This document shows positions 1 through 64,000 of a stretch of 64,000 nt of DNA, piece after piece; the first letter of the stretch is position 1; each line of letters starts with the position of its first letter. Source of the stretch: Chitinophaga pinensis (GTDB lineage: Bacteria; Bacteroidota; Bacteroidia; UBA4408). Below the pieces are notes generated by a model. The model was not told the DNA's origin. It worked only from the letters and a program-made list of their open reading frames with translations, and made no database searches. The DNA is taken from positions 62,001 to 126,000 of the forward strand of contig CAMAVS010000005.1 of the NCBI GenBank assembly GCA_945861665.1, read 5' to 3'. A program made the position numbers and the translations under genes.

Positions 1-1211
1 TTATTTTTGATACCGATATACTTGATAAATTGGAAGACAAAGCAGATAAACGTGTAGAGTTCATTCACAGCAGCTTGCAAGAGATAGAAAAAAGTTTAGG
101 AAAAATAGGTAGTTCCATTTTGGTATTGTATGGAGAGCCGAAAAAGATATTCGAAAAAATAATGCATGATTATAAAATAAGGAGTGTTTATGCAAATCAT
201 GATTATGAGCCAAAAGCCATTCTGCGTGACAAACAAATTGAAGAATTACTAAACACTCACAACATACCTTTTCTCACTTACAAAGACCAGTGTATATTTG
301 AAAAATCAGAAGTAACAAAAGACGATGGAACACCTTATACTATTTTCACACCCTACTCACGCAAGTGGAAAGCAAAAATAAATAGCTTTTACACAAAAGC
401 GTATCCGAACGATCTCTATTATTCATCGTTTATCCAATTAAAACAATTTCCTTTTCCTTCACTTGCTGAAATTGGTTTTAAAAGTACAGGTACAGTATTC
501 CCAAAAAAAACGGTGACTGATTCAGTCATTGAAGAATACACCGAAAAAAGAAACTTCCCCGGTATTGAAGGTACAAGTAAACTTAGTATACACCTTCGTT
601 TTGGTACAATTAGCATACGTGATCTTGTATCAAAAGCAATTAAATTAAATGAAACTTGGCTAAACGAACTTATTTGGCGAGACTTTTACATGATGATTTT
701 ATTTCACTTCCCTAAAGTTGAAAACAAAGCTTTCAAAAAAAAATACAATGCTATTCCTTGGCGAAACAATGAAATTGAATTCAAAAAATGGTGTGATGGA
801 GAAACCGGTTATCCTATTGTAGATGCAGGAATGAGAGAATTAAATGCAACAGGGTTTATGCACAACCGAGCAAGAATGATTACTGCCAGTTTTTTGGTAA
901 AACATTTATTAATAGATTGGAGATGGGGCGAAGCTTACTTTGGACAAAAGCTATTGGATTATGATTTATCGGCCAACAATGGTGGGTGGCAGTGGGCTGC
1001 AAGCAGTGGGTGCGATGCAGCACCGTATTTTAGAATTTTTAACCCTTACGAGCAAACAAAACGATTTGACCCGACTTTTGAATACATTAAAAATTGGGTT
1101 CCAGAATGGCAAGAGATAAATTATCCGGCCCCTATTGTGGAACATAAAATGGCTCGCGAAAGAGTATTGGCTACATACAAAAAAGCCATAGGCCCGAACA
1201 CATTTAGTTAG
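1..1211 (+). CDS. phrB: Deoxyribodipyrimidine photolyase (class I), 5'-truncated by the window edge
   Basis: Light-driven repair of cyclobutane pyrimidine dimers using FAD. The reading frame is open from base 3, where it reads IFDTDILDKLEDKADKRVEF, a typical early part of the antenna-binding alpha/beta domain, so the true start lies upstream of the window. The first start-like codon inside the window (TTG at 30) is not the start. The C-terminal FAD domain is complete: SIHLRFGTISIRDL, then WLNELIWRDFY, then TGYPIVDAGMRELNATGFMH, and the highly diagnostic stretch ANNGGWQWAASSGCDAAPYF, which lines FAD and the lesion pocket and carries a Trp of the electron-transfer chain. The NN just before GG is the arrangement of class I CPD photolyases rather than plant-type cryptochromes. 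The gene converges on recQ with an 8-bp overlap of the two ends. Confidence 0.93.
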   Translation, partial: IFDTDILDKLEDKADKRVEFIHSSLQEIEKSLGKIGSSILVLYGEPKKIFEKIMHDYKIRSVYANHDYEPKAILRDKQIEELLNTHNIPFLTYKDQCIFEKSEVTKDDGTPYTIFTPYSRKWKAKINSFYTKAYPNDLYYSSFIQLKQFPFPSLAEIGFKSTGTVFPKKTVTDSVIEEYTEKRNFPGIEGTSKLSIHLRFGTISIRDLVSKAIKLNETWLNELIWRDFYMMILFHFPKVENKAFKKKYNAIPWRNNEIEFKKWCDGETGYPIVDAGMRELNATGFMHNRARMITASFLVKHLLIDWRWGEAYFGQKLLDYDLSANNGGWQWAASSGCDAAPYFRIFNPYEQTKRFDPTFEYIKNWVPEWQEINYPAPIVEHKMARERVLATYKKAIGPNTFS

Positions 1212-3108
1212 CTTTTAAAAACAACTCATTTTTATCATTGTAAAAAAGCATATCATCATCCAGCATCAGCTGAACAGTATTTAATATGTACTCTTCCTTG
1301 TAGTTCAAAGCCTTTATTAAATCAGAAAGCATCATTGGTTTAGCGCTCAAAAAAGCAATAACATTTTCTTTTATTTCTATATATGTTTCCTTATTCAACT
1401 CTTTCTTCCTTTCAGCAATACAGACATCGCAGTGGAGGCATTTTTTGGTATTTTGTTCTCCAAAATACCTAAGCAATTGAATATTTCTACATACATTACT
1501 ATTGGAACAATAACTTAAAACTGATTCAACCCTTTCTTGCATTTTGTTTTTTCGATTCGCTAAATTTTCTTTATTAATCACCAACAATTTAATATCGACA
1601 CGTTGTTGAGTATAGGTAATTTGCGGTAATTTTTTTTGGGGCAAATAGCTCACAATTTCTTCTTGATTTAAACGATTGAGGTATGAAATAGTTTCGTCTC
1701 GTTTTATATTGAGTCGTTTCGACAACTCACTTTCATTTATTTTGACATAGTTATCGAACATTCCTGAATAAGAACGCAGAACTATTTTTATAAATTCATC
1801 AAATTTTTTGTTTGCTACTTGAAATCCATAAAGCTCTTCATTATTCACATTAAATTTAATCCGAGAAGGTAAATTTATTTCCTCTGAAACAGATATATAC
1901 TGCTCTTTTTCGAGTACTTTCAAGGAATTAAAAACAGTGTTAGCCTTTAAATCGTAAGCATTACAGAATGTTCTGATATCAAAATCGTATGTGGCATCTA
2001 AACCAGATTCTACAGGTAACTGATAATAATTTGCGAGGGCTTGGTACGTACGCTTTACTTCCTCAATCGAAGGAAATGCTAATTCAACTCTTTTTTCAAT
2101 TTCAAGTTTATCCGAGTTACAATACATCAATATGGCATAAGCTTTTTGTTCATCTCTGCCAGCTCTTCCTGCTTCCTGAAAATATGCCTCAATGCTATCG
2201 GGCACATCCAAATGAACTACAAAACGGACATCTGGTTTATCTATACCCATTCCAAAAGCGTTGGTGCAAACCATTACTCTACAGGCATTATTAATCCAAC
2301 TGTTTTGCTTTTTACTTCTATCCTCGGTTGATAATCCTGCGTGATAAAAGTCGGCTTTACAGTTATTCTTTTGAAAATAAAGCGCTATCTCTTCTGCCTT
2401 TCTTCTATTGTGCACATATACTATTCCTGTACCACGAACACTTTGAACAATTTTCAATAACCGATTTAGCTTATTTTCTTCTTCCAATACAATATAGGAT
2501 ACATTTTTCCGCTCAAAACTTTTTTGAAAAACATTCTCCTTCTTGAAGAGTAATTTTTTTTGAACATCTTCTATTACATCCAGCTGTGCCGATGCCGTTA
2601 ATGCTAAAATTGGCGCTTTTACAATTTCACGCAATTCGGAAATTTTCAAATAACTGGGCCTAAAGTCATACCCCCATTGCGAAATACAGTGTGCCTCGTC
2701 AACCGCTATTAAGTTTACTTTCATAGCCATTATGCGCGTTTTAACCAATTCACTTGTTAAACGCTCGGGCGATACGTACAAAAATTTAAAATTACCGTAA
2801 ATACAATTATCCAATGTTATATCAATTTCTCTTCTAGTCATTCCCGAAGTAATTGATGTAGCTTTAATTTCTCTTTTTCTCAAATTTTCTACCTGGTCCT
2901 TCATTAAGGCTATAAGTGGCGAAATGACAATGCAAATACCTTCTTGTACCAATGAAGGAATCTGAAAACAGATAGATTTCCCTCCCCCTGTTGGCAATAA
3001 TGCAATAGTATCTCTCCCTTGCAAAACAGACTCAATAATCTCCTTTTGCATCGGACGAAAGTGGTTGAAGCCCCAATATTTTTCTAAAATTTCGTTTGGT
3101 GTTAACAT
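1204..3108 (-). CDS. recQ: RecQ-family ATP-dependent DNA helicase
   Basis: 3'-5' DNA helicase acting in recombination and replication-fork repair. The 634-residue protein has Walker A LLPTGGGKS (residues 37-45), the DEAH box at 137-140 followed by the RecQ-specific aromatic-rich loop CISQWGYDFRPSY, and motif VI QEAGRAGRDEQ. Zinc ligands lie late, at C540, C557, C560 and C563 (C-x16-C-x2-C-x2-C as in RecQ). About 180 residues with winged-helix-like character sit between the helicase core and the zinc cluster, where E. coli RecQ has a short linker. Only about 70 residues follow the zinc site, so there is no HRDC domain. I take this to be the second, HRDC-less RecQ type common in Bacteroidota. 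It diverges from nfu with 64 bp between the starts. Confidence 0.93.
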   Translation of the reverse strand: MLTPNEILEKYWGFNHFRPMQKEIIESVLQGRDTIALLPTGGGKSICFQIPSLVQEGICIVISPLIALMKDQVENLRKREIKATSITSGMTRREIDITLDNCIYGNFKFLYVSPERLTSELVKTRIMAMKVNLIAVDEAHCISQWGYDFRPSYLKISELREIVKAPILALTASAQLDVIEDVQKKLLFKKENVFQKSFERKNVSYIVLEEENKLNRLLKIVQSVRGTGIVYVHNRRKAEEIALYFQKNNCKADFYHAGLSTEDRSKKQNSWINNACRVMVCTNAFGMGIDKPDVRFVVHLDVPDSIEAYFQEAGRAGRDEQKAYAILMYCNSDKLEIEKRVELAFPSIEEVKRTYQALANYYQLPVESGLDATYDFDIRTFCNAYDLKANTVFNSLKVLEKEQYISVSEEINLPSRIKFNVNNEELYGFQVANKKFDEFIKIVLRSYSGMFDNYVKINESELSKRLNIKRDETISYLNRLNQEEIVSYLPQKKLPQITYTQQRVDIKLLVINKENLANRKNKMQERVESVLSYCSNSNVCRNIQLLRYFGEQNTKKCLHCDVCIAERKKELNKETYIEIKENVIAFLSAKPMMLSDLIKALNYKEEYILNTVQLMLDDDMLFYNDKNELFLKAN

Positions 3109-3144
3109 AATTTACGGATACAAAATAAAGGTAAAAATTATTTG

Positions 3145-3152
3145 TAATTTTG
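3145..3152 (+). promoter_or_regulatory. Candidate -7 box of the nfu promoter (TAATTTTG)
   Basis: TAATTTTG matches TAnnTTTG, the -7 element of Bacteroidota sigma-A promoters, and lies 20 bp before the nfu ATG at 3173. No clear TTTG or TTG element is seen at the usual upstream spacing, so this is a partial match. Confidence 0.4.
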
Positions 3153-3172
3153 CAGTGTTAAAATGAAACAGA

Positions 3173-3775
3173 ATGGAAAAGAAAAAAACGCCAACAATTC
3201 TATACGCTGAAGAAACACCGAATCCGGCAGCAATGAAATTTGTGGCAGATAGAATGCTGATAAGTGGAACATCCATTGAATTTACTAGTAAAGCCCAAGC
3301 AAAAGTTTCACCCCTTGCAGTAGAATTGTTCAACTTCCCTTTTGTTACCGGTGTATTTTTAGCTTCGAATTTTGTTACTGTTAACATAAATAAGCTGGTA
3401 GAATGGGAAGACATCACCCTAGAACTACGAAATTTCATAAGTGCTTACCTCAATAACAATGAGTTTGTGCTAAGTGAAAAAGTAATTACAGAAAAATCCG
3501 CTATCGTTGAAAATAAAGAAGAAGTGGGCGAAAAAACAAGTGCAGAAATTGACATTAAAATTGCCAACGTGTTGGAGGAATATATTCGTCCCGCGGTAGA
3601 ACAAGATGGTGGTGCTATTGCTTTTAAATCATTTAAGAATGGAACGGTAACTGTTCAATTGCAAGGTTCTTGTAGTGGGTGCCCATCTTCCACAATTACT
3701 TTAAAAGCCGGAATTGAAAGTATTTTAAAACGATTGATTCCAGAAGTAAACGAGGTTGTTGCGGAGGCCGTTTAA
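3173..3775 (+). CDS. Nfu/NifU-like Fe-S cluster carrier protein
   Basis: Carrier that accepts Fe-S clusters and hands them to apo-enzymes in the cytoplasm. Two domains are visible in 200 residues. The N-terminal Nfu_N domain (about 9-95) contains the hallmark [10 protein letters not shown] (14-23) and [11 protein letters not shown]. The C-terminal NifU domain (about 125-195) contains EQDGGAIAF and the cluster-binding CSGC (C167, C170) followed by PSS. An acidic linker joins them. This is the eukaryote/Bacteroidota-like NFU1 architecture, not the A-type NfuA of E. coli. The gene is alone between divergent recQ and convergent lpxD, whose last four bases overlap its own end. Confidence 0.92.
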
Positions 3776-4803
3776 TCTTTTAATTTCAACTCCAGATTTC
3801 TTATTCTTTCATTTAATTTCTGTAAACTCCTGAAAAGCACATAACTGCGTTTATACTCTCCAATAGCAAAGGCAGGTGAGCCTTGCACAATTTCTCCTTC
3901 TTTTTCAATATTAGAGCCTACACCGGATTGACCTGCAATCTTTACACCATCGGCAATTTTAAGGTGCCCAATAACACCTGCTTGTCCGCCTATCATCACA
4001 TTTTTACCAATTATGGTAGAGCCCGCAATGAATACACCACCTGCCATCACAGTATTTTCTCCCACTTCAACATTGTGTGCAATTTGAATCAAGTTATCTA
4101 ACTTAACACCTTTACGTATAATTGTGGAGCCTATTGTAGCTCTATCGATGGAAGTATTAGAACCTATTTCAACAAAATCTTCAATAATTACATTGCCTAT
4201 ATGTTGAATTTTTTTGTAGTTATTTTCCGCATTCGGAGCAAAACCAAAACCATCACTCCCCACTACACTGCTTGCATGAATAGTGCAATCATTTCCGATA
4301 ACACAATCGTGATAAATTTTTACACCTGAATACAAAATACAATTATCTCCTATGGTTACATTATCGCCAACATAACAATGGGGAAATATTTTTACATTGT
4401 TTCCAATACGTACATTCTCACCTAAATAAGCAAATGCTCCCACATAACAATCCTTACCATATTTGGCGCTTGGAGAAATAAAACAAGGTTGTTCAATGCC
4501 AGTCTTTTTCTGTCTGCTTTCGCTGTACATCTCCAATAATTTTGCAAAACTCTCGTAGGGATTTTTAACGCGAATGAGGGTGCAAGTTTCTTTAACAGGC
4601 TTCTCCAATACTAAATCAGTATTTAATATTACAATGGAAGCGTCTGTTCCGTATATGAAATTCGTGTAAATTGGATTTGACAAAAAAGACAAACTGCCTT
4701 TTTTTCCTTCCTCAATTTTCGAAAGAGTAGATACAGTAGTATTTTCATCCCCCTCAACAGTTCCTTGCAATAGTCCTGCAATTTGCTTTGCTGTAAATTC
4801 CAT
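3772..4803 (-). CDS. lpxD: UDP-3-O-acylglucosamine N-acyltransferase
   Basis: Third step of lipid A synthesis: it transfers a hydroxyacyl chain from acyl-ACP to the 2-amino group of UDP-3-O-acyl-glucosamine, at the cytoplasmic side of the inner membrane. The 343-residue length fits the family. An N-terminal uridine-binding LpxD domain (about 1-95) is followed by a left-handed parallel beta-helix of hexapeptide repeats (about 105-300: [20 protein letters not shown] and similar). The catalytic His is H243 in the motif [12 protein letters not shown]-terminal helix ([20 protein letters not shown]) forms the trimer coiled coil. It shows that the organism makes LPS. In many Bacteroidota lpxD sits with lpxC/fabZ and lpxA; here it stands alone. 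Confidence 0.95.
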
Positions 4804-5479
4804 TTAAATCGCTATTAATGGTTAAACAATTTTTAGTTTATGCTCATCAAATATAACCTTTTTATAAAACATTGATGTTATTACAACGTAACAGATTGTT
4901 CAAGATTGTATTCTTAACAAATAACATTTAGTTGCAACAACTACTAAATTGACTATTAAAGCTATCAAAAATATTTTTTGTTGCTTCATAATTCTTCAAT
5001 CTTTACTATACTAAATTGATTATACTGAAGCCATCAATAAATTAGTTGATTCTAAACAAAAGGCAACAACAATAATTGGAACGATGGGACGGATGAAGAA
5101 ACTGGGGGCTAATACAACTAAAAGCATCCCAAATCAATTTAGAGAGGAGTACAGAGTTTTTTAAAAACGTTGATTGTCGAATGATTTTAATGCATTTACA
5201 CTCATTTGTGTGAGCAACATGAATCCCATTAAATGAACAAAGGTTGCTGTTTCAGAAACCTTTGGAGTGGAGTCACCGATATTTTCCGAACTCTTTTCTA
5301 GTTGATTTGTAGAATTTGAGTACCATTAAGTACTTTCTTACTAAGTCTTAGTAAAATTTAAGTGTTTTATATACCTGATTAATTCCATTTTTATCTCTAC
5401 AGGACTAATATATTCTGAATATTTATTCTAAAAAAATTATTAAAAAGACAGTTTGTAATATTAATGGAATCAATATGAA
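4804..5479. other. 676-bp intergenic region with possible coding vestiges
   Basis: No confident gene. Two start-less frames look less random than their surroundings. On the plus strand 5015-5164 is open for 49 codons and reads, in part, EAINKLVDSKQKATT...SIPNQFREEYRVF. On the minus strand 5161-5325 is open for 54 codons and ends LLTQMSVNALKSFDNQRF. The two converge on the same TTTTTTAAAA. I do not recognise either. An imperfect direct repeat sharing ACTAAATTGA and ATCAA occurs at 4943-4968 and 5010-5037. These may be remains of decayed genes, or chance in AT-rich DNA. Confidence 0.3.
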
Positions 5480-8400
5480 TTATACCCTGACGCCAATTAA
5501 ACACACATCGTCAATTTGCTCCAGATCGCCCTTCCAATTATTTAATGCTGATTTTAGAATTTCATTTTGCTCTGTCATGGGCAAAGGAGCAATACGAATA
5601 AGTAATTCCTTTAATTGTTTGTGCATAAATTTTTTACCATGAGGTCCACCAAACTGATCAGGAAAACCATCTGTTAGCGTATATATTACATCGTCTTTTT
5701 CTAAATCAAATTCGTTTTGTGTAAAAGGAATTTGATCCTTATCGTGTTTGCCTACTGGCATTTTATCTGGTTTTAGTTCTATCAGTTTGTGTTGGCGTAC
5801 AATCCAAATAGGATTGTTTGCAGCTGCATAAACAAATTTATGATTTAAAAAATCAATGCACATTAAACTGGCATCCATTCCGTCCTTTCCACCTTGAATG
5901 CTGCCGTCTTTTTTAAGACGATCAATAATTGTTTTACGGGTTGAATTAAAAATAGCAGAAGGTTGGACTAATGTTTCAATTGCTTTTTCTAAACAGGATA
6001 TATTTAATATGCTCATAATAGCGCCAGGTACTCCATGCCCAGTACTATCTGCTGTAACAAGAGCAAAATTTCCATTACTAAGTTTTGTTGCCCAATAAAA
6101 ATCCCCACTTACTACGTCTTTGGGCTGAAAGAAAACAAAATAAGATTGCAGATTTTCATCCAGCAATTCTTTTGTAGCAAGAAAACTGCGTTGAATTCTC
6201 TCCGCATAATTGATCGAATCAGTAATTTCTTTGTGTTTCTCTTCAATTCGTTTTTTTTGTTCAATTACTTCAGCAGTTCTCTCTTCAACAGTTTGCTCCA
6301 ATATTAATTTTTCGGCTTTTAAAGTTCGCTCACGCCATTTTATATAATATACAATTGAACTTATAATTAATAAACCAAAGAGCACTCTAAACCACCAAGT
6401 TTTCCACCAAGGTGGGCGAATAGAAAATGAGTAATTCAATTCATTGCTATAATAACCTTCACTATTCATTGCTTTTACTTTAAACGTATAGCTTCCCTGT
6501 GGCAAGTTGCCATAAGATGCTTCTGTTTTAGATGTTAATGCATTCCAATTCTCTTCTAATCCTTCTAATTTGTATTTGTATTTTACTTTTTTTGGATGAG
6601 CCATTGTAATTCCAATATAATTAAAGGTGAGGTAATTATTATTGAATGCTAAACTTAAATTTTCAGGTACGCTATACCATTTGCTTACTCCATTAAATTT
6701 AATATTACTAATTGAAACTCCATTACTAAGTGTTAATGTGCTGTCTTTTTGCTTTTCTAAATTTTTCCAATTTATATTTTCATTAAATAAATCTATGCTA
6801 GTTAATCGAATATTTGGTGCAACGGTATCTGTTATTTGCCCTTCACTATGGTAAACAGTAAGCCTGTCATTTGTGCCAGTCCAAATAGTGCCATCTTTGG
6901 TTTCGCAAATAGAATTTAAAGTACAACCAATGCCTAAAAAACCGTCGTCATAGCTGTAGTTTTTAAATAAAGCTGATGTATTTTTTGAGCTTTTAGATTT
7001 GACTACTTTCAAAGTTTCATATAAATTGGAAAGCGTTAGTTTGCTTAATCCAAATCGAGTGCCAAACCAAAGGTCTCCGTATTTATCCTCTAAGCAACTA
7101 TAAACACAATTATTGCCCAATCCTTCTTTCTCTGTAAATTGTGTAAAATTTTTTCCGTCATATTTTAAAACTCCGCCCCCATTGGTACCAAACCAAATGT
7201 TTTCATATTTATCTACTACGCTGCAACATACAAAATTATTAGGCAGTCCTTCTTTCTCTGTAAATTGGGTAAAGCCCTTCCCATCGTATTTCGATATTCC
7301 TCCGCCTTCAGTACCGAACCAAAGATTTCCGTGTTTATCTTCTATGCTACAGAAAACAACATTATTACTAAGTCCATTTTTCTCTGTAAACTGTGTAAAA
7401 CTATTTCCATTGTATTTTGAAACACCTCCTTCAGTTCCGAACCATATGTTTCCATCTTTATCTACTAAGCTACATAAAACAGCATTATTACTCATTCCTT
7501 CTTTCTCTGTAAAATGTATAAAGCTTTTGCCGTCGTATCTTGAAACTCCCCCCCCCAAGGTTCCGAACCAAATGTTTCCATTTTTATCTTCTAAGCTACT
7601 AAAAACAGAATTATTGCTCAGTCCTTCTTGCTCTGTAAAATGAGTAAAGCTATTGCCGTCGTATTTAGATACCCCACCACGATAATTGCTTAGCCAGATG
7701 TTTCCAGTTTTATCTTCTAAGCTGCTCATTACAATATTATTGCTTAGTCCTTCTTTTTCTGTAAAGTGAGTAAAACTTTTTCCATCATATTTAGAAACCC
7801 CACCACCATAAGTACCGAACCAAAGGTTTCCAGATTTATCTTCTAAACTACTTAAAACAAAATTAGTACTCAGCCCTTCTTTATCTGTAAAATGAGTAAA
7901 ATTATTTCCGTCGTATTTTGTTATTCCGCGACCATTTGTACCGAACCAGATGTTTCCGTGTTTATCTTCTAAGCAACACAAAATAGAATCATTACTCAGC
8001 CCTTCCTTCACTGTAAAATGAGTAAAACTTTCCCCATTGTATTTTGACACACCTCCTTCAGTGCCAAACCAGATGTTTCCGTGTTTATCTTCTAAACTAC
8101 AGTTAACAACATTATTACTCAATCCTTCCTTCACTGTAAAATGCGTGAACCTTTTTCCATTGTATTTTGATACACCTCCTTTAGTACCAAACCAGATGTT
8201 TCCGTGTTTATCTTTTAAACTACACAAAACAACATTATTACTCAGTCCTTCCTTCTCCGTAAAATGAGTAAATTTTTTTCCATCGTATTTAGAAACTCCA
8301 CCATCTTCAATACCAAACCAGATGTTTCCGTGTTTATCTTCCAAAATACTTTTAACAACATCATTGCTCAGTCCTTCCGACTTGGTAAAATGAGTGAATT

Positions 8401-9052
8401 TTTTTCCATCGTATTTTGATACACCTACATCAGTACCAAACCAGATGTTTCCGTGTTTATCTTCTAATATACTTTTAACAACATCATTGCTCAGTCCTTC
8501 CGACTTGGTAAAATGAGTGAAATATTTTCCGTCATATTTAGAGACTCCGGCGTCAGTCCCTAACCAAAGATTTCCGGATTTGTCTTGTAGTAAACAATTT
8601 ATATTGCCGCTTTTTAATCCTTGCAGTTTTTTAAAAGAACTAAAATTGTGTGGGTTCTGGTCTTTAGTATATGCATCTTTTGCAATTATAATTTCAGGGG
8701 ATTGGGCTACAAAAGGGCTATCAATTGCAGGTACTATTTTAGGAAGTAAAAAAGTGTCAGTGCCAGGTGTACAAATATTTGGAATACCCGCTTTATGTAT
8801 ATTAGTGGCTATGGCTAAATGTATGTTGGTGTTTGCTAGAACTATTTTTGGATTGCCGCAAGGATTTTTTTTTAGTTTACTCTCATCAACAAAAATTATT
8901 TCTGGTTTTCCCATACTGTCTTTAGGAACAACATATCCCTTTACCGCTAAAACTTTTAATGTGTGTAATTGCTCGTCTTGTTGATTCCTGTCGGTGCAAG
9001 CTACTAGTAATGATAGCAATAAAATGAAAATATGTAAACTAATGTTTTTCAT
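5480..9052 (-). CDS. Lipoprotein sensor: 14-blade ligand-binding propellers, Y_Y_Y domain, TM helix, PP2C/SpoIIE phosphatase
   Basis: Probable transmembrane signalling protein of 1190 residues that senses something outside the inner membrane and drives a cytoplasmic Ser/Thr phosphatase. The N-terminus is a lipoprotein-type signal (LLVAC, C19). From about residue 145 there are 14 copies of a 41-42 residue 'two-component regulator propeller' blade (consensus GLSNNVVxCSLEDKHGNIWFG then GGVSKYDGKxFTHFTEKE), enough for two seven-bladed propellers. A Y_Y_Y domain follows (YKYKLEGLEENWN, SYGNLPQGSYTFKVKA), then a TM helix at about 886-906, a coiled coil to about 950, and a SpoIIE/PP2C domain (about 951-1190) with acidic metal sites in GDFYW, TADSTGHGVPG, TLTDGFPDQFGG and EQIDDVCLIG. 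The usual output is a histidine kinase; here it is a phosphatase. Combining a lipobox with an internal TM helix is odd, so the signal may instead act as an uncleaved anchor. It has no operon partners. Confidence 0.9.
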   Translation of the reverse strand: MKNISLHIFILLLSLLVACTDRNQQDEQLHTLKVLAVKGYVVPKDSMGKPEIIFVDESKLKKNPCGNPKIVLANTNIHLAIATNIHKAGIPNICTPGTDTFLLPKIVPAIDSPFVAQSPEIIIAKDAYTKDQNPHNFSSFKKLQGLKSGNINCLLQDKSGNLWLGTDAGVSKYDGKYFTHFTKSEGLSNDVVKSILEDKHGNIWFGTDVGVSKYDGKKFTHFTKSEGLSNDVVKSILEDKHGNIWFGIEDGGVSKYDGKKFTHFTEKEGLSNNVVLCSLKDKHGNIWFGTKGGVSKYNGKRFTHFTVKEGLSNNVVNCSLEDKHGNIWFGTEGGVSKYNGESFTHFTVKEGLSNDSILCCLEDKHGNIWFGTNGRGITKYDGNNFTHFTDKEGLSTNFVLSSLEDKSGNLWFGTYGGGVSKYDGKSFTHFTEKEGLSNNIVMSSLEDKTGNIWLSNYRGGVSKYDGNSFTHFTEQEGLSNNSVFSSLEDKNGNIWFGTLGGGVSRYDGKSFIHFTEKEGMSNNAVLCSLVDKDGNIWFGTEGGVSKYNGNSFTQFTEKNGLSNNVVFCSIEDKHGNLWFGTEGGGISKYDGKGFTQFTEKEGLPNNFVCCSVVDKYENIWFGTNGGGVLKYDGKNFTQFTEKEGLGNNCVYSCLEDKYGDLWFGTRFGLSKLTLSNLYETLKVVKSKSSKNTSALFKNYSYDDGFLGIGCTLNSICETKDGTIWTGTNDRLTVYHSEGQITDTVAPNIRLTSIDLFNENINWKNLEKQKDSTLTLSNGVSISNIKFNGVSKWYSVPENLSLAFNNNYLTFNYIGITMAHPKKVKYKYKLEGLEENWNALTSKTEASYGNLPQGSYTFKVKAMNSEGYYSNELNYSFSIRPPWWKTWWFRVLFGLLIISSIVYYIKWRERTLKAEKLILEQTVEERTAEVIEQKKRIEEKHKEITDSINYAERIQRSFLATKELLDENLQSYFVFFQPKDVVSGDFYWATKLSNGNFALVTADSTGHGVPGAIMSILNISCLEKAIETLVQPSAIFNSTRKTIIDRLKKDGSIQGGKDGMDASLMCIDFLNHKFVYAAANNPIWIVRQHKLIELKPDKMPVGKHDKDQIPFTQNEFDLEKDDVIYTLTDGFPDQFGGPHGKKFMHKQLKELLIRIAPLPMTEQNEILKSALNNWKGDLEQIDDVCLIGVRV
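7020..8620 (-). repeat. Tandem coding repeats of about 123-126 bp (propeller blades)
   Basis: Thirteen strongly similar units of about 41-42 codons lie head to tail inside the sensor gene. The DNA itself recurs, for example CCAGATGTTTCCGTGTTTAT around 7950, 8070, 8190, 8310 and 8440. Blades 2 and 3 are nearly identical at DNA level. The 14th blade is diverged and lies just downstream in the protein. Such near-identity allows recombination between units and a change in blade number. Confidence 0.85.
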
Positions 9053-9117
9053 TATTTATTAAAAGTAGTACTTTAATTTTTAATGTTAAAACGTAAAAAA
9101 GTCCTTGGTTTACAAGG

Positions 9118-9677
9118 TGTAAATCGTCAGCATAATTTGGACTAAATATAATCAAATAATAAGAGAGTGTTTCCGATAAACCTTAAATTTATAATAATAT
9201 GGAAACAAAGAAGAAACAAACCACCGAGAATTTCATCAAAGAGATTCGCAGAAAAACCTTGCTGCTGAATTAAAAGAATATTTGAAAAACAATCACGATA
9301 TGAATCAGTTGCATGGAAGACCGATGCATCCTCATACACAGCGCAAGATTGAACGCTATCACAGAACAATGAAAAACGTTGTTAAATTGGATAATTATTA
9401 TTGTCCGGAAGAATTAATCAGAGCATTAGAAAAATTTGTGCGAATGTATAACAACGAAATATATCATGAATCATTACAAAACTTAACGCCTGCTGATGTT
9501 TATTATGGTCGAGGAGATGCTATTTTAAATAAAAGAAGACGAATTAAACAAGAATCTTTTAAAAACAGAATGAGAGAATATCAAAAATTAAAATTTAAAT
9601 ATCAGAAAAATGAATTAGTTTTGAATTAACAAAAAACACTCCTTAGTGAAAAGTTCAAATTACTTTGACGACATACA
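9118..9677. mobile_element. IS3-family deletion derivative with both terminal inverted repeats
   Basis: The left end (9118-9143) starts TGTAAATCGTCAGC. The right end (9652-9677), read inward on the opposite strand, starts TGTATGTCGTCAAA. The two 26-bp ends agree at about 18 positions and have the TG...CA termini of IS3 elements. The 560-bp interior joins the first codons of the OrfA-type gene directly to the last third of the OrfB transposase, so the element cannot move by itself but could be moved in trans by a full copy. I see no matching target duplication outside the ends (AAGG versus ACTA). Confidence 0.75.
9199..9629 (+). pseudogene. IS3 transposase remnant: OrfA start fused by deletion to OrfB C-terminus
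   Basis: From ATG 9199 the frame reads METKKKQTTENFIKEIRRKT, the beginning of an IS3 OrfA, then enters LLLN and stops at 9273. In the next frame, from about 9258, the sequence reads LAAELKEYLKNNHDMNQLHG then RPMHPHTQRKIERYHRTMKN and LTPADVYYGR, the end of the OrfB integrase core with its final catalytic Glu in the HTQRKIERYH region, stopping at 9629. The DDE domain start, the first two catalytic Asp residues and the OrfA helix-turn-helix are missing. A TTG at 9282 gives an open frame of 115 codons, but this is a leftover and not a gene start. Confidence 0.88.
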
Positions 9678-9768
9678 ACTAAACGAAAGAAGAAGTATTT
9701 ACTTTAAAAGAAAATCTTCTAACTTTACATTTACCAATATAAAAGCTCTTAATTGAAAACTCTTAAAA

Positions 9769-9794
9769 AGTCCACTTTGGTTTGACTACATACA
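9769..9794. repeat. Second IS3 right-end-like sequence
   Basis: AGTCCACTTTGGTTTGACTA followed by CATACA closely resembles the right inverted repeat at 9652-9677: both begin AGT and end TTTGAC(G/T)ACATACA, with the same 26-bp length. A related stretch, AAAAAGTCCTTGGTTTACAA, lies just left of the element at about 9096-9115. This suggests a second, more decayed or nested insertion whose interior is gone. Confidence 0.5.
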
Positions 9795-9805
9795 TCAAAG
9801 GGAGC

Positions 9806-9835
9806 AAAAAAAAAGAACCCGAAAAAATCGGGTCC
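9806..9835 (-). terminator. Rho-independent terminator of ssrA
   Basis: On the minus strand GGACCCGA pairs with UCGGGUUC around a five-U loop (one G-U pair), followed by nine U residues. It lies 12-40 bp past the tmRNA 3' end. Confidence 0.85.
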
Positions 9836-9846
9836 TTCTCGTGGAG

Positions 9847-10212
9847 TGGAGTCGGAGGGGTTCGAACCCTCGTCCAAACAAGGTATTAAGAGGCTTTCTA
9901 CAAAGCTTAGTGTTTATTTGATTGTAGGGAAACAGGAGGCATAAACACAAACCAACTGTAACCTTATCCTCTTTGTTTTCGCATAAGCCCAAGGCTCACT
10001 TACACTATCCCGACTTTTGTGATGCCCTTACCGAAACGCTGCCAGGAGTGGCTTCTCGGAGGACATTGCTATTTAATACCTAGTATTAAGCAGCAAGGGA
10101 GTAGTTATACTCGCCAGTTGAAATTTTGAGAATTATGTTTAGCGAGTTATATTCACAACACTCGGCTTGCTTACCTTTCAATCGCACTCGCTGTCAAAAC
10201 CAAAACGACCCC
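9847..10212 (-). ncRNA. ssrA: Transfer-messenger RNA (tmRNA)
   Basis: Rescues ribosomes stalled on broken mRNA and tags the product for degradation, together with SmpB. The 5' end reads GGGGTCGTTTTGGTTTTGAC on the minus strand, the typical tmRNA start. The 3' end has a T-arm GAGGGTTCGAACCCCTC and the acceptor strand CGACTCC, which pairs with GGGGTCG through one G-U, followed by discriminator A at 9847. CCA is not encoded directly after it (CTCCA follows), so it would be added by nucleotidyltransferase. The resume codon is GGC at 10113-10115 and the tag frame (10086-10115) reads GEYNYSLAA then TAA, giving AGEYNYSLAA with the charged alanine. The one-piece layout is the standard form. Confidence 0.96.
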
Positions 10213-10223
10213 ATTGAATAATA

Positions 10224-10231
10224 CAAAGGTA
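10224..10231 (-). promoter_or_regulatory. -7 box of the ssrA promoter (TACCTTTG)
   Basis: On the minus strand TACCTTTG (consensus TAnnTTTG) ends 11 bp before the tmRNA 5' GGGG, so the start point expected from the box coincides with the mature 5' end or lies a few bases before it. No clear -33 TTTG is present at standard spacing. Confidence 0.55.
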
Positions 10232-10262
10232 GCCATAATTATTATTATACATTAAAAAATAA

Positions 10263-10270
10263 TAGCTTTG
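10263..10270 (+). promoter_or_regulatory. Candidate -7 box for the saccharopine dehydrogenase gene (TAGCTTTG)
   Basis: TAGCTTTG fits TAnnTTTG and ends 19 bp before the ATG at 10290. It faces away from the ssrA box, so the 77-bp gap holds two divergent promoters. Confidence 0.5.
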
Positions 10271-10289
10271 CAAACGTTAAAAAACAAAA

Positions 10290-11489
10290 ATGAAGATTGG
10301 AATTTTACGAGAAGGAAAAATGCCCCGCGACAAACGTGTTCCCTTTACACCGGAACAATGTGACTATATTAATAAGCACTTTAACGGCACCGAAATAGTA
10401 GTTCAACCAAGCGATTGGAGAAGTTATAGCAATGAAGAATACATAAAAGCGGGTATTACCCTACAAGAGAATATTGCCGATTGCGATATCTTAATGGGAA
10501 TAAAAGAAGTCCCAATAAATGACATTATACCGGGTAAAAAATATTGCTTTTTTTCACATACCATAAAAGAACAAGCGCACAATAAAAAACTGATAAAGGC
10601 ATCGCTAGATAAAAAAATTGAGCTGGTAGATTATGAATGTCTTACTGAACAAGAATTTAATCGCATAATTGGTTTTGGACATTATGCAGGAATTGTTGGA
10701 GCCTATAACGGTGTATTGGGTTACGGAAAAAAATATCAATTATTTAATTTAAAACCTGCTCACCAATGCATCAATTTAAAGGAGCTTACAGAAGAGCTAA
10801 AAAAAGTAAAACTCACCAACATAAAAATAATTGTAACCGGGAATGGAAGAGTAGCCAACGGTGCTATTGAATTATTAGGTTTGTTGCAAACCAGAAGGAT
10901 AACACCATTCGAGTTTAGCAATTACAGCTACCGACAAGCTACTTACGTACAATTACACTCCAACAATTATAATGAACCCTTGGATGGTTCACAATGGAAT
11001 ACAAGTAACTTCTACTCTCACCCAGAACAATTCAGATCAACCTTTTCAAAATATACCAAACACTGTGATTTACTGATTCATTGCTCGTTTTGGAATCCCA
11101 AAGCACCAGTACTTTTTACGAAAAATGAAATTAGTAGTCCCGATTTTAGAATAAGTGTTATTGCCGATGTAACATGTGACATAAATGGATCTATTCCATC
11201 TACACAGAGATCTTCTACTATTGACGAACCCTTTTATGGATACAATCCGCTAACAGAAAATGAAGGTGAGCCATTTGCTGATAATACGATTACAGTAATG
11301 GCGGTGGACAATTTGCCCTGTGAATTACCGCGTGATGCTTCAGAAGATTTTGGAAAAGAATTAATTGAAAAAGTGTTGCCATCGTTACTTAATAATGATA
11401 AAGAAGGTTTGATAGAAAGGGCTTCCATAACAAGAAATGGTGAACTTATGCCGCGATTTGAATACCTCAGAAATTATGCTACAAATTAG
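10290..11489 (+). CDS. Saccharopine dehydrogenase, lysine-forming type (LYS1-like; AlaDH/PNT fold)
   Basis: Interconverts L-lysine plus 2-oxoglutarate and saccharopine with NAD. The 399-residue protein has the AlaDH/PNT N-terminal domain (IGILREGKMPRDKRVPFTPE). K72 in MGIKEVP and H90 in FFSHTIK correspond to the catalytic Lys/His pair of yeast Lys1. The Rossmann loop is GNGRVANGA (184-192), and GFGHYAGIVGAYN is also family-typical. Length and motifs fit LYS1 better than alanine dehydrogenase, which has a different substrate pocket. The partner enzyme acting on the glutamate side of saccharopine is encoded at 59291-60622, so the cell probably runs the full saccharopine route, in Bacteroidota most likely for lysine breakdown. 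It converges on tsaB with an 11-bp overlap. Confidence 0.88.
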   Translation: MKIGILREGKMPRDKRVPFTPEQCDYINKHFNGTEIVVQPSDWRSYSNEEYIKAGITLQENIADCDILMGIKEVPINDIIPGKKYCFFSHTIKEQAHNKKLIKASLDKKIELVDYECLTEQEFNRIIGFGHYAGIVGAYNGVLGYGKKYQLFNLKPAHQCINLKELTEELKKVKLTNIKIIVTGNGRVANGAIELLGLLQTRRITPFEFSNYSYRQATYVQLHSNNYNEPLDGSQWNTSNFYSHPEQFRSTFSKYTKHCDLLIHCSFWNPKAPVLFTKNEISSPDFRISVIADVTCDINGSIPSTQRSSTIDEPFYGYNPLTENEGEPFADNTITVMAVDNLPCELPRDASEDFGKELIEKVLPSLLNNDKEGLIERASITRNGELMPRFEYLRNYATN

Positions 11490-12165
11490 TTTTTAAACTA
11501 CCTGCAAACTCTTTTAAATAAAAAGGTTCGCAATACGCTAAATTTTCAAATTGATTTTTTACAAATTTTTCGTTTGCCAATTCAACCATTGCCAATGCCG
11601 AAGGAAATATATTTTCCACTATCATCGCATTAAGATTATTTCCTAAAATATTTTTACACTTTTCCGCCCCATCACCAAAAAAAACAATTTTGTTATTCAA
11701 CAATAGTTTCTTGAATGAATTTTTATCCACTATTTCGGCACGAACAGCTTCGATTATTTTTAACTCACTGTTATAAATACCACAATACACTTCCATTCTG
11801 CGTGCATCAATCATTGGGCAAAGCAACATATTTTGAGCAAGCAACTTCATTTTGTAATTACTCGCCAAAGCTTGCAATGTGTCAATTACTATAATGGGTT
11901 TATTTAAAGCATAACATAACCCTTTAGCAACAGAAAACCCAATTCGTAAGCCAGTATAAGAACCCGGCCCCATACTTACTGCTATAGCATCAATTTTACT
12001 TATTGCTATACCTGAATCTTTTAAAACATCTTGAATAAAAACAGTTAAATTTTCAGCGTGTGCATAGCCACTGTTTAATTCTTTGTAAGCAAGCAGCTTA
12101 TTGTTTTCACTAAGTGATACAGAACAAACAGTGGTTGCTGTTTCAATATTTAATAGAATTGCCAC
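11479..12165 (-). CDS. tsaB: tRNA threonylcarbamoyladenosine biosynthesis protein TsaB
   Basis: Non-catalytic partner of TsaD in making t6A at position 37 of ANN-decoding tRNAs. The 228-residue protein shows the ASKHA-fold signatures ILNIETATTVCSVSL at the N-terminus and SMGPGSYTGLRIGFSVAKGL near residue 65. The start codon is GTG (12163-12165); no ATG exists upstream in frame, and GTG puts the conserved ILNIETAT segment at the very N-terminus as in homologues. It overlaps the 3' end of the saccharopine dehydrogenase gene and is followed upstream, on the same strand, by the HlyD/TolC pair (9 bp), so it is probably the last gene of that transcript. Confidence 0.93.
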   Translation of the reverse strand: MAILLNIETATTVCSVSLSENNKLLAYKELNSGYAHAENLTVFIQDVLKDSGIAISKIDAIAVSMGPGSYTGLRIGFSVAKGLCYALNKPIIVIDTLQALASNYKMKLLAQNMLLCPMIDARRMEVYCGIYNSELKIIEAVRAEIVDKNSFKKLLLNNKIVFFGDGAEKCKNILGNNLNAMIVENIFPSALAMVELANEKFVKNQFENLAYCEPFYLKEFAGSLKTNL

Positions 12166-12174
12166 CTGGAAAAA

Positions 12175-13578
12175 TTAATCCTCTTTAACCTTATCAAACA
12201 AATTGTCCTTGTCTGTTTTTGCAACCGGGGTATTGTTTTTCAACATTTTTGCAACTGCACTGTAAGGACCCGATATAATCTCTGTTCCTTTTTCCAAGCC
12301 ACTCAGTATTTCAATATAATTATTATCTTGTATACCTGTTTTCACTTTTCTCAACTTGGCTTTTCCATTGTCCAATACAAAAACATACTCATCAGATTTT
12401 AATTTCTTATCCTTTTCTTTATCATCTACTTTTGCAGTAGATGCTGAACTGTTTCCACCCGAACCTATTTGAATTGAAATGCCACCCTTCCCTCTTTCCG
12501 AAACACCATAGGAAGAAGTATCTTCGCGTGTGGCAACTGCTTGAATGGGAGCGGTAATTACATTTCTGGCAACATTTGTGCGTATCTCTACAGTAGCCGA
12601 CATACCTGGACGAAAGGGCGAATAATGAACATCATTGGCAGGAATTAAATCCTTGTAGGAATCAAAAATAACACGAACTTTTACTGTAAAATTCGTAACC
12701 TGATCGGATGAAATACCTGACACACTTGCCGAGTTGGCTACCTCAGTAACAACACCTTTAAATTTCCTATCTAAGTATGCATCAATTTCAATGTCGGAAG
12801 TGTCGCCGATACTTAAACGAATAATATCGTTCTCATTTACATCCACATTTACTTCCATCTCATTCAAATTTGCTATGCGCATTATTTCAGTACCGGCCAT
12901 TTGCGATGTACCCAATACCCTATCCCCTTTTTCAACATTTAATTTTGACACCTTACCATTTACTGGAGAAACAATTGTTGTACGACTCAAATTTACGTTC
13001 GCTTCTTGGAGAGAAGCTTCGGAGTTTTTTATATTGTATTGGGCAGCATTTACATCTTGCTCTGAAGATTCCACTGTTGCCTTTGCACTTTCGAATGAAG
13101 CTTTTGCAGCATCAAATTCAGCCGGTGAAATAGCCCCTTGGTCAATTAGTTTTTTATTGCGATTATAAGATGCATCCGCATTTGCAAACTGTGCTTTTAC
13201 TTGCAATAGTCGTGCTTTAGAATTGGCTAAATTTGCTTTAGATGTATTTACACTTGCATTCATTCTATCAAGTGCAGTAATGTAAATATCGGGATCAATC
13301 TTACACAATAAATCTCCCTTTTTTACCTCTTGCCCTTCCTTCACATACATCTCAATTAATTCACCCGATACTCCTGAGCTTATTTTTACTTCTACTTCGG
13401 GTTGAATTTTACCACTTGCCGAAACGGTTTCTACAATGGTTCGTAATTCTGTTTGTTCCGTTGTAACTTCCATTTTATCATCACCACCCAGTACGCCTAC
13501 TTTTTTAAATATAACAAGCAATAACAAAAACGATACCGCTATAATAATTATTTTTTTAGTGCTGAATTTATTTTTCAT
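12175..13578 (-). CDS. Periplasmic adaptor subunit of an efflux pump (HlyD/MacA family)
   Basis: Links an inner-membrane transporter to the TolC-like outer-membrane channel. The 467-residue protein starts with a signal anchor (KKIIIIAVSFLLLLVIF), then a lipoyl-like half (VSASGKIQPEVEVKISSGVS, MYVKEGQEVKKGDLLCKIDP), a long alpha-helical hairpin rich in Ala/Ser/Asn/Lys (about 80-195), the second lipoyl half (TTIVSPVNGKVSKLNVEKGD), a beta-barrel domain and a membrane-proximal domain (VLDNGKAKLRKVKTGIQDNN, GLEKGTEIISGPY). The tail pattern is closest to MacA-type adaptors, whose partner is a MacB ABC transporter; none is in the window. The tolC-like gene lies 8 bp upstream in the track's longer form, or about 8 bp from its stop. 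A glycine/serine insert near 365-385 is low complexity. Confidence 0.9.
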   Translation of the reverse strand: MKNKFSTKKIIIIAVSFLLLLVIFKKVGVLGGDDKMEVTTEQTELRTIVETVSASGKIQPEVEVKISSGVSGELIEMYVKEGQEVKKGDLLCKIDPDIYITALDRMNASVNTSKANLANSKARLLQVKAQFANADASYNRNKKLIDQGAISPAEFDAAKASFESAKATVESSEQDVNAAQYNIKNSEASLQEANVNLSRTTIVSPVNGKVSKLNVEKGDRVLGTSQMAGTEIMRIANLNEMEVNVDVNENDIIRLSIGDTSDIEIDAYLDRKFKGVVTEVANSASVSGISSDQVTNFTVKVRVIFDSYKDLIPANDVHYSPFRPGMSATVEIRTNVARNVITAPIQAVATREDTSSYGVSERGKGGISIQIGSGGNSSASTAKVDDKEKDKKLKSDEYVFVLDNGKAKLRKVKTGIQDNNYIEILSGLEKGTEIISGPYSAVAKMLKNNTPVAKTDKDNLFDKVKED

Positions 13579-13586
13579 TTTAATAC

Positions 13587-15008
13587 TTATAGCGAAATGG
13601 GTTTGCCTTGATAATAATCAAGTACTTTTATTTTAAAAACATATTCATATTTGGCTTGCAACAAATTCGATTCGGCTTTTACCAAATTATTTTTTGACGT
13701 ATTGTAATCCAAGGAATTTATCATCCCTACATCAAAACGCTGCTGGGTATATTTAAAAGACTCCTTCAATGCATCTACACTTTTTTGTGTTGCCTTATAT
13801 TTTTTTAAGGCACCTTGCGCATCGGCATAAGCTTGTTGAATATTTTTTCTGAGTTGCGACTGTGTTTGTTCCAACATTAACTTTGAGCTTTCGATATTTA
13901 TTTTGGCTCTGCTAACAGCCGTTTTTACCTGCAAATTATTAAAGATAGGGACACGCACACTAATACCAACTGATTGATTAAAATTATCCTGAAACTGTGT
14001 ATTTCGAGGTGTTGTTTGGTATGTTGGCAAATATGAAGGTGTCAATACTGGTTCGCCAGAGGGTGTGTAACCTATCGTTTGAAACCCATTGGCAGTAATC
14101 TCTAGCAACTCTTTACTCTGACCAGAATAGCCGGTCCCATAAGAACCATTTAAATAAGCGGAGGGCAATAACTGCCCCTTCGTAGCCGATAAAGCATACT
14201 CACTACTCTTTATTTTTAGCTCAGCACTTTTTACTTCAGGTAAAGAACTATTTGCTACATCAAATAGTTGTTTAGGTGTACTTAACAAAGTACCTTCATT
14301 GGGTGCTTGAATGGAAAGCTTTTCTATCTGAAAGCCATCGATCGTTTCTAATTGCATAAACTGCACCAAGATTAAATAAGATAAATCCAATTGATTTTGT
14401 GCAATCACCAATTGCAATTCTTCCAAAGCTACCTGTGACTCTACATCAAATACGTTTCCTTTTGCAAGTGTACCAACAACTACTAATTTTTTGGTGCGTT
14501 CTAATTGCTGTTTAGTAATATTGAGCTGATTAAAAGCCGCATCTATTGTTTCCTGGTTCAACAATATTTGTAGGTAAGCAGATGCGATGCTGAGAGATAT
14601 TTCATTCTTGGTTTTATCAACATTGTACTTATCGGCAGCCAATAAACTTTGATTTTGCTTATTGGTATTATAGTTGGCTAAACCATTAAACAAGGTGAGA
14701 CTACTACTCAGTGATAAATTTTGTGACAATACTTTATCTGTTGCAAATGTATTGGTATAAGGGTCAATAGTTTTTCCGAAATTATAATTGTGGTAAAAAT
14801 TACCATTTAAACTAGGCAGTGCTTTTGCTTTGCTCTGCAACAAATTATCCTTATCTAATTGTACCGTTAATTCCGACTGCTTGACTTGGACATTGTTCTT
14901 CAACGCATACTCAATACATTGCTGCAATGTCCACACCTTTTGTTGCGCAAGAGAAACACCTGCGAGAAAAAAAAGGATTAGACAAAGATTAATTTTAATT
15001 CTTTTCAT
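13587..15008 (-). CDS. TolC-family outer-membrane efflux protein
   Basis: Outer-membrane channel of a tripartite exporter. I place the start at ATG 15006-15008, giving 473 residues beginning MKRIKINLCLILFFLAGVSL with cleavage after LAQ; the longer frame from GTG at 15023 adds only five residues. The mature part begins WTLQQCIEYALKNNVQVKQS, the hallmark of this family in Bacteroidota, and shows two internally repeated OEP halves (about 25-220 and 245-470) rich in Ala, Gln, Asn and Lys coiled-coil helices. It is directly upstream of the HlyD-like adaptor on the same strand, so they form a pair. The missing inner-membrane transporter must be encoded elsewhere. Confidence 0.92.
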   Translation of the reverse strand: MKRIKINLCLILFFLAGVSLAQQKVWTLQQCIEYALKNNVQVKQSELTVQLDKDNLLQSKAKALPSLNGNFYHNYNFGKTIDPYTNTFATDKVLSQNLSLSSSLTLFNGLANYNTNKQNQSLLAADKYNVDKTKNEISLSIASAYLQILLNQETIDAAFNQLNITKQQLERTKKLVVVGTLAKGNVFDVESQVALEELQLVIAQNQLDLSYLILVQFMQLETIDGFQIEKLSIQAPNEGTLLSTPKQLFDVANSSLPEVKSAELKIKSSEYALSATKGQLLPSAYLNGSYGTGYSGQSKELLEITANGFQTIGYTPSGEPVLTPSYLPTYQTTPRNTQFQDNFNQSVGISVRVPIFNNLQVKTAVSRAKINIESSKLMLEQTQSQLRKNIQQAYADAQGALKKYKATQKSVDALKESFKYTQQRFDVGMINSLDYNTSKNNLVKAESNLLQAKYEYVFKIKVLDYYQGKPISL

Positions 15009-15050
15009 TTTGACACTAAACACCGCGTAAAGTTAAACAATACTAACAAA

Positions 15051-16292
15051 TTATTGGGATATTATTTTTATTTCCACTCTTCTGTTTGCTTCACTTTGTC
15101 TTCCATTTTCAGGATGCAAATAAATCATTTGCGAATTCCCATACCCCTTAGCCTTCACGCGCAATTTATTTACCTTATTAATGATTAAGTATTCTTGTAC
15201 TGCTTTCGCTCTGTCCTGTGATAATATCTTATACCGGGTTTTGTTTTTTGAGTCTGGACCATTAACGTGACCCATAATTTCGATTTTTGTGCTAGGGTTT
15301 TGTTGCATAAATGCAACTAAATTTTGCAAGGATAGTTTTGATTTGGGTAAAAACGAAACATCGTCTCCTTCAAAATAAATATCGTTTAATGTTATCTTTT
15401 CATCCACTTTAATTTTTGCCAATTGTAGCAACAAGGTATCTTTATCCTTATATGTAAACGAAGTTGAACTAAACATATACCCTTCCGCATTGCAATTAAT
15501 TTTATAGCTCATTAAATTTCCTGTTTCAAAAGAAAAGTGATTTGTATCAGCAGTAACTATCTCATTGGGCTTAATGCCCCCTATTTCAAGTTTTGCTTTA
15601 ATAGGAAAATGTGTTTCCCTATCTAAAACAAGAATGTGTAAAACAGGATTCGACACAAGCAATGTTTCAACCTCCTTAAGCACATTCGCCTCAATTTCTT
15701 TCTTATAATCAGTATACCAATCAAGATACCTATCGTAATGTAACACGATGGAATAACCACCTTTTGTTGGCCGTGGACTATCAATGAGCAAATAATATAT
15801 CTCACCTTTATGCACTGCTATAGATTTGCTAAAGATATTTCCAATACCTTCCGGAACATAATTGTTAATAGCCGTTTTAGTTAGTCCCGTTTTACTTTGT
15901 AAACCCATATCGTTTCTAGACATGTTTGACCTGATAGGCAATATTCCTTTTTCATCTTTTTTTTCATTGCAAAAAAAATCTTTGGCCTCATCCTTAAAAA
16001 GTAAGAAATCGAAATCGTCCATTACATCCATCGGAATAATTTCAAAACTAAGTATTGTCTCTAATTTAGGACTAAATCGATACCAAGCGGAATAGTGTTC
16101 ACGTTCAAAAAAACAGGAATCGTTGCTTCCATTGCCTCTTATCTCCATAATCTTTCCATAATCTTTAAAAACATTATTTTGAATAAACAATGTATCATTA
16201 ATATATAAAGCACCTTCGCAATCAGAAACCGATTGAGCACTCAAAAAATTAGTGCATAGTGAAAACAAAAGGGAAAAACATTGGTGTTTCAT
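15051..16292 (-). CDS. OmpA-family envelope protein with N-terminal domain of unknown role
   Basis: Peptidoglycan-binding envelope protein of 413 residues. A signal peptide (MKHQCFSLLFSLCTNFLSAQ) is followed by about 180 residues that I read as a jelly-roll-like or prepilin-like beta domain (SDCEGALYINDTLFIQ, HYSAWYRFSPKLETILSFEI), then a carboxypeptidase-regulatory-like beta sandwich (LVLDRETHFPIKAKLEI). The C-terminal OmpA domain (about 300-413) contains KIEIMGHVNGPDSKNKTRYK, LSQDRAKAVQEYLI and NRRVEIKI, with the conserved Asp and Arg that hold diaminopimelate. There is no TPR/WD40 region like that of the T9SS PorE protein, so I do not assign it to T9SS. It stands between the tolC gene and the phosphoesterase gene, same strand. 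Confidence 0.82.
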   Translation of the reverse strand: MKHQCFSLLFSLCTNFLSAQSVSDCEGALYINDTLFIQNNVFKDYGKIMEIRGNGSNDSCFFEREHYSAWYRFSPKLETILSFEIIPMDVMDDFDFLLFKDEAKDFFCNEKKDEKGILPIRSNMSRNDMGLQSKTGLTKTAINNYVPEGIGNIFSKSIAVHKGEIYYLLIDSPRPTKGGYSIVLHYDRYLDWYTDYKKEIEANVLKEVETLLVSNPVLHILVLDRETHFPIKAKLEIGGIKPNEIVTADTNHFSFETGNLMSYKINCNAEGYMFSSTSFTYKDKDTLLLQLAKIKVDEKITLNDIYFEGDDVSFLPKSKLSLQNLVAFMQQNPSTKIEIMGHVNGPDSKNKTRYKILSQDRAKAVQEYLIINKVNKLRVKAKGYGNSQMIYLHPENGRQSEANRRVEIKIISQ

Positions 16293-16327
16293 TGGCTAAC
16301 AAAAATACGCATTCTGTTTCAATTTTA

Positions 16328-16825
16328 TTAGCCTCTTTTACCTAATTCAATAACTTCCAAGTCCTTTATTACAGTGCCGTCAATAGTGAAGCGAACCAAG
16401 GTTTTAACAATATGAAAACCATGATTGCCAGCAGCTCCAGGATTAATGTGCAATAAATTAAGTTTTTTATCAAACATCACTTTCAATATATGTGAATGCC
16501 CGCAAATAAAAAGCTTGGGCGGGTTAGCATATATTTCAGCCCGTATAGGTACAGAATAACAATTTGGGTACCCCCCTATATGGGTTATCCATACATCCGT
16601 TTGTTCGCACATAAAACGTAAGCTATTAGGGCAAAATTGGCGTATAGTTGCATCATCAACATTTCCTGCAACAGCCTTTATGGGCTTTATTTTTTCAAGC
16701 CTATCAATTACTTCTAAACTTCCAATATCTCCAGCATGCCATATCTCATCACATTCATCAAAATACTTAAATATCTTTTCGTCTAAATAACCGTGTGTGT
16801 CCGATAATAGTGCAATTCTCTTCAT
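16328..16825 (-). CDS. YfcE/MJ0936-type metallophosphoesterase
   Basis: Small cytoplasmic calcineurin-like phosphodiesterase. All five metal motifs are present in 165 residues: D9-T-H11 in LLSDTHGY, GD in HAGDIGS, GN in VAGNVDD, H in ICGHSHI, and the final Asn/Gly motif in HINPGAAGNHG. Length equals the family norm (about 165). Substrate is unknown: family members cleave phosphodiester model substrates in vitro. Its ATG is 94 bp from, and divergent to, that of the PurF-like gene. Confidence 0.9.
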   Translation of the reverse strand: MKRIALLSDTHGYLDEKIFKYFDECDEIWHAGDIGSLEVIDRLEKIKPIKAVAGNVDDATIRQFCPNSLRFMCEQTDVWITHIGGYPNCYSVPIRAEIYANPPKLFICGHSHILKVMFDKKLNLLHINPGAAGNHGFHIVKTLVRFTIDGTVIKDLEVIELGKRG

Positions 16826-16882
16826 TTATTATGGATATGTCGAAAAAATAAAAACATCCTCAAAAGTATCAATAATAAATAG

Positions 16883-16890
16883 TAATTTTG
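16883..16890 (+). promoter_or_regulatory. Candidate -7 box of the PurF-like gene (TAATTTTG)
   Basis: TAATTTTG lies 29 bp before the chosen ATG at 16920. It also supports that start, because an upstream in-frame ATG at 16797 would lie in front of the box. No good -33 element is seen. Confidence 0.45.
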
Positions 16891-16919
16891 TAGCACTCCA
16901 AAAAACACTATTAAAGCTA

Positions 16920-18821
16920 ATGAGCGACCAAATAAAACACGAATGCGGCATTGCTTTAATACGACTCTTAAAGCCTCTTTCCTACTACCAAAAAAAATAT
17001 GGGACACCACTTTATGGAGTAAATAAATTATACCTGTTGATGGAAAAGCAACACAACAGAGGTCAAGACGGTGCGGGTGTGGCCAGCATCAAATTCGATG
17101 TAAGCCCTGGAAGTAGGTATATTAGTAGATACAGATCGAATTCCAACAATGCTATAAAAGAAATATTCGGGAAAATTAATGCGAAATACGAAGATGCCTA
17201 TCTAAAAAACAAGGAAAAGTACAACGACACAAATTGGCTAAAAAAAAATGTGGGATTTTGTGGAGAATTGTTGCTTGGACACTTGCGTTATGGAACATAC
17301 GGAGGAAATAGCATAGAGAATTGCCATCCTTTTTTACGTCAAAATAATTGGCAAACAAAGAATTTAGTTGTAGCAGGAAACTTTAATTTAACCAATGTGG
17401 ATGAACTTTTTCAACAATTGGTAGATTTAGGTCAGCACCCAAAAGAAAAAGCAGATACTATAACAGTTATGGAACGTATAGGTCACTTTTTGGACGAAGA
17501 AAATGAACGCTTGTTTCTTGAGTTTAAAGAAAAGGGATTTTCAAACGAAGAAATTTCCCCCTTAATTGCCGAACATTTGGATGTAGAGAAAATACTTCAA
17601 AATTCAAGTAAAAAGTGGGATGGAGGCTATGCGATGGTAGGTATGATTGGACACGGTGATGCTTTTGTATTACGCGACCCTTCTGGGATTCGACCTGCTT
17701 ATTACTACAAAGATGATGAGGTAGTTGTAGTGGCATCTGAACGGCCAGCTATACAAACCGCATTTAATGTATCTGTTGATTCAATACAAGAAATTACTCC
17801 AGGAAGTGCGCTTATTATTAAGAAAAATGGCGACTTTGGCATTCATCAAATACAAGAACCATTAGAAAGAAAAGCTTGCTCATTTGAGCGAATATATTTT
17901 TCAAGAGGTAGTGATAAAAGCATATACGAAGAAAGGAAAAACTTGGGAATATCACTTTGTCCGAGAATATTAAAAGCTATTGATTACGACTTAGACAATA
18001 CTGTTTTTTCGTACATTCCTAACACTGCCGAAACAGCATTTTTAGGAATGGTAAAAGGAATAGAAGATTTTTTGACCGAACAAAAACGAGAACGTATTTT
18101 AGAATACGGAAACAAAATTACAAAAGCTGCACTTACCGAAATACTAGCAAAACGTCCGCGTGTTGAAAAGGTTGCTATAAAAGATGCAAAGCTTCGAACA
18201 TTTATTACACAAGATACTCAGCGCGATGATATAGTTGCTCACGTATACGATATAACCTACGGCTCGTTAAAAAAAGACACAGACACTCTTGTAATTATTG
18301 ATGATTCAATTGTACGTGGAACAACATTAAAACAAAGTATTTTAAAAATGCTTGATCGATTAGGTCCGAAAAAAATAATCATTGTATCCTCTGCTCCACA
18401 AATTCGTTACCCAGATTGCTATGGAATTGACATGGCTAAGCTAGGGGACTTTATTGCCTTTCAAGCAGCTGTTGAGTTGCTAAAAGAAACTTTCCAAGAG
18501 AACATCATTGACGATGCATACGAAAAAGCAAAAGCACAGAATGAACTTCCGAAAATTAAAATTGAAAACGTAGTAAAAGAATTATATAAGCCTTTTACAG
18601 CAGAGCAAATTTCTCAAAAAATCGGACAGCTTTTAACCCCTCTAGATATTAATGCAGAAGTAGAAATCATTTACCAATCTATAGAAGGTTTGCATACTGC
18701 TTGCCCTGACAACTTAGGTGATTGGTATTTTTCGGGAAATTACCCTACTACCGGTGGCAATAAAGTGGCAAACACATCCTTTATTAATTATATGGAAGGT
18801 AAAAATATTAGGGCCTACTAA
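16920..18821 (+). CDS. purF: Amidophosphoribosyltransferase-like enzyme, long form
   Basis: First committed step of purine synthesis: PRPP plus glutamine to phosphoribosylamine. The start is set at ATG 16920 (MSDQIKHECGIALIRLLKPL), because the frame upstream to 16797 overlaps the divergent phosphoesterase gene and lacks family sequence. The Ntn nucleophile is C9, so an eight-residue propeptide must be removed. The glutaminase half shows QHNRGQDGAGVA, GHLRYGTYGG and DPSGIRPAYYY. The PRPP loop VIIDDSIVRGTT is at 458-469. At 633 residues it is about 130 longer than E. coli or Bacillus PurF, with inserts in both halves and a C-terminal extension. Such long proteins occur in Bacteroidota; whether this is the only PurF of the cell cannot be told here. 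Confidence 0.85.
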   Translation: MSDQIKHECGIALIRLLKPLSYYQKKYGTPLYGVNKLYLLMEKQHNRGQDGAGVASIKFDVSPGSRYISRYRSNSNNAIKEIFGKINAKYEDAYLKNKEKYNDTNWLKKNVGFCGELLLGHLRYGTYGGNSIENCHPFLRQNNWQTKNLVVAGNFNLTNVDELFQQLVDLGQHPKEKADTITVMERIGHFLDEENERLFLEFKEKGFSNEEISPLIAEHLDVEKILQNSSKKWDGGYAMVGMIGHGDAFVLRDPSGIRPAYYYKDDEVVVVASERPAIQTAFNVSVDSIQEITPGSALIIKKNGDFGIHQIQEPLERKACSFERIYFSRGSDKSIYEERKNLGISLCPRILKAIDYDLDNTVFSYIPNTAETAFLGMVKGIEDFLTEQKRERILEYGNKITKAALTEILAKRPRVEKVAIKDAKLRTFITQDTQRDDIVAHVYDITYGSLKKDTDTLVIIDDSIVRGTTLKQSILKMLDRLGPKKIIIVSSAPQIRYPDCYGIDMAKLGDFIAFQAAVELLKETFQENIIDDAYEKAKAQNELPKIKIENVVKELYKPFTAEQISQKIGQLLTPLDINAEVEIIYQSIEGLHTACPDNLGDWYFSGNYPTTGGNKVANTSFINYMEGKNIRAY

Positions 18822-18864
18822 GAAAATTAAACACCTATTTAATTAACACCTATTTAATTTTCTT
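18820..18864. terminator. Inverted repeat between convergent genes, with a 15-bp tandem duplication inside
   Basis: AAGAAAATTAAA (18820-18831) pairs with TTTAATTTTCTT (18853-18864). The loop and right arm contain ACACCTATTTAATTA twice in tandem (18831-18845 and from 18846). It lies at the ends of the PurF-like gene and the minus-strand TPR gene and even includes the TPR stop codon. The stem is AT-only in part, so termination strength is doubtful. Confidence 0.4.
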
Positions 18865-19177
18865 CTAAATTCTGCAAGGCCTCGTTTAACTCATTAAGTG
18901 TTTTACGATTGTCTTGTTTCTGGGCGAGGGTTTTTCCTGTTTTATAAATAGAAACAGCCTTTTGTAAGTCATTTTCCGCTTCATATAATTTCCCCAATTG
19001 GTAATATGCTCCCAAATAGGCTGAATTATTCATCAATAAATACTCAATTGTTTTTATAGCTTTAGAAACTTTACCCAACTTTTGATACTCAAGCGCTAAA
19101 GCATATTGTAAAAAAGAATCAGTCGGGTCGTCCTGCAAGAATAAGAGCAATTGTTCTACCCTTTGACTTGAGTTCAT
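18854..19177 (-). CDS. Small tetratricopeptide-repeat protein
   Basis: A 107-residue cytoplasmic protein without signal peptide. It consists of about two and a half TPR units: DPTDSFLQYALALEYQKLGK, then IEYLLMNNSAYLGAYYQLGK, LYEAENDLQKAVSIYKTG. TPRs bind protein partners, and the sequence gives no more specific role. It ends six bases before the pheS stop region (same strand, pheS upstream), so the two are probably co-transcribed. Short TPR proteins beside pheS are seen in other Bacteroidota as far as I recall; I cannot check this here. Confidence 0.8.
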   Translation of the reverse strand: MNSSQRVEQLLLFLQDDPTDSFLQYALALEYQKLGKVSKAIKTIEYLLMNNSAYLGAYYQLGKLYEAENDLQKAVSIYKTGKTLAQKQDNRKTLNELNEALQNLEEN

Positions 19178-19183
19178 AGAGTA

Positions 19184-20200
19184 TTAAAGCTCGGTTTTAA
19201 ATTGATTCATAAAACGCACATCGTTTTCCGAAAACAAGCGTAGGTCATTTGTTTGGTATTTCAACATTGTAATGCGCTCAACCCCCATACCAAAAGCAAA
19301 ACCGCTATGTTGCTTACTATCAATTTTACAATTATCCAGCACAGCAGGATCAACCATACCGCAACCCAGGATCTCAACCCAACCACTTCCTTTGCAAATA
19401 TTACATCCTTTACCACTACAAAACGGACAAGAAATATCCATCTCGGCACTTGGCTCGGTAAAAGGAAAATAAGATGGCCGCAATCGGATTTTTGTATCTG
19501 AACCAAACATCTCTTTGGCAAAATATAACAAGGTTTGTTTAAGGTCGGCAAAGGATACGTTTTTATCAATATATAAGCCCTCAACCTGATGAAAAAAACA
19601 ATGTGCACGTGCCGATATTGCCTCGTTACGGTATACTCTACCTGGCGAAATTGTTCGAACAGGAGGTTTTGAATTTTCCATTACCCTCACCTGAATTGAT
19701 GAAGTATGTGTACGAAGTGCAATTTTATCCTCGATAAAAAATGTATCTTGCATATCTCTTGCAGGATGCTCTTCAGAAAAATTCAGTGCGGAAAAATTAT
19801 GCCAATCGTCTTCAATTTCAGGACCATCTGAGACAGCAAAACCTATTCGCGAAAAAATATTTATTATTTCATTTTTTACAAGTGAAAGTGGGTGTCTCGA
19901 ACCTATAGAAATAGATTGAGAGGGTAAGGTCAAATCCATTATCTTTCTATCTACATCTCCATTGCTTTCTGTAAGTTGTTTTAAGTCGTTTATCTTTTGT
20001 TGTGTATTGGTTTTTAACTCATTCAATAGCTGCCCTATTTCTTTTTTAATAATAACTTCAACACTTTTAAAATTGTCAAACAAAATGGTTACTTCACCTT
20101 TCTTGCCGAGCATTTTTATTCTGAACAATTCCAATTCCTCCTTGCTGTTGGTTGAAAAAGAATTTATTTCAATTAATAAGCGCTTAATCTTTTCTCTCAT
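19184..20200 (-). CDS. pheS: Phenylalanyl-tRNA synthetase alpha chain
   Basis: Charges tRNA-Phe as an alpha2-beta2 enzyme with PheT. I start at ATG 20198-20200 (MREKIKRLLIEINSFS, 338 residues), not at the in-frame ATG 20225-20227, because the upstream one precedes the promoter box and family members start MxxKI. An N-terminal tRNA-binding coiled coil (about 1-90) is followed by the class II core: motif 2 in PVRTISPGRVYRNEAISARA, DMQDTFF, and motif 3 in GFAFGMGVERITML. A Cys cluster (CPFCSGKGCNICKGSGW) near 250-266 may bind zinc, as in other bacterial PheS of this type. pheT is not adjacent. Confidence 0.95.
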   Translation of the reverse strand: MREKIKRLLIEINSFSTNSKEELELFRIKMLGKKGEVTILFDNFKSVEVIIKKEIGQLLNELKTNTQQKINDLKQLTESNGDVDRKIMDLTLPSQSISIGSRHPLSLVKNEIINIFSRIGFAVSDGPEIEDDWHNFSALNFSEEHPARDMQDTFFIEDKIALRTHTSSIQVRVMENSKPPVRTISPGRVYRNEAISARAHCFFHQVEGLYIDKNVSFADLKQTLLYFAKEMFGSDTKIRLRPSYFPFTEPSAEMDISCPFCSGKGCNICKGSGWVEILGCGMVDPAVLDNCKIDSKQHSGFAFGMGVERITMLKYQTNDLRLFSENDVRFMNQFKTEL

Positions 20201-20204
20201 ACTG

Positions 20205-20212
20205 CAAAAGTA
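20205..20212 (-). promoter_or_regulatory. pheS promoter -7 box (TACTTTTG), near-leaderless
   Basis: On the minus strand TACTTTTG ends only four bases before the pheS ATG, and TTG lies 23 bp upstream of it, at the long edge of the TTG-N17-23-TAnnTTTG consensus. Transcription would start at or within a few bases of the start codon. Confidence 0.45.
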
Positions 20213-20421
20213 ATGAAAAAATCGCATTGGTACCTCAATAAAATAGGCACTTGTAGTATTTATTATAAAAACAATTGATTTTTTTATTTGGAAACTGAAA
20301 ACAATTTGTTGCTATATGTGCGCCACAAAATTAATTACCTTTAGAAGACAATTAATTTATATAGAAGAAGCGAGATAATGAGTGCTTGATTAATCGAACA
20401 AACAGTTTGCTTAAATATAAT

Positions 20422-22515
20422 TTATCTAACCACTGTTACGTGTCCAACATAGCTATGTTGTTTGGAATACAAATCAGTTGCTGATATTTTATATACGTAA
20501 ACGTCCTGACCTACCAATTGCCCACTGGGGCCGCGTCCATCCCAACCTGCTTTTCCAAAATCTGTTTGCTCGTATAATTTATTGCCCCAACGGTCGAATA
20601 TCAACATCTCAAAAGATGTTAAACTTTTTAAATTAACTCCCTTCGGCATAAAGTATTCGTTTTGTCCATCACCATTTGGGCTAAATGAACTAGGAATATA
20701 CAATGCATAAGCACCGTTTATGTGTAAACATTTTACTGTGGTATCAATACAACCGCTGTTATATTGAACAATTAAGGTTACACAATACTGGCCGCTATCA
20801 GTATAAGTATGTGTTGGGTGCTGTTGAGTTGAAGTGCTGTCTGCCGATGAGTTATCGCCAAAATTCCAAACCCAATTTATGGCATTCGTTGATTTGTCTG
20901 TAAAAAAAATTTTAGGATCTAATATTGTTGTTGGCTGCGGGCCTAATATAAAATCGGCTTTTGGGGCAGGATATGTATTTATATAAGCAACCATCATTAA
21001 CGAATCCTTACAACCATTAGATGTGGTTACTACCAACTTAACATTAAAAGATCCAACCCAACCGTATAAATGTGTTGGATTTTGAATAGTTGATGTTGTG
21101 CTATCCCCAAAATCCCAAAACCATTGTGTTATTGTACCACCCGCTACCGTTGATAAATCAGAAAAATTTATCGATACCGGTGCACAGCCATTTATTGTAT
21201 CACTTGTAAAAGATACAACGGGGTTTGGATAAACATTTATCAGTAAACAACTATCCGGACCTGATCCACAAGAATTGTCAGCATGAACACAAATATTTCC
21301 TCCGGTATTTCCAAAACCAACTGTAATTGTTGTTGTTCCCTGTCCGCTTGCTATAAAGACTCCGGCAGGAACTACCCAAACATAATTTGTTGCATTAGGT
21401 ATGGCATTAATAGTATATGTTTGACTACTGTTTGCACACACATTAAGCGGACCATTTAACGCTGGTTTAGATGGCAATGGCATAGTTGTAAATGACCAAA
21501 CGGGACAACCAGCAGCCGGTCCAGCATTTGACAAAGGTGAAACTTGCCAATAATAAGTTGTTCCGGGCAACAATGCTCCAGTATTATAGGTTAGGTTAAA
21601 GCCTTGGTTTGCGCCATTTAAAATATTTGTTGGTGGATTATCCGTGCCAAAATATAAACTATATCCAACCGGAGGACAGGTAAGGGAATCCCAATCAAGT
21701 GTTACACCCGAACAAGGTTGGTCGATAGATAAATCAGGAATCGAATTATAAGTTGTGCATCCTACAGGAACCCCAGGTCCCGCTACACAAGGGTGCATAT
21801 AATCGAATATCGCCTCACTCAAGTACTCTGAGGCAGGTTGGGGTTGGTGAAAACCCCAAAAAGTAATTCCTGAAAACAAAACCAATCCTGCCCCATAATT
21901 ATATTCAACTAAAGCAAATTGATTTCCTTGAGCTTGTGGAGCTTCAATTAAGTTTAAACCACATGGGGTATTTACAATATTGTGTGTAAAATAATTTCCT
22001 GTCCAATTATTACCGGATGGGAAAAGTGCATTATTAAAAATAGGATGTGCATTTTGTCCGAAAGCAATTTGACCAGTTCCCGATGCAAAGTTATAGGATG
22101 GTTGCAATTGAATCACAACTCCACCAAATCCACAATTAATATCATTATTCCAGCCTGCAGATTCAATCATTAAATGTCCGCCCGCAAGAACCCAATTTTG
22201 TATAGCAACTTGATTAGCTGCAATAAAATTATCAAGAGGTGTGTCATTTTGTGCCCCACCTTCCATCAGAATAAAACAATTAGTATTTGAGAAAATGGCT
22301 CCAATATTTGCATTTTGGAAATAGGCAGTAGAATATCCCCCATTACCAAAAACAGCATTCAATGACATAAAATTATCTTGACCACCATTTATATTATATG
22401 TCCATGGTTCTTGATTTTGGTCGGTAATGTATACAATGCCTTGCTGTGCATTTGTATTATTTGCAACCACTGAATAAATCAAAACAAATAATAAAATTCG
22501 AAGAGTTCTAGCCAT
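20422..22515 (-). CDS. Large secreted PKD protein with type B T9SS sorting domain
   Basis: Extracellular or cell-surface protein of 697 residues, exported by Sec and then by the type IX system. After the signal peptide (cut after NNTNAQ) comes a domain of about 215 residues beginning QQGIVYITDQNQEPW and ending AIFDYMHPC. Its pattern (FSNTNCFILMEGG, WVLAGGHLMIESAGWNNDIN, LVLFSGITFWGF) resembles a glutamine-amidotransferase-like Rossmann fold, as in DUF4350-type domains, but I cannot name it. Then a fibronectin-like segment (YYWQVSPLSN), an Ig-like segment, two PKD domains (WFWDFGDSTTSTIQNPTHLY; WVWNFGDNSSADSTSTQQHP) and the CHU_C tail (LYIPSSFSPNGDGQNEYFMP, FDRWGNKLYE). The N-terminal domain is shared with the next gene, 24 bp upstream on the same strand. 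Confidence 0.85.
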   Translation of the reverse strand: MARTLRILLFVLIYSVVANNTNAQQGIVYITDQNQEPWTYNINGGQDNFMSLNAVFGNGGYSTAYFQNANIGAIFSNTNCFILMEGGAQNDTPLDNFIAANQVAIQNWVLAGGHLMIESAGWNNDINCGFGGVVIQLQPSYNFASGTGQIAFGQNAHPIFNNALFPSGNNWTGNYFTHNIVNTPCGLNLIEAPQAQGNQFALVEYNYGAGLVLFSGITFWGFHQPQPASEYLSEAIFDYMHPCVAGPGVPVGCTTYNSIPDLSIDQPCSGVTLDWDSLTCPPVGYSLYFGTDNPPTNILNGANQGFNLTYNTGALLPGTTYYWQVSPLSNAGPAAGCPVWSFTTMPLPSKPALNGPLNVCANSSQTYTINAIPNATNYVWVVPAGVFIASGQGTTTITVGFGNTGGNICVHADNSCGSGPDSCLLINVYPNPVVSFTSDTINGCAPVSINFSDLSTVAGGTITQWFWDFGDSTTSTIQNPTHLYGWVGSFNVKLVVTTSNGCKDSLMMVAYINTYPAPKADFILGPQPTTILDPKIFFTDKSTNAINWVWNFGDNSSADSTSTQQHPTHTYTDSGQYCVTLIVQYNSGCIDTTVKCLHINGAYALYIPSSFSPNGDGQNEYFMPKGVNLKSLTSFEMLIFDRWGNKLYEQTDFGKAGWDGRGPSGQLVGQDVYVYKISATDLYSKQHSYVGHVTVVR

Positions 22516-22539
22516 TTTGCATTAAAAATCTATCTTCAA

Positions 22540-25500
22540 TTATCTCACTAATGTAACATCACCTGTGAACGAATGTTTTTTATCTGTTAAGTCTACTGCG
22601 CTTATCTTATACACATATACATCTTGTAATGCTATTTCACTGCCACCTTTGATGGTTCCACTCCAACCTGTACCGTTAAAGTTCGTGGTCTTGAATATCA
22701 TATTACCCCATCTGTCAAAAATAAGCATCTCAAAGCCATCACTCTTTATGCCTTTCCCTTTTGGCATAAAATAGTCGTTCATTAAATCTCCATTGGGAGT
22801 AAAAGCATTCGGAATAAACAAGGTAAAAGCATCATTAACTATCAAACAATTGATGGTTGTATCTACACAGTTATTAGGGCTGGTTACCATTAAAGTTACA
22901 CAATACCTTCCCGTATCACCATACTCGTGAATAGGATTTTGTAACTCCGAAGTACTGTCTTTGGAGAAGTCACCAAAATTCCAATGCCATTTTACTGCAT
23001 TTGCTGATTTGTCTCCAAAAACTATATTCGGACTCAATATATCGGTTGGTTGCGGGCCATAAGCAAACTGAGCTATCGGATAAGCATAAGAGCTTATCAT
23101 AGTTGTTATGGTTTTTGTTGTACTGCAACCTATGTTATCTGTTACCGTTAATGTTACATCGTATACCCCTGGAGTAAAGCAATGGTTTGGGTTTTTTTGG
23201 CTGGATGTGTTGCCATCTCCAAAATTCCACAACCAAGCACTTATATTACTACCTGCGGCTGCTGTGCTTTGGTCTGCAAAAATTACACAGACGGGTGTAC
23301 AGCCTGTGGCTATATCGCTGGTAAAGTTTACGGTTGCGGGTTGAATTACCTTTACCGTTACACTATCCATTTGCGAAGGGGTACCACATCCGTCATTTAC
23401 TGTACAATAGTAAGTAGTGGTTACTTGTGGTTGTACATTCGGATTCGGGAAACCACCCCCGGCTGGTAACCAACTGTATATTAAATTTCCACTTCCACCA
23501 CTCGCTAAAGCGCGTAAATTAGCGGTTGTACCTAAACATATCGTTGTATCGTTTGAACAAACCACTGTAATGGATAAGCTTACTGATACCGTTAAGGTTT
23601 GTGAAGCTGAAATGCATCCATTAGCATCGGTTGCGACTACCGTATACACTGTTGTTACTAAAGGTGAAACTACTTGGTTAGCTCCTGGTAAATTACCCGG
23701 ATTCCACATATAAGTGTAAGCCGCTGTGCCTCCTTGCGCTAAGGCGGTTATATTTGCATTTTGACCTATACATATACTCACGTTTGCACTTGGAGTTACG
23801 GTTACAGCTGTAGGTTCAGTAACAACAACTATAGCTGTGGTTGTACAGCCATTGACATCCGTAATGGTTACCGTGTAGTTACCTGCCGCTAAATTGGTGG
23901 CTGTTTGTGTTAATTGTACAGGATTACTATTCCAACTATAGCCGTATGGTGCAGTGCCTCCTGTTACGAAAGTTACCGTTGCGCTGCCATCTATTCCACC
24001 ATTACACAATGTTGGTATTGAATCGGTTACTACAACAAAGGCTGCCGGTTGAAGTATCGTTACATTTATGGTATTATTACATCCAATTGCATCGCTTACG
24101 GTTACGGTATAGGTTCCTGCCGGTAAGTTTGTGGCTGTTTGTGTTAGTTGTACTGGATTACTATTCCAACTATATGTGAATGGCGCTATACCTCCGCTGG
24201 TAATATTCACTGTTGCAGTTCCATTTGTGCCACTTGGGCAGACTAAATCTACTTGAATAGTATTTAATACTATCGGCTGAGATACTGTTACTGTTACAGA
24301 GTCGTTACCGGTACAACCGTTTGAATCTCCTATTACATAATATTTTGTGGTTACTGCGGGTGTGGCTATTACGTTAGCCCCTACTGTGGTATTTAATCCC
24401 GTTGCAGGTGACCAAATATAGGTAGCTGCTCCGCTTGCTGTTAAAGTGGCTTGTCCGCCAAAGCATATCGTTGTGTCGTTGCTCAGACCGATTACTAAAT
24501 TCGGGCTCAATATTACAGCTATACAACAAGGTGGACTTGCTCCACAAAGGTTACTTATTGTTACGCATATATTACCTGGAGTATTTCCTGTAGTTACAGT
24601 AATATTGTCTGTGCCTTGACCTGCATTAATCACCCAACCTGCAGGCACTGTCCAATTGTAAGTTACGCCCACCATATTGAGACAAGAATAGCTTAATATT
24701 ATATTCGGGCAAAATGTGATTGACCCATTTATTGGACAGGGCTGCACAGGCAGTAGCGATACTACTAAAGGAATACAGACTTGAGGACTCGTGCCACAGG
24801 CATCCGATGCGGTTACACATAAATTACCGGAGGTTGGACCTACTGTTAAGGTTATACTATTTGTTCCTTGACCATTGGCAATCGTACTACCAGGTGGAGC
24901 CGTCCACGTATATAACACTCCTGGCACATTCGGTACACTGTATACTTCAGAAGCATTTTGACAGACATTCAAATTTCCAGATATTGGACCAGGTATTGCA
25001 GGGGTACCTTGTAAGGTATAACTCCACACTGTTGGGCAAATCAAGGTTGTATCACTTCCATTTACACCTCCGCCATAACCTATCAATTCTATTTTCCAAT
25101 AATAGGTTTGGCCAGGGGTAAAGACTAAAGGGGGATTGGTTAATACATAAAAACTAACATTCCCAACATCCAATTGATTGAAAATATTGGTTGGTGGGTT
25201 ATTGGTACCATAAGACAACAAAAAATGTATACTGTCTGCTCCGCAACCTGCTCCACCACCATTCCAACTCAACAATACAGGACCAAGACAATTAGGCTCA
25301 ATAGAACCATTGGGTGGTGCTATTTGGGTTGGACAAGATACGGGTTGACCTATGCAAGGGGTCATATAGTCATATATCGCCATTAATAAATTATCAGCAT
25401 CAGGTTGAGGATTGTGCCAGCTTGTAGAAGTCATACCTCCAAATAACACTATACCACAACCATCTTGTAATTCGGTTAAACCAATTTGGTTACCTTGAGC

Positions 25501-26061
25501 ACCAGTACAAGTTATTAAATTTGTTCCGCTTGGACCATTGATAACATCGTGTGAAAAATAGTTACCAGTCCAAGCAGCGCCTGAAGGATATATTCCATTA
25601 TTAAATATTGCATGTCCACCTTGCCCTGCTGTAACAGCACCAGGTGCTGAAGCATATATATAAGCAGGATTAAGAGTAATGGAAACTCCTCCAAATCCAC
25701 AATTAATATCACTGTTCCAACCTGCCGAATTTAAAAACAAATGGCCACCGTTTTGCACCCAAGTTTGCATAAGGGCTTGATTGGCAGTCGTAAAATTATT
25801 CATTGGAGTGTCATTGTTTTGACCACCTTCGACATAAACAAAACAATTTGCGTTTGAAAATATGGCTTGCGCATTCGCATTTTGATAGTAAGCTGTAGTC
25901 CATCCACCGCCGCCATAAACAGCATTAAATGCATTAATTTGCGATTGAGAACCCCAGGGTTCTCCATTTTGATCGGTTACATAAACTATGCCCTGTTGAG
26001 CATTGCTATTGAAGCTGAACAAACAAACTAGCGCGATTGTGATTAGAATACTTTTTTTCAT
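22540..26061 (-). CDS. Giant secreted protein: shared N-domain, Ig/SprB/PKD repeats, type B T9SS tail
   Basis: A 1173-residue paralogue of the downstream gene. A signal peptide (MKKSILITIALVCLFSFNSN) precedes the same domain of about 215 residues (QQGIVYVTDQNGEPWGSQSQ ... IYDYMTPC). Next come a fibronectin-like unit (YYWKIELIGYGG), two Ig-like 'C...Y.WTxPxG' units (about 355-520), an Ig-like unit (DTTICFGGQATLTASGAATY), two SprB repeats (TYSWNSNP blocks ending AGTYTVTVSDAIGCNNTINV), further Ig-like units, two PKD domains (WLWNFGDGNTSSQKNPNHCF; WHWNFGDFSKDSTSELQNPI) and the CHU_C tail (LFIPNAFTPNGDLMNDYFMP, FDRWGNMIFK). It resembles SprB-type gliding adhesins in repeat content. The two genes likely form one transcript and arose by duplication, followed by insertion or loss of repeat modules. 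Confidence 0.87.
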   Translation of the reverse strand: MKKSILITIALVCLFSFNSNAQQGIVYVTDQNGEPWGSQSQINAFNAVYGGGGWTTAYYQNANAQAIFSNANCFVYVEGGQNNDTPMNNFTTANQALMQTWVQNGGHLFLNSAGWNSDINCGFGGVSITLNPAYIYASAPGAVTAGQGGHAIFNNGIYPSGAAWTGNYFSHDVINGPSGTNLITCTGAQGNQIGLTELQDGCGIVLFGGMTSTSWHNPQPDADNLLMAIYDYMTPCIGQPVSCPTQIAPPNGSIEPNCLGPVLLSWNGGGAGCGADSIHFLLSYGTNNPPTNIFNQLDVGNVSFYVLTNPPLVFTPGQTYYWKIELIGYGGGVNGSDTTLICPTVWSYTLQGTPAIPGPISGNLNVCQNASEVYSVPNVPGVLYTWTAPPGSTIANGQGTNSITLTVGPTSGNLCVTASDACGTSPQVCIPLVVSLLPVQPCPINGSITFCPNIILSYSCLNMVGVTYNWTVPAGWVINAGQGTDNITVTTGNTPGNICVTISNLCGASPPCCIAVILSPNLVIGLSNDTTICFGGQATLTASGAATYIWSPATGLNTTVGANVIATPAVTTKYYVIGDSNGCTGNDSVTVTVSQPIVLNTIQVDLVCPSGTNGTATVNITSGGIAPFTYSWNSNPVQLTQTATNLPAGTYTVTVSDAIGCNNTINVTILQPAAFVVVTDSIPTLCNGGIDGSATVTFVTGGTAPYGYSWNSNPVQLTQTATNLAAGNYTVTITDVNGCTTTAIVVVTEPTAVTVTPSANVSICIGQNANITALAQGGTAAYTYMWNPGNLPGANQVVSPLVTTVYTVVATDANGCISASQTLTVSVSLSITVVCSNDTTICLGTTANLRALASGGSGNLIYSWLPAGGGFPNPNVQPQVTTTYYCTVNDGCGTPSQMDSVTVKVIQPATVNFTSDIATGCTPVCVIFADQSTAAAGSNISAWLWNFGDGNTSSQKNPNHCFTPGVYDVTLTVTDNIGCSTTKTITTMISSYAYPIAQFAYGPQPTDILSPNIVFGDKSANAVKWHWNFGDFSKDSTSELQNPIHEYGDTGRYCVTLMVTSPNNCVDTTINCLIVNDAFTLFIPNAFTPNGDLMNDYFMPKGKGIKSDGFEMLIFDRWGNMIFKTTNFNGTGWSGTIKGGSEIALQDVYVYKISAVDLTDKKHSFTGDVTLVR

Positions 26062-26233
26062 TATAATTATATTTTATGTAAATATACCAAAGCTGCAGTT
26101 ACATTATTACACAATTCATCTAAATTCGAGTATTTAGTTACAGTTTATTTAGTTAACGGTCAGTTTTTACAAAAACGCACATAGCCTTCAACTTTTTATT
26201 ATTAATATTGCTATAAATAAATTACATCCGCCT

Positions 26234-29200
26234 ATGTTGTTAAAAGTTCATTGTTCTTACTTATTACTTTTTTTATGCACTTTTCAAGCTACCCCCTTTA
26301 GTTTTGCACAGAGGAATGATGTATTAAAAAAACGTTCCGCAGAATATTTACAAAGCACATCTTCAGGGTTTGTTGAAAACAATGGACAAATAGTAGATGA
26401 CAATGGGGTTCAAATGAACTCTGTATTTTTCAAATCTTCAATTCCTGAAGGTGATTTATACATTACCAGCAAAGGGTTAACATATGCTTTCTACAAAATC
26501 GAAGATGAGGATAAAAAAGTAAAAGAGAAAATAAATGATGAGAAGATTAATATTCGCCAATACAGAATGGATGTCGACTTAAAAGAAGCAAGTATAAAAA
26601 AGGAAAACATTGTTGCTGAAAACAAAGAAAGTTGTACTTATAATTTTTTCTATGAACATTGTCCCAATGGGATAATGCGTGTAAATCAGTACAAAAAAAT
26701 CACTATAAAAAATGTTTATCCAAATATTGATTGGGTTTGGAAAATTGAATCGGACAACCAATTGAAATACGATTTCATACTACATCCAGGTGCTGATATT
26801 GCATCCATTAAACTGCTATATAAGGGTGCTGATTTAACGCTAAAAAATAATGATAAAATAATTCAAGTATCAACCCCAATTTATGAATTTAAAGAAGGCA
26901 ATTTACTTTGTTATGATGAAAAATCAACTCTTATTTCACGCTTTAAAATAACAAAAAATGAAGTTAGTTTTGATATCCCTAATATTGATATAAATGCAAC
27001 AACAACGATTGACCCTCCCCTCATTTGGTGCAGTACTTATTGTGGGTCGGGTTATACTGGAATTAAGGCAACAGAGTGCGATGCAAGTGGTAATTTATTT
27101 GTAACAGGGTATACCAATTCACCAAACTTTCCAACACAAAATGCAGGAGTCTTTTTTCAAGGAAACTTGGTTATGTTTTTTGATGTGTTTATAATAAAAT
27201 TTGATGCGCTTGGAAATAGGAAATGGGCAACCTATTACGGTGCTAGTGATGACGATGTAGGAAACGATATAAAGCTAGATATAAATGGAAATATTTTTGT
27301 TACCGGCTCCAGCAAAACTACAAATGGATTTCCAGTTCAAAACCCAGGAGGTGGAGCATATTATCAACCTGCAAATGGAGGTGCGCCTGCTCAAGATGCC
27401 TTTATGCTAAAATTTGATAATAATGGAAATCGTATTTGGGCAACCTATTTTGGAGGAAGCGATATGGAAGTTGGCGATTATTTGTACATCGACAATAATG
27501 GCGATGTTTTTATGACTGGCATTACTGTATCAACCAATTTACCAACAAAAAATGCGAATGGTTTTTTTCAAGGTTCAAGCGGTGGTTTTGCGGATGTAAT
27601 GCTTACAAAATTTAGCAACAATGGTGTTTTACTTTGGGCAAGTTATTATGGGGGCTCTGGATTTGATGAGGGATATAGTATAACAGGTGATGCAAATGGA
27701 AACGTTTTTTTTGCTGGAGTAACAAAATCTGCTAATTTCCCAACTCAAAACAACGGCAATTATTTTGATGGAACCTTTAACGGAATAAGTGATTTGTTTG
27801 TTTTAAAATTCGACAATACTTTTACTCGTAAATGGGCAAGCTATTTGGGGGGATCCAGTGAAGAAGAATTAGCTCATATTATTATGACGAGCAACAACGA
27901 ATTATTTTTTGTTGGCAATACAGCATCAATTGATTTTGTAACAGCAAACAATCCCTTCCCGGGTTCGTATAACGATGCTTCATTCAATGGAATTACCGAT
28001 GTTGTTCTGATGAAATTTAACAACAATGGAGTACTGCTTTGGTCAACTTTTTATGGTTCGCCCGGTGGCGATTTAAACACTCCCTATGATTACGATAGAA
28101 TTGCGAAAGATGGATGTGGAAATGTATATTTCACTTGTACCACTCGCTCAGCGGGAATGCCTATAAAAGTTTCTGCAAACAACGATTATCTTTTGGGAAC
28201 TTACAAAGGTGGCAACGATCTTTTTATATCAAAATTTTCAGAAAATGGAATCCATAAGTGGGGCACTTATTTTGGTCATATTTACGAAGACTTAAGGGGT
28301 AGCCTTGCAATTGATGACAGCGGTGCAGTTTATGTTGGCGCAGAGTTTGCTAATTATCCCAACGCAGCAAATTTGCCTCTGCTAGACCAAGGAAACGGTG
28401 CCTACTTTCAGAATGTAGTGTCGGGTACCGACAATGGATTTATTGCAAAATTCGAGTATGGCCCTTTGATGTTTTCGGGAAACATTATCCCTGCTTGTAC
28501 TTGCGATGGAGCAGCAACAGCTATTCCTACCGGTGGGTTGCCACCTTACACTTTTTCATGGAATACAATTCCGATTCAAACTAATGCAACTGCAACGAAT
28601 CTTTGTGCTGGCAATTATACCGTAACAGTTAGTGATGCAAATTGCCATAGCAAATCTTTTACTGTTACAGTTACATCTAATGGTCCCGATGCAACATTGG
28701 GAAACATTGTTCCTGTTAATTGCAAAGGGGAAAGTAATGGATCGACTACAATAAACATTAATGGAGGTGTTGCCCCCTTGACTTATATTTGGTATCCCAA
28801 TATTGGAAATACCCCTAGCGTAAGTGGATTACCGGCAGGAACATATTATTTTGTAGTTACAGATGCAAACGGATGCTTTGATTCTATTCCGGTCTCAATT
28901 CTTGAGCCAAACGATTCCTTATCTGCTATTAGTAGCGTGTTAAATATTTCTTGTGGAAGTGGAGAGGCAACAGTTCTTGGAGTTGGTGGTACACCTCCCT
29001 ATTCCTACTTGTGGTTGCCTTCGGGGGGCAATGGATCAATTGCAACAGGATTAAATATTGGAACATATACTTGTACAATAACTGATGCGCATAATTGTAC
29101 ATTTATTGAAACCGTTACTATTACTGTGCCTCCTGCCCCTATCGCTAACTTCACAGCAAACCCTTCAACAGGACAAAAGCCATTACTGGTTAACTTTCTA

Positions 29201-29653
29201 AACAGTAGTATAAATGGAAATTCTTATCTATGGGATTTTGGTGACGGGAATACTTCCAACTTAGAAAATACATCAAATACCTTTTTAAATAATGGAACTT
29301 ATGAGGTACGACTTATTGTTACAAATACTGGCGGCTGCTCTGATACCATTACTGCTACAATAATTGTGGAGGGAGACATTACACTTATCATTCCCAATAT
29401 ATTTACTCCCAATGGGGATGGGGTAAATGATTTATTTCTTATAAAATCAAGTTTAATAAAAGAATTCAATTTGCAAATCTTTAATCGTTGGGGAGATATA
29501 ATAGCTGACATTAACGATGTTTTACAAGCTTGGGATGGAAAAAATAAATCAGGAAGTATTGTTGTAGATGGCACGTATTACTACGTAATAAAAGCAATTG
29601 GGCTAGATGATTTGGATTACAGTACAAAAGGATTTATTACGGTTGAAAAATAA
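26234..29653 (+). CDS. Giant secreted SBBP-propeller/SprB/PKD protein with type B T9SS tail
   Basis: Surface or secreted protein of 1139 residues. A signal peptide ends near FSFAQ (residues 22-26). The domain at about 45-250 (GFVENNGQIVDDNG, GLTYAFYKIEDED, YDFILHPGADIASIKLLYKG) is the DUF7948-type head that regularly precedes SBBP repeats. About seven SBBP beta-propeller repeats follow (255-730; WATYYGASDDDVGNDIKLDI, WASYYGGSGFDEGYSITGDA), then three SprB repeats (750-960; GGLPPYTFSWNTIP, GGVAPLTYIWYPN, GGTPPYSYLWLPSG), one PKD domain (YLWDFGDGNTSNLENTSNTF) and the CHU_C tail (LIIPNIFTPNGDGVNDLFLI, FNRWGDIIADI). It diverges from the 22540-26061 gene with 172 bp between. Ligand unknown. Confidence 0.88.
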   Translation: MLLKVHCSYLLLFLCTFQATPFSFAQRNDVLKKRSAEYLQSTSSGFVENNGQIVDDNGVQMNSVFFKSSIPEGDLYITSKGLTYAFYKIEDEDKKVKEKINDEKINIRQYRMDVDLKEASIKKENIVAENKESCTYNFFYEHCPNGIMRVNQYKKITIKNVYPNIDWVWKIESDNQLKYDFILHPGADIASIKLLYKGADLTLKNNDKIIQVSTPIYEFKEGNLLCYDEKSTLISRFKITKNEVSFDIPNIDINATTTIDPPLIWCSTYCGSGYTGIKATECDASGNLFVTGYTNSPNFPTQNAGVFFQGNLVMFFDVFIIKFDALGNRKWATYYGASDDDVGNDIKLDINGNIFVTGSSKTTNGFPVQNPGGGAYYQPANGGAPAQDAFMLKFDNNGNRIWATYFGGSDMEVGDYLYIDNNGDVFMTGITVSTNLPTKNANGFFQGSSGGFADVMLTKFSNNGVLLWASYYGGSGFDEGYSITGDANGNVFFAGVTKSANFPTQNNGNYFDGTFNGISDLFVLKFDNTFTRKWASYLGGSSEEELAHIIMTSNNELFFVGNTASIDFVTANNPFPGSYNDASFNGITDVVLMKFNNNGVLLWSTFYGSPGGDLNTPYDYDRIAKDGCGNVYFTCTTRSAGMPIKVSANNDYLLGTYKGGNDLFISKFSENGIHKWGTYFGHIYEDLRGSLAIDDSGAVYVGAEFANYPNAANLPLLDQGNGAYFQNVVSGTDNGFIAKFEYGPLMFSGNIIPACTCDGAATAIPTGGLPPYTFSWNTIPIQTNATATNLCAGNYTVTVSDANCHSKSFTVTVTSNGPDATLGNIVPVNCKGESNGSTTININGGVAPLTYIWYPNIGNTPSVSGLPAGTYYFVVTDANGCFDSIPVSILEPNDSLSAISSVLNISCGSGEATVLGVGGTPPYSYLWLPSGGNGSIATGLNIGTYTCTITDAHNCTFIETVTITVPPAPIANFTANPSTGQKPLLVNFLNSSINGNSYLWDFGDGNTSNLENTSNTFLNNGTYEVRLIVTNTGGCSDTITATIIVEGDITLIIPNIFTPNGDGVNDLFLIKSSLIKEFNLQIFNRWGDIIADINDVLQAWDGKNKSGSIVVDGTYYYVIKAIGLDDLDYSTKGFITVEK

Positions 29654-29675
29654 TACGACAATAGTTTTCTATCTT

Positions 29676-30647
29676 CTATTTTTTCCTTTCTGTTGTATAA
29701 ATTACTAATTCTGACAATGATTTTTTCGAAGGACTTTCAGGGAAATAATTTAATATTTCTAATGCTTCATTTTTGTAATCAATCATCTTTTTTGTAGCAT
29801 ATTGAATACCTCCACTTTTAATAACAAAATCAATTACTTCAGCGACTTTTTCGGGCTTGTTATTGTTGTTTTTCACAATATTAATAATATGCCGTTTGGT
29901 TAAATAAGGGGCATTATTCAAAGCATATATAAGAGGTAAGGTCATTTTCTTTTCTTTAATATCGTTGCCTGTAGGTTTCCCGACCTCTTCATTACCATAA
30001 TCAAACAAATCATCCTTTAGCTGAAAAGCAACCCCTGTAAGCTCTCCAAATTTGTGCATTAGATTTACGATATCACTGCTTGCCTTCACAGAACTTGCTC
30101 CACAAGCGCAACAGGACGCTATAAGTGATGCTGTTTTCTGTCGGATAATATCAAAATATATTGCTTCACTAATATCTAATCTGCGCGCTTTTTCTATTTG
30201 CAACAATTCGCCTTCACTCATCTCACGCACAGCGTTGGATACAATTTTCAATAACTCAAACTCTTCATATTTTACTGCCAGCAACAAACCTCTTGACAAA
30301 AGATAATCGCCTATCAACACAGCAATTTTATTTTTCCACAAAGCATTTACAGAAAAAAAGCCCCTACGTATATTTGAATCATCCACCACATCATCGTGTA
30401 CCAAGGTTGCTGTGTGAAGCAACTCTATAAGTGAGGCCGCTCTATAAGTAGATTCAGTTACAGAGCCACAAACATTCGCACTTAGAAAAACAAACATCGG
30501 ACGAAGTTGTTTCCCTTTACGCTTAACTATATATCCAGTAATTTTATCCAGTAAGGGTACTGTACTTTTCATAGAGTCTTTGAACTTTTGTTCAAAGGAT
30601 TCCATTTCTTTGAGAACCGGCTTCTGAATTTCTGTTATCGAGAGCAT
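29676..30647 (-). CDS. Polyprenyl diphosphate synthase (octaprenyl/heptaprenyl type)
   Basis: Elongates farnesyl diphosphate with IPP to make the long side chain of menaquinone. Both Asp-rich magnesium sites are present in 323 residues: DDVVD at 85-89 (LLHTATLVHDDVVDDS) and DDLFD at 212-216 (VAFQLKDDLFDYG). GKQLRP near 45 binds IPP. The residues before the first Asp motif are small and not bulky aromatics, which in this family permits long chains. The exact chain length cannot be read from sequence by eye. The ATG lies within a perfect 16-bp palindrome (30640-30655). Confidence 0.92.
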   Translation of the reverse strand: MLSITEIQKPVLKEMESFEQKFKDSMKSTVPLLDKITGYIVKRKGKQLRPMFVFLSANVCGSVTESTYRAASLIELLHTATLVHDDVVDDSNIRRGFFSVNALWKNKIAVLIGDYLLSRGLLLAVKYEEFELLKIVSNAVREMSEGELLQIEKARRLDISEAIYFDIIRQKTASLIASCCACGASSVKASSDIVNLMHKFGELTGVAFQLKDDLFDYGNEEVGKPTGNDIKEKKMTLPLIYALNNAPYLTKRHIINIVKNNNNKPEKVAEVIDFVIKSGGIQYATKKMIDYKNEALEILNYFPESPSKKSLSELVIYTTERKK

Positions 30648-30655
30648 ATGCTCTC
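30640..30655. repeat. 16-bp perfect palindrome over the start codon of the polyprenyl synthase gene
   Basis: GAGAGCATATGCTCTC is identical on both strands, and the ATG of the minus-strand gene is in its centre. It may be an operator or a structure that limits start-codon access, or chance. Confidence 0.5.
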
Positions 30656-30670
30656 AAAAGTACGCAAATA

Positions 30671-31225
30671 TTATTTCTTTTTGTAGGGTGAATATTTGGC
30701 ATTTATTTTTACCAATATACTTTCGGCAATTTTTTCTGTAATTAATTTTGGAACATCAATTTTATGATCCACCAACTTTACATTAAAGTTTGATACAATA
30801 GTAAGTTCCTCACTTTTTACAGTAATTGTGCCTTCAATAGTTCTTATTTGTTCAACTCCATGCATCTTTAACATTCCTGTACAGGTAACTTTATAAATTC
30901 CCTCCTTTGTATAATCAATATCCTCATTAATTTTGCCCTTAAAAGTAGCATTTGGATATTTGGATGTTTCCATATAATTCTCATTAAAATGTTCTTGCAT
31001 TAATGACTTTGGAAAAACAAACTCTGTGTTTGGAATCTTAAAAACAATTGTGTCGTTTGCAGAATTTAATAAAGAAGTACAAGCATTATTGGTTGCATCA
31101 ATATCCTCAATTGGTGTTGTTGAAAAAAAGCTCACAACCACTCCCTTGTCTTTCGACTTGTATATTTGAGCATTTGAAAAAACTGATATTGAGAGTAGTA
31201 GACCAAGGGATAGAATATGTTTCAT
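30671..31225 (-). CDS. YceI-like lipid-binding periplasmic protein
   Basis: A 184-residue exported protein with signal peptide (MKHILSLGLLLSISVFSNAQ). The mature part follows the YceI lipocalin-like pattern: VSFFSTTPIEDIDATNN, VFKIPNTEFVFPKSLMQEHF, METSKYPNATFKGKI, then CTGMLKMHGVEQIRTIEG and FNVKLVDHKIDVPKL. YceI proteins bind polyisoprenoids in a barrel. The neighbouring gene upstream of it in coordinates (29676-30647, same strand) makes polyprenyl diphosphate, which fits, but the pairing is an inference. The 23-bp gap suggests co-transcription with the synthase. Confidence 0.85.
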   Translation of the reverse strand: MKHILSLGLLLSISVFSNAQIYKSKDKGVVVSFFSTTPIEDIDATNNACTSLLNSANDTIVFKIPNTEFVFPKSLMQEHFNENYMETSKYPNATFKGKINEDIDYTKEGIYKVTCTGMLKMHGVEQIRTIEGTITVKSEELTIVSNFNVKLVDHKIDVPKLITEKIAESILVKINAKYSPYKKK

Positions 31226-31284
31226 ATAATACGTTTATTTAATAATAACAAATCGCTTTTAATTCTACTGGCCTTTTTTATTCA

Positions 31285-32061
31285 CTACCAATTTCCGCCT
31301 GAACCGCCACCGCCAAAGCCACCACCACCAAAACCACCAAAGCCACCCGATGAGCCACCACCAAAACCTCGACCACCCGAAAGCATTGAGCCAAGTAAAA
31401 AACCCGTCCCCATACTCATTCCGCCATTTCCTCCTCTGCCTCCACCACGCTTAATATTGATGATAATAAAAGCAATAATCACCAACAATATCAATCCGAG
31501 TTTAAATTTATTCGTACCTTTTCCCTTATGTTTTGCGCTATACGAATCTGAATTGTATTCACCTTTTGCTAATGCCATTAAAACATCAGTTCCTTTATCT
31601 AATCCTTTATATCCTTCGCCATTTTTAAAATAAGGATACATTTCATCTTCACGAATACGTTTATTGGTAATATCAGGAATAGCGCCTTCTAAACCTCTGC
31701 CAATAACTATTTCTAAATATCGCTGGCCTTCTCCTCCTGTTGGCTTTATTAAAATCACAATCCCATTATCTTCCTCTTTTTGACCAACACCCCATTGTTT
31801 ACCAATTTCTGTTGCATAAGCCCAAGGCTCCATCCCATTAATATCATCTACAATAACTATAACAATTTGATTGGATGTTTCATTAGCGAAAGTTTGAAGT
31901 TTTTGCTCTAATAGCGATTCTTCATCAGCAGATAAAAAGCCTGAAGCAGTGAAATTATTTACCAGTTTTGGTGGATTAGGTCGTTCAGGAATGCCATTCG
32001 ACTGAGCAAATACAAACGATGAAAGAAGGGAAAATAAAATAGAAATATATTTTTTGAACAT
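31285..32061 (-). CDS. TPM-domain protein with membrane helix and Gly-rich tail
   Basis: Envelope protein of 258 residues from ATG 32059-32061 (MFKKYISILFSLLSSFVFAQ); a TTG three codons upstream gives a longer but less likely frame. After the signal peptide comes the TPM domain (about 30-165: LVNNFTASGFLSADEESLLE, NQIVIVIVDDINGMEPWAYA, GNGIVILIKP-like VEGGEGQRYLEIVIGRGLEG), then a TM helix (LGLILLVIIAFIIINI, about 190-208) and a 50-residue tail made almost only of Gly, Ser, Phe and Met. This is the YgcG layout. Together with the next two genes (soluble TPM protein and LemA) it forms a conserved Bacteroidota cluster of unknown envelope function. Confidence 0.88.
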   Translation of the reverse strand: MFKKYISILFSLLSSFVFAQSNGIPERPNPPKLVNNFTASGFLSADEESLLEQKLQTFANETSNQIVIVIVDDINGMEPWAYATEIGKQWGVGQKEEDNGIVILIKPTGGEGQRYLEIVIGRGLEGAIPDITNKRIREDEMYPYFKNGEGYKGLDKGTDVLMALAKGEYNSDSYSAKHKGKGTNKFKLGLILLVIIAFIIINIKRGGGRGGNGGMSMGTGFLLGSMLSGGRGFGGGSSGGFGGFGGGGFGGGGSGGNW

Positions 32062-32077
32062 CTTTTTCAATTACATA

Positions 32078-32515
32078 TTATTTACCAAAACTAACCTCAT
32101 TGTTTAGTTCATTGGTATCGTTTGATTGTAAAGGGAAATATACTTTCAGCTTTTCTCCTGCCATTTCAATTCCTTTACAAAGCCCTTCAGTAAATTGTCG
32201 CTTTTTAAAATAATCTAACATCACATCTTTGATTAGATCCCAAAAATCTGCTGGTACTTTTTCATTAATTCCTTTATCTCCAAGTATAGCAAACTTATGG
32301 TCTGAAACGGCCAAATAAAACAACACTCCATTACGCAATTCTGTTTTATCCATTTTTAATTGATGAAATATATTGGCCGCTTTGTCCAACACATCTTCTT
32401 TGCATTTATCATCGATGTGTACACGTACTTCACCCGAGGTATTTAATTCGGCATTAACAATTGTTTGTTTAATAGATTTTTGTTGTTCGGGTGTGAAAAA
32501 ATTTTTAGTCCTCAT
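32078..32515 (-). CDS. Soluble TPM-domain protein
   Basis: A 145-residue protein with one TPM domain and no signal peptide or TM segment: FFTPEQQKSIKQTIVNAELN, TSGEVRVHIDDKC, NGVLFYLAVSDHKFAILGDK, GINEKVPADFWDLIKDVMLD, LCKGIEMAGEKLKVYFP. TPM domains were named after plant TLP18.3/Psb32, some of which have phosphatase activity; activity here is unknown. It lies between LemA upstream and the membrane TPM protein downstream, all on the minus strand, with gaps of about 95 bp and 16 bp. Confidence 0.88.
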   Translation of the reverse strand: MRTKNFFTPEQQKSIKQTIVNAELNTSGEVRVHIDDKCKEDVLDKAANIFHQLKMDKTELRNGVLFYLAVSDHKFAILGDKGINEKVPADFWDLIKDVMLDYFKKRQFTEGLCKGIEMAGEKLKVYFPLQSNDTNELNNEVSFGK

Positions 32516-32610
32516 TTATTTAGTGCAGAGAGAGTTAGTATAAAATAAGAGATAACTTATTGAGTTCAATAAGCTATCTCATGCCTTATTATACAAATTA
32601 TTCAACCAAA

Positions 32611-33165
32611 TTAAAATTTAACCTCAGGAGCTTTTTCTGAACCCTCTGCAGCTTTAAAAGATTCTTTTTGAGGGAATCTTGTTTTACTCAAAAGCATTTC
32701 ATTCAAAAAACCTGTAATATGATTGCTATAAATAGCAACTTTCTCATTGTACTCATCACGAGAATAATTAATTCTATTTTCAGTGCCTTCCAATTGTGTT
32801 TGTAATTCTTGAAAATTCTCAGTTGAACGAATTTGGGGATACGCTTCAAACGCTAAATTAATGGCTGTGTTGATTTTTTTCCCCATAAGCTCCATATCTT
32901 CTGGTGTTTTAGCATTAACGATACCCGCGCGAGCTTGAGTTACTGAAGTTAAAATCCCTTTTTCATTCTCAGCAGCACCCTTAACAGTTGCTACTAACTG
33001 TGGAATCAAATCAGCACGCCTCTGGTACCTTGATTGTACATTACCCCAAGCTTTTTCCACATCTTTTTGATAACTGTTTGCAGTATTAAAATTACTTCGA
33101 TACATCATAAAGATGATAAATACTAATAAAATTAAACTACCTACGACCAGTAAACTTTTTTTCAT
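32611..33165 (-). CDS. lemA: LemA-family protein
   Basis: Inner-membrane-anchored four-helix protein. The start is put at ATG 33163-33165 (MKKSLLVVGSLILLVFIIFM), giving 184 residues; the longer frame to 33204 would place 13 unrelated residues before the TM helix. The outward coiled-coil domain shows the family signature: YQKDVEKAWGNVQSRYQRRA, DLIPQLVATVKGAAENEKGI, AFEAYPQIRSTENFQELQTQ, LEGTENRINYSRDEYNEKVA. LemA genes are often found with TPM genes, as here. The function is unsettled. Confidence 0.92.
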   Translation of the reverse strand: MKKSLLVVGSLILLVFIIFMMYRSNFNTANSYQKDVEKAWGNVQSRYQRRADLIPQLVATVKGAAENEKGILTSVTQARAGIVNAKTPEDMELMGKKINTAINLAFEAYPQIRSTENFQELQTQLEGTENRINYSRDEYNEKVAIYSNHITGFLNEMLLSKTRFPQKESFKAAEGSEKAPEVKF

Positions 33166-33253
33166 TGTTTTTGTTTTAAATATATAATTGTCAAAATTAC
33201 ACAACTATTCGGATACTCTTAAATAAACCAATACAATATCTTGAATAGATTGG

Positions 33254-33802
33254 TTAATTAATGTTAATACAACTTTTAACTGCAATTAAAAATTCGCCCG
33301 GTTTTCTCGTTCCAATAATGTATTTTAATCCATCACGGTTCATTAATTCTACAGCATCTTCTCCGGAAGTATAAAATTTTATTCGCCCTCTTTTGTGCAG
33401 GTTATAAACCGAAACGTGTCTAAAACGAGGGTCGTAAACTATTTGGTGGGCATCCACAATGCTACTCAGTTCAATTTTAACTTTACGAGAAGTCCATAAA
33501 CCATCTAAAACAATACTCTTTTCGGTTATTTGGGTTTTAATATGAAGTATAAATACCAATCCGGCTGAAAGCAACAATACAATAATTCCTAATAAAAAAA
33601 ACATTGCCCCCGATTCAGGAATATCTTGAACGGGATATGGCCCTATGTGAATACCCGAAACATCTATTGGCTTTGGATTTTGTGACCAATAGTAGGCAAT
33701 AAAGCAAAACAAGATCAATATAATCCTACTTAAAAGAGCTGATTTATTATAACCAAGATACTGCTTCTCTTCAAATAAAATTATTTCCGAATTGTAATCC
33801 AT
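33254..33802 (-). CDS. Membrane protein with PH-like domain, uncharacterised
   Basis: A 182-residue protein with two TM helices (about 24-40 and 67-87; MFFLLGIIVLLLSAGLVFIL) on either side of a short outer loop. The soluble C-terminal half (about 92-182: KTQITEKSIVLDGLWTSRKV, KIELSSIVDAHQIVYDPRFR, GRIKFYTSGEDAVELMNRDG, LKYIIGTRKPGEFLIAV) has the strand pattern of bacterial PH/bPH2 domains. I recognise no specific family function. It lies between lemA and gmk on the same strand. Confidence 0.75.
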   Translation of the reverse strand: MDYNSEIILFEEKQYLGYNKSALLSRIILILFCFIAYYWSQNPKPIDVSGIHIGPYPVQDIPESGAMFFLLGIIVLLLSAGLVFILHIKTQITEKSIVLDGLWTSRKVKIELSSIVDAHQIVYDPRFRHVSVYNLHKRGRIKFYTSGEDAVELMNRDGLKYIIGTRKPGEFLIAVKSCININ

Positions 33803-33866
33803 ATGGTTATTTCAGAATAAAATTAAACTATTTTTTTACAATAAATATATTAAAAAACGAAACACA

Positions 33867-34433
33867 TTAACTCTTTAAAAATGATTCTACCGATTGGTGG
33901 GCTTCATTAAAAACCGTCTCTATTGAATCGTTTATTAATACGGCATCAAACTGTACGGCATATTCCATCTCTGTTTCTGCCTTCCCAATTCTTCTAGCGA
34001 TACTTTCGGTTGTCTCGGTGCCTCTCTTCTTAAGTCGGTCTTCAAGATGCTTTATGGAAGGTGCTTTAACAAATACAGCTAAGGCTTTGTCTCCAAACTT
34101 CTTTTTTAAACTCAAGCCACCCACAACATCTACATCAAAAATAACGTGATGTCCTCTATCCCAAATTCGTTTAATTTCACTTTTCAGCGTACCGTAAAAA
34201 TGATTTTCATACACTTCTTCCCATTCAACAAACTCATCGTTGGCAATGCGCTTTTTAAATTCTGCTACACCTATAAAATAATAATCTACTCCCTCAACTT
34301 CGCCTTTTCGAAGCTCTCTACTGCAAGCCGATACGGAAAATTCAACGGCAGGAAATTTTGAAACCAAATGTTGCACAATAGTCGTTTTGCCAGCACCTGA
34401 AGGTGCCGAAAAAATAATTAGTTTACCATCCAT
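33867..34433 (-). CDS. gmk: Guanylate kinase
   Basis: Phosphorylates GMP to GDP with ATP. The 188-residue protein shows the P-loop SAPSGAGKTT (8-17), the GMP-binding segment SACSRELRKGEVEGVDYYFI (Ser and Arg residues for the phosphate, Tyr for the base), EWEEVYENHFYGTLKSEI, and the lid Arg segment RLKKRGTETTESIARRI. The length matches bacterial Gmk. It follows yicC on the same strand with a gap of 17 bp; the yicC-gmk pair is conserved in many bacteria. Confidence 0.96.
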   Translation of the reverse strand: MDGKLIIFSAPSGAGKTTIVQHLVSKFPAVEFSVSACSRELRKGEVEGVDYYFIGVAEFKKRIANDEFVEWEEVYENHFYGTLKSEIKRIWDRGHHVIFDVDVVGGLSLKKKFGDKALAVFVKAPSIKHLEDRLKKRGTETTESIARRIGKAETEMEYAVQFDAVLINDSIETVFNEAHQSVESFLKS

Positions 34434-34450
34434 ATTAAATTCATTTCTTC

Positions 34451-35320
34451 TTATAAAACATTAAGCAGTTGCTCTTTTACTTTTTCCAATTCATCTTTCA
34501 TTTCAACTACCAATTTTTGTATCTCTGCATCGTTTGCTTTTGAACCTATTGTATTTATTTCACGTCCAATTTCTTGTGTTATAAATCCAAGTTTTCTTCC
34601 GGAAGATGCTTCTTCCATTGTTTTTATAAAATAATCACAATGTGTTTTTAAACGCACTTTTTCCTCTGTAATGTCAATTTTTTCAATGTAATAAATCAAT
34701 TCCTGTTCAAAACGGTTATTGTCTACCTTATCGTTTCCAATAACCTCATTTATATTATTTTTTATCCTATCGCGAATATGCTGAACACGTAATCCATCCA
34801 TTTTTTGGATGGAAGAAAGGTTAAGTGTTATTTTATTTATCCTAGAAGAAAGTTCCTTAGCAAGCACCTTACCTTCGTCATCTCTAAACACATTAAGGTC
34901 TGCAAGTGCCTTTTCTACGACATTGTATACAATTTGCCAATCTTCCTCGTTGATGTCATTTTTCTCATGTTTCCACACTTCGGGCATTTTCGATATTATT
35001 TCAATATAATTATTATCGGCAAGGTTTAATTCACTTGCTAAAAACATGAGTTCTTTGTAATAATTTTTTGCCAATGGTTTATTGAGGGAAATTGATTTTT
35101 GTTCTGCGCTACTTTCCAACAATACAAATACATCTACTTTTCCCCTTTCTAACATACGTTGAGCCATTGAGCGAATGTCGTTCTCCTTTTCTTTAAATAC
35201 AGAAGGCATTCTTATGCCTAAATCAAGTTGTTTTGAATTTAAAGACCTTACTTCTACCGAAATTTTCTTGTTTTCATTTTCGGAAAATGATTTTCCGAAA
35301 CCTGTCATTGATTTTATCAT
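34451..35320 (-). CDS. yicC: YicC-family endoribonuclease-like protein
   Basis: A 289-residue protein that begins MIKSMTGFGKSFSENENKKI, the exact YicC signature, followed by VEVRSLNSKQLDLGIRMPS. The C-terminal DUF1732 part has RLKTHCDYFIKTMEEASSGR, KLGFITQEIGREINTIGSKA and NDAEIQKLVVEMKDELEKVK EQ, which hold the acidic residues thought to be catalytic. E. coli YicC is reported to cleave RNA and affect small-RNA stability. It leads the yicC-gmk unit. Confidence 0.94.
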   Translation of the reverse strand: MIKSMTGFGKSFSENENKKISVEVRSLNSKQLDLGIRMPSVFKEKENDIRSMAQRMLERGKVDVFVLLESSAEQKSISLNKPLAKNYYKELMFLASELNLADNNYIEIISKMPEVWKHEKNDINEEDWQIVYNVVEKALADLNVFRDDEGKVLAKELSSRINKITLNLSSIQKMDGLRVQHIRDRIKNNINEVIGNDKVDNNRFEQELIYYIEKIDITEEKVRLKTHCDYFIKTMEEASSGRKLGFITQEIGREINTIGSKANDAEIQKLVVEMKDELEKVKEQLLNVL

Positions 35321-35353
35321 ACTATTTTTTCACAAAAATAACCATAAGAAAAC

Positions 35354-35387
35354 AAAAAAGGGAAAAGTTGTCGCTTTTCCCTTTTTT
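35354..35387 (-). terminator. Terminator of the 35404-38637 gene
   Basis: AAAAAAGGGAAAAG (35354-35367) and CTTTTCCCTTTTTT (35374-35387) form a perfect 14-bp stem with a six-base loop, flanked by A and T runs. It lies 16 bp past the stop of the minus-strand giant gene. Confidence 0.85.
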
Positions 35388-35403
35388 ATTTTTAGAAAAC
35401 AAG

Positions 35404-38400
35404 TTACCTAATAAGAGTAACGTGACCAATAAATTCACTTTTTTGAGTGCTTGTAACATTGTCTTTATTATTGTATGTTACTTTTATTTTATATACATAA
35501 ACATCTTGTTGCGATATGTCTGTGTCATTATTTCCGGTTCCATCCCATCCTTTATTCAAGTCATTAGACCTGAATATTAAATCTCCCCAACGATTAAATA
35601 TTGTCATATCGAAAGATAAAATAAATTGTCCCTTAGGCATAAAAACATCATTTGTTCCATCACCGTTTGGTGTAAAAGCATTCGGAATAAATAAAGTGTA
35701 CTCCGGACCAACTATCAAACAATGGGTAATATCATTTGTACAACCCTCTATTGAAATGGCCGTTAATTTTACACAGTATAATCCGGTATCACTGTATGCA
35801 TGTCGAGGGTTAATATCTGTAGAATTATTAGCATCATTTTTATCACCAAAATCCCATATATAACTTGCTCCACCAACAGACTTGTTAAAGAAGCTTATAA
35901 CAGGATTTAAAACGGTAGTTGTTGTTGGCGTAAAACCAAATTCAGCAACTGGGTTGGAATAAACAGTAATCATTGCAGTAGTCATTGCAGATGACAGGCA
36001 ACCTAAATTTGAAATAGTACCTAGTGTTACAGAATACACCCCCGGTGAAGCGTAGCAGTGAGAAGGATTTCGTTGAGAACTTAGTGCTGTTCCATCACCA
36101 AAATTCCAAGTCCAACCTACTATGGTTCCAGTAGCAATCGAAGAAGCATCCGTAAAATCAACGCATAAAGGCTCACAGCCATTTGCAATATTAGTACTCA
36201 TTGCAACAATAGTTAAAGGATTAACAGTTATTAAAACAGAATCAACCACTACAGGGGTTCCGCAATTATCACTTGCTGTAACATAATATGTTGTGGTGGT
36301 GGTGGGAGTAACATTTATTGATTGGAAATTGCTTGAACCATTTGGCGCCCAAGTCCAACTATATGCATAAGGACCACCATTACCACCCGTTGCAACAGCA
36401 TTAATAGTTGCAGTAAATCCAGGGCAAACAGAATCGTCTTTTGAAGCGATAACTGAAAGTGCAGGGTATACAGTAATTGTAACATTTTGAGGAGCAGAAA
36501 CACAATTATTTGCATCTGTTACAGTTACTGTATATACAGTAGTTAAAATGGGAGAAACAATTGGGCCTAATGGAGTCCAATTATATGTGTATGGCGGTGT
36601 TCCTCCGGCACCATTTGCGGTTAAAGTAACAGATTGACCTATACAAATTGTCGTTCCGATTTGTGGCGTTACTGTAAGTAGAGATGGTTCACTAATATTG
36701 ACAGTTGTGGTAGAAGTACATCCAACTAAATCCGTAACCAAAATTGAATAATTGCCGGCACATAAATTAGTAAGTGTTGCTGTATTTCCTACGTTAGGTA
36801 TCCAAGTATACGTAAATGGAGCTGTTCCACCTACATTATCAATTGTAGCTTGTCCATCGCAACTACCAAAGCAAGTTGCATTTATAGATGATTGCACAGA
36901 GGCTATCACTCCTGGATTAAATCCAACTACGATGGTTGCATTAACAGCACAATTATTTGCATCTGTAACGGTAACGGTATGATTACCTGCAACAAGATTT
37001 GTAGCTGTTTGTGTGGTTTGTCCACTAGGTTGCCAAATAAAAGTATATCCCGGGGTTCCACCTGTAATGTTTGTTACAGAGGCAGTTCCATCTGGTAAAC
37101 CGCAGTTTGAATTTACAGATGTGGTTTGAATTGCCAAAACAGGCGGCTCAGTAATTATAAAATTTGAAGATATGGTACACCCAACTATATCGGTTACTGT
37201 ACAAGAATAAACCCCGGCACAAACGTTCGAGATAGCTGGATTTGTAGAACCATTGCTCCACAAGTACGAATAGGGCAAAAGGCCACCATTGACAACCACA
37301 CTAGCCTGACCAATACAAACTGCATTACATAATAAGTTTGTTTGTGATGTTTGTATTGTTAATAGCGTTGGTTCAGAAACAGCAACTATTTGAGTAACAA
37401 AACATCCATTTGCATCTGTTACAATACAGGTATAATTACCGGCTGACAAATTATTAACAGTAGCAGTATTGCCAACATTCGGATTCCATAAATAAGTATA
37501 TGGTGCAGTTCCGCCAGTAACATTGGATACAGTAATCGATCCATCATTTGCTCCATAACAAGAAACATCTATAATTATTGAATTAGCAGTCATAGCAGGA
37601 GGTTCCGTAATTGTAATACTAGAAGTAGCAGTACAACCATGAGTATCCATAATATTGCAGACATATGTACCTGCAGTCATTCCGGTTTGTGTTGGCATAG
37701 GACTTCCATTATACACCCATGTGAAGATATAGCCTGGAGAGCCTCCTACAGCAGTAGCTGTAGCACCTGCAGTGTCACCATTACATAAAATAGTACTTGT
37801 TTGTGAAATACTACAAGTTAATAAAGGCGGTTCTGTAATAATAATTGTATCACAACTACCTTGGTTATTAACATCTGTACAAATTACCGAATAGGTTCCA
37901 GGACAAAGGTTTGACTGAGCCGCGGTTGTTGGCCCATTGCTCCATTGGTATGTAAATGGAGGTGTTCCTGCATTTGGAGTAGCCAAAACAGTCCCGTCAC
38001 ACATTCCAAAACAAGTTACATCTGTTCCTGAAACTGTTACACCAGCAGGAATAATTGGCTGAATATTATCGACCAATAATGTATGATATCCATTACAACC
38101 TGGAATGTAATAAGGGCTAATGGTTATGTAGCACCAGTTACCTGTTGCCGTAAATGAAACACTATACGTTTGCCAAACGTTACCATTTATTACCCCTGAT
38201 TGCCATAAAACTTGCTGATTACCACACAAAGAATTCCCTCCTTTAATCTCACAACTTGCAAAACAACCATTTGTATAACCGGGATAATCTCCTGCAGCAA
38301 GATCAAATGTTAATATATAAGTTGTTCCTGCAACCATACAACCACTCAATTGTTGAGTAACTCCTTCATTATATCCAGCATTGCAGAGCATACCTTCATA

Positions 38401-38637
38401 ATGTAATCCGTTTGATGCCGGAAGCAAACATCCCCAATTGCCTGGTTGTTCATCAGGACTACCATAACAAGCTCCCCAAGGTGGAGGAGCGATGTGGGGT
38501 TGTGGTTGCCCACCATTTAACTCAAAACTTGGATTCGAAATTAGAAGTTGAACACCTCCACCTTGCCCTACACCACACTGTGCAAATATATTTAACGATA
38601 GAAAAGATAAGGCTATGATTGATAATGTTTTTTTCAT
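35404..38637 (-). CDS. Giant secreted SprB-repeat protein with type B T9SS tail
   Basis: Adhesin-like protein of 1077 residues. The signal peptide ends near NIFAQ (residue 19). The N-terminal domain (about 20-195: LLISNPSFELNGGQPQPHIA, TYILTFDLAAGDYPGY, YHTLLVDNIQPI) looks like a carbohydrate-binding jelly roll. About six SprB repeats follow (DVTCFGMCDGTVLATPNAGT, GGTAPYTYLWNPNVGNTATV, each ending AGxYxxxVTDxxGC), then two Ig-like units, two PKD domains (GWTWNFGDGTALSSQRNPSH; YIWDFGDKNDANNSTDINPR) and the CHU_C tail (LFIPNAFTPNGDGTNDVFMP, FNRWGDLIFRS). SprB of Flavobacterium johnsoniae is a mobile gliding adhesin with the same repeat type; this protein is far shorter. It is a single gene with its own terminator. 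Confidence 0.88.
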   Translation of the reverse strand: MKKTLSIIALSFLSLNIFAQCGVGQGGGVQLLISNPSFELNGGQPQPHIAPPPWGACYGSPDEQPGNWGCLLPASNGLHYEGMLCNAGYNEGVTQQLSGCMVAGTTYILTFDLAAGDYPGYTNGCFASCEIKGGNSLCGNQQVLWQSGVINGNVWQTYSVSFTATGNWCYITISPYYIPGCNGYHTLLVDNIQPIIPAGVTVSGTDVTCFGMCDGTVLATPNAGTPPFTYQWSNGPTTAAQSNLCPGTYSVICTDVNNQGSCDTIIITEPPLLTCSISQTSTILCNGDTAGATATAVGGSPGYIFTWVYNGSPMPTQTGMTAGTYVCNIMDTHGCTATSSITITEPPAMTANSIIIDVSCYGANDGSITVSNVTGGTAPYTYLWNPNVGNTATVNNLSAGNYTCIVTDANGCFVTQIVAVSEPTLLTIQTSQTNLLCNAVCIGQASVVVNGGLLPYSYLWSNGSTNPAISNVCAGVYSCTVTDIVGCTISSNFIITEPPVLAIQTTSVNSNCGLPDGTASVTNITGGTPGYTFIWQPSGQTTQTATNLVAGNHTVTVTDANNCAVNATIVVGFNPGVIASVQSSINATCFGSCDGQATIDNVGGTAPFTYTWIPNVGNTATLTNLCAGNYSILVTDLVGCTSTTTVNISEPSLLTVTPQIGTTICIGQSVTLTANGAGGTPPYTYNWTPLGPIVSPILTTVYTVTVTDANNCVSAPQNVTITVYPALSVIASKDDSVCPGFTATINAVATGGNGGPYAYSWTWAPNGSSNFQSINVTPTTTTTYYVTASDNCGTPVVVDSVLITVNPLTIVAMSTNIANGCEPLCVDFTDASSIATGTIVGWTWNFGDGTALSSQRNPSHCYASPGVYSVTLGTISNLGCLSSAMTTAMITVYSNPVAEFGFTPTTTTVLNPVISFFNKSVGGASYIWDFGDKNDANNSTDINPRHAYSDTGLYCVKLTAISIEGCTNDITHCLIVGPEYTLFIPNAFTPNGDGTNDVFMPKGQFILSFDMTIFNRWGDLIFRSNDLNKGWDGTGNNDTDISQQDVYVYKIKVTYNNKDNVTSTQKSEFIGHVTLIR

Positions 38638-38785
38638 CGGAAGACGAATTTAAATTATCGTAAATATATAATTTTTTGGGATAAATTGAATTTACTGAAC
38701 AATAAAATATTGCTATTAAGTTATCTTTGTTCCACTTTATTTATCCTGCGGCATTAAAAAATGAAGATAAATAGATTCGATTGAT

Positions 38786-39544
38786 TTAAATCGATCGATA
38801 TGCTGACGATTTAATCCATCCCTCGTTAGTATTCTGCAGTTTAATGCGAGAATAATTGCCGTTTCTTTCCAAAACAGTAAATGTAGTTCCTAAATGTATC
38901 TCAAACAAACTTGTTGCCTTTTCATTAGGCGCACTGTTCACCTGTACTAATTCGAGAAATAATACACCGGTGTTAGATGATTGTTGCGTTGTATAATTTT
39001 TACTCGCAAAGAAAAAAGATGAAAAGGCAATTAAAAAGAATAAAATAGTGAGGGTAAACAATAATTTCTTTCGTCCGATTGTTTTTGCCAACATATACAG
39101 TACTATCAATGAACAGGAAACGAAAAAAGAAAAAATCGACTGTACAGCCCATTTATCGGCACTTTTGGTAAGTATAAATGTATTTACCCACCTAAATAAA
39201 ACGAACTCATCGTGTTGTTCTATTTTGTCTTTTATTTTTAGGTTAGCTATTTTTAAATTCACTATCACATCCTCATCAAAAGGAGCTAATTTTTTTGCCT
39301 TCTCATAATACAATATAGCGGCTGCAATGCTATCTGATTTATAATAAGCATTTGCCAAATTAAAGTATAATTCGGATGACTCATAACCTGAATTAAGAAT
39401 GGCCTTATAAGAAACAATTGCCTTTTCGAAATGATTTTCCTTATACAAGTTATTTGCCTTGCCAAACTCCGCTTCATTACTTTCATTTGCATACAAAATT
39501 GTAAATCGGCAAAGCAAAATAAATATGTAAAACATTTTTTTCAT
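38786..39544 (-). CDS. batE: BatE: TPR and SH3-domain membrane protein
   Basis: Last gene of the Bat operon, 252 residues. A signal peptide (MKKMFYIFILLCRFTILYAN) is followed by two TPR units (FGKANNLYKENHFEKAIVSY, ELYFNLANAYYKSDSIAAAI), two TM helices (about 133-150 and 160-178) and a C-terminal bacterial SH3 domain (GTTFTVLERNGNYSRIKLQN TNEGWI). This TPR-TM-TM-SH3 order is that of Bacteroidota BatE. The role within the Bat complex is unknown; mutants in the operon affect oxygen tolerance or virulence in some species. Confidence 0.88.
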   Translation of the reverse strand: MKKMFYIFILLCRFTILYANESNEAEFGKANNLYKENHFEKAIVSYKAILNSGYESSELYFNLANAYYKSDSIAAAILYYEKAKKLAPFDEDVIVNLKIANLKIKDKIEQHDEFVLFRWVNTFILTKSADKWAVQSIFSFFVSCSLIVLYMLAKTIGRKKLLFTLTILFFLIAFSSFFFASKNYTTQQSSNTGVLFLELVQVNSAPNEKATSLFEIHLGTTFTVLERNGNYSRIKLQNTNEGWIKSSAYRSI

Positions 39545-39557
39545 CCTTATACTATTT

Positions 39558-41393
39558 TTATGAACGAAGAGTTTCCTCTATTTCACTTATAATATGTATT
39601 GATTTGTCGTAATCTGATTTCATTCCCAACACTTCTTTAACAGATGAGTATCTTGCAAATTCGCAGGTTGAAAGTATTTCGTGCAATTGTTTTAATGTAT
39701 TTTCATTTGCTCCATTTTTTCGCAGATTATCAACGATTAAATCCTTGGAAAGGTCCATGCCATTTATATTAAGCTTATCGCTCAAATATCCATACAATGC
39801 TTTATATAGCTCTTCATAAAACGGATCGTACAAATTTTTTACCAAATACGAATTTGCCATTTGAAGTCTTTTTTGAGCCAATTTTGTGGCTTTTTTACTT
39901 CTCATTAAAACAACATCACTATTCTCTTTTTCTAACTTCTTCTTTAACAAAAGAAATACTACTAATCCTATGAATGGCAAAATCAACAATAGATAAAACA
40001 AATATGAATCGAAAAAAAACAGCCCTATTCTGTTTAGTTCCGTTTTTGATTTTATATAACGAATGTCAGAACCCAACATTTTTACATCTTCTTTAATAAT
40101 ATTGCTATTGTTTGATGCGGTAGCCTTTTCACCTTCACCTTGCTCGACCTCTATAGGTATTTCGGCACTCTTAAGTGTGATATATTCCTTTTTTTGCGGA
40201 TCAAAATAACTAAAATTTAGTGCCGGTATTTGTAAATTACCAGCGACTCTTGGAATGAGTAAATAATCGTATGTACGACTACCTGAAATACCTGTATTGC
40301 TAACTGAAAGTTTATCATTCATTTTGGGATCGAAAGATTCGAATTCTTTTGGCAAATCGAGTTTAATGGATTCAATAAATTTTATATTCCCCTTGCCTGA
40401 AAGTGTCAGCAAATAATTTACGCCATCATTCGCTTTAAGTTTGCTCTTGTTCACTTTTGTCTCAATAGAAAACTCTCCAACTGCTCCACTAAAACCATCG
40501 GGTTTTCCCTCTTCTGGCAATGGAACAACCTCAATCTGCAATGTTCTGCTTTTTATAGAAACTTTAGAGTCGCGATATCCTCCACCAAAAAACTGATCGA
40601 AAAAATTATTTGATTTAACAGACATCCTAATTACACAATCCATTTCCATAGCATCAATATCCAATGTTCCTGAACGTTGAGGAATCAAAATTGCTTTTTT
40701 AATTTCGGCAACTTGGTATTGAATACCATCTATTACTTCAGGATGTAATGTAGCTTGTTTATTGGGAGAGAAAACATCCTCACTCCAAAAGCCATTAAAT
40801 ACAGGAGCTTTTGTTAAACCGTTATCAACAATAGACACCCTTGTATAAACCTTATACGTCACCACCAATTGTTCTCCAACATATACTTTCGATTTATCGA
40901 TTGAAGCTTTTATGAATAAATTATTCCCAAGTTCTTCTGTACCTGCTTTTTGCTGTTGCGATTGCTTTTGTTGGTTTCCACTATTCTGTTGTTGTTGAGC
41001 ATTATTCGATCCTCCTTTTCCCACGTTAATCGTTAAGGCTTTCGACTCTATTTTTTTTCCATTAACAGTTATTGAAGCAGGAATGATTGTATACGTTCCT
41101 TCTTTACGAGGGGCCAATATAAATGAATATGAAACAGACTGCGACATTGCCCCATTTATAATTTGCATACTGGTAGATTGATTGGGACCGGAATACAGAT
41201 CAAAATCATTGAAAGAAGGGTGACGGAAACCGTTTCCGGATGTATTCAAGGAATAGGTAATTTGAAACTGTTCGCCAACTGCTAGCTTGGTTTTATTTGC
41301 AGAAACAGTAAGCTCTTGAGCAAATACTGAATTAAAAAACAAAAGCAAAGTAAATGGTAAAAACAAAAACAAAAGAACAAGCCTTTGCCTCAT
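39558..41393 (-). CDS. batD: BatD: multi-beta-domain periplasmic protein with membrane anchor
   Basis: I set the start at ATG 41391-41393 (MRQRLVLLFLFLPFTLLLFF), giving 611 residues; the frame runs 30 codons further upstream, but the signal peptide begins here. The mature part starts QELTVSANKTKLAVGEQFQI, the BatD hallmark, and contains several Ig-like domains (FIKASIDKSKVYVGEQLVVT; EFSIETKVNKSKLKANDGVN). A TM helix near 480-500 (LFYLLLILPFIGLVVFLLL) is followed by a cytoplasmic helical region. A Gln-rich linker (QQQQNSGNQQKQSQQQK) sits near 135-150. The gene overlaps or abuts batC upstream and is 13 bp before batE. Confidence 0.92.
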   Translation of the reverse strand: MRQRLVLLFLFLPFTLLLFFNSVFAQELTVSANKTKLAVGEQFQITYSLNTSGNGFRHPSFNDFDLYSGPNQSTSMQIINGAMSQSVSYSFILAPRKEGTYTIIPASITVNGKKIESKALTINVGKGGSNNAQQQQNSGNQQKQSQQQKAGTEELGNNLFIKASIDKSKVYVGEQLVVTYKVYTRVSIVDNGLTKAPVFNGFWSEDVFSPNKQATLHPEVIDGIQYQVAEIKKAILIPQRSGTLDIDAMEMDCVIRMSVKSNNFFDQFFGGGYRDSKVSIKSRTLQIEVVPLPEEGKPDGFSGAVGEFSIETKVNKSKLKANDGVNYLLTLSGKGNIKFIESIKLDLPKEFESFDPKMNDKLSVSNTGISGSRTYDYLLIPRVAGNLQIPALNFSYFDPQKKEYITLKSAEIPIEVEQGEGEKATASNNSNIIKEDVKMLGSDIRYIKSKTELNRIGLFFFDSYLFYLLLILPFIGLVVFLLLKKKLEKENSDVVLMRSKKATKLAQKRLQMANSYLVKNLYDPFYEELYKALYGYLSDKLNINGMDLSKDLIVDNLRKNGANENTLKQLHEILSTCEFARYSSVKEVLGMKSDYDKSIHIISEIEETLRS

Positions 41394-41442
41394 TTTTACC
41401 TTATAATATAACGTGTCTTTTATCATTAAAATCTCAAAATAA

Positions 41443-42168
41443 TTACCAATCCTTTTCAATATTAATATTTTCCTCTTTTCCAACTCTCTTTTTTAGCTTT
41501 TCCTGAACATTCTTTTCTTGATTATTCAATGCTTCAAGCAGTCGCATTGCCTCTTCCTTCGTCATCTTATTCTTAGCCTGGGATTCCTTTTTCTGTTCGT
41601 CCTTCTTATCCTTTCCATCCTTATTTTTATCGTCTTCTTTATCTTTTTTCTTGTCCTTATTATCTTTCTCGTCTTTATCCTTCTGGTCTTTTTTCTTATC
41701 GTCTTTTTTATATTTTTCCTTTTTTTGTTTCTGCTGCTGCTGTTGTAATTTTTTTTGTGCGTAAGCTAAGTTGTATTTTGTTGCTTCATCTGTTGGTGAA
41801 TTTTTTAATGCATTACAATAAGCTTGCACACTCTCTTCGTATTTTTTGGATTGCAAAAGCGAATTGCCTAAATTATGATAGGCGTCTGCTAACTTTTTTT
41901 TATCCTTTGTTTGTTGCGTAATTTGCTTAAACTGATTGGCAGACTCATCAAATTTCTTTTGTTTGTACAAGGCATCTGCAATATTAAAAGCAGCCTCATT
42001 TGAAGCACTGTTTTTTTGTAGTGATTCTCGGTATAACTTCTCGGCATCTTTGTACTTTCCCTTATTATACGAATCATTCCCATTGCGTATATACTTCTTA
42101 TCCTCCTGCGATTTTACAGGAAATACAAAAGCAAATAGCAATACAAAAAGAAAAAAATATTTATACAT
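41443..42168 (-). CDS. batC: BatC: TPR protein with charged tail
   Basis: The start is ATG 42166-42168 (MYKYFFLFVLLFAFVFPVKS), 241 residues; the frame upstream begins only with TTG/GTG codons. After the signal peptide there are three TPRs (RNGNDSYNKGKYKDAEKLYR, AAFNIADALYKQKKFDESAN, AYHNLGNSLLQSKKYEESVQ), then a very Lys/Asp/Glu/Gln-rich stretch (about 140-205; runs of KKDQKDKDEKDNKDKKK) and an amphipathic end (MRLLEALNNQEKNVQEKLKK). It overlaps the end of batB by 8 bp, consistent with translational coupling. Confidence 0.9.
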   Translation of the reverse strand: MYKYFFLFVLLFAFVFPVKSQEDKKYIRNGNDSYNKGKYKDAEKLYRESLQKNSASNEAAFNIADALYKQKKFDESANQFKQITQQTKDKKKLADAYHNLGNSLLQSKKYEESVQAYCNALKNSPTDEATKYNLAYAQKKLQQQQQKQKKEKYKKDDKKKDQKDKDEKDNKDKKKDKEDDKNKDGKDKKDEQKKESQAKNKMTKEEAMRLLEALNNQEKNVQEKLKKRVGKEENINIEKDW

Positions 42169-43201
42169 AATTTTCACCAAACAAATTTAATTTATTCCAA
42201 AACTTACTTTTTCGATTATTCAATAGTAATTCTATTATTAAAAACAGCATTGCTGCGGCAATAAAATATTGAAACCTATCTTCATAGTCACTGTATATTT
42301 TATTGCCAAATTCTGTTTTTTGCATGGAGTTTATTTTGTCAAATATAGTATTCAGAGCATCCTGAGAATTGCTTGCACGAACATATACTCCTTTACCTGC
42401 AGAAGCAACATCTTGAAGCAATTGTTCATTAATTTTTGTTATAACTGTATTGTTCTCTTTATCTTTCCTATACCCATTTGATTTACCATTTAAAAACAAA
42501 GGAATTGGTGAACCGCTCTCTGACCCCATGCCAATTGTATGAACGGTGATTTTTTTCTCGGCAGCAAATTCTGCCATTTTAATAGCGTCATCTTCGTGAT
42601 TCTCTCCATCTGTTATTACAATTATCGACTTTGCCGTTTTGCTGTTTTTATCAAAAGAATTCATTGACAATTCTATGGCAAAACCTATAGCAGTTCCTTG
42701 TGTAGGAATAATGTCTGTATCAATTGAATTTAAAAACAGTTTTGCAGCAGCATAATCGGATGTTACAGGCAGCTGAACATAAGCTTGACCTGCAAAAACC
42801 ACAATTCCAATTCTGTCATCTTTCAAATTATCTACGAGCTTTGATATAGCTTGCTTCGCTTTTTCTAATCGATTGGGATATAAATCCTCTGCCTTCATAC
42901 TATTCGATACATCTAAGGCAATGATAATATCAACTCCTTCCCTTTTTATTTCTTCCAACTTAGACCCTATTTGAGGATTAGCAATTCCAACTGTTAAAAA
43001 AAGAATTGCAAAACACATTAATAGCATTTTTATGACTGGTTTAGTTTTAGAGTCATCGGGAATAATGAAGGAAACTAAATTGGTATCCAAAAAACTTAAC
43101 AAGGCCTTTTTTCTCCATCTTCTCACTAATATGTATATAACTATCAGCAGCGGAATGGCTAAAAGACCGTATAAATAATCTATATTTTCAAATCTAAACA
43201 T
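42161..43201 (-). CDS. batB: BatB: von Willebrand A domain membrane protein
   Basis: Inner-membrane protein of 346 residues. Two N-terminal TM helices (about 10-27, 57-75), then a VWA domain with complete MIDAS: DVSNS (IIALDVSNSMKAEDL), the Thr motif in IPTQGTAIGFAIELSMNSF, and the Asp motif in IIVITDGENHEDDA. One C-terminal TM helix (YFIAAAMLFLIIELLL). The domain binds a metal ion and probably protein partners in the periplasm. It shares the start/stop overlap with batA (1 bp) and batC (8 bp). Confidence 0.94.
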   Translation of the reverse strand: MFRFENIDYLYGLLAIPLLIVIYILVRRWRKKALLSFLDTNLVSFIIPDDSKTKPVIKMLLMCFAILFLTVGIANPQIGSKLEEIKREGVDIIIALDVSNSMKAEDLYPNRLEKAKQAISKLVDNLKDDRIGIVVFAGQAYVQLPVTSDYAAAKLFLNSIDTDIIPTQGTAIGFAIELSMNSFDKNSKTAKSIIVITDGENHEDDAIKMAEFAAEKKITVHTIGMGSESGSPIPLFLNGKSNGYRKDKENNTVITKINEQLLQDVASAGKGVYVRASNSQDALNTIFDKINSMQKTEFGNKIYSDYEDRFQYFIAAAMLFLIIELLLNNRKSKFWNKLNLFGENYV

Positions 43202-44205
43202 TAGGTCAAACTCTTAAAAAGTGTATTCTTCAATGCTAACTCCAATAGCAAACAAAAAGCTGCAGCAATTGCTAATGGCAAAAACAATTCTGATTTTTTA
43301 CTGTATTGCTTTTCTTCAATAATCGATTTTTCCAATTTATCGATTTCAAGATAAATATCCTTTAAATTTTCATTATTGGTTGCCCTAAAATATTTACCCT
43401 GCGTAATCTCAGCAATCTTTTTCATAATATTTTCATCGATATCACATTTAATGTAATCAAAGGCATATTGACCATTAGGGTAAATTCCGACAGGTGAATA
43501 GGCCATCCCTTTCGTTCCCACACCAATTGTATATACCCTTATTCCAAACGGCTTCGCTACATCGGCTGCGAGTTCAGGTGCAATGGAACCAGAATTATTT
43601 ACACCATCAGTAAGCAAAATTATTACCTTACTTTTTGCTTTACTGTCTTTCAATCTATTTACTGCTGTTGCTAAGCCTAAACCTATTGCAGTACCATCAT
43701 TTACCATTCCTGTTTTTATCGAAACAAATAAGTTTTTTAGTACTGCGTGATCAGTGGTAAGTGGACATTGAGTAAAACTCTCTCCACTGAAAATAACTAA
43801 ACCTATTCTATCATTGGGTCTACTATCAATAAAATTCATTGCCAACTCTTTGGATGCATCTAAACGATTAGGTTTGAAATCACGTGCAAGCATACTTGCC
43901 GAAATATCTTGAGCAATAACAATATCAATGCCTTCTGTTGTAATATCCTGCCAACTTTTTTTAGATTGAGGCCTTGCCATTGCAACTATCAAAAATGATA
44001 ATACCAATAAACGCAATACAAAAACACTGTGCCTAAAATATACTTTCAATGGAGTCTTTGTTGTTTGAAAATTTACAATAGATGAAATTTTCACAGAAGG
44101 ATTCAACTTATTGTTTCGAAAAATGTACCATACAATGAGCAGTTTAATTATAATAAATCCATAAAAAAAATGGGGGTATGCAAATGTTATATCTTGGACT
44201 GTCAT
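43201..44205 (-). CDS. batA: BatA: von Willebrand A domain membrane protein
   Basis: A 334-residue paralogue of BatB with the same TM-TM-VWA-TM layout. The MIDAS residues are DISAS (IVIAQDISASMLARDF), the Thr in VNDGTAIGLGLATAVNRL and the Asp in IILLTDGVNNSGSI. The aromatic-rich N-terminus (FAYPHFFYGFIIIKLLIVW) is the first TM helix. BatA and BatB form a complex in Leptospira and Bacteroides. The start overlaps the upstream DUF4381-like gene by 4 bp (ATGA-type junction). Confidence 0.94.
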   Translation of the reverse strand: MTVQDITFAYPHFFYGFIIIKLLIVWYIFRNNKLNPSVKISSIVNFQTTKTPLKVYFRHSVFVLRLLVLSFLIVAMARPQSKKSWQDITTEGIDIVIAQDISASMLARDFKPNRLDASKELAMNFIDSRPNDRIGLVIFSGESFTQCPLTTDHAVLKNLFVSIKTGMVNDGTAIGLGLATAVNRLKDSKAKSKVIILLTDGVNNSGSIAPELAADVAKPFGIRVYTIGVGTKGMAYSPVGIYPNGQYAFDYIKCDIDENIMKKIAEITQGKYFRATNNENLKDIYLEIDKLEKSIIEEKQYSKKSELFLPLAIAAAFCLLLELALKNTLFKSLT

Positions 44206-45167
44206 AGCTTGCCGTCTTTTTCTTTATCTGTATTCAAAATCAAGATAGTTCCATTAATAAAATCAATTGCATTTTGAATACTCATTTCATTTTCATTGCC
44301 AAGTGGATTTTCTTTTGCAAACTTGACCATATCTGAAAGTGTAAGCAATTGCCTCAATTTCTTTTTTAATTCATCATCCAATGAAACACTTCTAAAATTT
44401 TGCAATGTTTCGTAGGTAGTTTGCTCGGGTGCATTTATTCCAAAACGTTTCTCAATGTAAGTTCTCACGGTATCCGACAAACGGATGTGAAACAGCTTAT
44501 ACTTACCTTCTTGCCACAATTTTTCATCACGTAATTTCTGCAGTTCTTCTAATGCAGTTATATGTGCAGGAATTATTACTTCTACTTTTTCTTCCACTAC
44601 GAGTGGTTTTTTCTTCCTGTTTTTTATAAAATAGTAAAGTATAATAGATAATAAAATCAACGAAATGGCTGCGATTATTATTTTGTCTAATATCTCATAA
44701 ATTGACCAGGGTGAATCGTACGGCTGTTTAATATCCTTTATTACCTTATTTGTATCTACAGCAAGGGTTAGTACAGATAACAATAACGCATCTGTTAATA
44801 TAGTATCACTATTAATAACAACCGACAAAGGGGGAATGACATAATAACCGGAATCAAACGATGTAATGGTATAATAGCAAGATAATATAACACTGTTTTT
44901 ATCAGGTAAAAAAACGGTGTCTATTTTAGATACACCCAACACCTCAATATGGCTAACAAGTGTGTCTTTAAAAGAAGGGAACGTAATTTTGTCTCCTTTA
45001 ATCCCTTTTGCTTCAACGGTTAACTTTTGTTGATCACCTATTGTAATAATAGCAGTATCCAACTTTACTCTCACTAAAGAATTTTGACCATTAACAACTA
45101 AAACATTACTCAAAAAAGAAATGATAATGGCTAAATTTTTAGCAAACTTAAATGCACTTAAATTCAT
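44202..45167 (-). CDS. Bat-operon membrane protein, BatD-N/DUF4381-like
   Basis: A 321-residue protein with signal peptide (cut near VVNGQ, residue 28), a periplasmic beta domain of about 120 residues (VRVKLDTAIITIGDQQKLTV, YYTITSFDSGYYVIPPLSVV), one TM helix (about 163-182, IIIAAISLILLSIILYYFI) and a cytoplasmic helical C-terminus (about 200-310; LEELQKLRDEKLWQEGKYKL FHIRL, YIEKRFGINAPEQTTYETLQ). The first half looks like one Ig module of BatD; the second half is like DUF4381 proteins found between DUF58 and VWA genes in proteobacteria. It overlaps batA by 4 bp and the DUF58 gene by 1 bp, so it is a genuine operon member. Confidence 0.8.
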   Translation of the reverse strand: MNLSAFKFAKNLAIIISFLSNVLVVNGQNSLVRVKLDTAIITIGDQQKLTVEAKGIKGDKITFPSFKDTLVSHIEVLGVSKIDTVFLPDKNSVILSCYYTITSFDSGYYVIPPLSVVINSDTILTDALLLSVLTLAVDTNKVIKDIKQPYDSPWSIYEILDKIIIAAISLILLSIILYYFIKNRKKKPLVVEEKVEVIIPAHITALEELQKLRDEKLWQEGKYKLFHIRLSDTVRTYIEKRFGINAPEQTTYETLQNFRSVSLDDELKKKLRQLLTLSDMVKFAKENPLGNENEMSIQNAIDFINGTILILNTDKEKDGKL

Positions 45168-46054
45168 TACCTTTCCCTCTTTTTAAATAAATTAATCAAC
45201 GGTTTAGTATAAGGTTCATCCGTATTTATAGTTGTAAAATCTATTCCGTTTTTAATAAAAACGTTTGCCAATTGTTGTGCTTTTATTGTTGCTTCAAGAT
45301 GATAATTTTTTCTTACTTCAGAGTCACTAGTATCAATCCATTTTACAACACCACTTTCTGCATCAATAAAATTAACCAAGCCAATAGAGGGAATATCCAA
45401 CTCACGTTTATCAATTATTTTTAGGGCGACTAAATCGTGCTTACGATTCGTAATTTTAAGAGTATCTTCAAAAGAAAATGGACTCATTGTTTTATTTTCA
45501 ATAAAATCAGAAATCAAAAACACAGTGCTTCTTTTTTTGATGATAGTTGTAAAATATTGCAAAGCAAGTTTTATGTTTGTTGTTTTACTTTCTGCCTTAA
45601 AATCGATTAACTCTCTAATAATTCGTAAAATATGACCGCGCCCTTTTTTAGGCGGAATAAACCTCTCAATCTTATCACTAAAAAAAACTATCCCAATTTT
45701 ATCATTGTTTTGTATGGCCGAAAAAGCAAGTGTTGCACACAATTCTGTGACTAAGTCCTGTTTTAATTGTTTTTGTGTACCAAACTCTCTGGAAGCACTT
45801 ACATCCACAATTAACATAACAGTCATTTCTCTTTCTTCTTCGAATACTTTTACATAGGGATGATTAAACCGTGCGGTAACATTCCAATCAATTGCCCGTA
45901 TATCATCACCTGCCTGGTATTCTCGCACTTCGGAGAAAGCCATTCCTCTTCCTTTAAAAGCGCTGTGATATTCTCCCGCAAAAATCTGATTAGATAGACC
46001 ACGTGACTTTATTTCAACTTTTCTTACTTTTTTTAACAGTTCAACTGTTTCCAT
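45167..46054 (-). CDS. DUF58-domain protein of the MoxR/Bat system
   Basis: A cytoplasmic protein of 295 residues from ATG 46052-46054 (METVELLKKVRKVEIKSRGL); a TTG two codons upstream is the alternative. The DUF58 signature is intact: GEYHSAFKGRGMAFSEVREY QAGDDIRAIDWNVTARFNHP, and a VWA-like fold follows with MLIVDVSASREFG and STVFLISDFIENKTM. DUF58 proteins are regular partners of MoxR ATPases. It is the second gene of the operon, 20 bp after moxR. Confidence 0.94.
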   Translation of the reverse strand: METVELLKKVRKVEIKSRGLSNQIFAGEYHSAFKGRGMAFSEVREYQAGDDIRAIDWNVTARFNHPYVKVFEEEREMTVMLIVDVSASREFGTQKQLKQDLVTELCATLAFSAIQNNDKIGIVFFSDKIERFIPPKKGRGHILRIIRELIDFKAESKTTNIKLALQYFTTIIKKRSTVFLISDFIENKTMSPFSFEDTLKITNRKHDLVALKIIDKRELDIPSIGLVNFIDAESGVVKWIDTSDSEVRKNYHLEATIKAQQLANVFIKNGIDFTTINTDEPYTKPLINLFKKRER

Positions 46055-46074
46055 AAACAAACGGCAAATTACTA

Positions 46075-47073
46075 TTAAGGTACTTCAACAGTATTTAAAA
46101 TTTCACTTATAATATCTTCCGTTTTAATATTTTCAGCTTCTGCTTCATAAGTTAATCCTATTCTATGTCGCATTACATCGGTACATATAGCTCGCACATC
46201 TTCCGGAATCACATAACCCCTTCTTTTTATAAAAGCATATGCTTTGGAAGCAAGTGCTAAATTTATACTTGCTCTTGGAGAACCTCCAAAGCTAATCATA
46301 TCAGACAATCTCCTCAATCCGTATTCTTTCGGAAAACGCGAAGCAAAAACGATATCAACAATATACTGCTCTATTTTTTCGTCCATATAGACTTCTTTTA
46401 CTAAGCCTCTTGCCCTTATAATATCTTCTGTTTTAAGCACACAATTTGGAATGTTTTGTGATTTTGAAATATTTTGCCGAATAATTTTTTTCTCCTCTTC
46501 TTTGCTTGGATATCCAATTACTACTTTTAACATAAATCTGTCAACCTGTGCTTCCGGTAAAGGATAAGTACCTTCTTGTTCTATTGGATTTTGCGTAGCC
46601 AATACTAAAAAAGGTTCTGGCAACTTAAATGTTTCATTTCCAATAGTCACTTGCCGCTCCTGCATAGCCTCCAATAATGCACTTTGCACTTTAGCAGGAG
46701 CTCTATTAATTTCATCAGCAAGAATAAAATTGGAAAAAATCGGTCCTTTTCTTATGGTAAATTCTTCCTTTTTTTGGTTATAAATCATAGTCCCAATTAA
46801 ATCGGCAGGCAATAAGTCGGGTGTAAATTGAATACGACTATAATTGGCCTGAATTGTAGATGCCAATGATTTAATAGCAAGCGTTTTTGCTAAACCTGGA
46901 ACCCCTTCAAGCAATATGTGCCCATTAGATAATAGACCTATTAGCAGCCTCTCTACCATTATTTTTTGCCCAACGATAACCTTATCCATCTCAAGATTAA
47001 TCATTTCTACAAATGAACTTTCTTGCTGAATGCGTTCATTTAATTCTTTAATGTCTATTGTTGTTGTTTCCAT
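46075..47073 (-). CDS. MoxR-family AAA+ ATPase
   Basis: Chaperone-type ATPase thought to insert metal ions into, or remodel, VWA-domain proteins. The 332-residue protein shows Walker A LLEGVPGLAKT, Walker B FILADEINRAPAKVQSALLE, the sensor/arginine region MQERQVTIGNETFKL and VLATQNPIEQEGTYPLPEAQ, then LDRFMLKV-like VDRFMLKVVIGYPS, and the C-terminal lid GGSPRASINLALASKAYAFI. It is the first gene of an eight-gene minus-strand unit whose neighbours overlap or nearly overlap: moxR, DUF58, DUF4381-like, batA, batB, batC, batD, batE. A TAnnTTTG box stands before it. Confidence 0.95.
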   Translation of the reverse strand: METTTIDIKELNERIQQESSFVEMINLEMDKVIVGQKIMVERLLIGLLSNGHILLEGVPGLAKTLAIKSLASTIQANYSRIQFTPDLLPADLIGTMIYNQKKEEFTIRKGPIFSNFILADEINRAPAKVQSALLEAMQERQVTIGNETFKLPEPFLVLATQNPIEQEGTYPLPEAQVDRFMLKVVIGYPSKEEEKKIIRQNISKSQNIPNCVLKTEDIIRARGLVKEVYMDEKIEQYIVDIVFASRFPKEYGLRRLSDMISFGGSPRASINLALASKAYAFIKRRGYVIPEDVRAICTDVMRHRIGLTYEAEAENIKTEDIISEILNTVEVP

Positions 47074-47091
47074 AGTTTATTTTAAGGAATA

Positions 47092-47099
47092 CAAAAATA
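47092..47099 (-). promoter_or_regulatory. Candidate -7 box of the moxR/bat operon (TATTTTTG)
   Basis: On the minus strand TATTTTTG lies 18 bp before the moxR ATG. The nearest TTG upstream is at 15-bp spacing, slightly short of the consensus. Confidence 0.4.
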
Positions 47100-47208
47100 A
47101 TTTGCTTTAGGTAACAAGTACTGCTGGGGCTGTTAAATTTTGTTAAGGTATCAAGACCTTTCTATTCAAACTATAATCTGATAAAACAAGAAAACTATTA
47201 AAATAAAT

Positions 47209-47216
47209 TAACTTTG
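47209..47216 (+). promoter_or_regulatory. Candidate -7 box of the 3-hydroxyanthranilate dioxygenase gene (TAACTTTG)
   Basis: TAACTTTG matches TAnnTTTG and ends 16 bp before ATG 47233. No -33 element is obvious. Confidence 0.45.
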
Positions 47217-47232
47217 ATTAAAATTTTCAATT

Positions 47233-47772
47233 ATGGCAATTACAAAACCTTTTAATTTAAAAAAATGGATTGACGAAAATCGTCACTTATTAAAACCGCC
47301 CGTTGGCAACAAGGTGGTGTATGAAAATACCGAATTTATTGTAATGGTAGTGGGTGGCCCAAATTCACGAAAAGATTATCACTACAACGAAAGCGAGGAG
47401 TTTTTTTATCAATTGGAAGGTGATATCACAGTTAAAATTCAGGAAGATGGGCGATCTGTTCATGTTCCTATTAAGGAAGGAGACATATTTTTACTGCCAC
47501 CAAAAGTTCCACATAACCCTTGCAGAGGAGAAAACACTATTGGATTAGTAATGGAACGTAAACGAAACGAAACAGAAACAGATGGCTTGTTGTGGTTTTG
47601 CGAAAACTGTAATCATAAATTGTATGATGAGTATTTTAAACTTAATAATATTATGACACAGTTTCAATTTATTTTTCAAACATTTTATAGCAATGAATCG
47701 TTACGCACTTGCAAGGAATGTGGTACAGTGATGCAACCTCCTGCTCCTTTAAAAGATAGCCCGTCTCACTAA
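47233..47772 (+). CDS. nbaC: 3-hydroxyanthranilate 3,4-dioxygenase
   Basis: Opens the ring of 3-hydroxyanthranilate to give aminocarboxymuconate semialdehyde, the precursor of quinolinate in kynurenine-type NAD synthesis. The 179-residue cupin has Fe(II) ligands H50, E56 (DYHYNESEEFFYQLEGD) and H94 (PPKVPHNPCRG). A C-terminal rubredoxin-like second metal site has C123, C126 (CENC) and C160, C163 (CKEC), as in the bacterial enzyme from Cupriavidus. No other kynurenine-pathway gene is in the window: its neighbours are the Bat operon (divergent) and a broken T9SS gene (convergent). Confidence 0.95.
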   Translation: MAITKPFNLKKWIDENRHLLKPPVGNKVVYENTEFIVMVVGGPNSRKDYHYNESEEFFYQLEGDITVKIQEDGRSVHVPIKEGDIFLLPPKVPHNPCRGENTIGLVMERKRNETETDGLLWFCENCNHKLYDEYFKLNNIMTQFQFIFQTFYSNESLRTCKECGTVMQPPAPLKDSPSH

Positions 47773-47784
47773 TTTAATTTTAAT

Positions 47785-47829
47785 GAAATAAAAAAGGAGC
47801 GAGTGTAAAACTTTCCCCTTTTTTATTTC
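47785..47829. terminator. Bidirectional terminator between the dioxygenase gene and the broken T9SS gene
   Basis: GAAATAAAAAAGG (47785-47797) pairs perfectly with CCTTTTTTATTTC (47817-47829). The genes on both sides end here, at 47772 and 47849. Confidence 0.7.
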
Positions 47830-47848
47830 ACTATTATTAACCTTTACA

Positions 47849-48696
47849 TTACTTTTTTAGAACGATTTTTTGTTTAACAGTATTTCCATCAATTGTCATC
47901 TTAACAAAATAGATTCCTGAAGAAAGCTTATCTGCATTTAATACTACTTGATAATTTCCAGAAACCTTTACTTCATTTTCAAGCTGAATTACTTTATTTC
48001 CTAACACATCTATTATTTCTAACTGAACTGCCGATTTTTGTTGCAACGAATATGCAATTGTAGTAATTAAGTTGAAAGGATTTGGATAAATCCCCAATAT
48101 TATTTCGCCCGTATAAGATTCGTCAACACCGACTCCACAATTTACGGTTACCTGTTTACATATAGTATCGTAACAATTTATTAAAGAATCATAGCTTATA
48201 AGACATACCGTATACAAGCCAGATTGCAGATATGTATTTAATGGGCTTTGAAGCATAGATGACCCCCATCACCAAAATCCCACCACCAATTTGTTGGAGT
48301 TGGCTGTGAAATATCCGTAAAATTAACTGTGCAATTTGCTGCAGAATAATTAAAATCGGCATTGCAACCATTTTGAGGGCCACAACCTAATATATTTACA
48401 CTATCGCAATAGATTGCTTGACAAGCAGCTCCACCATTCGCACTAAATATTGTTACGCAAACATAATATGCTCCATTTTGTGCGTAGGTATGAACAGGGT
48501 ATTGTCCGGTTCCTACATTTCCATCTCCAAAATTCCAAGTCCAATTTATTCCATTGCCTGCATTCAAAGGAGTACCATAAAAATAAGCATCGCAAAAAGC
48601 TGTGGAGTCATTGAAAGTGACTGCGCAATTTTGAGCCTTTGCAGAAATATTTAAAAAAGTTATTATCGCAAAAACACCTATAAATATTTTACTCAT
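47849..48696 (-). pseudogene. Secreted PKD protein with type A T9SS tail, interrupted by a frameshift
   Basis: Two overlapping minus-strand frames make up one protein. The first (ATG 48694-48696, signal peptide ending SAKAQ) has one PKD domain (WTWNFGDGNVGTGQYPVHTY) and most of a second (NWWWDFGDGG), then runs out of frame into HLCFKAH. The second frame continues exactly where the first fails: SSMLQSPLNTYLQSGLYTVC completes the PKD domain, then LGIYPNPFNLITTIAYSLQQ and SSGIYFVKMTIDGNTVKQKI form the type A sorting tail. The break is in a run of five C (48263-48267; G on the coding strand). One more G restores DFGDGGSSMLQSP. It may be a real frameshift, slipped-strand phase variation, or a read error. 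Confidence 0.85.
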
Positions 48697-48896
48697 AAGC
48701 AAATGTGACTTTTTTTAAAAAAATAGAGTTTGCTGTCATTGTATATTTTTTTTTGGGTTTCAGAGTACAAATATAATAGTTAAGTTAATTTGAACGCAAA
48801 TCAAAATTTACTTTTGACGATATTTGCTCCTAAATAATATAGCCAAAGAAACAACCATTAATAATTTTTGCCTTACCTTCGAATACAAATTAATGT

Positions 48897-50843
48897 ATGG
48901 ATAGTAGTTTATTATATTGTAATAGTTTAACCCAGTACTCCAGGTATAAAACAAGAGAAGTTACAATTGGAAATATTGCACTCGGAGCAAACAACCCCAT
49001 TCGTATTCAAAGCATGACCACTACGGACACAATGAATACAAAAGCAACCGTTGAGCAAAGCATACGAATGATTGAATCGGGATGTGACTACATTCGAATA
49101 ACGGCGCCAAGCATTAATGAAGCGCAAAATTTAAAAACCATAAAAAAGGAATTGAGAGAAAAAGGGTACAATACACCTCTCATTGCCGACATTCATTTTA
49201 CTCCCAACGCAGCAGAATTAGCTGCACGTATAGTTGAAAAGGTCCGTGTAAACCCTGGAAATTATGCTGACAAGAAAAAATTTGAAACAATAAATTATTC
49301 CGATTTAACATACGAATCGGAAATAGAACGAATTCGAAAACGATTTACGCCTCTTGTAAAAATATGCAAAGAATATGGCACGGCTATGCGTATAGGAACC
49401 AACCATGGCTCACTTAGCGACCGTATTTTAAGTAGGTATGGGGACACTCCTCTTGGAATGGTAGAAAGCGCTTTGGAATTTTTAAGAATTTGTGAAGAAA
49501 ATAATTTCCATCAAATTGTGCTTTCAATGAAAGCAAGCAACACCAAAGTAATGGTTGAGGCCTATCGACTACTTATTCAAAAAATGCAATTAGAAAGCAT
49601 GAACTACCCACTACACTTGGGTGTTACTGAAGCTGGTGATGGTGAGGATGGTAGAATTAAATCGGCAGTTGGAGTCGGCACATTACTGGAAGATGGAATT
49701 GGTGATACGATACGGGTATCTCTTACAGAAGACCCTGAATTTGAAGCGCCTGTAGCCATCGCTTTGGCTAATAGGTATGCAAATCGAAATAATCATACTA
49801 GTATCCCTGCAATAAAAAAAGAAAATGAAAAAATTGTAATCCCCTACTCTCCATATGAATATTTAAGAAGAAAAAGTATATCAGTAGGAAATATTGGAAA
49901 CACAAACGTGCCAATTGTTATTGCCGATTTTAGCTCCAAAAAAAACATAAGTTCTGCAAACTTTTTTGCCCTAGGATATAGCTATTCTGTACAACTCGAT
50001 AAGTGGAATATATCCGATATGGCTTGTGATTATATTTTCGCTGGTGACAATTCTATCGACTTTGAAATTCCTGGTACTCTTGGTATTATTTTAAATTACG
50101 ATACGTGGAAAAAACTTTCTAATAAAGATAAAAAATATCCCTCGTTCAACATTCATAATTACGAGCAAAGAGATACAAATAAAACCTCACTTCATTTTTT
50201 ATTATTGAATATAGAAGAGTTGTTTGATACTGCCATTCAATTTGATGCTAATACCACACTCGTATTCAACACCAACAATATGCATGGAATGGCAGAACAG
50301 AGAAGAATGTTTATTGAATTAGGAGTAAGGAACATACAGAATCCAGTTATAATCAAAAGAAACTACGGCCAAATTTCCGAAAATGATTTTCAACTTCACG
50401 TAGCTACTGATTTTGGCGCATTATTATTGGATGGATTTGGAGATGGCGTTTGGATTCAAGCAGATGATATTCCACCAACAATAGTAAACAGAACAGCATT
50501 TGGAACACTCCAAGCCACACGAAGCAGGATATCTAAAACGGAATATATTTCCTGCCCTTCTTGTGGAAGAACATTATTCGACTTACAAGAAACAACACAA
50601 AAAATAAGACAAAGAACCGACCACTTAAAAGGGCTAAAAATTGGCATTATGGGTTGCATTGTGAATGGTCCCGGTGAAATGGCTGATGCAGACTATGGGT
50701 ACGTTGGAACAGGAATTGACAAAATAACCTTGTACAAAGGAAAAGAGGTGGTTTTGAAAAATATAGAATCGGAGAAAGCGGTGGACGCATTGATTGATTT
50801 AATTCGTAAAAATGGTGATTGGATGGAGAAAGAAGTTGTTTAA
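48897..50843 (+). CDS. ispG: 4-hydroxy-3-methylbut-2-enyl diphosphate synthase, large insertion form
   Basis: Sixth step of the MEP pathway, a [4Fe-4S] enzyme that converts methylerythritol cyclodiphosphate to HMBPP. The 648-residue protein has the N-terminal TIM barrel (VTIGNIALGANNPIRIQSMT TTDT, IADIHFTPNAAELAAR, MRIGTNHGSLSDR), a middle insertion of about 200 residues (about 310-530) that smaller bacterial IspG proteins (about 370 residues) lack, and the C-terminal reductase-like domain with cluster ligands in CPSCGRTLFDL and GCIVNGPGEMADADYGYVG. The large form is the one found in plants, Chlamydiae and Bacteroidota. The ATG at 48897 is used because the ATG at 48893 is out of frame and stops at once. 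Confidence 0.96.
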   Translation: MDSSLLYCNSLTQYSRYKTREVTIGNIALGANNPIRIQSMTTTDTMNTKATVEQSIRMIESGCDYIRITAPSINEAQNLKTIKKELREKGYNTPLIADIHFTPNAAELAARIVEKVRVNPGNYADKKKFETINYSDLTYESEIERIRKRFTPLVKICKEYGTAMRIGTNHGSLSDRILSRYGDTPLGMVESALEFLRICEENNFHQIVLSMKASNTKVMVEAYRLLIQKMQLESMNYPLHLGVTEAGDGEDGRIKSAVGVGTLLEDGIGDTIRVSLTEDPEFEAPVAIALANRYANRNNHTSIPAIKKENEKIVIPYSPYEYLRRKSISVGNIGNTNVPIVIADFSSKKNISSANFFALGYSYSVQLDKWNISDMACDYIFAGDNSIDFEIPGTLGIILNYDTWKKLSNKDKKYPSFNIHNYEQRDTNKTSLHFLLLNIEELFDTAIQFDANTTLVFNTNNMHGMAEQRRMFIELGVRNIQNPVIIKRNYGQISENDFQLHVATDFGALLLDGFGDGVWIQADDIPPTIVNRTAFGTLQATRSRISKTEYISCPSCGRTLFDLQETTQKIRQRTDHLKGLKIGIMGCIVNGPGEMADADYGYVGTGIDKITLYKGKEVVLKNIESEKAVDALIDLIRKNGDWMEKEVV

Positions 50844-50956
50844 ATTTCAACTCATTTTCATTTTTTAACTAGCCTTTGATACCGTTAACTAAATAAAATG
50901 ACACCAAACCTTTCCATACAAAAATGATTGTTATGTTTACGTTAACTTTTTGTTAA

Positions 50957-52171
50957 ATGAAAAAACACTTCACCTTATTATCGCTTCTTATATCTGTATA
51001 CGTATACCAACTTAAAGCAGCAAACGATTTCGTAAATGAATGGACTAAAAAACCAAATTTACCTGCTGAAGCGCGTCACAGAGCTGCAGGGGCTATGGTT
51101 GGCGACAAGTGTTACATTGGAACCGGTCACTATAATGCAAATGCCGTTAGTGAATTTTTAGATTGGTGGGAATTTGACCCTTCAACTAATTCTTGGACTC
51201 AAAAAGCAGATGTTCCTGGAATAGGGCGTTACGGAGCTTATTATTTTGCTGACGCAAAAAAAGTATTTGTAGGAATGGGAAAAAGCAGTTGGAACTTTTT
51301 TAACGATTTTTATTCTTTTGACCCAATTACTAATACTTGGACAACTTTAGCTCCATTTCCTGGTGGAGGAAGAGCAACGGGAGTTTCCGTTTATTGTAAA
51401 AATAAAGGATATGTTGGTTTAGGTTATGGAAATGGTCAACCTTCCGATTGGTGGGAGTATGATATCGCTACTGATGTTTGGACAATGAAGCCAGATTTCC
51501 CTGGAGGAGGCCGCCTCTCCCCATTTTGGTTTACATTAAACGATAGATGTTATGTAGGAACAGGCTCACATACACAGGATATGTTTGAATATGACCCGAC
51601 AACAAATATCTGGACTCCAAAAGCTAACTTTCCAGGTGGACCAAGGCACGAAGTGGCTGGATTTTCCTTTATGGGAAAAGGGTATGCCGGTACCGGGTTA
51701 GATGCTGCGGGAAATGACTATAAAGATTTTTGGGTATATGATGCTTTGACAAATGTTTGGGATAGTGCAAATAAATTTGAAGGCACTGCTAGAAGATATT
51801 TAGTTACAATGAATAATATTACACAAACAAAAGCCTATGCCGGTTTAGGTACAAATGGTATCAATCAAAGTGATTTTTGGGAATTTGGTCCTTTTACTGT
51901 GGGTGTTCAAAACCAAGAGAAACAAAGTGTAAAAATTAACCTTTATCCAAATCCAATTATAGATAAAGGAACATTTGAAATAATTTCAGAAAGTAGCGCA
52001 TCATTTATCATTGAAATATATGATAATGCAGCGAGAAAAGTGCGAACTTTAGAAAATATCACTTCAGGCAAAACTGCATTCGACAGAGTAGATTTAAGAG
52101 ATGGTATCTATTTTTATAGTGTAAAAGAAAACAACAAGTCTATTTACTCCGGAAAAGTTATTTTACAATGA
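50957..52171 (+). CDS. Kelch-propeller T9SS cargo, type A1 (first of six)
   Basis: Secreted protein of 404 residues. A signal peptide (MKKHFTLLSLLISVYVYQLK, cut near KAAN) is followed by about six kelch repeats (blades of the form GYVGLGYGNGQ ... DWWEYDIATDVWTMKPDFPG) that would close one six-bladed propeller, and a type A sorting tail (about 325-404: INLYPNPIIDKGTFEIISES, DLRDGIYFYSVKENNKSIYS). The head PNLPAEARHRAAGAMVGDKC YIGTGHYNANA is shared only with the fourth gene of the cluster. The stop TGA overlaps the next ATG (ATGA). Ligand or enzyme activity is unknown: kelch propellers include galactose oxidase and sialate mutarotase, but none of their catalytic residues can be assigned. Confidence 0.88.
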   Translation: MKKHFTLLSLLISVYVYQLKAANDFVNEWTKKPNLPAEARHRAAGAMVGDKCYIGTGHYNANAVSEFLDWWEFDPSTNSWTQKADVPGIGRYGAYYFADAKKVFVGMGKSSWNFFNDFYSFDPITNTWTTLAPFPGGGRATGVSVYCKNKGYVGLGYGNGQPSDWWEYDIATDVWTMKPDFPGGGRLSPFWFTLNDRCYVGTGSHTQDMFEYDPTTNIWTPKANFPGGPRHEVAGFSFMGKGYAGTGLDAAGNDYKDFWVYDALTNVWDSANKFEGTARRYLVTMNNITQTKAYAGLGTNGINQSDFWEFGPFTVGVQNQEKQSVKINLYPNPIIDKGTFEIISESSASFIIEIYDNAARKVRTLENITSGKTAFDRVDLRDGIYFYSVKENNKSIYSGKVILQ

Positions 52172-53397
52172 TAAAGAAAACTTTATTCCTCTTTTCTGTA
52201 TTCTGTTTTTCCAAAAGTTCATTTTCTGCACCAAATGATTGGCGTAAGTTAAACGCCTTTGGTGGAGCAAAGAAAGAACGTGCGGTATCTTTTGTTATTG
52301 GCAACTTTGGTTATGTGGGAACAGGTGTGGATACTGCAGAACACGTAACAAAAGATTTTTGGCAGTATAATCCAGGTACTGATACCTGGACACAAAAGGC
52401 AAGCGTACCGGGTAAAGGGAGACGCGATGCTGTAGCTTTTTCTATTGGTACAAAAGGCTATGTAGGAATGGGAATTGATAGTGCCGACTTCTATTGGGGA
52501 GGCATATTAAATGATTTTTGGGAATATGATCCCGCTCCAAATACTTGGGCACCTAAAAACAACTTCTTTACTTTAAATGGAACAGGAGTTTATTTTGCAA
52601 CGGCAGTTGTTATTTCAGGAAAGGGATATGTTTGTTGTGGGAAAATCAGTCAGGGAACTTTTTATGACGATGTATATCAATATGACCCAGCTTTAGATCA
52701 ATGGACATTTGTCAGTAATTTTCCGGGCGGAGCGCGATATGCTCTCAATTCTTGTGTCATTAATAATAAAGCATATATAGGTTTGGGAGGAGATGATAAT
52801 ATAATGAAACAGGACTGGTGGGAATTTAATCCCGTTGGATTTGTTTGGGTACAAAAATCTGATTTTCCACCTTCTCCTAGAATGTCGGCAAGTTGTTTCT
52901 CTATTGGTAACTTCGGATATCTATGTGCCGGTACAGATGGAGGTTTTAACTTTGATCTTTGGGAGTACAATCCATTAAACGACAATTGGGTACAACGCAA
53001 AAATTTTCCCGACAATCCAAGGAAATCAGCTGTTTCTTTCAGCATTGGAAATAAAGGATATTTTGGAACTGGCAAAAGTGATAGTGGTGGGCGAAGAGAT
53101 TTTTGGGAATATTCACAAATATTAGAAAGTGTAACTAAAAATACTGTTTCTGTTTTGCTAAACATTTTTCCAAATCCTACTATTGCTTCATCAATTATTA
53201 AAATTGGTGGAAACGAAGCATTCTATTATAAACAACTTCATTATATTTTATATGATTTAGCTGGTTCAAAAATTGCTGAAAATTTTATTGAAGACAATAA
53301 AATAGCACTTCCTTCAAATACAAAAAATGGAATTTATTTGATTGTTATAAAAAACAACAATCAAATTGTAAACAGTACAAAACTTAACCTTCTATAA
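52168..53397 (+). CDS. Kelch-propeller T9SS cargo, type B1
   Basis: Secreted protein of 409 residues with signal peptide (cut near SSFSA), then mature APNDWRKLNAFGGAKKERAV and six kelch blades (GYVGTGVDTAEHVTKDFWQY NPGTDTWTQKASVPG; GYFGTGKSDSGGRRDFWEYS). The C-terminal type A tail starts LLNIFPNPTIASSIIKIGGN and ends with a strand KLNLL, shorter and more diverged than in its neighbours. The heads APN.WR and KKERAVSFVI and the blade GRRDAVAFSIGTKGYVGMGI pair this gene with the fifth gene of the cluster (55849-57066), not with its direct neighbours. Start overlaps the preceding stop by 4 bp. Confidence 0.88.
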   Translation: MIKKTLFLFSVFCFSKSSFSAPNDWRKLNAFGGAKKERAVSFVIGNFGYVGTGVDTAEHVTKDFWQYNPGTDTWTQKASVPGKGRRDAVAFSIGTKGYVGMGIDSADFYWGGILNDFWEYDPAPNTWAPKNNFFTLNGTGVYFATAVVISGKGYVCCGKISQGTFYDDVYQYDPALDQWTFVSNFPGGARYALNSCVINNKAYIGLGGDDNIMKQDWWEFNPVGFVWVQKSDFPPSPRMSASCFSIGNFGYLCAGTDGGFNFDLWEYNPLNDNWVQRKNFPDNPRKSAVSFSIGNKGYFGTGKSDSGGRRDFWEYSQILESVTKNTVSVLLNIFPNPTIASSIIKIGGNEAFYYKQLHYILYDLAGSKIAENFIEDNKIALPSNTKNGIYLIVIKNNNQIVNSTKLNLL

Positions 53398-53399
53398 CA

Positions 53400-54617
53400 A
53401 TGAGAAATATATATATACTCTCCTTCACTATACTTGTTAATTTTAATTTATTTGCTCAATCTCCTTGGAAACAGTTAAGTAATTTTGCAGGTAACAATAG
53501 AAGTAGTGCCGTTGGTTTTGGTTTTAACACTAATGGATTTGTTGGTTGTGGATACGATAATTTCACATTCAAAAAAGGATTTTTCTCTTATAATATAAAT
53601 AATAACTCTTGGGCTGACATAGCGGGTTTAGGCGGAGCTAATGGAGGTGGATTGGAGAGGAATTTAGCGATTAGTTTTGTTATCAATAATAAAGGATACG
53701 TTGGAACAGGTCAAGGAGGAGCACCCTACTTGAAAGATTTTTGGGAATATAATGCAGCAGACGATACCTGGACTCAGAAAGCTGATTTTGGAGGGACTGC
53801 AAGAAAAGGAGCTTGCGGATTTTCTATCGGCTCACACGGCTATATTGGCACGGGACAGGATGCTAATGGACTAAGAAGCGATTTTTGGAAATTTGATGCT
53901 GTGAATAATAACTGGTCTTCGGTTGCACGTATTCCAGGAGCTAGCAGGCAATTTGCGGTTGGATTTGCTATATCAACAAAAGGCTATGTAGGAACAGGAG
54001 ATAAAGGAACAATGCTAAAAGATTTTTGGGAATATGATCCACAACTTGATAGTTGGACACAAAAAGCACCTTTTGGGGGGACTGCAAGAAAAAGTGCAGT
54101 TGCTTTTTCGTTGGCCGCTGAGGGCTATATTGGAAGTGGTTATGATAGTACGTTAAACTACACCAATGATTTTTGGAAGTTTAATCCTTCAGTTAACACT
54201 TGGACTCAAATGGCCGCTTGCCCTGGAATATCGAGAAGTGCAGCTGTTGGATTTAGTGTAAACGGCAAAGGATATTTTGGTACGGGTTACAGTGATGGCA
54301 ACCAATTGAATGATATGTGGGAATTTAATCCAAATTTGGTTTCAGTAAACGAAATAAGTAATACCGAAAAGGTTAATGTTAAGGTGTACCCTAATCCAAT
54401 GATTAATTACACAACAATTAGTATTGATGGTAACAGTTCTCTGAATAATACTATTACTATATTTAACAGTATAGGTAAATTAGTTTCAACTATCCCTATG
54501 AATAAAAACTGTGCTACCTTTCAACGCAATGGTATTTCTTCAGGAGTGTATTTTTATTCCATTACCAATGAAAATTCAAACACTATCACAATAGGAAAAA
54601 TAATTATAAACGACTAA
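53400..54617 (+). CDS. Kelch-propeller T9SS cargo, type C1
   Basis: Secreted protein of 405 residues: signal peptide (MRNIYILSFTILVNFNLFAQ), mature SPWKQLSNFAGNNRSSAVGF, six kelch blades (GYVGTGQGGAPYLKDFWEYN, DDTWTQKADFGGTARKGACG), then the type A tail (VNVKVYPNPMINYTTISIDG; SSGVYFYSITNENSNTITIG, ending IIIND). Its best relative in the window is the sixth gene, which shares QxPW, RSSAVGFG at the head and the same IIIxD end. It starts 2 bp after the B1 stop and ends 17 bp before A2. Confidence 0.88.
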   Translation: MRNIYILSFTILVNFNLFAQSPWKQLSNFAGNNRSSAVGFGFNTNGFVGCGYDNFTFKKGFFSYNINNNSWADIAGLGGANGGGLERNLAISFVINNKGYVGTGQGGAPYLKDFWEYNAADDTWTQKADFGGTARKGACGFSIGSHGYIGTGQDANGLRSDFWKFDAVNNNWSSVARIPGASRQFAVGFAISTKGYVGTGDKGTMLKDFWEYDPQLDSWTQKAPFGGTARKSAVAFSLAAEGYIGSGYDSTLNYTNDFWKFNPSVNTWTQMAACPGISRSAAVGFSVNGKGYFGTGYSDGNQLNDMWEFNPNLVSVNEISNTEKVNVKVYPNPMINYTTISIDGNSSLNNTITIFNSIGKLVSTIPMNKNCATFQRNGISSGVYFYSITNENSNTITIGKIIIND

Positions 54618-54634
54618 ACAATTACCACATAAAA

Positions 54635-55852
54635 ATGAAAAAAACAACTACACTTCTTTGCTTGTTCACCTTACTTTCATGTGCAATTTTTGCCGCAAGT
54701 GACTGGAATCAGAAAGCCAGTTTGCCAGCCGATGCTCGTCATAGAGCTGTAGGTTGCTCTGTTGGAGCTAAATGTTATTTAGGTACCGGACATTTTAATG
54801 CGAATGCCTTGGTTGAGTACGATGACTGGTGGGAATTTGACCCTGCTACCAACTCGTGGACTCAAAAAGCAAATGTACCGGGAGGGCATCGTTATGGTGC
54901 CTTGTGTTTTGCAACGCCAACACATGCTTATGTAGGACTTGGAAAAACTTCCGTTTCCTTTTTAAGCGATTTTTATAAATATAATCCCAATACAAATACT
55001 TGGACACCCATTGCACAATTCCTTGGCTTGGGCAGAAGTGTGGGAACTTGCGTTTACATTCCCACAACTTTAAAAGCATATATGGGTCTTGGAACAACTA
55101 TTAATGGCGCGAGTAAAGATTGGTATGAATATAATTCTATCACTGATATTTGGACAGCAAAAGCAGACTTTCCTCCTGGAAAACGTGAAACAGCTGCGGG
55201 ATTTGAAGCTGATGATAGAGCTTTCGTTTGTTCTGGAAGAGATTCGATAGATGTTGAACAAAACGACCTTTGGAGATACAATCCAAACAATAATACTTGG
55301 ATGCAAAAAGCAAGTTTACCCGGTCCCAAAAGACATGAAGCATCGGCATTTGGATTACAAGACGATGGTTTTGTGTTATTGGGACTTGATACTACATATA
55401 CCGATTTACATGATGTTTGGAAATACAAAGAAGGCAGCGATACTTGGGAACAAAAACCCGATTTTGATGGTACAGCAAGACGATATATGGTGGCGTTTAC
55501 CAATTCAAGTGATACAAAAGGTTATGCAGGTACAGGAACCAACGGTATTAACTTCAACGACTTTTGGGAATATGCCGAAGAAGAATTATCAGTAGGTGAA
55601 AATAAGAATCAAGCAGTTGTATCTATTTATCCGAACCCAACATCTGAAATTGCAAACTTTACTATTGTTGGAGGCAACAATAACAACAAAGTAATTTCAC
55701 TTTATGATGCAACAGGACGAATAGTAAAAAGCAATGCTTTTACTTCTAATAAAGTATCCGTAAATGTTGCTGATTTTGCAAGTGGAATTTATTACTACTC
55801 GATCGTTGAAAATAAAAAACAAGTGTCAACAGGTAAATTAATTGTACAATGA
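54635..55852 (+). CDS. Kelch-propeller T9SS cargo, type A2
   Basis: A 405-residue counterpart of the first gene of the cluster. The signal peptide (cut near AIFAA) precedes SDWNQKASLPADARHRAVGC, then SVGAKCYLGTGHFNANALVE, nearly colinear with A1 (PAEARHRAAG; CYIGTGHYNANAV). Six blades end with DTKGYAGTGTNGINFNDFWE, again matching A1 (KAYAGLGTNGINQSDFWE). The type A tail is VVSIYPNPTSEIANFTIVGG to TGKLIVQ. The last codons CAA TGA overlap the next ATG exactly as in the A1/B1 junction. Confidence 0.88.
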   Translation: MKKTTTLLCLFTLLSCAIFAASDWNQKASLPADARHRAVGCSVGAKCYLGTGHFNANALVEYDDWWEFDPATNSWTQKANVPGGHRYGALCFATPTHAYVGLGKTSVSFLSDFYKYNPNTNTWTPIAQFLGLGRSVGTCVYIPTTLKAYMGLGTTINGASKDWYEYNSITDIWTAKADFPPGKRETAAGFEADDRAFVCSGRDSIDVEQNDLWRYNPNNNTWMQKASLPGPKRHEASAFGLQDDGFVLLGLDTTYTDLHDVWKYKEGSDTWEQKPDFDGTARRYMVAFTNSSDTKGYAGTGTNGINFNDFWEYAEEELSVGENKNQAVVSIYPNPTSEIANFTIVGGNNNNKVISLYDATGRIVKSNAFTSNKVSVNVADFASGIYYYSIVENKKQVSTGKLIVQ

Positions 55853-57066
55853 GAAAATATATATTAATAGTTCCTACCATACTTCTTTTTACAATTTTAG
55901 TTTCTGCTGCGCCTAATGCTTGGCGCAGGGTAACAGATATGACTTGGAAAAGAGAACGTGCGGTATCCTTTGTTATTAATAGCAAAGCCTATTTTGGAAT
56001 GGGACAAGATTCAGCCAATTTTACAATGAAAGATTTATGGGAATATGACCCTATTACAGACACCTATACCCAAAAAGCTGACTTACCCGGTTTGGGCAGA
56101 AGAGATGCTTTTGGATTTGCTATTGGAACTAAAGGATATGTTGGTGGAGGAATTGATACCGATATATTTGACGCATTAAGAGTGCTAAAAGATTTTTATG
56201 AATTCAATCCTGCCAACAATAGTTGGTCGCAAAAAGCTGACATGCTCAATGAAATATTTTTTCTCACGGCATTTGCTATAAATGGAAAAGGTTATACCGT
56301 TTGTGGAAAAACAGGACAAGCAAATTACACCGATAACGTATATGAATACGACCCTGGTAACGATAGCTGGAACAAAGTATCTAACTTTCCTCCTGGAGTT
56401 CGATACGGAATGAGTTCATTTGTAATTGGCAATAAAGCATATATGGGCTTTGGCGGTGATGACAATTTATTCAAATACGATTTCTATGAATTTAACCCGG
56501 GAAACAATTATTCTTGGGCTCAAAAAATGGACTTCCCTACAGCTGGTCGTACGGGTGCTAGTGCTTTTGCAATTGGTAATTACGGATATATCTCTTGTGG
56601 TAACGATGGCGGATTTAAAAAAGATTGTTGGGAATACAATTCTATAACCGATAATTGGGTTCAACGTTCCGACATACAAGGAGATATTCGTAAATCTGCT
56701 CTTGCATTTTCAATAGGAACAAAAGGATATTTAGGTGGAGGAAAAAGTGACGATGGAACAAAAAGAGATTTACAAGAGTATTCGCAAATTTATGAAGGTG
56801 TTGAAAATATTTCTTCGTATTCAAATTCTTTAAAATTGTCACCGAATCCCTTTAACGATTTTACAACTATTACACTTGGTAATTTTAATTCTAAGGATGT
56901 TACCATTTTAGTTATATATGACTGCAAAGGTGCAATTGTTGAAAATAAAAATATTACAACAACTACAACAAACATTGTTAAAGGAAAGCTTGATGCGGGC
57001 CTATATTATGTTGTAATGAATGTAAATGGAAAAACAGTAACGAGCACAAAAATGTGCATTCAATAA
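55849..57066 (+). CDS. Kelch-propeller T9SS cargo, type B2
   Basis: A 405-residue counterpart of B1. The signal peptide (cut near LVSAA) precedes PNAWRRVTDMTWKRERAVSF. Blade pairs match B1 one to one: GLGRRDAFGFAIGTKGYVGG GID, GKGYTVCGKTGQANYTDNVY versus GKGYVCCGKISQGTFYDDVY, and GYISCGNDGGFKKDCWEYN versus GYLCAGTDGGFNFDLWEYN. The type A tail is LKLSPNPFNDFTTITLGNFN to STKMCIQ. It overlaps A2 by 4 bp. The presence of the unusual Cys/Gly pairs in both B copies, not in A or C, shows that the B type is an old, separate lineage. Confidence 0.88.
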   Translation: MRKYILIVPTILLFTILVSAAPNAWRRVTDMTWKRERAVSFVINSKAYFGMGQDSANFTMKDLWEYDPITDTYTQKADLPGLGRRDAFGFAIGTKGYVGGGIDTDIFDALRVLKDFYEFNPANNSWSQKADMLNEIFFLTAFAINGKGYTVCGKTGQANYTDNVYEYDPGNDSWNKVSNFPPGVRYGMSSFVIGNKAYMGFGGDDNLFKYDFYEFNPGNNYSWAQKMDFPTAGRTGASAFAIGNYGYISCGNDGGFKKDCWEYNSITDNWVQRSDIQGDIRKSALAFSIGTKGYLGGGKSDDGTKRDLQEYSQIYEGVENISSYSNSLKLSPNPFNDFTTITLGNFNSKDVTILVIYDCKGAIVENKNITTTTTNIVKGKLDAGLYYVVMNVNGKTVTSTKMCIQ

Positions 57067-57075
57067 AATTTGATA

Positions 57076-58293
57076 ATGAAAAAAATTATTTCACTTACAG
57101 TTATATCCTTCTTATTTTTACAAGTATACTCTCAACCACCTTGGCGTCAACGCGCAAATTTTCTTGGCGGAGGTAGAAGTTCAGCGGTTGGATTTGGAAT
57201 TAGCAATACAGGCTACATCGGATTGGGATACGATGTAAACAACTACAAAGGAAATCTTTGGCGTTTTGAACCGGATAGCAATTGGTGGATTTCAATTCCA
57301 AACATTGGAGGGCCTAATCAAAGCGGAATAGAAAGAAATATGTCGGCCAGTTTTAGCATTGGAACTAAAGCGTATGTTACTACTGGTTCGGGTGGTGCAG
57401 CATATATGCGTGACACTTGGGAGTACGAAAAACAGACTGATACTTGGACACAAAAAGCAGATTTTGGAGGAACAGCAAGAAGAGGTGCAACTGCTTTTAG
57501 TATAGACAGTGTTGGTTATGTTGGTACGGGACAAGACCTTGGAGGATATAGAAAAGATTTTTATAAATTCAGTCCTGCAAGTAATACCTGGACAGCCATT
57601 ACAAGTTTTGGAGGAACAAAAAGAAGATTGGCTGTTTCTTTTACGGCATCAGGGAAAGCATATGTTGCAACCGGTGATGATGGAGTTATTGTAAAAGATA
57701 TGTGGGAGTATACGCCTCAAACAGATACTTGGGTACAAAAAGCTGCATTTGCAGGAAGCCCAAGACAAAACGCAATAGCTTTTTCACTCAACAACGAGGG
57801 GTATATCGGTACTGGATATGATGACTCGTTTACCTTTAAATCTGATATTTGGAAATACAGTCCTGTAAATGACCAATGGACTGCACAACAAAGTTTTCCT
57901 GCAGGAGCAAGAGCTGCTGCTGCTGTTTTCACCATTAATGGTGTTGCTTACATTGGTACCGGTTATTGTGATACAGCTATTTTTTATGATATCTGGGAAT
58001 TCAATCCCAATGCTGTTCCTTTAAAAATGAATACAACAAGCACTGAGAAAATAACAGCATCCGTTTATCCTAATCCAATACATACTACTGGAGTATATAG
58101 AATCGAATCAAGTTCTACTATTCAAGGAAAACTTATTGTTTATAATAGTAATGGAGCAATAGTAAGGGCTTTACCTTTATTGAACAACCAATGTATTATT
58201 GATAGAAAAAATATGGATGCGGGTATCTATTATTATAGAGTTGAAAACACTTCAGTAAAAAACTTGATGGGTAAAATTATTATTACAGATTAA
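57076..58293 (+). CDS. Kelch-propeller T9SS cargo, type C2 (last of six)
   Basis: A 405-residue counterpart of C1, exactly the same length. I use ATG 57076 (MKKIISLTVISFLFLQVYSQ); the frame reaches back to a TTG at 57070 that adds only two residues. The mature head PPWRQRANFLGGGRSSAVGF matches C1. Six blades (GYVGTGQDLGGYRKDFYKFS; SPRQNAIAFSLNNEGYIGTG YD) are followed by the type A tail ITASVYPNPIHTTGVYRIES ... MGKIIITD. It starts 9 bp after B2 and is followed after 18 bp by the strongest terminator of the region. Confidence 0.88.
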   Translation: MKKIISLTVISFLFLQVYSQPPWRQRANFLGGGRSSAVGFGISNTGYIGLGYDVNNYKGNLWRFEPDSNWWISIPNIGGPNQSGIERNMSASFSIGTKAYVTTGSGGAAYMRDTWEYEKQTDTWTQKADFGGTARRGATAFSIDSVGYVGTGQDLGGYRKDFYKFSPASNTWTAITSFGGTKRRLAVSFTASGKAYVATGDDGVIVKDMWEYTPQTDTWVQKAAFAGSPRQNAIAFSLNNEGYIGTGYDDSFTFKSDIWKYSPVNDQWTAQQSFPAGARAAAAVFTINGVAYIGTGYCDTAIFYDIWEFNPNAVPLKMNTTSTEKITASVYPNPIHTTGVYRIESSSTIQGKLIVYNSNGAIVRALPLLNNQCIIDRKNMDAGIYYYRVENTSVKNLMGKIIITD

Positions 58294-58311
58294 CAAAATA
58301 ATTACAGAATA

Positions 58312-58345
58312 AAAAAAGCGGCACAATAACTTGTGCCGCTTTTTT
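58312..58345 (+). terminator. Terminator of the six-gene kelch unit
   Basis: AAAAAAGCGGCACA (58312-58325) and TGTGCCGCTTTTTT (58332-58345) form a perfect 14-bp stem with a GC-rich core, a six-base loop and a U run. It lies 18 bp past the C2 stop. No such structure occurs between the six genes. Confidence 0.92.
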
Positions 58346-58487
58346 ATTTATTGACTAAACCTTAATTCTCAAAAATATACAGTTAGTGAAACAAAAAAAA
58401 TACAAATGCAATATCAACCTTTATACTTTCCAATAATAACAAGCATTACACAGTTCCTTTACTATATCATTTTTCTTTGCTAATTTT

Positions 58488-58786
58488 ATGCATAATTTCA
58501 ATTCCGTGCGCAAAACGTATTATAGCCTTTTTTTATTACTGCTCTTAGTAATGGCTCAAATTTCTGTTGCTCAAAAATCTGAAAACTTTCAAAAGGATAC
58601 CGTTAATAAAATCAACAAAAATGGATTGGAACAAGGTTTTTGGGTAATTTATGAAAAAGAAAAAGGACAAATTATTGAGGAGGGATTTTATTCCGACAAT
58701 AAGAACACTTAGATAATGCCATTGAAAACTGGAAAGGTAATTTGGAGCAAGTAGACGATATTTTAGTAATTGGGATAAGAATATAA
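58488..58786 (+). pseudogene. Deletion scar: YwqK-like N-terminus joined to the tail of a SpoIIE phosphatase
   Basis: The frame from ATG 58488 encodes 74 residues: a signal peptide (LLLLLVMAQISVAQ) and one YwqK/MORN-type repeat (NGLEQGFWVIYEKEKGQIIE EGFYSDNK), cut off after the first repeat of a protein that normally has several. Right after, in another frame, 58712-58786 reads LDNAIENWKGNLEQVDDILV IGIRI and stops. This is the last strand set of a PP2C/SpoIIE domain, close to the end of the 5480-9052 sensor (LNNWKGDLEQIDDVCLIGVR V). So two genes have lost everything between these points. The phosphatase part is not a recent copy of the sensor gene, as codons differ throughout. Confidence 0.75.
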
Positions 58787-58797
58787 ATTAATTAGAT

Positions 58798-59286
58798 ATG
58801 CCTTCATTTGATATAGTTAGTAAAATTGACCACCAATCGCTTGACAATGCTATAAACGTTGCGCGTAAAGAATTGGCTACACGTTACGATTTTCGGGATT
58901 CGAAAAGCAGCATTGACTTGGATAAAAAGGCGCTCATCATTCACGTCATTACAGAAAATGAAATGCGTGTAACGGCTATTGAAGATGTTATTCGCTCCCG
59001 AATGATTAAACAAAAACTAGATCCTATGTCTTTAGATTTTGGTAAGGAGCAATATGCATCGGGCAATATGGTAAAAAAGGATATTCGAATCAAGGAAGGA
59101 ATCGAAAAGGAAGTGTCAAAAAAAATTGTAAAAGCTATTAAAGAAGCAAGGCTGAAAGTGGAAGCCCAAATTATGGATGATCAAGTACGTGTAACCGGAA
59201 AAAAGATTGATGACTTACAAGCTGTTATTGCTTTGGTGCGTACTACCGACTTTGAAACACCTTTGCAATTTATCAATATGAAGTAA
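58798..59286 (+). CDS. yajQ: YajQ-family nucleotide-binding protein
   Basis: Cytoplasmic protein of 162 residues with two ferredoxin-like domains. It begins MPSFDIVSKIDHQSLDNAIN and has the family-typical ELATRYDFRDSKSSIDLDKK and IRIKEGIEKEVSKKIVKAIK, KLKVQAQIQ-like LKVEAQIMDDQVRVTGKKID DLQAVIALVR. Members bind nucleic acids or nucleotides; some bind cyclic di-GMP in Xanthomonas, which should not be assumed here. It lies directly after the deletion scar and 4 bp before the saccharopine dehydrogenase gene, so the two are likely co-transcribed. Confidence 0.94.
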   Translation: MPSFDIVSKIDHQSLDNAINVARKELATRYDFRDSKSSIDLDKKALIIHVITENEMRVTAIEDVIRSRMIKQKLDPMSLDFGKEQYASGNMVKKDIRIKEGIEKEVSKKIVKAIKEARLKVEAQIMDDQVRVTGKKIDDLQAVIALVRTTDFETPLQFINMK

Positions 59287-59290
59287 TTAT

Positions 59291-60622
59291 ATGAGAAAGA
59301 TTTTATTAATTGGTGCAGGACGATCAGCTTCATCGCTTATCAAGTACTTACTGGAAAATGCCGCGGCTGAAAATTGGGAACTTACTGTTGGCGACATTTC
59401 GCTTGACTTGGCAAAACAAAAAATTAACAATCATCCAAAAGCAACAGCAATTGCATTTGATGTAAACAATGAAAATCAACGAATTTTAGAAATCAAACAG
59501 GCAGATATTATCATCTCAATGCTACCTGCTTTAATGCACTATACAGTAGCAAAAGACTGTGTTACGTATAAAAAAAACTTGGTAACTGCATCTTATGTTT
59601 CAAAGGAATTAGCAGCATTAAATGACGAAGCTGTTAAAAATGGCGTGTTGCTTTTAAATGAAATCGGTCTTGACCCAGGCATAGATCACCTGTCGGCTAT
59701 GCAAGTAATTAATAACATAAAAAAAGCAGGTGGAGAAATCACCTCTTTCAAATCTCACTGTGGTGGATTAGTTGCTCCGGAAAGTAACGATAACCCTTGG
59801 GGCTATAAATTTTCGTGGAACCCGCGCAACGTTATTTTAGCTGGACAAACAACTGCTCAATACCTTCATAAAGGAAAACTGCACTTTATACCATACAATA
59901 GAATATTCACAGACACTGAAACTATAGAAATAGAAGGTTATGGAAAATTTGATGCCTATGCCAATCGCGACTCATTAAGTTATATTCAACCCTATGGCAT
60001 TGAAAATGCTAAAACCGTTTTGCGGGGAACATTACGTGAAGCCGATTTTTGTTCAAAATGGAATTGCCTATCCAGTTTAGGAATTACGGATGATACCTTT
60101 ACGATTGAAAATACAAATAAATTTACCTATAGAGAGTTTATTGAATCTTTTGTTCCCTCAAAGTACAATAGTTTTGAAGATTTTTTAGACAAACAACTTC
60201 ACATATCTGTTAGCTCCGATAAATACAAAGCAATTGAATGGCTCGGAATATTGAGTGGCAAAAAAATAACATTGGCAAAAGGAACACCTGCACAAATACT
60301 GCAAAGTTTATTGGAAACAAAATGGGTGCTGAATCCCCTCGATAAAGATATGATTGTGATGCAACACCAATTTGAATATAGTCTAAAAAAGACACATCGT
60401 AAAATTACTTCTTCTTTGATAGTAAAGGGTGACGACCAAACTTATACTGCTATGGCAAAAACAGTTGGCCTACCGATGGCAATTGCAACAAAACTTATTC
60501 TTAACAACAAAATAAAAACCAAGGGGGTAGCTATTCCACTTACTGAGGAATTTTATAATCCAATATTATCCGAACTAAGTAAAAGGGAAATCACCTTTAA
60601 TGAAAAGGATGTTACAAAGTGA
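59291..60622 (+). CDS. Saccharopine dehydrogenase, glutamate-forming type (LYS9-like)
   Basis: Interconverts saccharopine and glutamate plus 2-aminoadipate 6-semialdehyde. The 443-residue protein begins with a Rossmann loop ILLIGAGRSASSLIKYLLEN, then IISMLPALMHYTVAKDCVTY KKN, NEIGLDPGIDHLSAMQVINN and SFKSHCGGLVAPESNDNPWG YKFSWNPRNV, all hallmark segments of the yeast Lys9/human AASS C-terminal half. With the LYS1-type gene at 10290 the two halves of the bifunctional animal enzyme AASS are present as separate genes. It converges on the M1 peptidase gene with an 11-bp overlap. Confidence 0.92.
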   Translation: MRKILLIGAGRSASSLIKYLLENAAAENWELTVGDISLDLAKQKINNHPKATAIAFDVNNENQRILEIKQADIIISMLPALMHYTVAKDCVTYKKNLVTASYVSKELAALNDEAVKNGVLLLNEIGLDPGIDHLSAMQVINNIKKAGGEITSFKSHCGGLVAPESNDNPWGYKFSWNPRNVILAGQTTAQYLHKGKLHFIPYNRIFTDTETIEIEGYGKFDAYANRDSLSYIQPYGIENAKTVLRGTLREADFCSKWNCLSSLGITDDTFTIENTNKFTYREFIESFVPSKYNSFEDFLDKQLHISVSSDKYKAIEWLGILSGKKITLAKGTPAQILQSLLETKWVLNPLDKDMIVMQHQFEYSLKKTHRKITSSLIVKGDDQTYTAMAKTVGLPMAIATKLILNNKIKTKGVAIPLTEEFYNPILSELSKREITFNEKDVTK

Positions 60623-63600
60623 AACCCCTTGCAAACTGAAAGGGTTTTATAAGATTTAAATTCAATGCAAATCGAATATATTGTGTATAAGTGGTTACGT
60701 TATACGGAGTTTTATTATTTAAATATATCGGAAAATATACTTCAAACACCTTGGGAATAATTACCAAGGCTACACCGGTTTCGTAAACAAAATAATTTTT
60801 AACATCTGTTGCGCCCGCACTTGTATATAGCGCAAGTGGTATTTTGGGAATGGAAGATTGGAAATGCACACTTGTAAGCCAATTTTGGGCAAATAATAAA
60901 CCTGTTTGGTGTTTAAACCCTCCATCTGTAGAAATCAATTGATTTTGAAACATTCCATTATATACATTTCTACCCAATAAAATCTGATCGTACGTATAAT
61001 CACTTCCGCCTTCCATTCCAAATCCATATCTAGAATCTGCTTCATTATTGTAAATAAACTTCCCTACAAACAAACGAATATCGAAGCCCTTCCCTTTCTT
61101 CTTATATACGAAACGGTATTTAAATTCTCCAAATAATTTCATAAAACTACTCCCCGATGCGCTATTATTGTTTTGCTGCATTACAACATTCAAAGAATAA
61201 GGTGTTAAAGCTTTACTATTCTTCAGATTATATGAGATTTCATTAATCGTGTTTTTTTGAATCGAATTATATAGCTTTAAAATAGGATAGTTATAAGAAA
61301 GAAATTCTTCATAAATATTTATACTTCGCAAAAATAAGTTTTGCTTCAACGAACTTCTTGAATTACTCCTTTTCAATTCAAATGATAGCTGGGGAGTCAA
61401 CTTGTAGATTGTGAATGCCTTATAATTATATAATAGTGCAGCACCTAATGTCAATGATTTCTCTCCTATTGCATACTTCATCGCCTCACAACTCAAACGT
61501 ATATTTTGAAAATCATTGTTCAGAAACCAATTGTATGCTATACTCGCCTGGCCTGCATAATCACTTGTTCCGGCTGAATACAAAGGCATTAAAAAATATT
61601 CTAACTTTTTTTGTGGAAATGGATTATTGTAAATAGCTATCCCTGGCATAAATGAATTATTCACATTGTAACCAACAACGGGTAAATAACAAATTTGGGT
61701 TTTATCGGGATTTTCTACACTGCCTAAAAATTGCAGCCTTAATGGCTCCACTTTTTTAAATAAACCTTTCGTACGTATAGTATTATTTTTTCGATTTATT
61801 TCAGGCATTTCCAACAAACCATCTATTCTATATGAATCATAATTTTCGGGAGGGAAACTTAGTTTTCGTTTTCCATAAAACCCATCATACCATACATTAG
61901 CTATTACTTTGCCTTCATTTACTGCTGAAATACAAACGGGCCCTTTAATGTTATTTACATTCTTAATGGTAATTTCAGTAAAGTCTTTTCTTTCCTTAAC
62001 TGCAATAATTTTATAATCGAGTTTCTTTGTTGAATTAATAAGTCCATCAAAAAACCAAGTCATCGGTTTTTCTGTTTCCTCCTCAATAATTTTTCTAAGG
62101 TTATTGGGCTGGGGATGTTTAAACTTATAAGTATCAAAATAGCGATGCATTATTTTGTTCATCTTCTCTTCACCAATATATGCCATTAAGTAATCAAATA
62201 CCAATGCAGTTTTTGAATACACAACACCACCATAGTTCAACTCCGTATATTGCGCAGCAGGCAGTTCTATTTTCTGGTCTAAATTTCTGCGGGCATTTAT
62301 CAAATATGAAAGTTCATACTGTGCTTTTTGTTTATAATGACCAATATTAAAAAACCTTCCCGATAATCGAGGTGCAAATTCATCCAACAATCGTAGGCTC
62401 GGATATTTTTTACGCATATACCGAAGTTCATTAAAAGAATTTAACCCTTCATCCATCCAAGGGTGTATCCTTTCATTCGAGCCTAATATTCCATAAAACC
62501 AATTATGACCTACTTCGTGCATAATGGTTGTTTCTAAAATAAAATCTTTTCCGGAAGCACCGATTACGCTTACATTGGGATATTCCATCCCTCCTCCAGC
62601 ACTTAAAGCACCATCAACAGCAGTGCATTGGTTATATGGATAATCACCGTTCCACAATGAATAATAATACAATGCATCATTAATATACGGAATACTTTTT
62701 TTCCATAAATGAGCTTCCGCATTTGTAAACATCACCCAAGTACTCACCATCCTTTTACTTTGAGGAAGTTCAACCTCACTTGTTAAAACGTGATAACGTT
62801 TATCTGCAAACCAAGCAAAATCGTGAACATTTGATTGCTTATATCTCAAAGTCTTTAAATTATCAGATGAAGCAGGAAATGAATTATCGCTTTTATTAAA
62901 TTCACGAATTGATTCTGTAATTTTTGCTTTTTCAGTTAGCCAAGCAATTTCTTTTTCTCCATCCACCAAATCACCGGTTGCGCCTACCACATAATTCTCG
63001 GGCAAACTAATCGACACATCAAAAGAACCAAACTCTGAATAAAATTCACCTTGATTTAAATACGGCATAGCATTCCATCCATTTGCATCGTAAACAGCAG
63101 GCTTGGGATACCATTGTGTAATTTGATACTGCTGCCCCATATGACCTAATCGGGAAAAAATACCGATTGGAATTTTAACGTGAAACGGAGTTGTAATAAT
63201 TAATTTTTGGCCAGGAGCTAATGGACTATTCAAAGTTATTTTTCCCATATCAATATTGACTGAGTCGTATACAAATTTCACCGCTTCACCGTTTACTTTA
63301 AAATCAATTCCGGAGATAAAACCCCTGTCCTCCTCTTTTGAATAATAAAATTTGGTTTCTCCATTCTCAAGAAATTGTTTTGCTAAAGCTGTGGCATTAT
63401 TTTTATATGCATTTGGCCACATGTGCATATAAATTTCCGAAATAGAATTGGGCGAATTATTAATGTATTCTATTTTTTCATCGGCATTCAATTCGTGTGT
63501 AACATCATTCAATGCAACATTTATAGTGTAATTAACCTCTTGCTGAAAGTACGACTGTGCAAACAATTGGTGCGTGCAAACCGAAAAAAGCAGTAGCCCT

Positions 63601-63623
63601 ATTTTTATACCTTTCAATTTCAT
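60612..63623 (-). CDS. M1-family metallopeptidase, secreted or envelope-bound
   Basis: A 1003-residue exported peptidase. The signal peptide ends near QLFAQ (residue 22). The N-terminal beta domain (YTINVALNDVTHELNADEKI, IYMHMWPNAYKNNATALAKQ) is followed by the thermolysin-like domain with H369-E370-x-x-H373 (HEVGHNWFYGILGSNER) and the third zinc ligand E392 in WMDEGLNSFNE, 18 residues later as in all gluzincins of this family. A C-terminal beta domain and about 350 residues of further beta-rich, aromatic sequence (ending LIKPFQFARGFTL) resemble an outer-membrane barrel, including a final aromatic. The GAMEN-type exopeptidase loop appears as GGGMEYPNVSVIG. It is a single gene. Confidence 0.9.
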   Translation of the reverse strand: MKLKGIKIGLLLFSVCTHQLFAQSYFQQEVNYTINVALNDVTHELNADEKIEYINNSPNSISEIYMHMWPNAYKNNATALAKQFLENGETKFYYSKEEDRGFISGIDFKVNGEAVKFVYDSVNIDMGKITLNSPLAPGQKLIITTPFHVKIPIGIFSRLGHMGQQYQITQWYPKPAVYDANGWNAMPYLNQGEFYSEFGSFDVSISLPENYVVGATGDLVDGEKEIAWLTEKAKITESIREFNKSDNSFPASSDNLKTLRYKQSNVHDFAWFADKRYHVLTSEVELPQSKRMVSTWVMFTNAEAHLWKKSIPYINDALYYYSLWNGDYPYNQCTAVDGALSAGGGMEYPNVSVIGASGKDFILETTIMHEVGHNWFYGILGSNERIHPWMDEGLNSFNELRYMRKKYPSLRLLDEFAPRLSGRFFNIGHYKQKAQYELSYLINARRNLDQKIELPAAQYTELNYGGVVYSKTALVFDYLMAYIGEEKMNKIMHRYFDTYKFKHPQPNNLRKIIEEETEKPMTWFFDGLINSTKKLDYKIIAVKERKDFTEITIKNVNNIKGPVCISAVNEGKVIANVWYDGFYGKRKLSFPPENYDSYRIDGLLEMPEINRKNNTIRTKGLFKKVEPLRLQFLGSVENPDKTQICYLPVVGYNVNNSFMPGIAIYNNPFPQKKLEYFLMPLYSAGTSDYAGQASIAYNWFLNNDFQNIRLSCEAMKYAIGEKSLTLGAALLYNYKAFTIYKLTPQLSFELKRSNSRSSLKQNLFLRSINIYEEFLSYNYPILKLYNSIQKNTINEISYNLKNSKALTPYSLNVVMQQNNNSASGSSFMKLFGEFKYRFVYKKKGKGFDIRLFVGKFIYNNEADSRYGFGMEGGSDYTYDQILLGRNVYNGMFQNQLISTDGGFKHQTGLLFAQNWLTSVHFQSSIPKIPLALYTSAGATDVKNYFVYETGVALVIIPKVFEVYFPIYLNNKTPYNVTTYTQYIRFALNLNLIKPFQFARGFTL

Positions 63624-64000
63624 TTTATAATTTTTACATAAAAATAAGTATTTATTCTGCTACTATTAAAACTTCTATACTTATTGTTACACATAACGCA
63701 ACATAAAATATTTTAGATTTCAAAAAATAAACCTTCAAAAATTATTTTTCACTCAAAAAAATTCGTTCAAGAAATAAAAATGAATTTATTTTTAATAAAT
63801 AATTCAATCAGTATTCATACTCTCTAATTTCTATTTTTACCAAAATAAAAAACAAGATGCCCTACATACTCTTTGTTTATAGCCATCACAAGAGATGTAT
63901 TTTTTTTGAATATTATTTGAAAGTTCTACTTTACTCTAAAATAATTTTAATTAACAATAACGAACAATTAAATGTTAATAATTATTTAAATGATATTAGG
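63624..64000. other. AT-rich end of window with a possible gene start
   Basis: The first 230 bp upstream of the M1 peptidase hold no gene. A plus-strand frame opens at ATG 63857 and stays open for 48 codons to the last base (MPYILFVYSHHKRCIFFEYY ...). In DNA this AT-rich the run is modest evidence. There is no clear ribosome site, as is usual in this phylum. I do not recognise the product. Confidence 0.3.

Follow-up and report, generated by a model that had tools for sequence, protein, structure and literature searches.

Tandem T9SS cargo genes with a common N-terminal domain

The window, which is the whole 64,000-nucleotide stretch of DNA analyzed here, contains between positions 20422 and 26061 two tandem genes on the reverse strand, both encoding T9SS type B cargo. 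Gene B (22540–26061, 1173 aa) is the first of the pair and is followed 24 bp downstream by gene A (20422–22515, 697 aa), in agreement with the original prediction. The two proteins share the domain order signal peptide, head, Fn3-like stretch, PKD_6, two PKD_4, and type B T9SS tail, and the best BLASTP segment between them has an E-value of 6e-119. Signal peptides were identified by eye as residues 1–21 of B (25999–26061), with cleavage before Gln, and residues 1–23 of A (22447–22515). The common domain, here called the head, follows directly and comprises residues 22–238 of B (25348–25998) and residues 24–245 of A (21781–22446). The heads, 217–222 residues long, are 58% identical (57.6% over 217 aligned residues), the highest value of all segments compared, and every sequence motif previously quoted for the head was found in both proteins. 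In all six head proteins of the source genome, read by eye, the head starts at or beside a Gln after the presumed cleavage site, as the Q-rule described for the Bacteroidetes signal peptidase predicts (PMC5837995).

Downstream of the head lies a stretch of putative Fn3-like fold without a Pfam match (residues 239–350 of B, 25012–25347; residues 246–347 of A, 21475–21780; 41.7% identity), followed by PKD_6 assigned by Pfam (residues 354–427 of B, the best of two stretches, 24781–25002; residues 352–422 of A, 21250–21462; 45.5%). The last PKD pair and the tail are 51.7% identical. The tails carry the CHU_C type B sorting domain (residues 1082–1167 of B, 22561–22818; residues 607–689 of A, 20449–20697), which scored above the cut-offs of both Pfam (51.0 and 51.2 bits, cut-off 27) and NCBIfam (TIGR04131, 48.2 and 44.9 bits, cut-off 35). 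Outside the head, the proteins had been expected to differ by added modules. This applies to a stretch of B that A lacks (approximately residues 432–902; 23356–24768) with three SprB repeats and probably a second PKD_6, which are included in the 476-residue length surplus of B; elsewhere the likeness spans head, Fn3-like stretch, PKD_6, both further PKD domains, and tail. The T9SS translocon protein SprA is encoded in the genome (SprA_N, E 2e-161), as are seven PorP_SprF proteins, none of them inside the 64-kb window. Just upstream of gene B, a divergent gene (26234–29653) encodes another T9SS cargo protein with DUF7948, SBBP propeller repeats, SprB, PKD, and CHU_C.

Database searches with heads A and B gave no Pfam match at E-values up to 1 and none in NCBIfam, all rows falling in the stalks. 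Among the 19 heads of alignment A3, none matched a Pfam family above cut-off; DUF4350 (PF14258) was matched by two at a best E-value of 0.02, below the cut-off of 30.4 bits, seven further families all appeared at 0.036 or worse, and ThuA (PF06283, cut-off 33.4 bits) was absent from the Pfam families at E-values up to 1. The same heads gave only chance-level rows in NCBIfam and PHROGs (best E-values 0.15 and 0.077, respectively). No title on such a domain was found among the matches listed for the open-access literature. The head, which had been described as unrecognised, thus has no counterpart above cut-off in Pfam, NCBIfam, or PHROGs, including any well-studied family, and represents a family new to the libraries searched.

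Distribution, stalks and sorting devices

The collected set consists of 25 heads from 14 genomes, apparently of two phyla. The source genome and its class are assigned to Bacteroidota on the strength of the T9SS. Weak matches (E above 1e-20), duplicates from the source genome, and L033 (the same protein as L027) were excluded from the head sets; L028, which shares 92% identity with L020, was omitted from the 19 rows of A3 and kept in the sets of 23 and 25 heads. Six of the heads belong to the source genome: two in the window, three in a row on contig 8, and one on contig 1, where the genes of the last contig 8 head and of the contig 1 head run off the contig ends. The last 145 bases of contig 8 (the end of L007) are identical to a region inside the contig 1 head gene (L008), and heads L007 and L008 are only 76% identical despite this; either the stalks have been exchanged recently or the assembly was interrupted at a repeat.

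The head domain is rare and patchy in the genome samples examined, as seen from the low match counts in the family, class, and phylum samples. None of seven genomes of the same family had a head match, and two of a sample of 60 did, one being the source and the other a weak match (L010, E 3.7e-4). In the class sample, 12 of 395 genomes matched at E ≤ 0.01, eight of them strongly (the source, G141, G169, G193, G291, G297, G316, and G344), and in the phylum sample 8 of 395 matched at E ≤ 0.001, with strong matches in the source, G667, and G682. Two scans of genome contigs were also made, the first without a relative and the second yielding a single locus, L035, from a Methylococcaceae MAG; matches were present in 2 of 274 genomes of its class and 3 of 398 of its phylum, the MAG being counted each time. 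Phage or plasmid cargo was considered and rejected, as one head used as query gave no match at E 1e-5 among 50,697 records from phages and 72,556 from plasmids. Three IMG/VR scans revealed no relative, and the head profile found no head among 32 loci from two pattern scans, two of which showed a 24-position match (E 0.0019) accounted for by the scan pattern itself. Two weak head-profile matches, L023 and L024 (E 0.005 and 0.007), look like chance.

A tree of 23 heads places the six source heads and L035 in one clade (99/98), with the six source heads inside at 88/66. Copies from the same genome also cluster in G193 (four, 99/99), G291 (three, 100/99), and G297 (two, 91/88), a pattern usual for surface receptors. 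The contig of L035 also bears genes read as MnmG and RsmG, and is for this reason not obviously a Bacteroidota contaminant. A fair reading of the L035 head would be transfer between phyla, though its branch is long (1.39).

To characterize the stalks, Pfam was run on 16 head proteins of the Bacteroidota type, leaving out L052, L059, and C8c, which is cut by a contig end. CHU_C or Por_Secre_tail, that is T9SS type B or A, was above cut-off in 13 of the 16; L050 has a Por_Secre_tail just under it (25.8 bits, cut-off 27), and L060 and the contig 1 protein are cut short by contig ends. Stalk modules found with the head in these 16 proteins were PKD, SprB, HYR, Ig_7, MAM, and SUEL lectin; the SUEL lectin and MAM domains were above cut-off, a galactose-binding-like match below. 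In Pseudomonadota, the head is combined with PEPxxWA-CTERM in L115 (51.9 bits, cut-off 35) and with PEP-CTERM in L048 (29.7 bits) and, below the cut-off of 20.7, L035 (19.2 bits). L116 instead has an autotransporter beta-barrel (146.5 bits, cut-off 26), with about 110 residues between head and barrel. These four proteins are hardly more than a head and a sorting device, and the head is therefore likely to be their working part. No partner enzyme domain was detected in the head proteins scanned.

The proposal of a conserved head on a variable stalk was thus extended to many stalks and to four kinds of surface-sorting device (type A tail, type B tail, PEP-CTERM, and autotransporter barrel). Its placement as the functional tip fits only part of the family. 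With positions read by eye, 14 of the 25 heads directly follow the signal peptide. The other 11 are placed otherwise or lack a clear start: four follow about 60–80 residues (Ig_7 in L051, a stretch without assigned family in the other three), three follow 300 or more residues, two lie deep inside the protein, one is the second of a tandem, and in one (L014) the start is not clear. Two adjoining heads are present in a single protein.

Conserved residues and predicted fold

Residues are numbered according to head A, where the protein residue is n+23. Ten positions are invariant in all 25 heads: Gly34, Gly63, Val86, Gly89, Gly90, Gly106, His155, Gly185, Gly187, and Thr195. Trp15 is present in 24 of the 24 heads with a residue at that position, Asp/Glu62 in 24 of 25, Asn78 in 23 of 25, and position 199 is aromatic or His in 24 of 25. 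L116 deviates at conserved positions by having Gln62, Tyr78, and Asp107. There is no Cys column in more than 10 of 23 heads, and the column we equate with the nucleophile position of GATase enzymes contains Asn in 22, Glu in two, and Ser in one of the 25 heads. A catalytic class I glutamine amidotransferase was consequently rejected, lacking a conserved Cys and with it the Cys-His-Glu triad. The earlier statement that no such catalytic set is apparent is correct for the Cys, and needs the qualification that a His and a Thr are invariant and an acid and a Trp nearly so. The 10 heads (of 23) that contain Cys57 are also those that contain Cys220, which suggests a disulfide between the two (hypergeometric p 9e-7, a value that ignores that six of the heads are paralogues).

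A fold of the glutamine-amidotransferase type had been proposed from the order of strands and the Gly-rich turns, and a GATase1-like fold is the one that we moderately favor from profile comparisons. The phylum sample contained six weak head-profile matches at E ≤ 0.001 from five further genomes, where about 0.4 genomes in 395 would be expected by chance. DUF4350 was matched by two of these, L039 (E 6e-7, 30.3 bits) and L042 (E 1.5e-6, 29.1 bits), slightly short of the cut-off; L039 is a GH88 protein whose end is DUF4350-like. Three others (L040, L043, and L044) share with L022 of the class sample a C-terminal domain for which Pfam gave nothing firm, and which we take to be the C-terminal domain of PIG-L-type deacetylases; the sixth, L041, was assigned no family by Pfam. 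The class sample also yielded L021 (E 7.5e-7), a frame exceeding 2000 aa in which HYDIN/ASH Ig domains alternate with three divergent head-like stretches, of which the first is very weak.

Using hhalign, the heads aligned to the PIG-L-type set with a probability of 93.9% (E 1.6e-7), or 95.7% with A3 and A6, and this set aligned to ThuA with 83.4%. The first step of this two-step chain is biased and partly circular, since the set was chosen by match to the head profile. Directly compared, the heads gave 0.5% with ThuA (reversed-ThuA controls 1.2 and 1.4%), a value at the level of the controls, which ranged from 0.1 to 1.4% in six reversed-profile comparisons and one unrelated set, and 6.8% with a DUF4350 set of 11 sequences; DUF4350 gave 3.0% with the PIG-L-type set. 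ThuA and DUF4350 belong to one Pfam clan and reached just 21.6% against each other, so the set-up has low power. The DUF4350 set comprised 11 of 13 loci, with L102 cut at a guessed offset, and the ThuA set five of eight.

AlphaFold with three sequences produced two low-confidence models (pLDDT 36.5 and 43.7). Their best Foldseek matches, none of them significant, were a ThuA-like structure (4jqs, E 0.98) and a response regulator (E 0.17), and their best Z-scores in VIA-align, within the range the tool warns about, were 4.4 (gephyrin) and 7.1 (azoreductase). By our assignment, 21 of the 50 best rows of the gephyrin-topped model are GATase1-like (GH42, GH164, PdxT, DJ-1, IFT52, ThuA-like, GatD, and others), and only a few among those listed for the azoreductase-topped model, which resembles general flavodoxin-like folds rather than GATase1. 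The head profile gave chance matches only against PDB chains, and for the PIG-L-type profile, IFT20 (E 0.66) and a GH42 galactosidase (E 0.94) were listed. Absence from a fold-search list was given no weight as evidence. The suggested comparison with ThuA and DUF4350 folds thus returned weak DUF4350 profile matches and the indirect chain to ThuA, and neither the direct alignments nor the models lend it strength.

A binding domain with another alpha/beta fold (flavodoxin-like) or a new fold is accordingly a rival that we regard as rather doubtful. It would accommodate the direct values for ThuA and DUF4350 and the model ranking azoreductases, response regulators, and flavodoxins first; the low power of hhalign lessens the force of the former, and five of the six weak matches are of the DUF4350 or PIG-L type. 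The other model aligns with GH42 and GH164 domains within its first 50 rows, all with Z below 5. This would agree with a role in which the head caps the stalk as a structural or oligomerising element, comparable to the GATase1-like domain through which GH42 galactosidases trimerise. Such a role seems quite improbable, as the PEP-CTERM proteins are almost head alone and leave nothing to cap, and a cap needs no invariant polar residues.

Possible function of the head

We propose, with a probability of about one half, that the head serves as a portable domain for binding extracellular ligands, probably a triad-less GATase1/ThuA-like one, with a glycan as the most likely ligand. The head would then be an alpha/beta domain of this type minus the amidotransferase nucleophile, in which the edge of the sheet that formed the old active site, lined by Trp15, Asp/Glu62, His155, Thr195, and the aromatic residue 199, grips the ligand. 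In the source organism, the head would be the first part of the mature protein after export by the T9SS, the type B tail would anchor the protein at the outer membrane, and the PKD, SprB, and Ig modules would serve as a stalk of variable length. PorP-like barrels have been suggested as the anchor of type B cargo (PMC9143113), in which case the head would project from the surface. The SUEL lectin and MAM companions, the clusters of same-genome copies, the tandem heads, and the four sorting devices all argue for binding. That the heads constitute a horizontally shared receptor family, with a rebuilt GATase1-like edge (His/Thr, Trp, and acid) that reads an extracellular polymer from four sorting devices, appears plausible, if somewhat short of an even chance.

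Conservation of this kind, with His and Thr invariant and the acid nearly so, might just as well be the signature of an enzyme. His155 and Thr195 are found in all 25 heads, Asp/Glu62 in 24 of them, and Trp15 in 24 of 24; with the most distant pairs near 25% identity, such invariance is typical of an active site. Among the weak relatives, L039 combines a GH88 hydrolase with a DUF4350-like end (L010 is similar by eye). An exported GATase1-like enzyme whose active site uses His155 and Asp/Glu62 in place of Cys, possibly to hydrolyse a polymer, nevertheless appears unlikely to us: L116 has Gln at position 62, a conserved Cys is absent, the scanned head proteins have no partner enzyme domain, and tandem heads suit binding better.

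The nearest precedent for a binding domain of this kind is CBM87, residues 141–364 of Agd3 from Aspergillus fumigatus, described as GATase1/ThuA-like without the Cys-His-Glu triad and as binding galactosaminogalactan through conserved cleft residues Asp, Trp, and Trp (PMC7229062). CBM87 and the head are alike in extracellular context, in the missing triad, and in conserved aromatics and acid, as far as CBM87 is described there (PMC7229062). CBM87 serves a deacetylase, whereas no enzyme partner accompanies the head in the scanned proteins, and the head profile gave no Agd3 row at E-values up to 10 against PDB chains, assuming that the Agd3 chain is included. DUF4350 shows only the weak likeness given above, and ThuA is joined to the head only via the PIG-L-type C-terminal domain. 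Gliding adhesins of the SprB type and further T9SS type B cargo share the type B tail, SprB, and PKD with genes A and B, but the head is not part of their definition and is also found on type A tails, PEP-CTERM proteins, and an autotransporter barrel.

If the binding reading is true, it would extend the idea of dead GATase1-like domains as polymer binders, for which CBM87 is the one precedent found. To our knowledge, the tips of long Bacteroidota surface proteins are mostly without assignment. The almost bare PEP-CTERM and autotransporter heads offer small proteins for finding the ligand, which would then explain the large T9SS proteins as well.

Two further loci of the window also encode proteins with T9SS-related modules. 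The gene at 35404–38637 encodes a T9SS cargo protein with seven SprB repeats and a DUF642/HpiC1-like N-terminal part below cut-off. Between 50957 and 58293, six Kelch-type ORFs of about 405 aa lie in tandem and represent a duplicated triplet: the pairs one/four, two/five, and three/six are 44–46% identical, and all other pairs 28–33%. The first of these, which was the one scanned, contains NanM-like Kelch repeats and a Por_Secre_tail.
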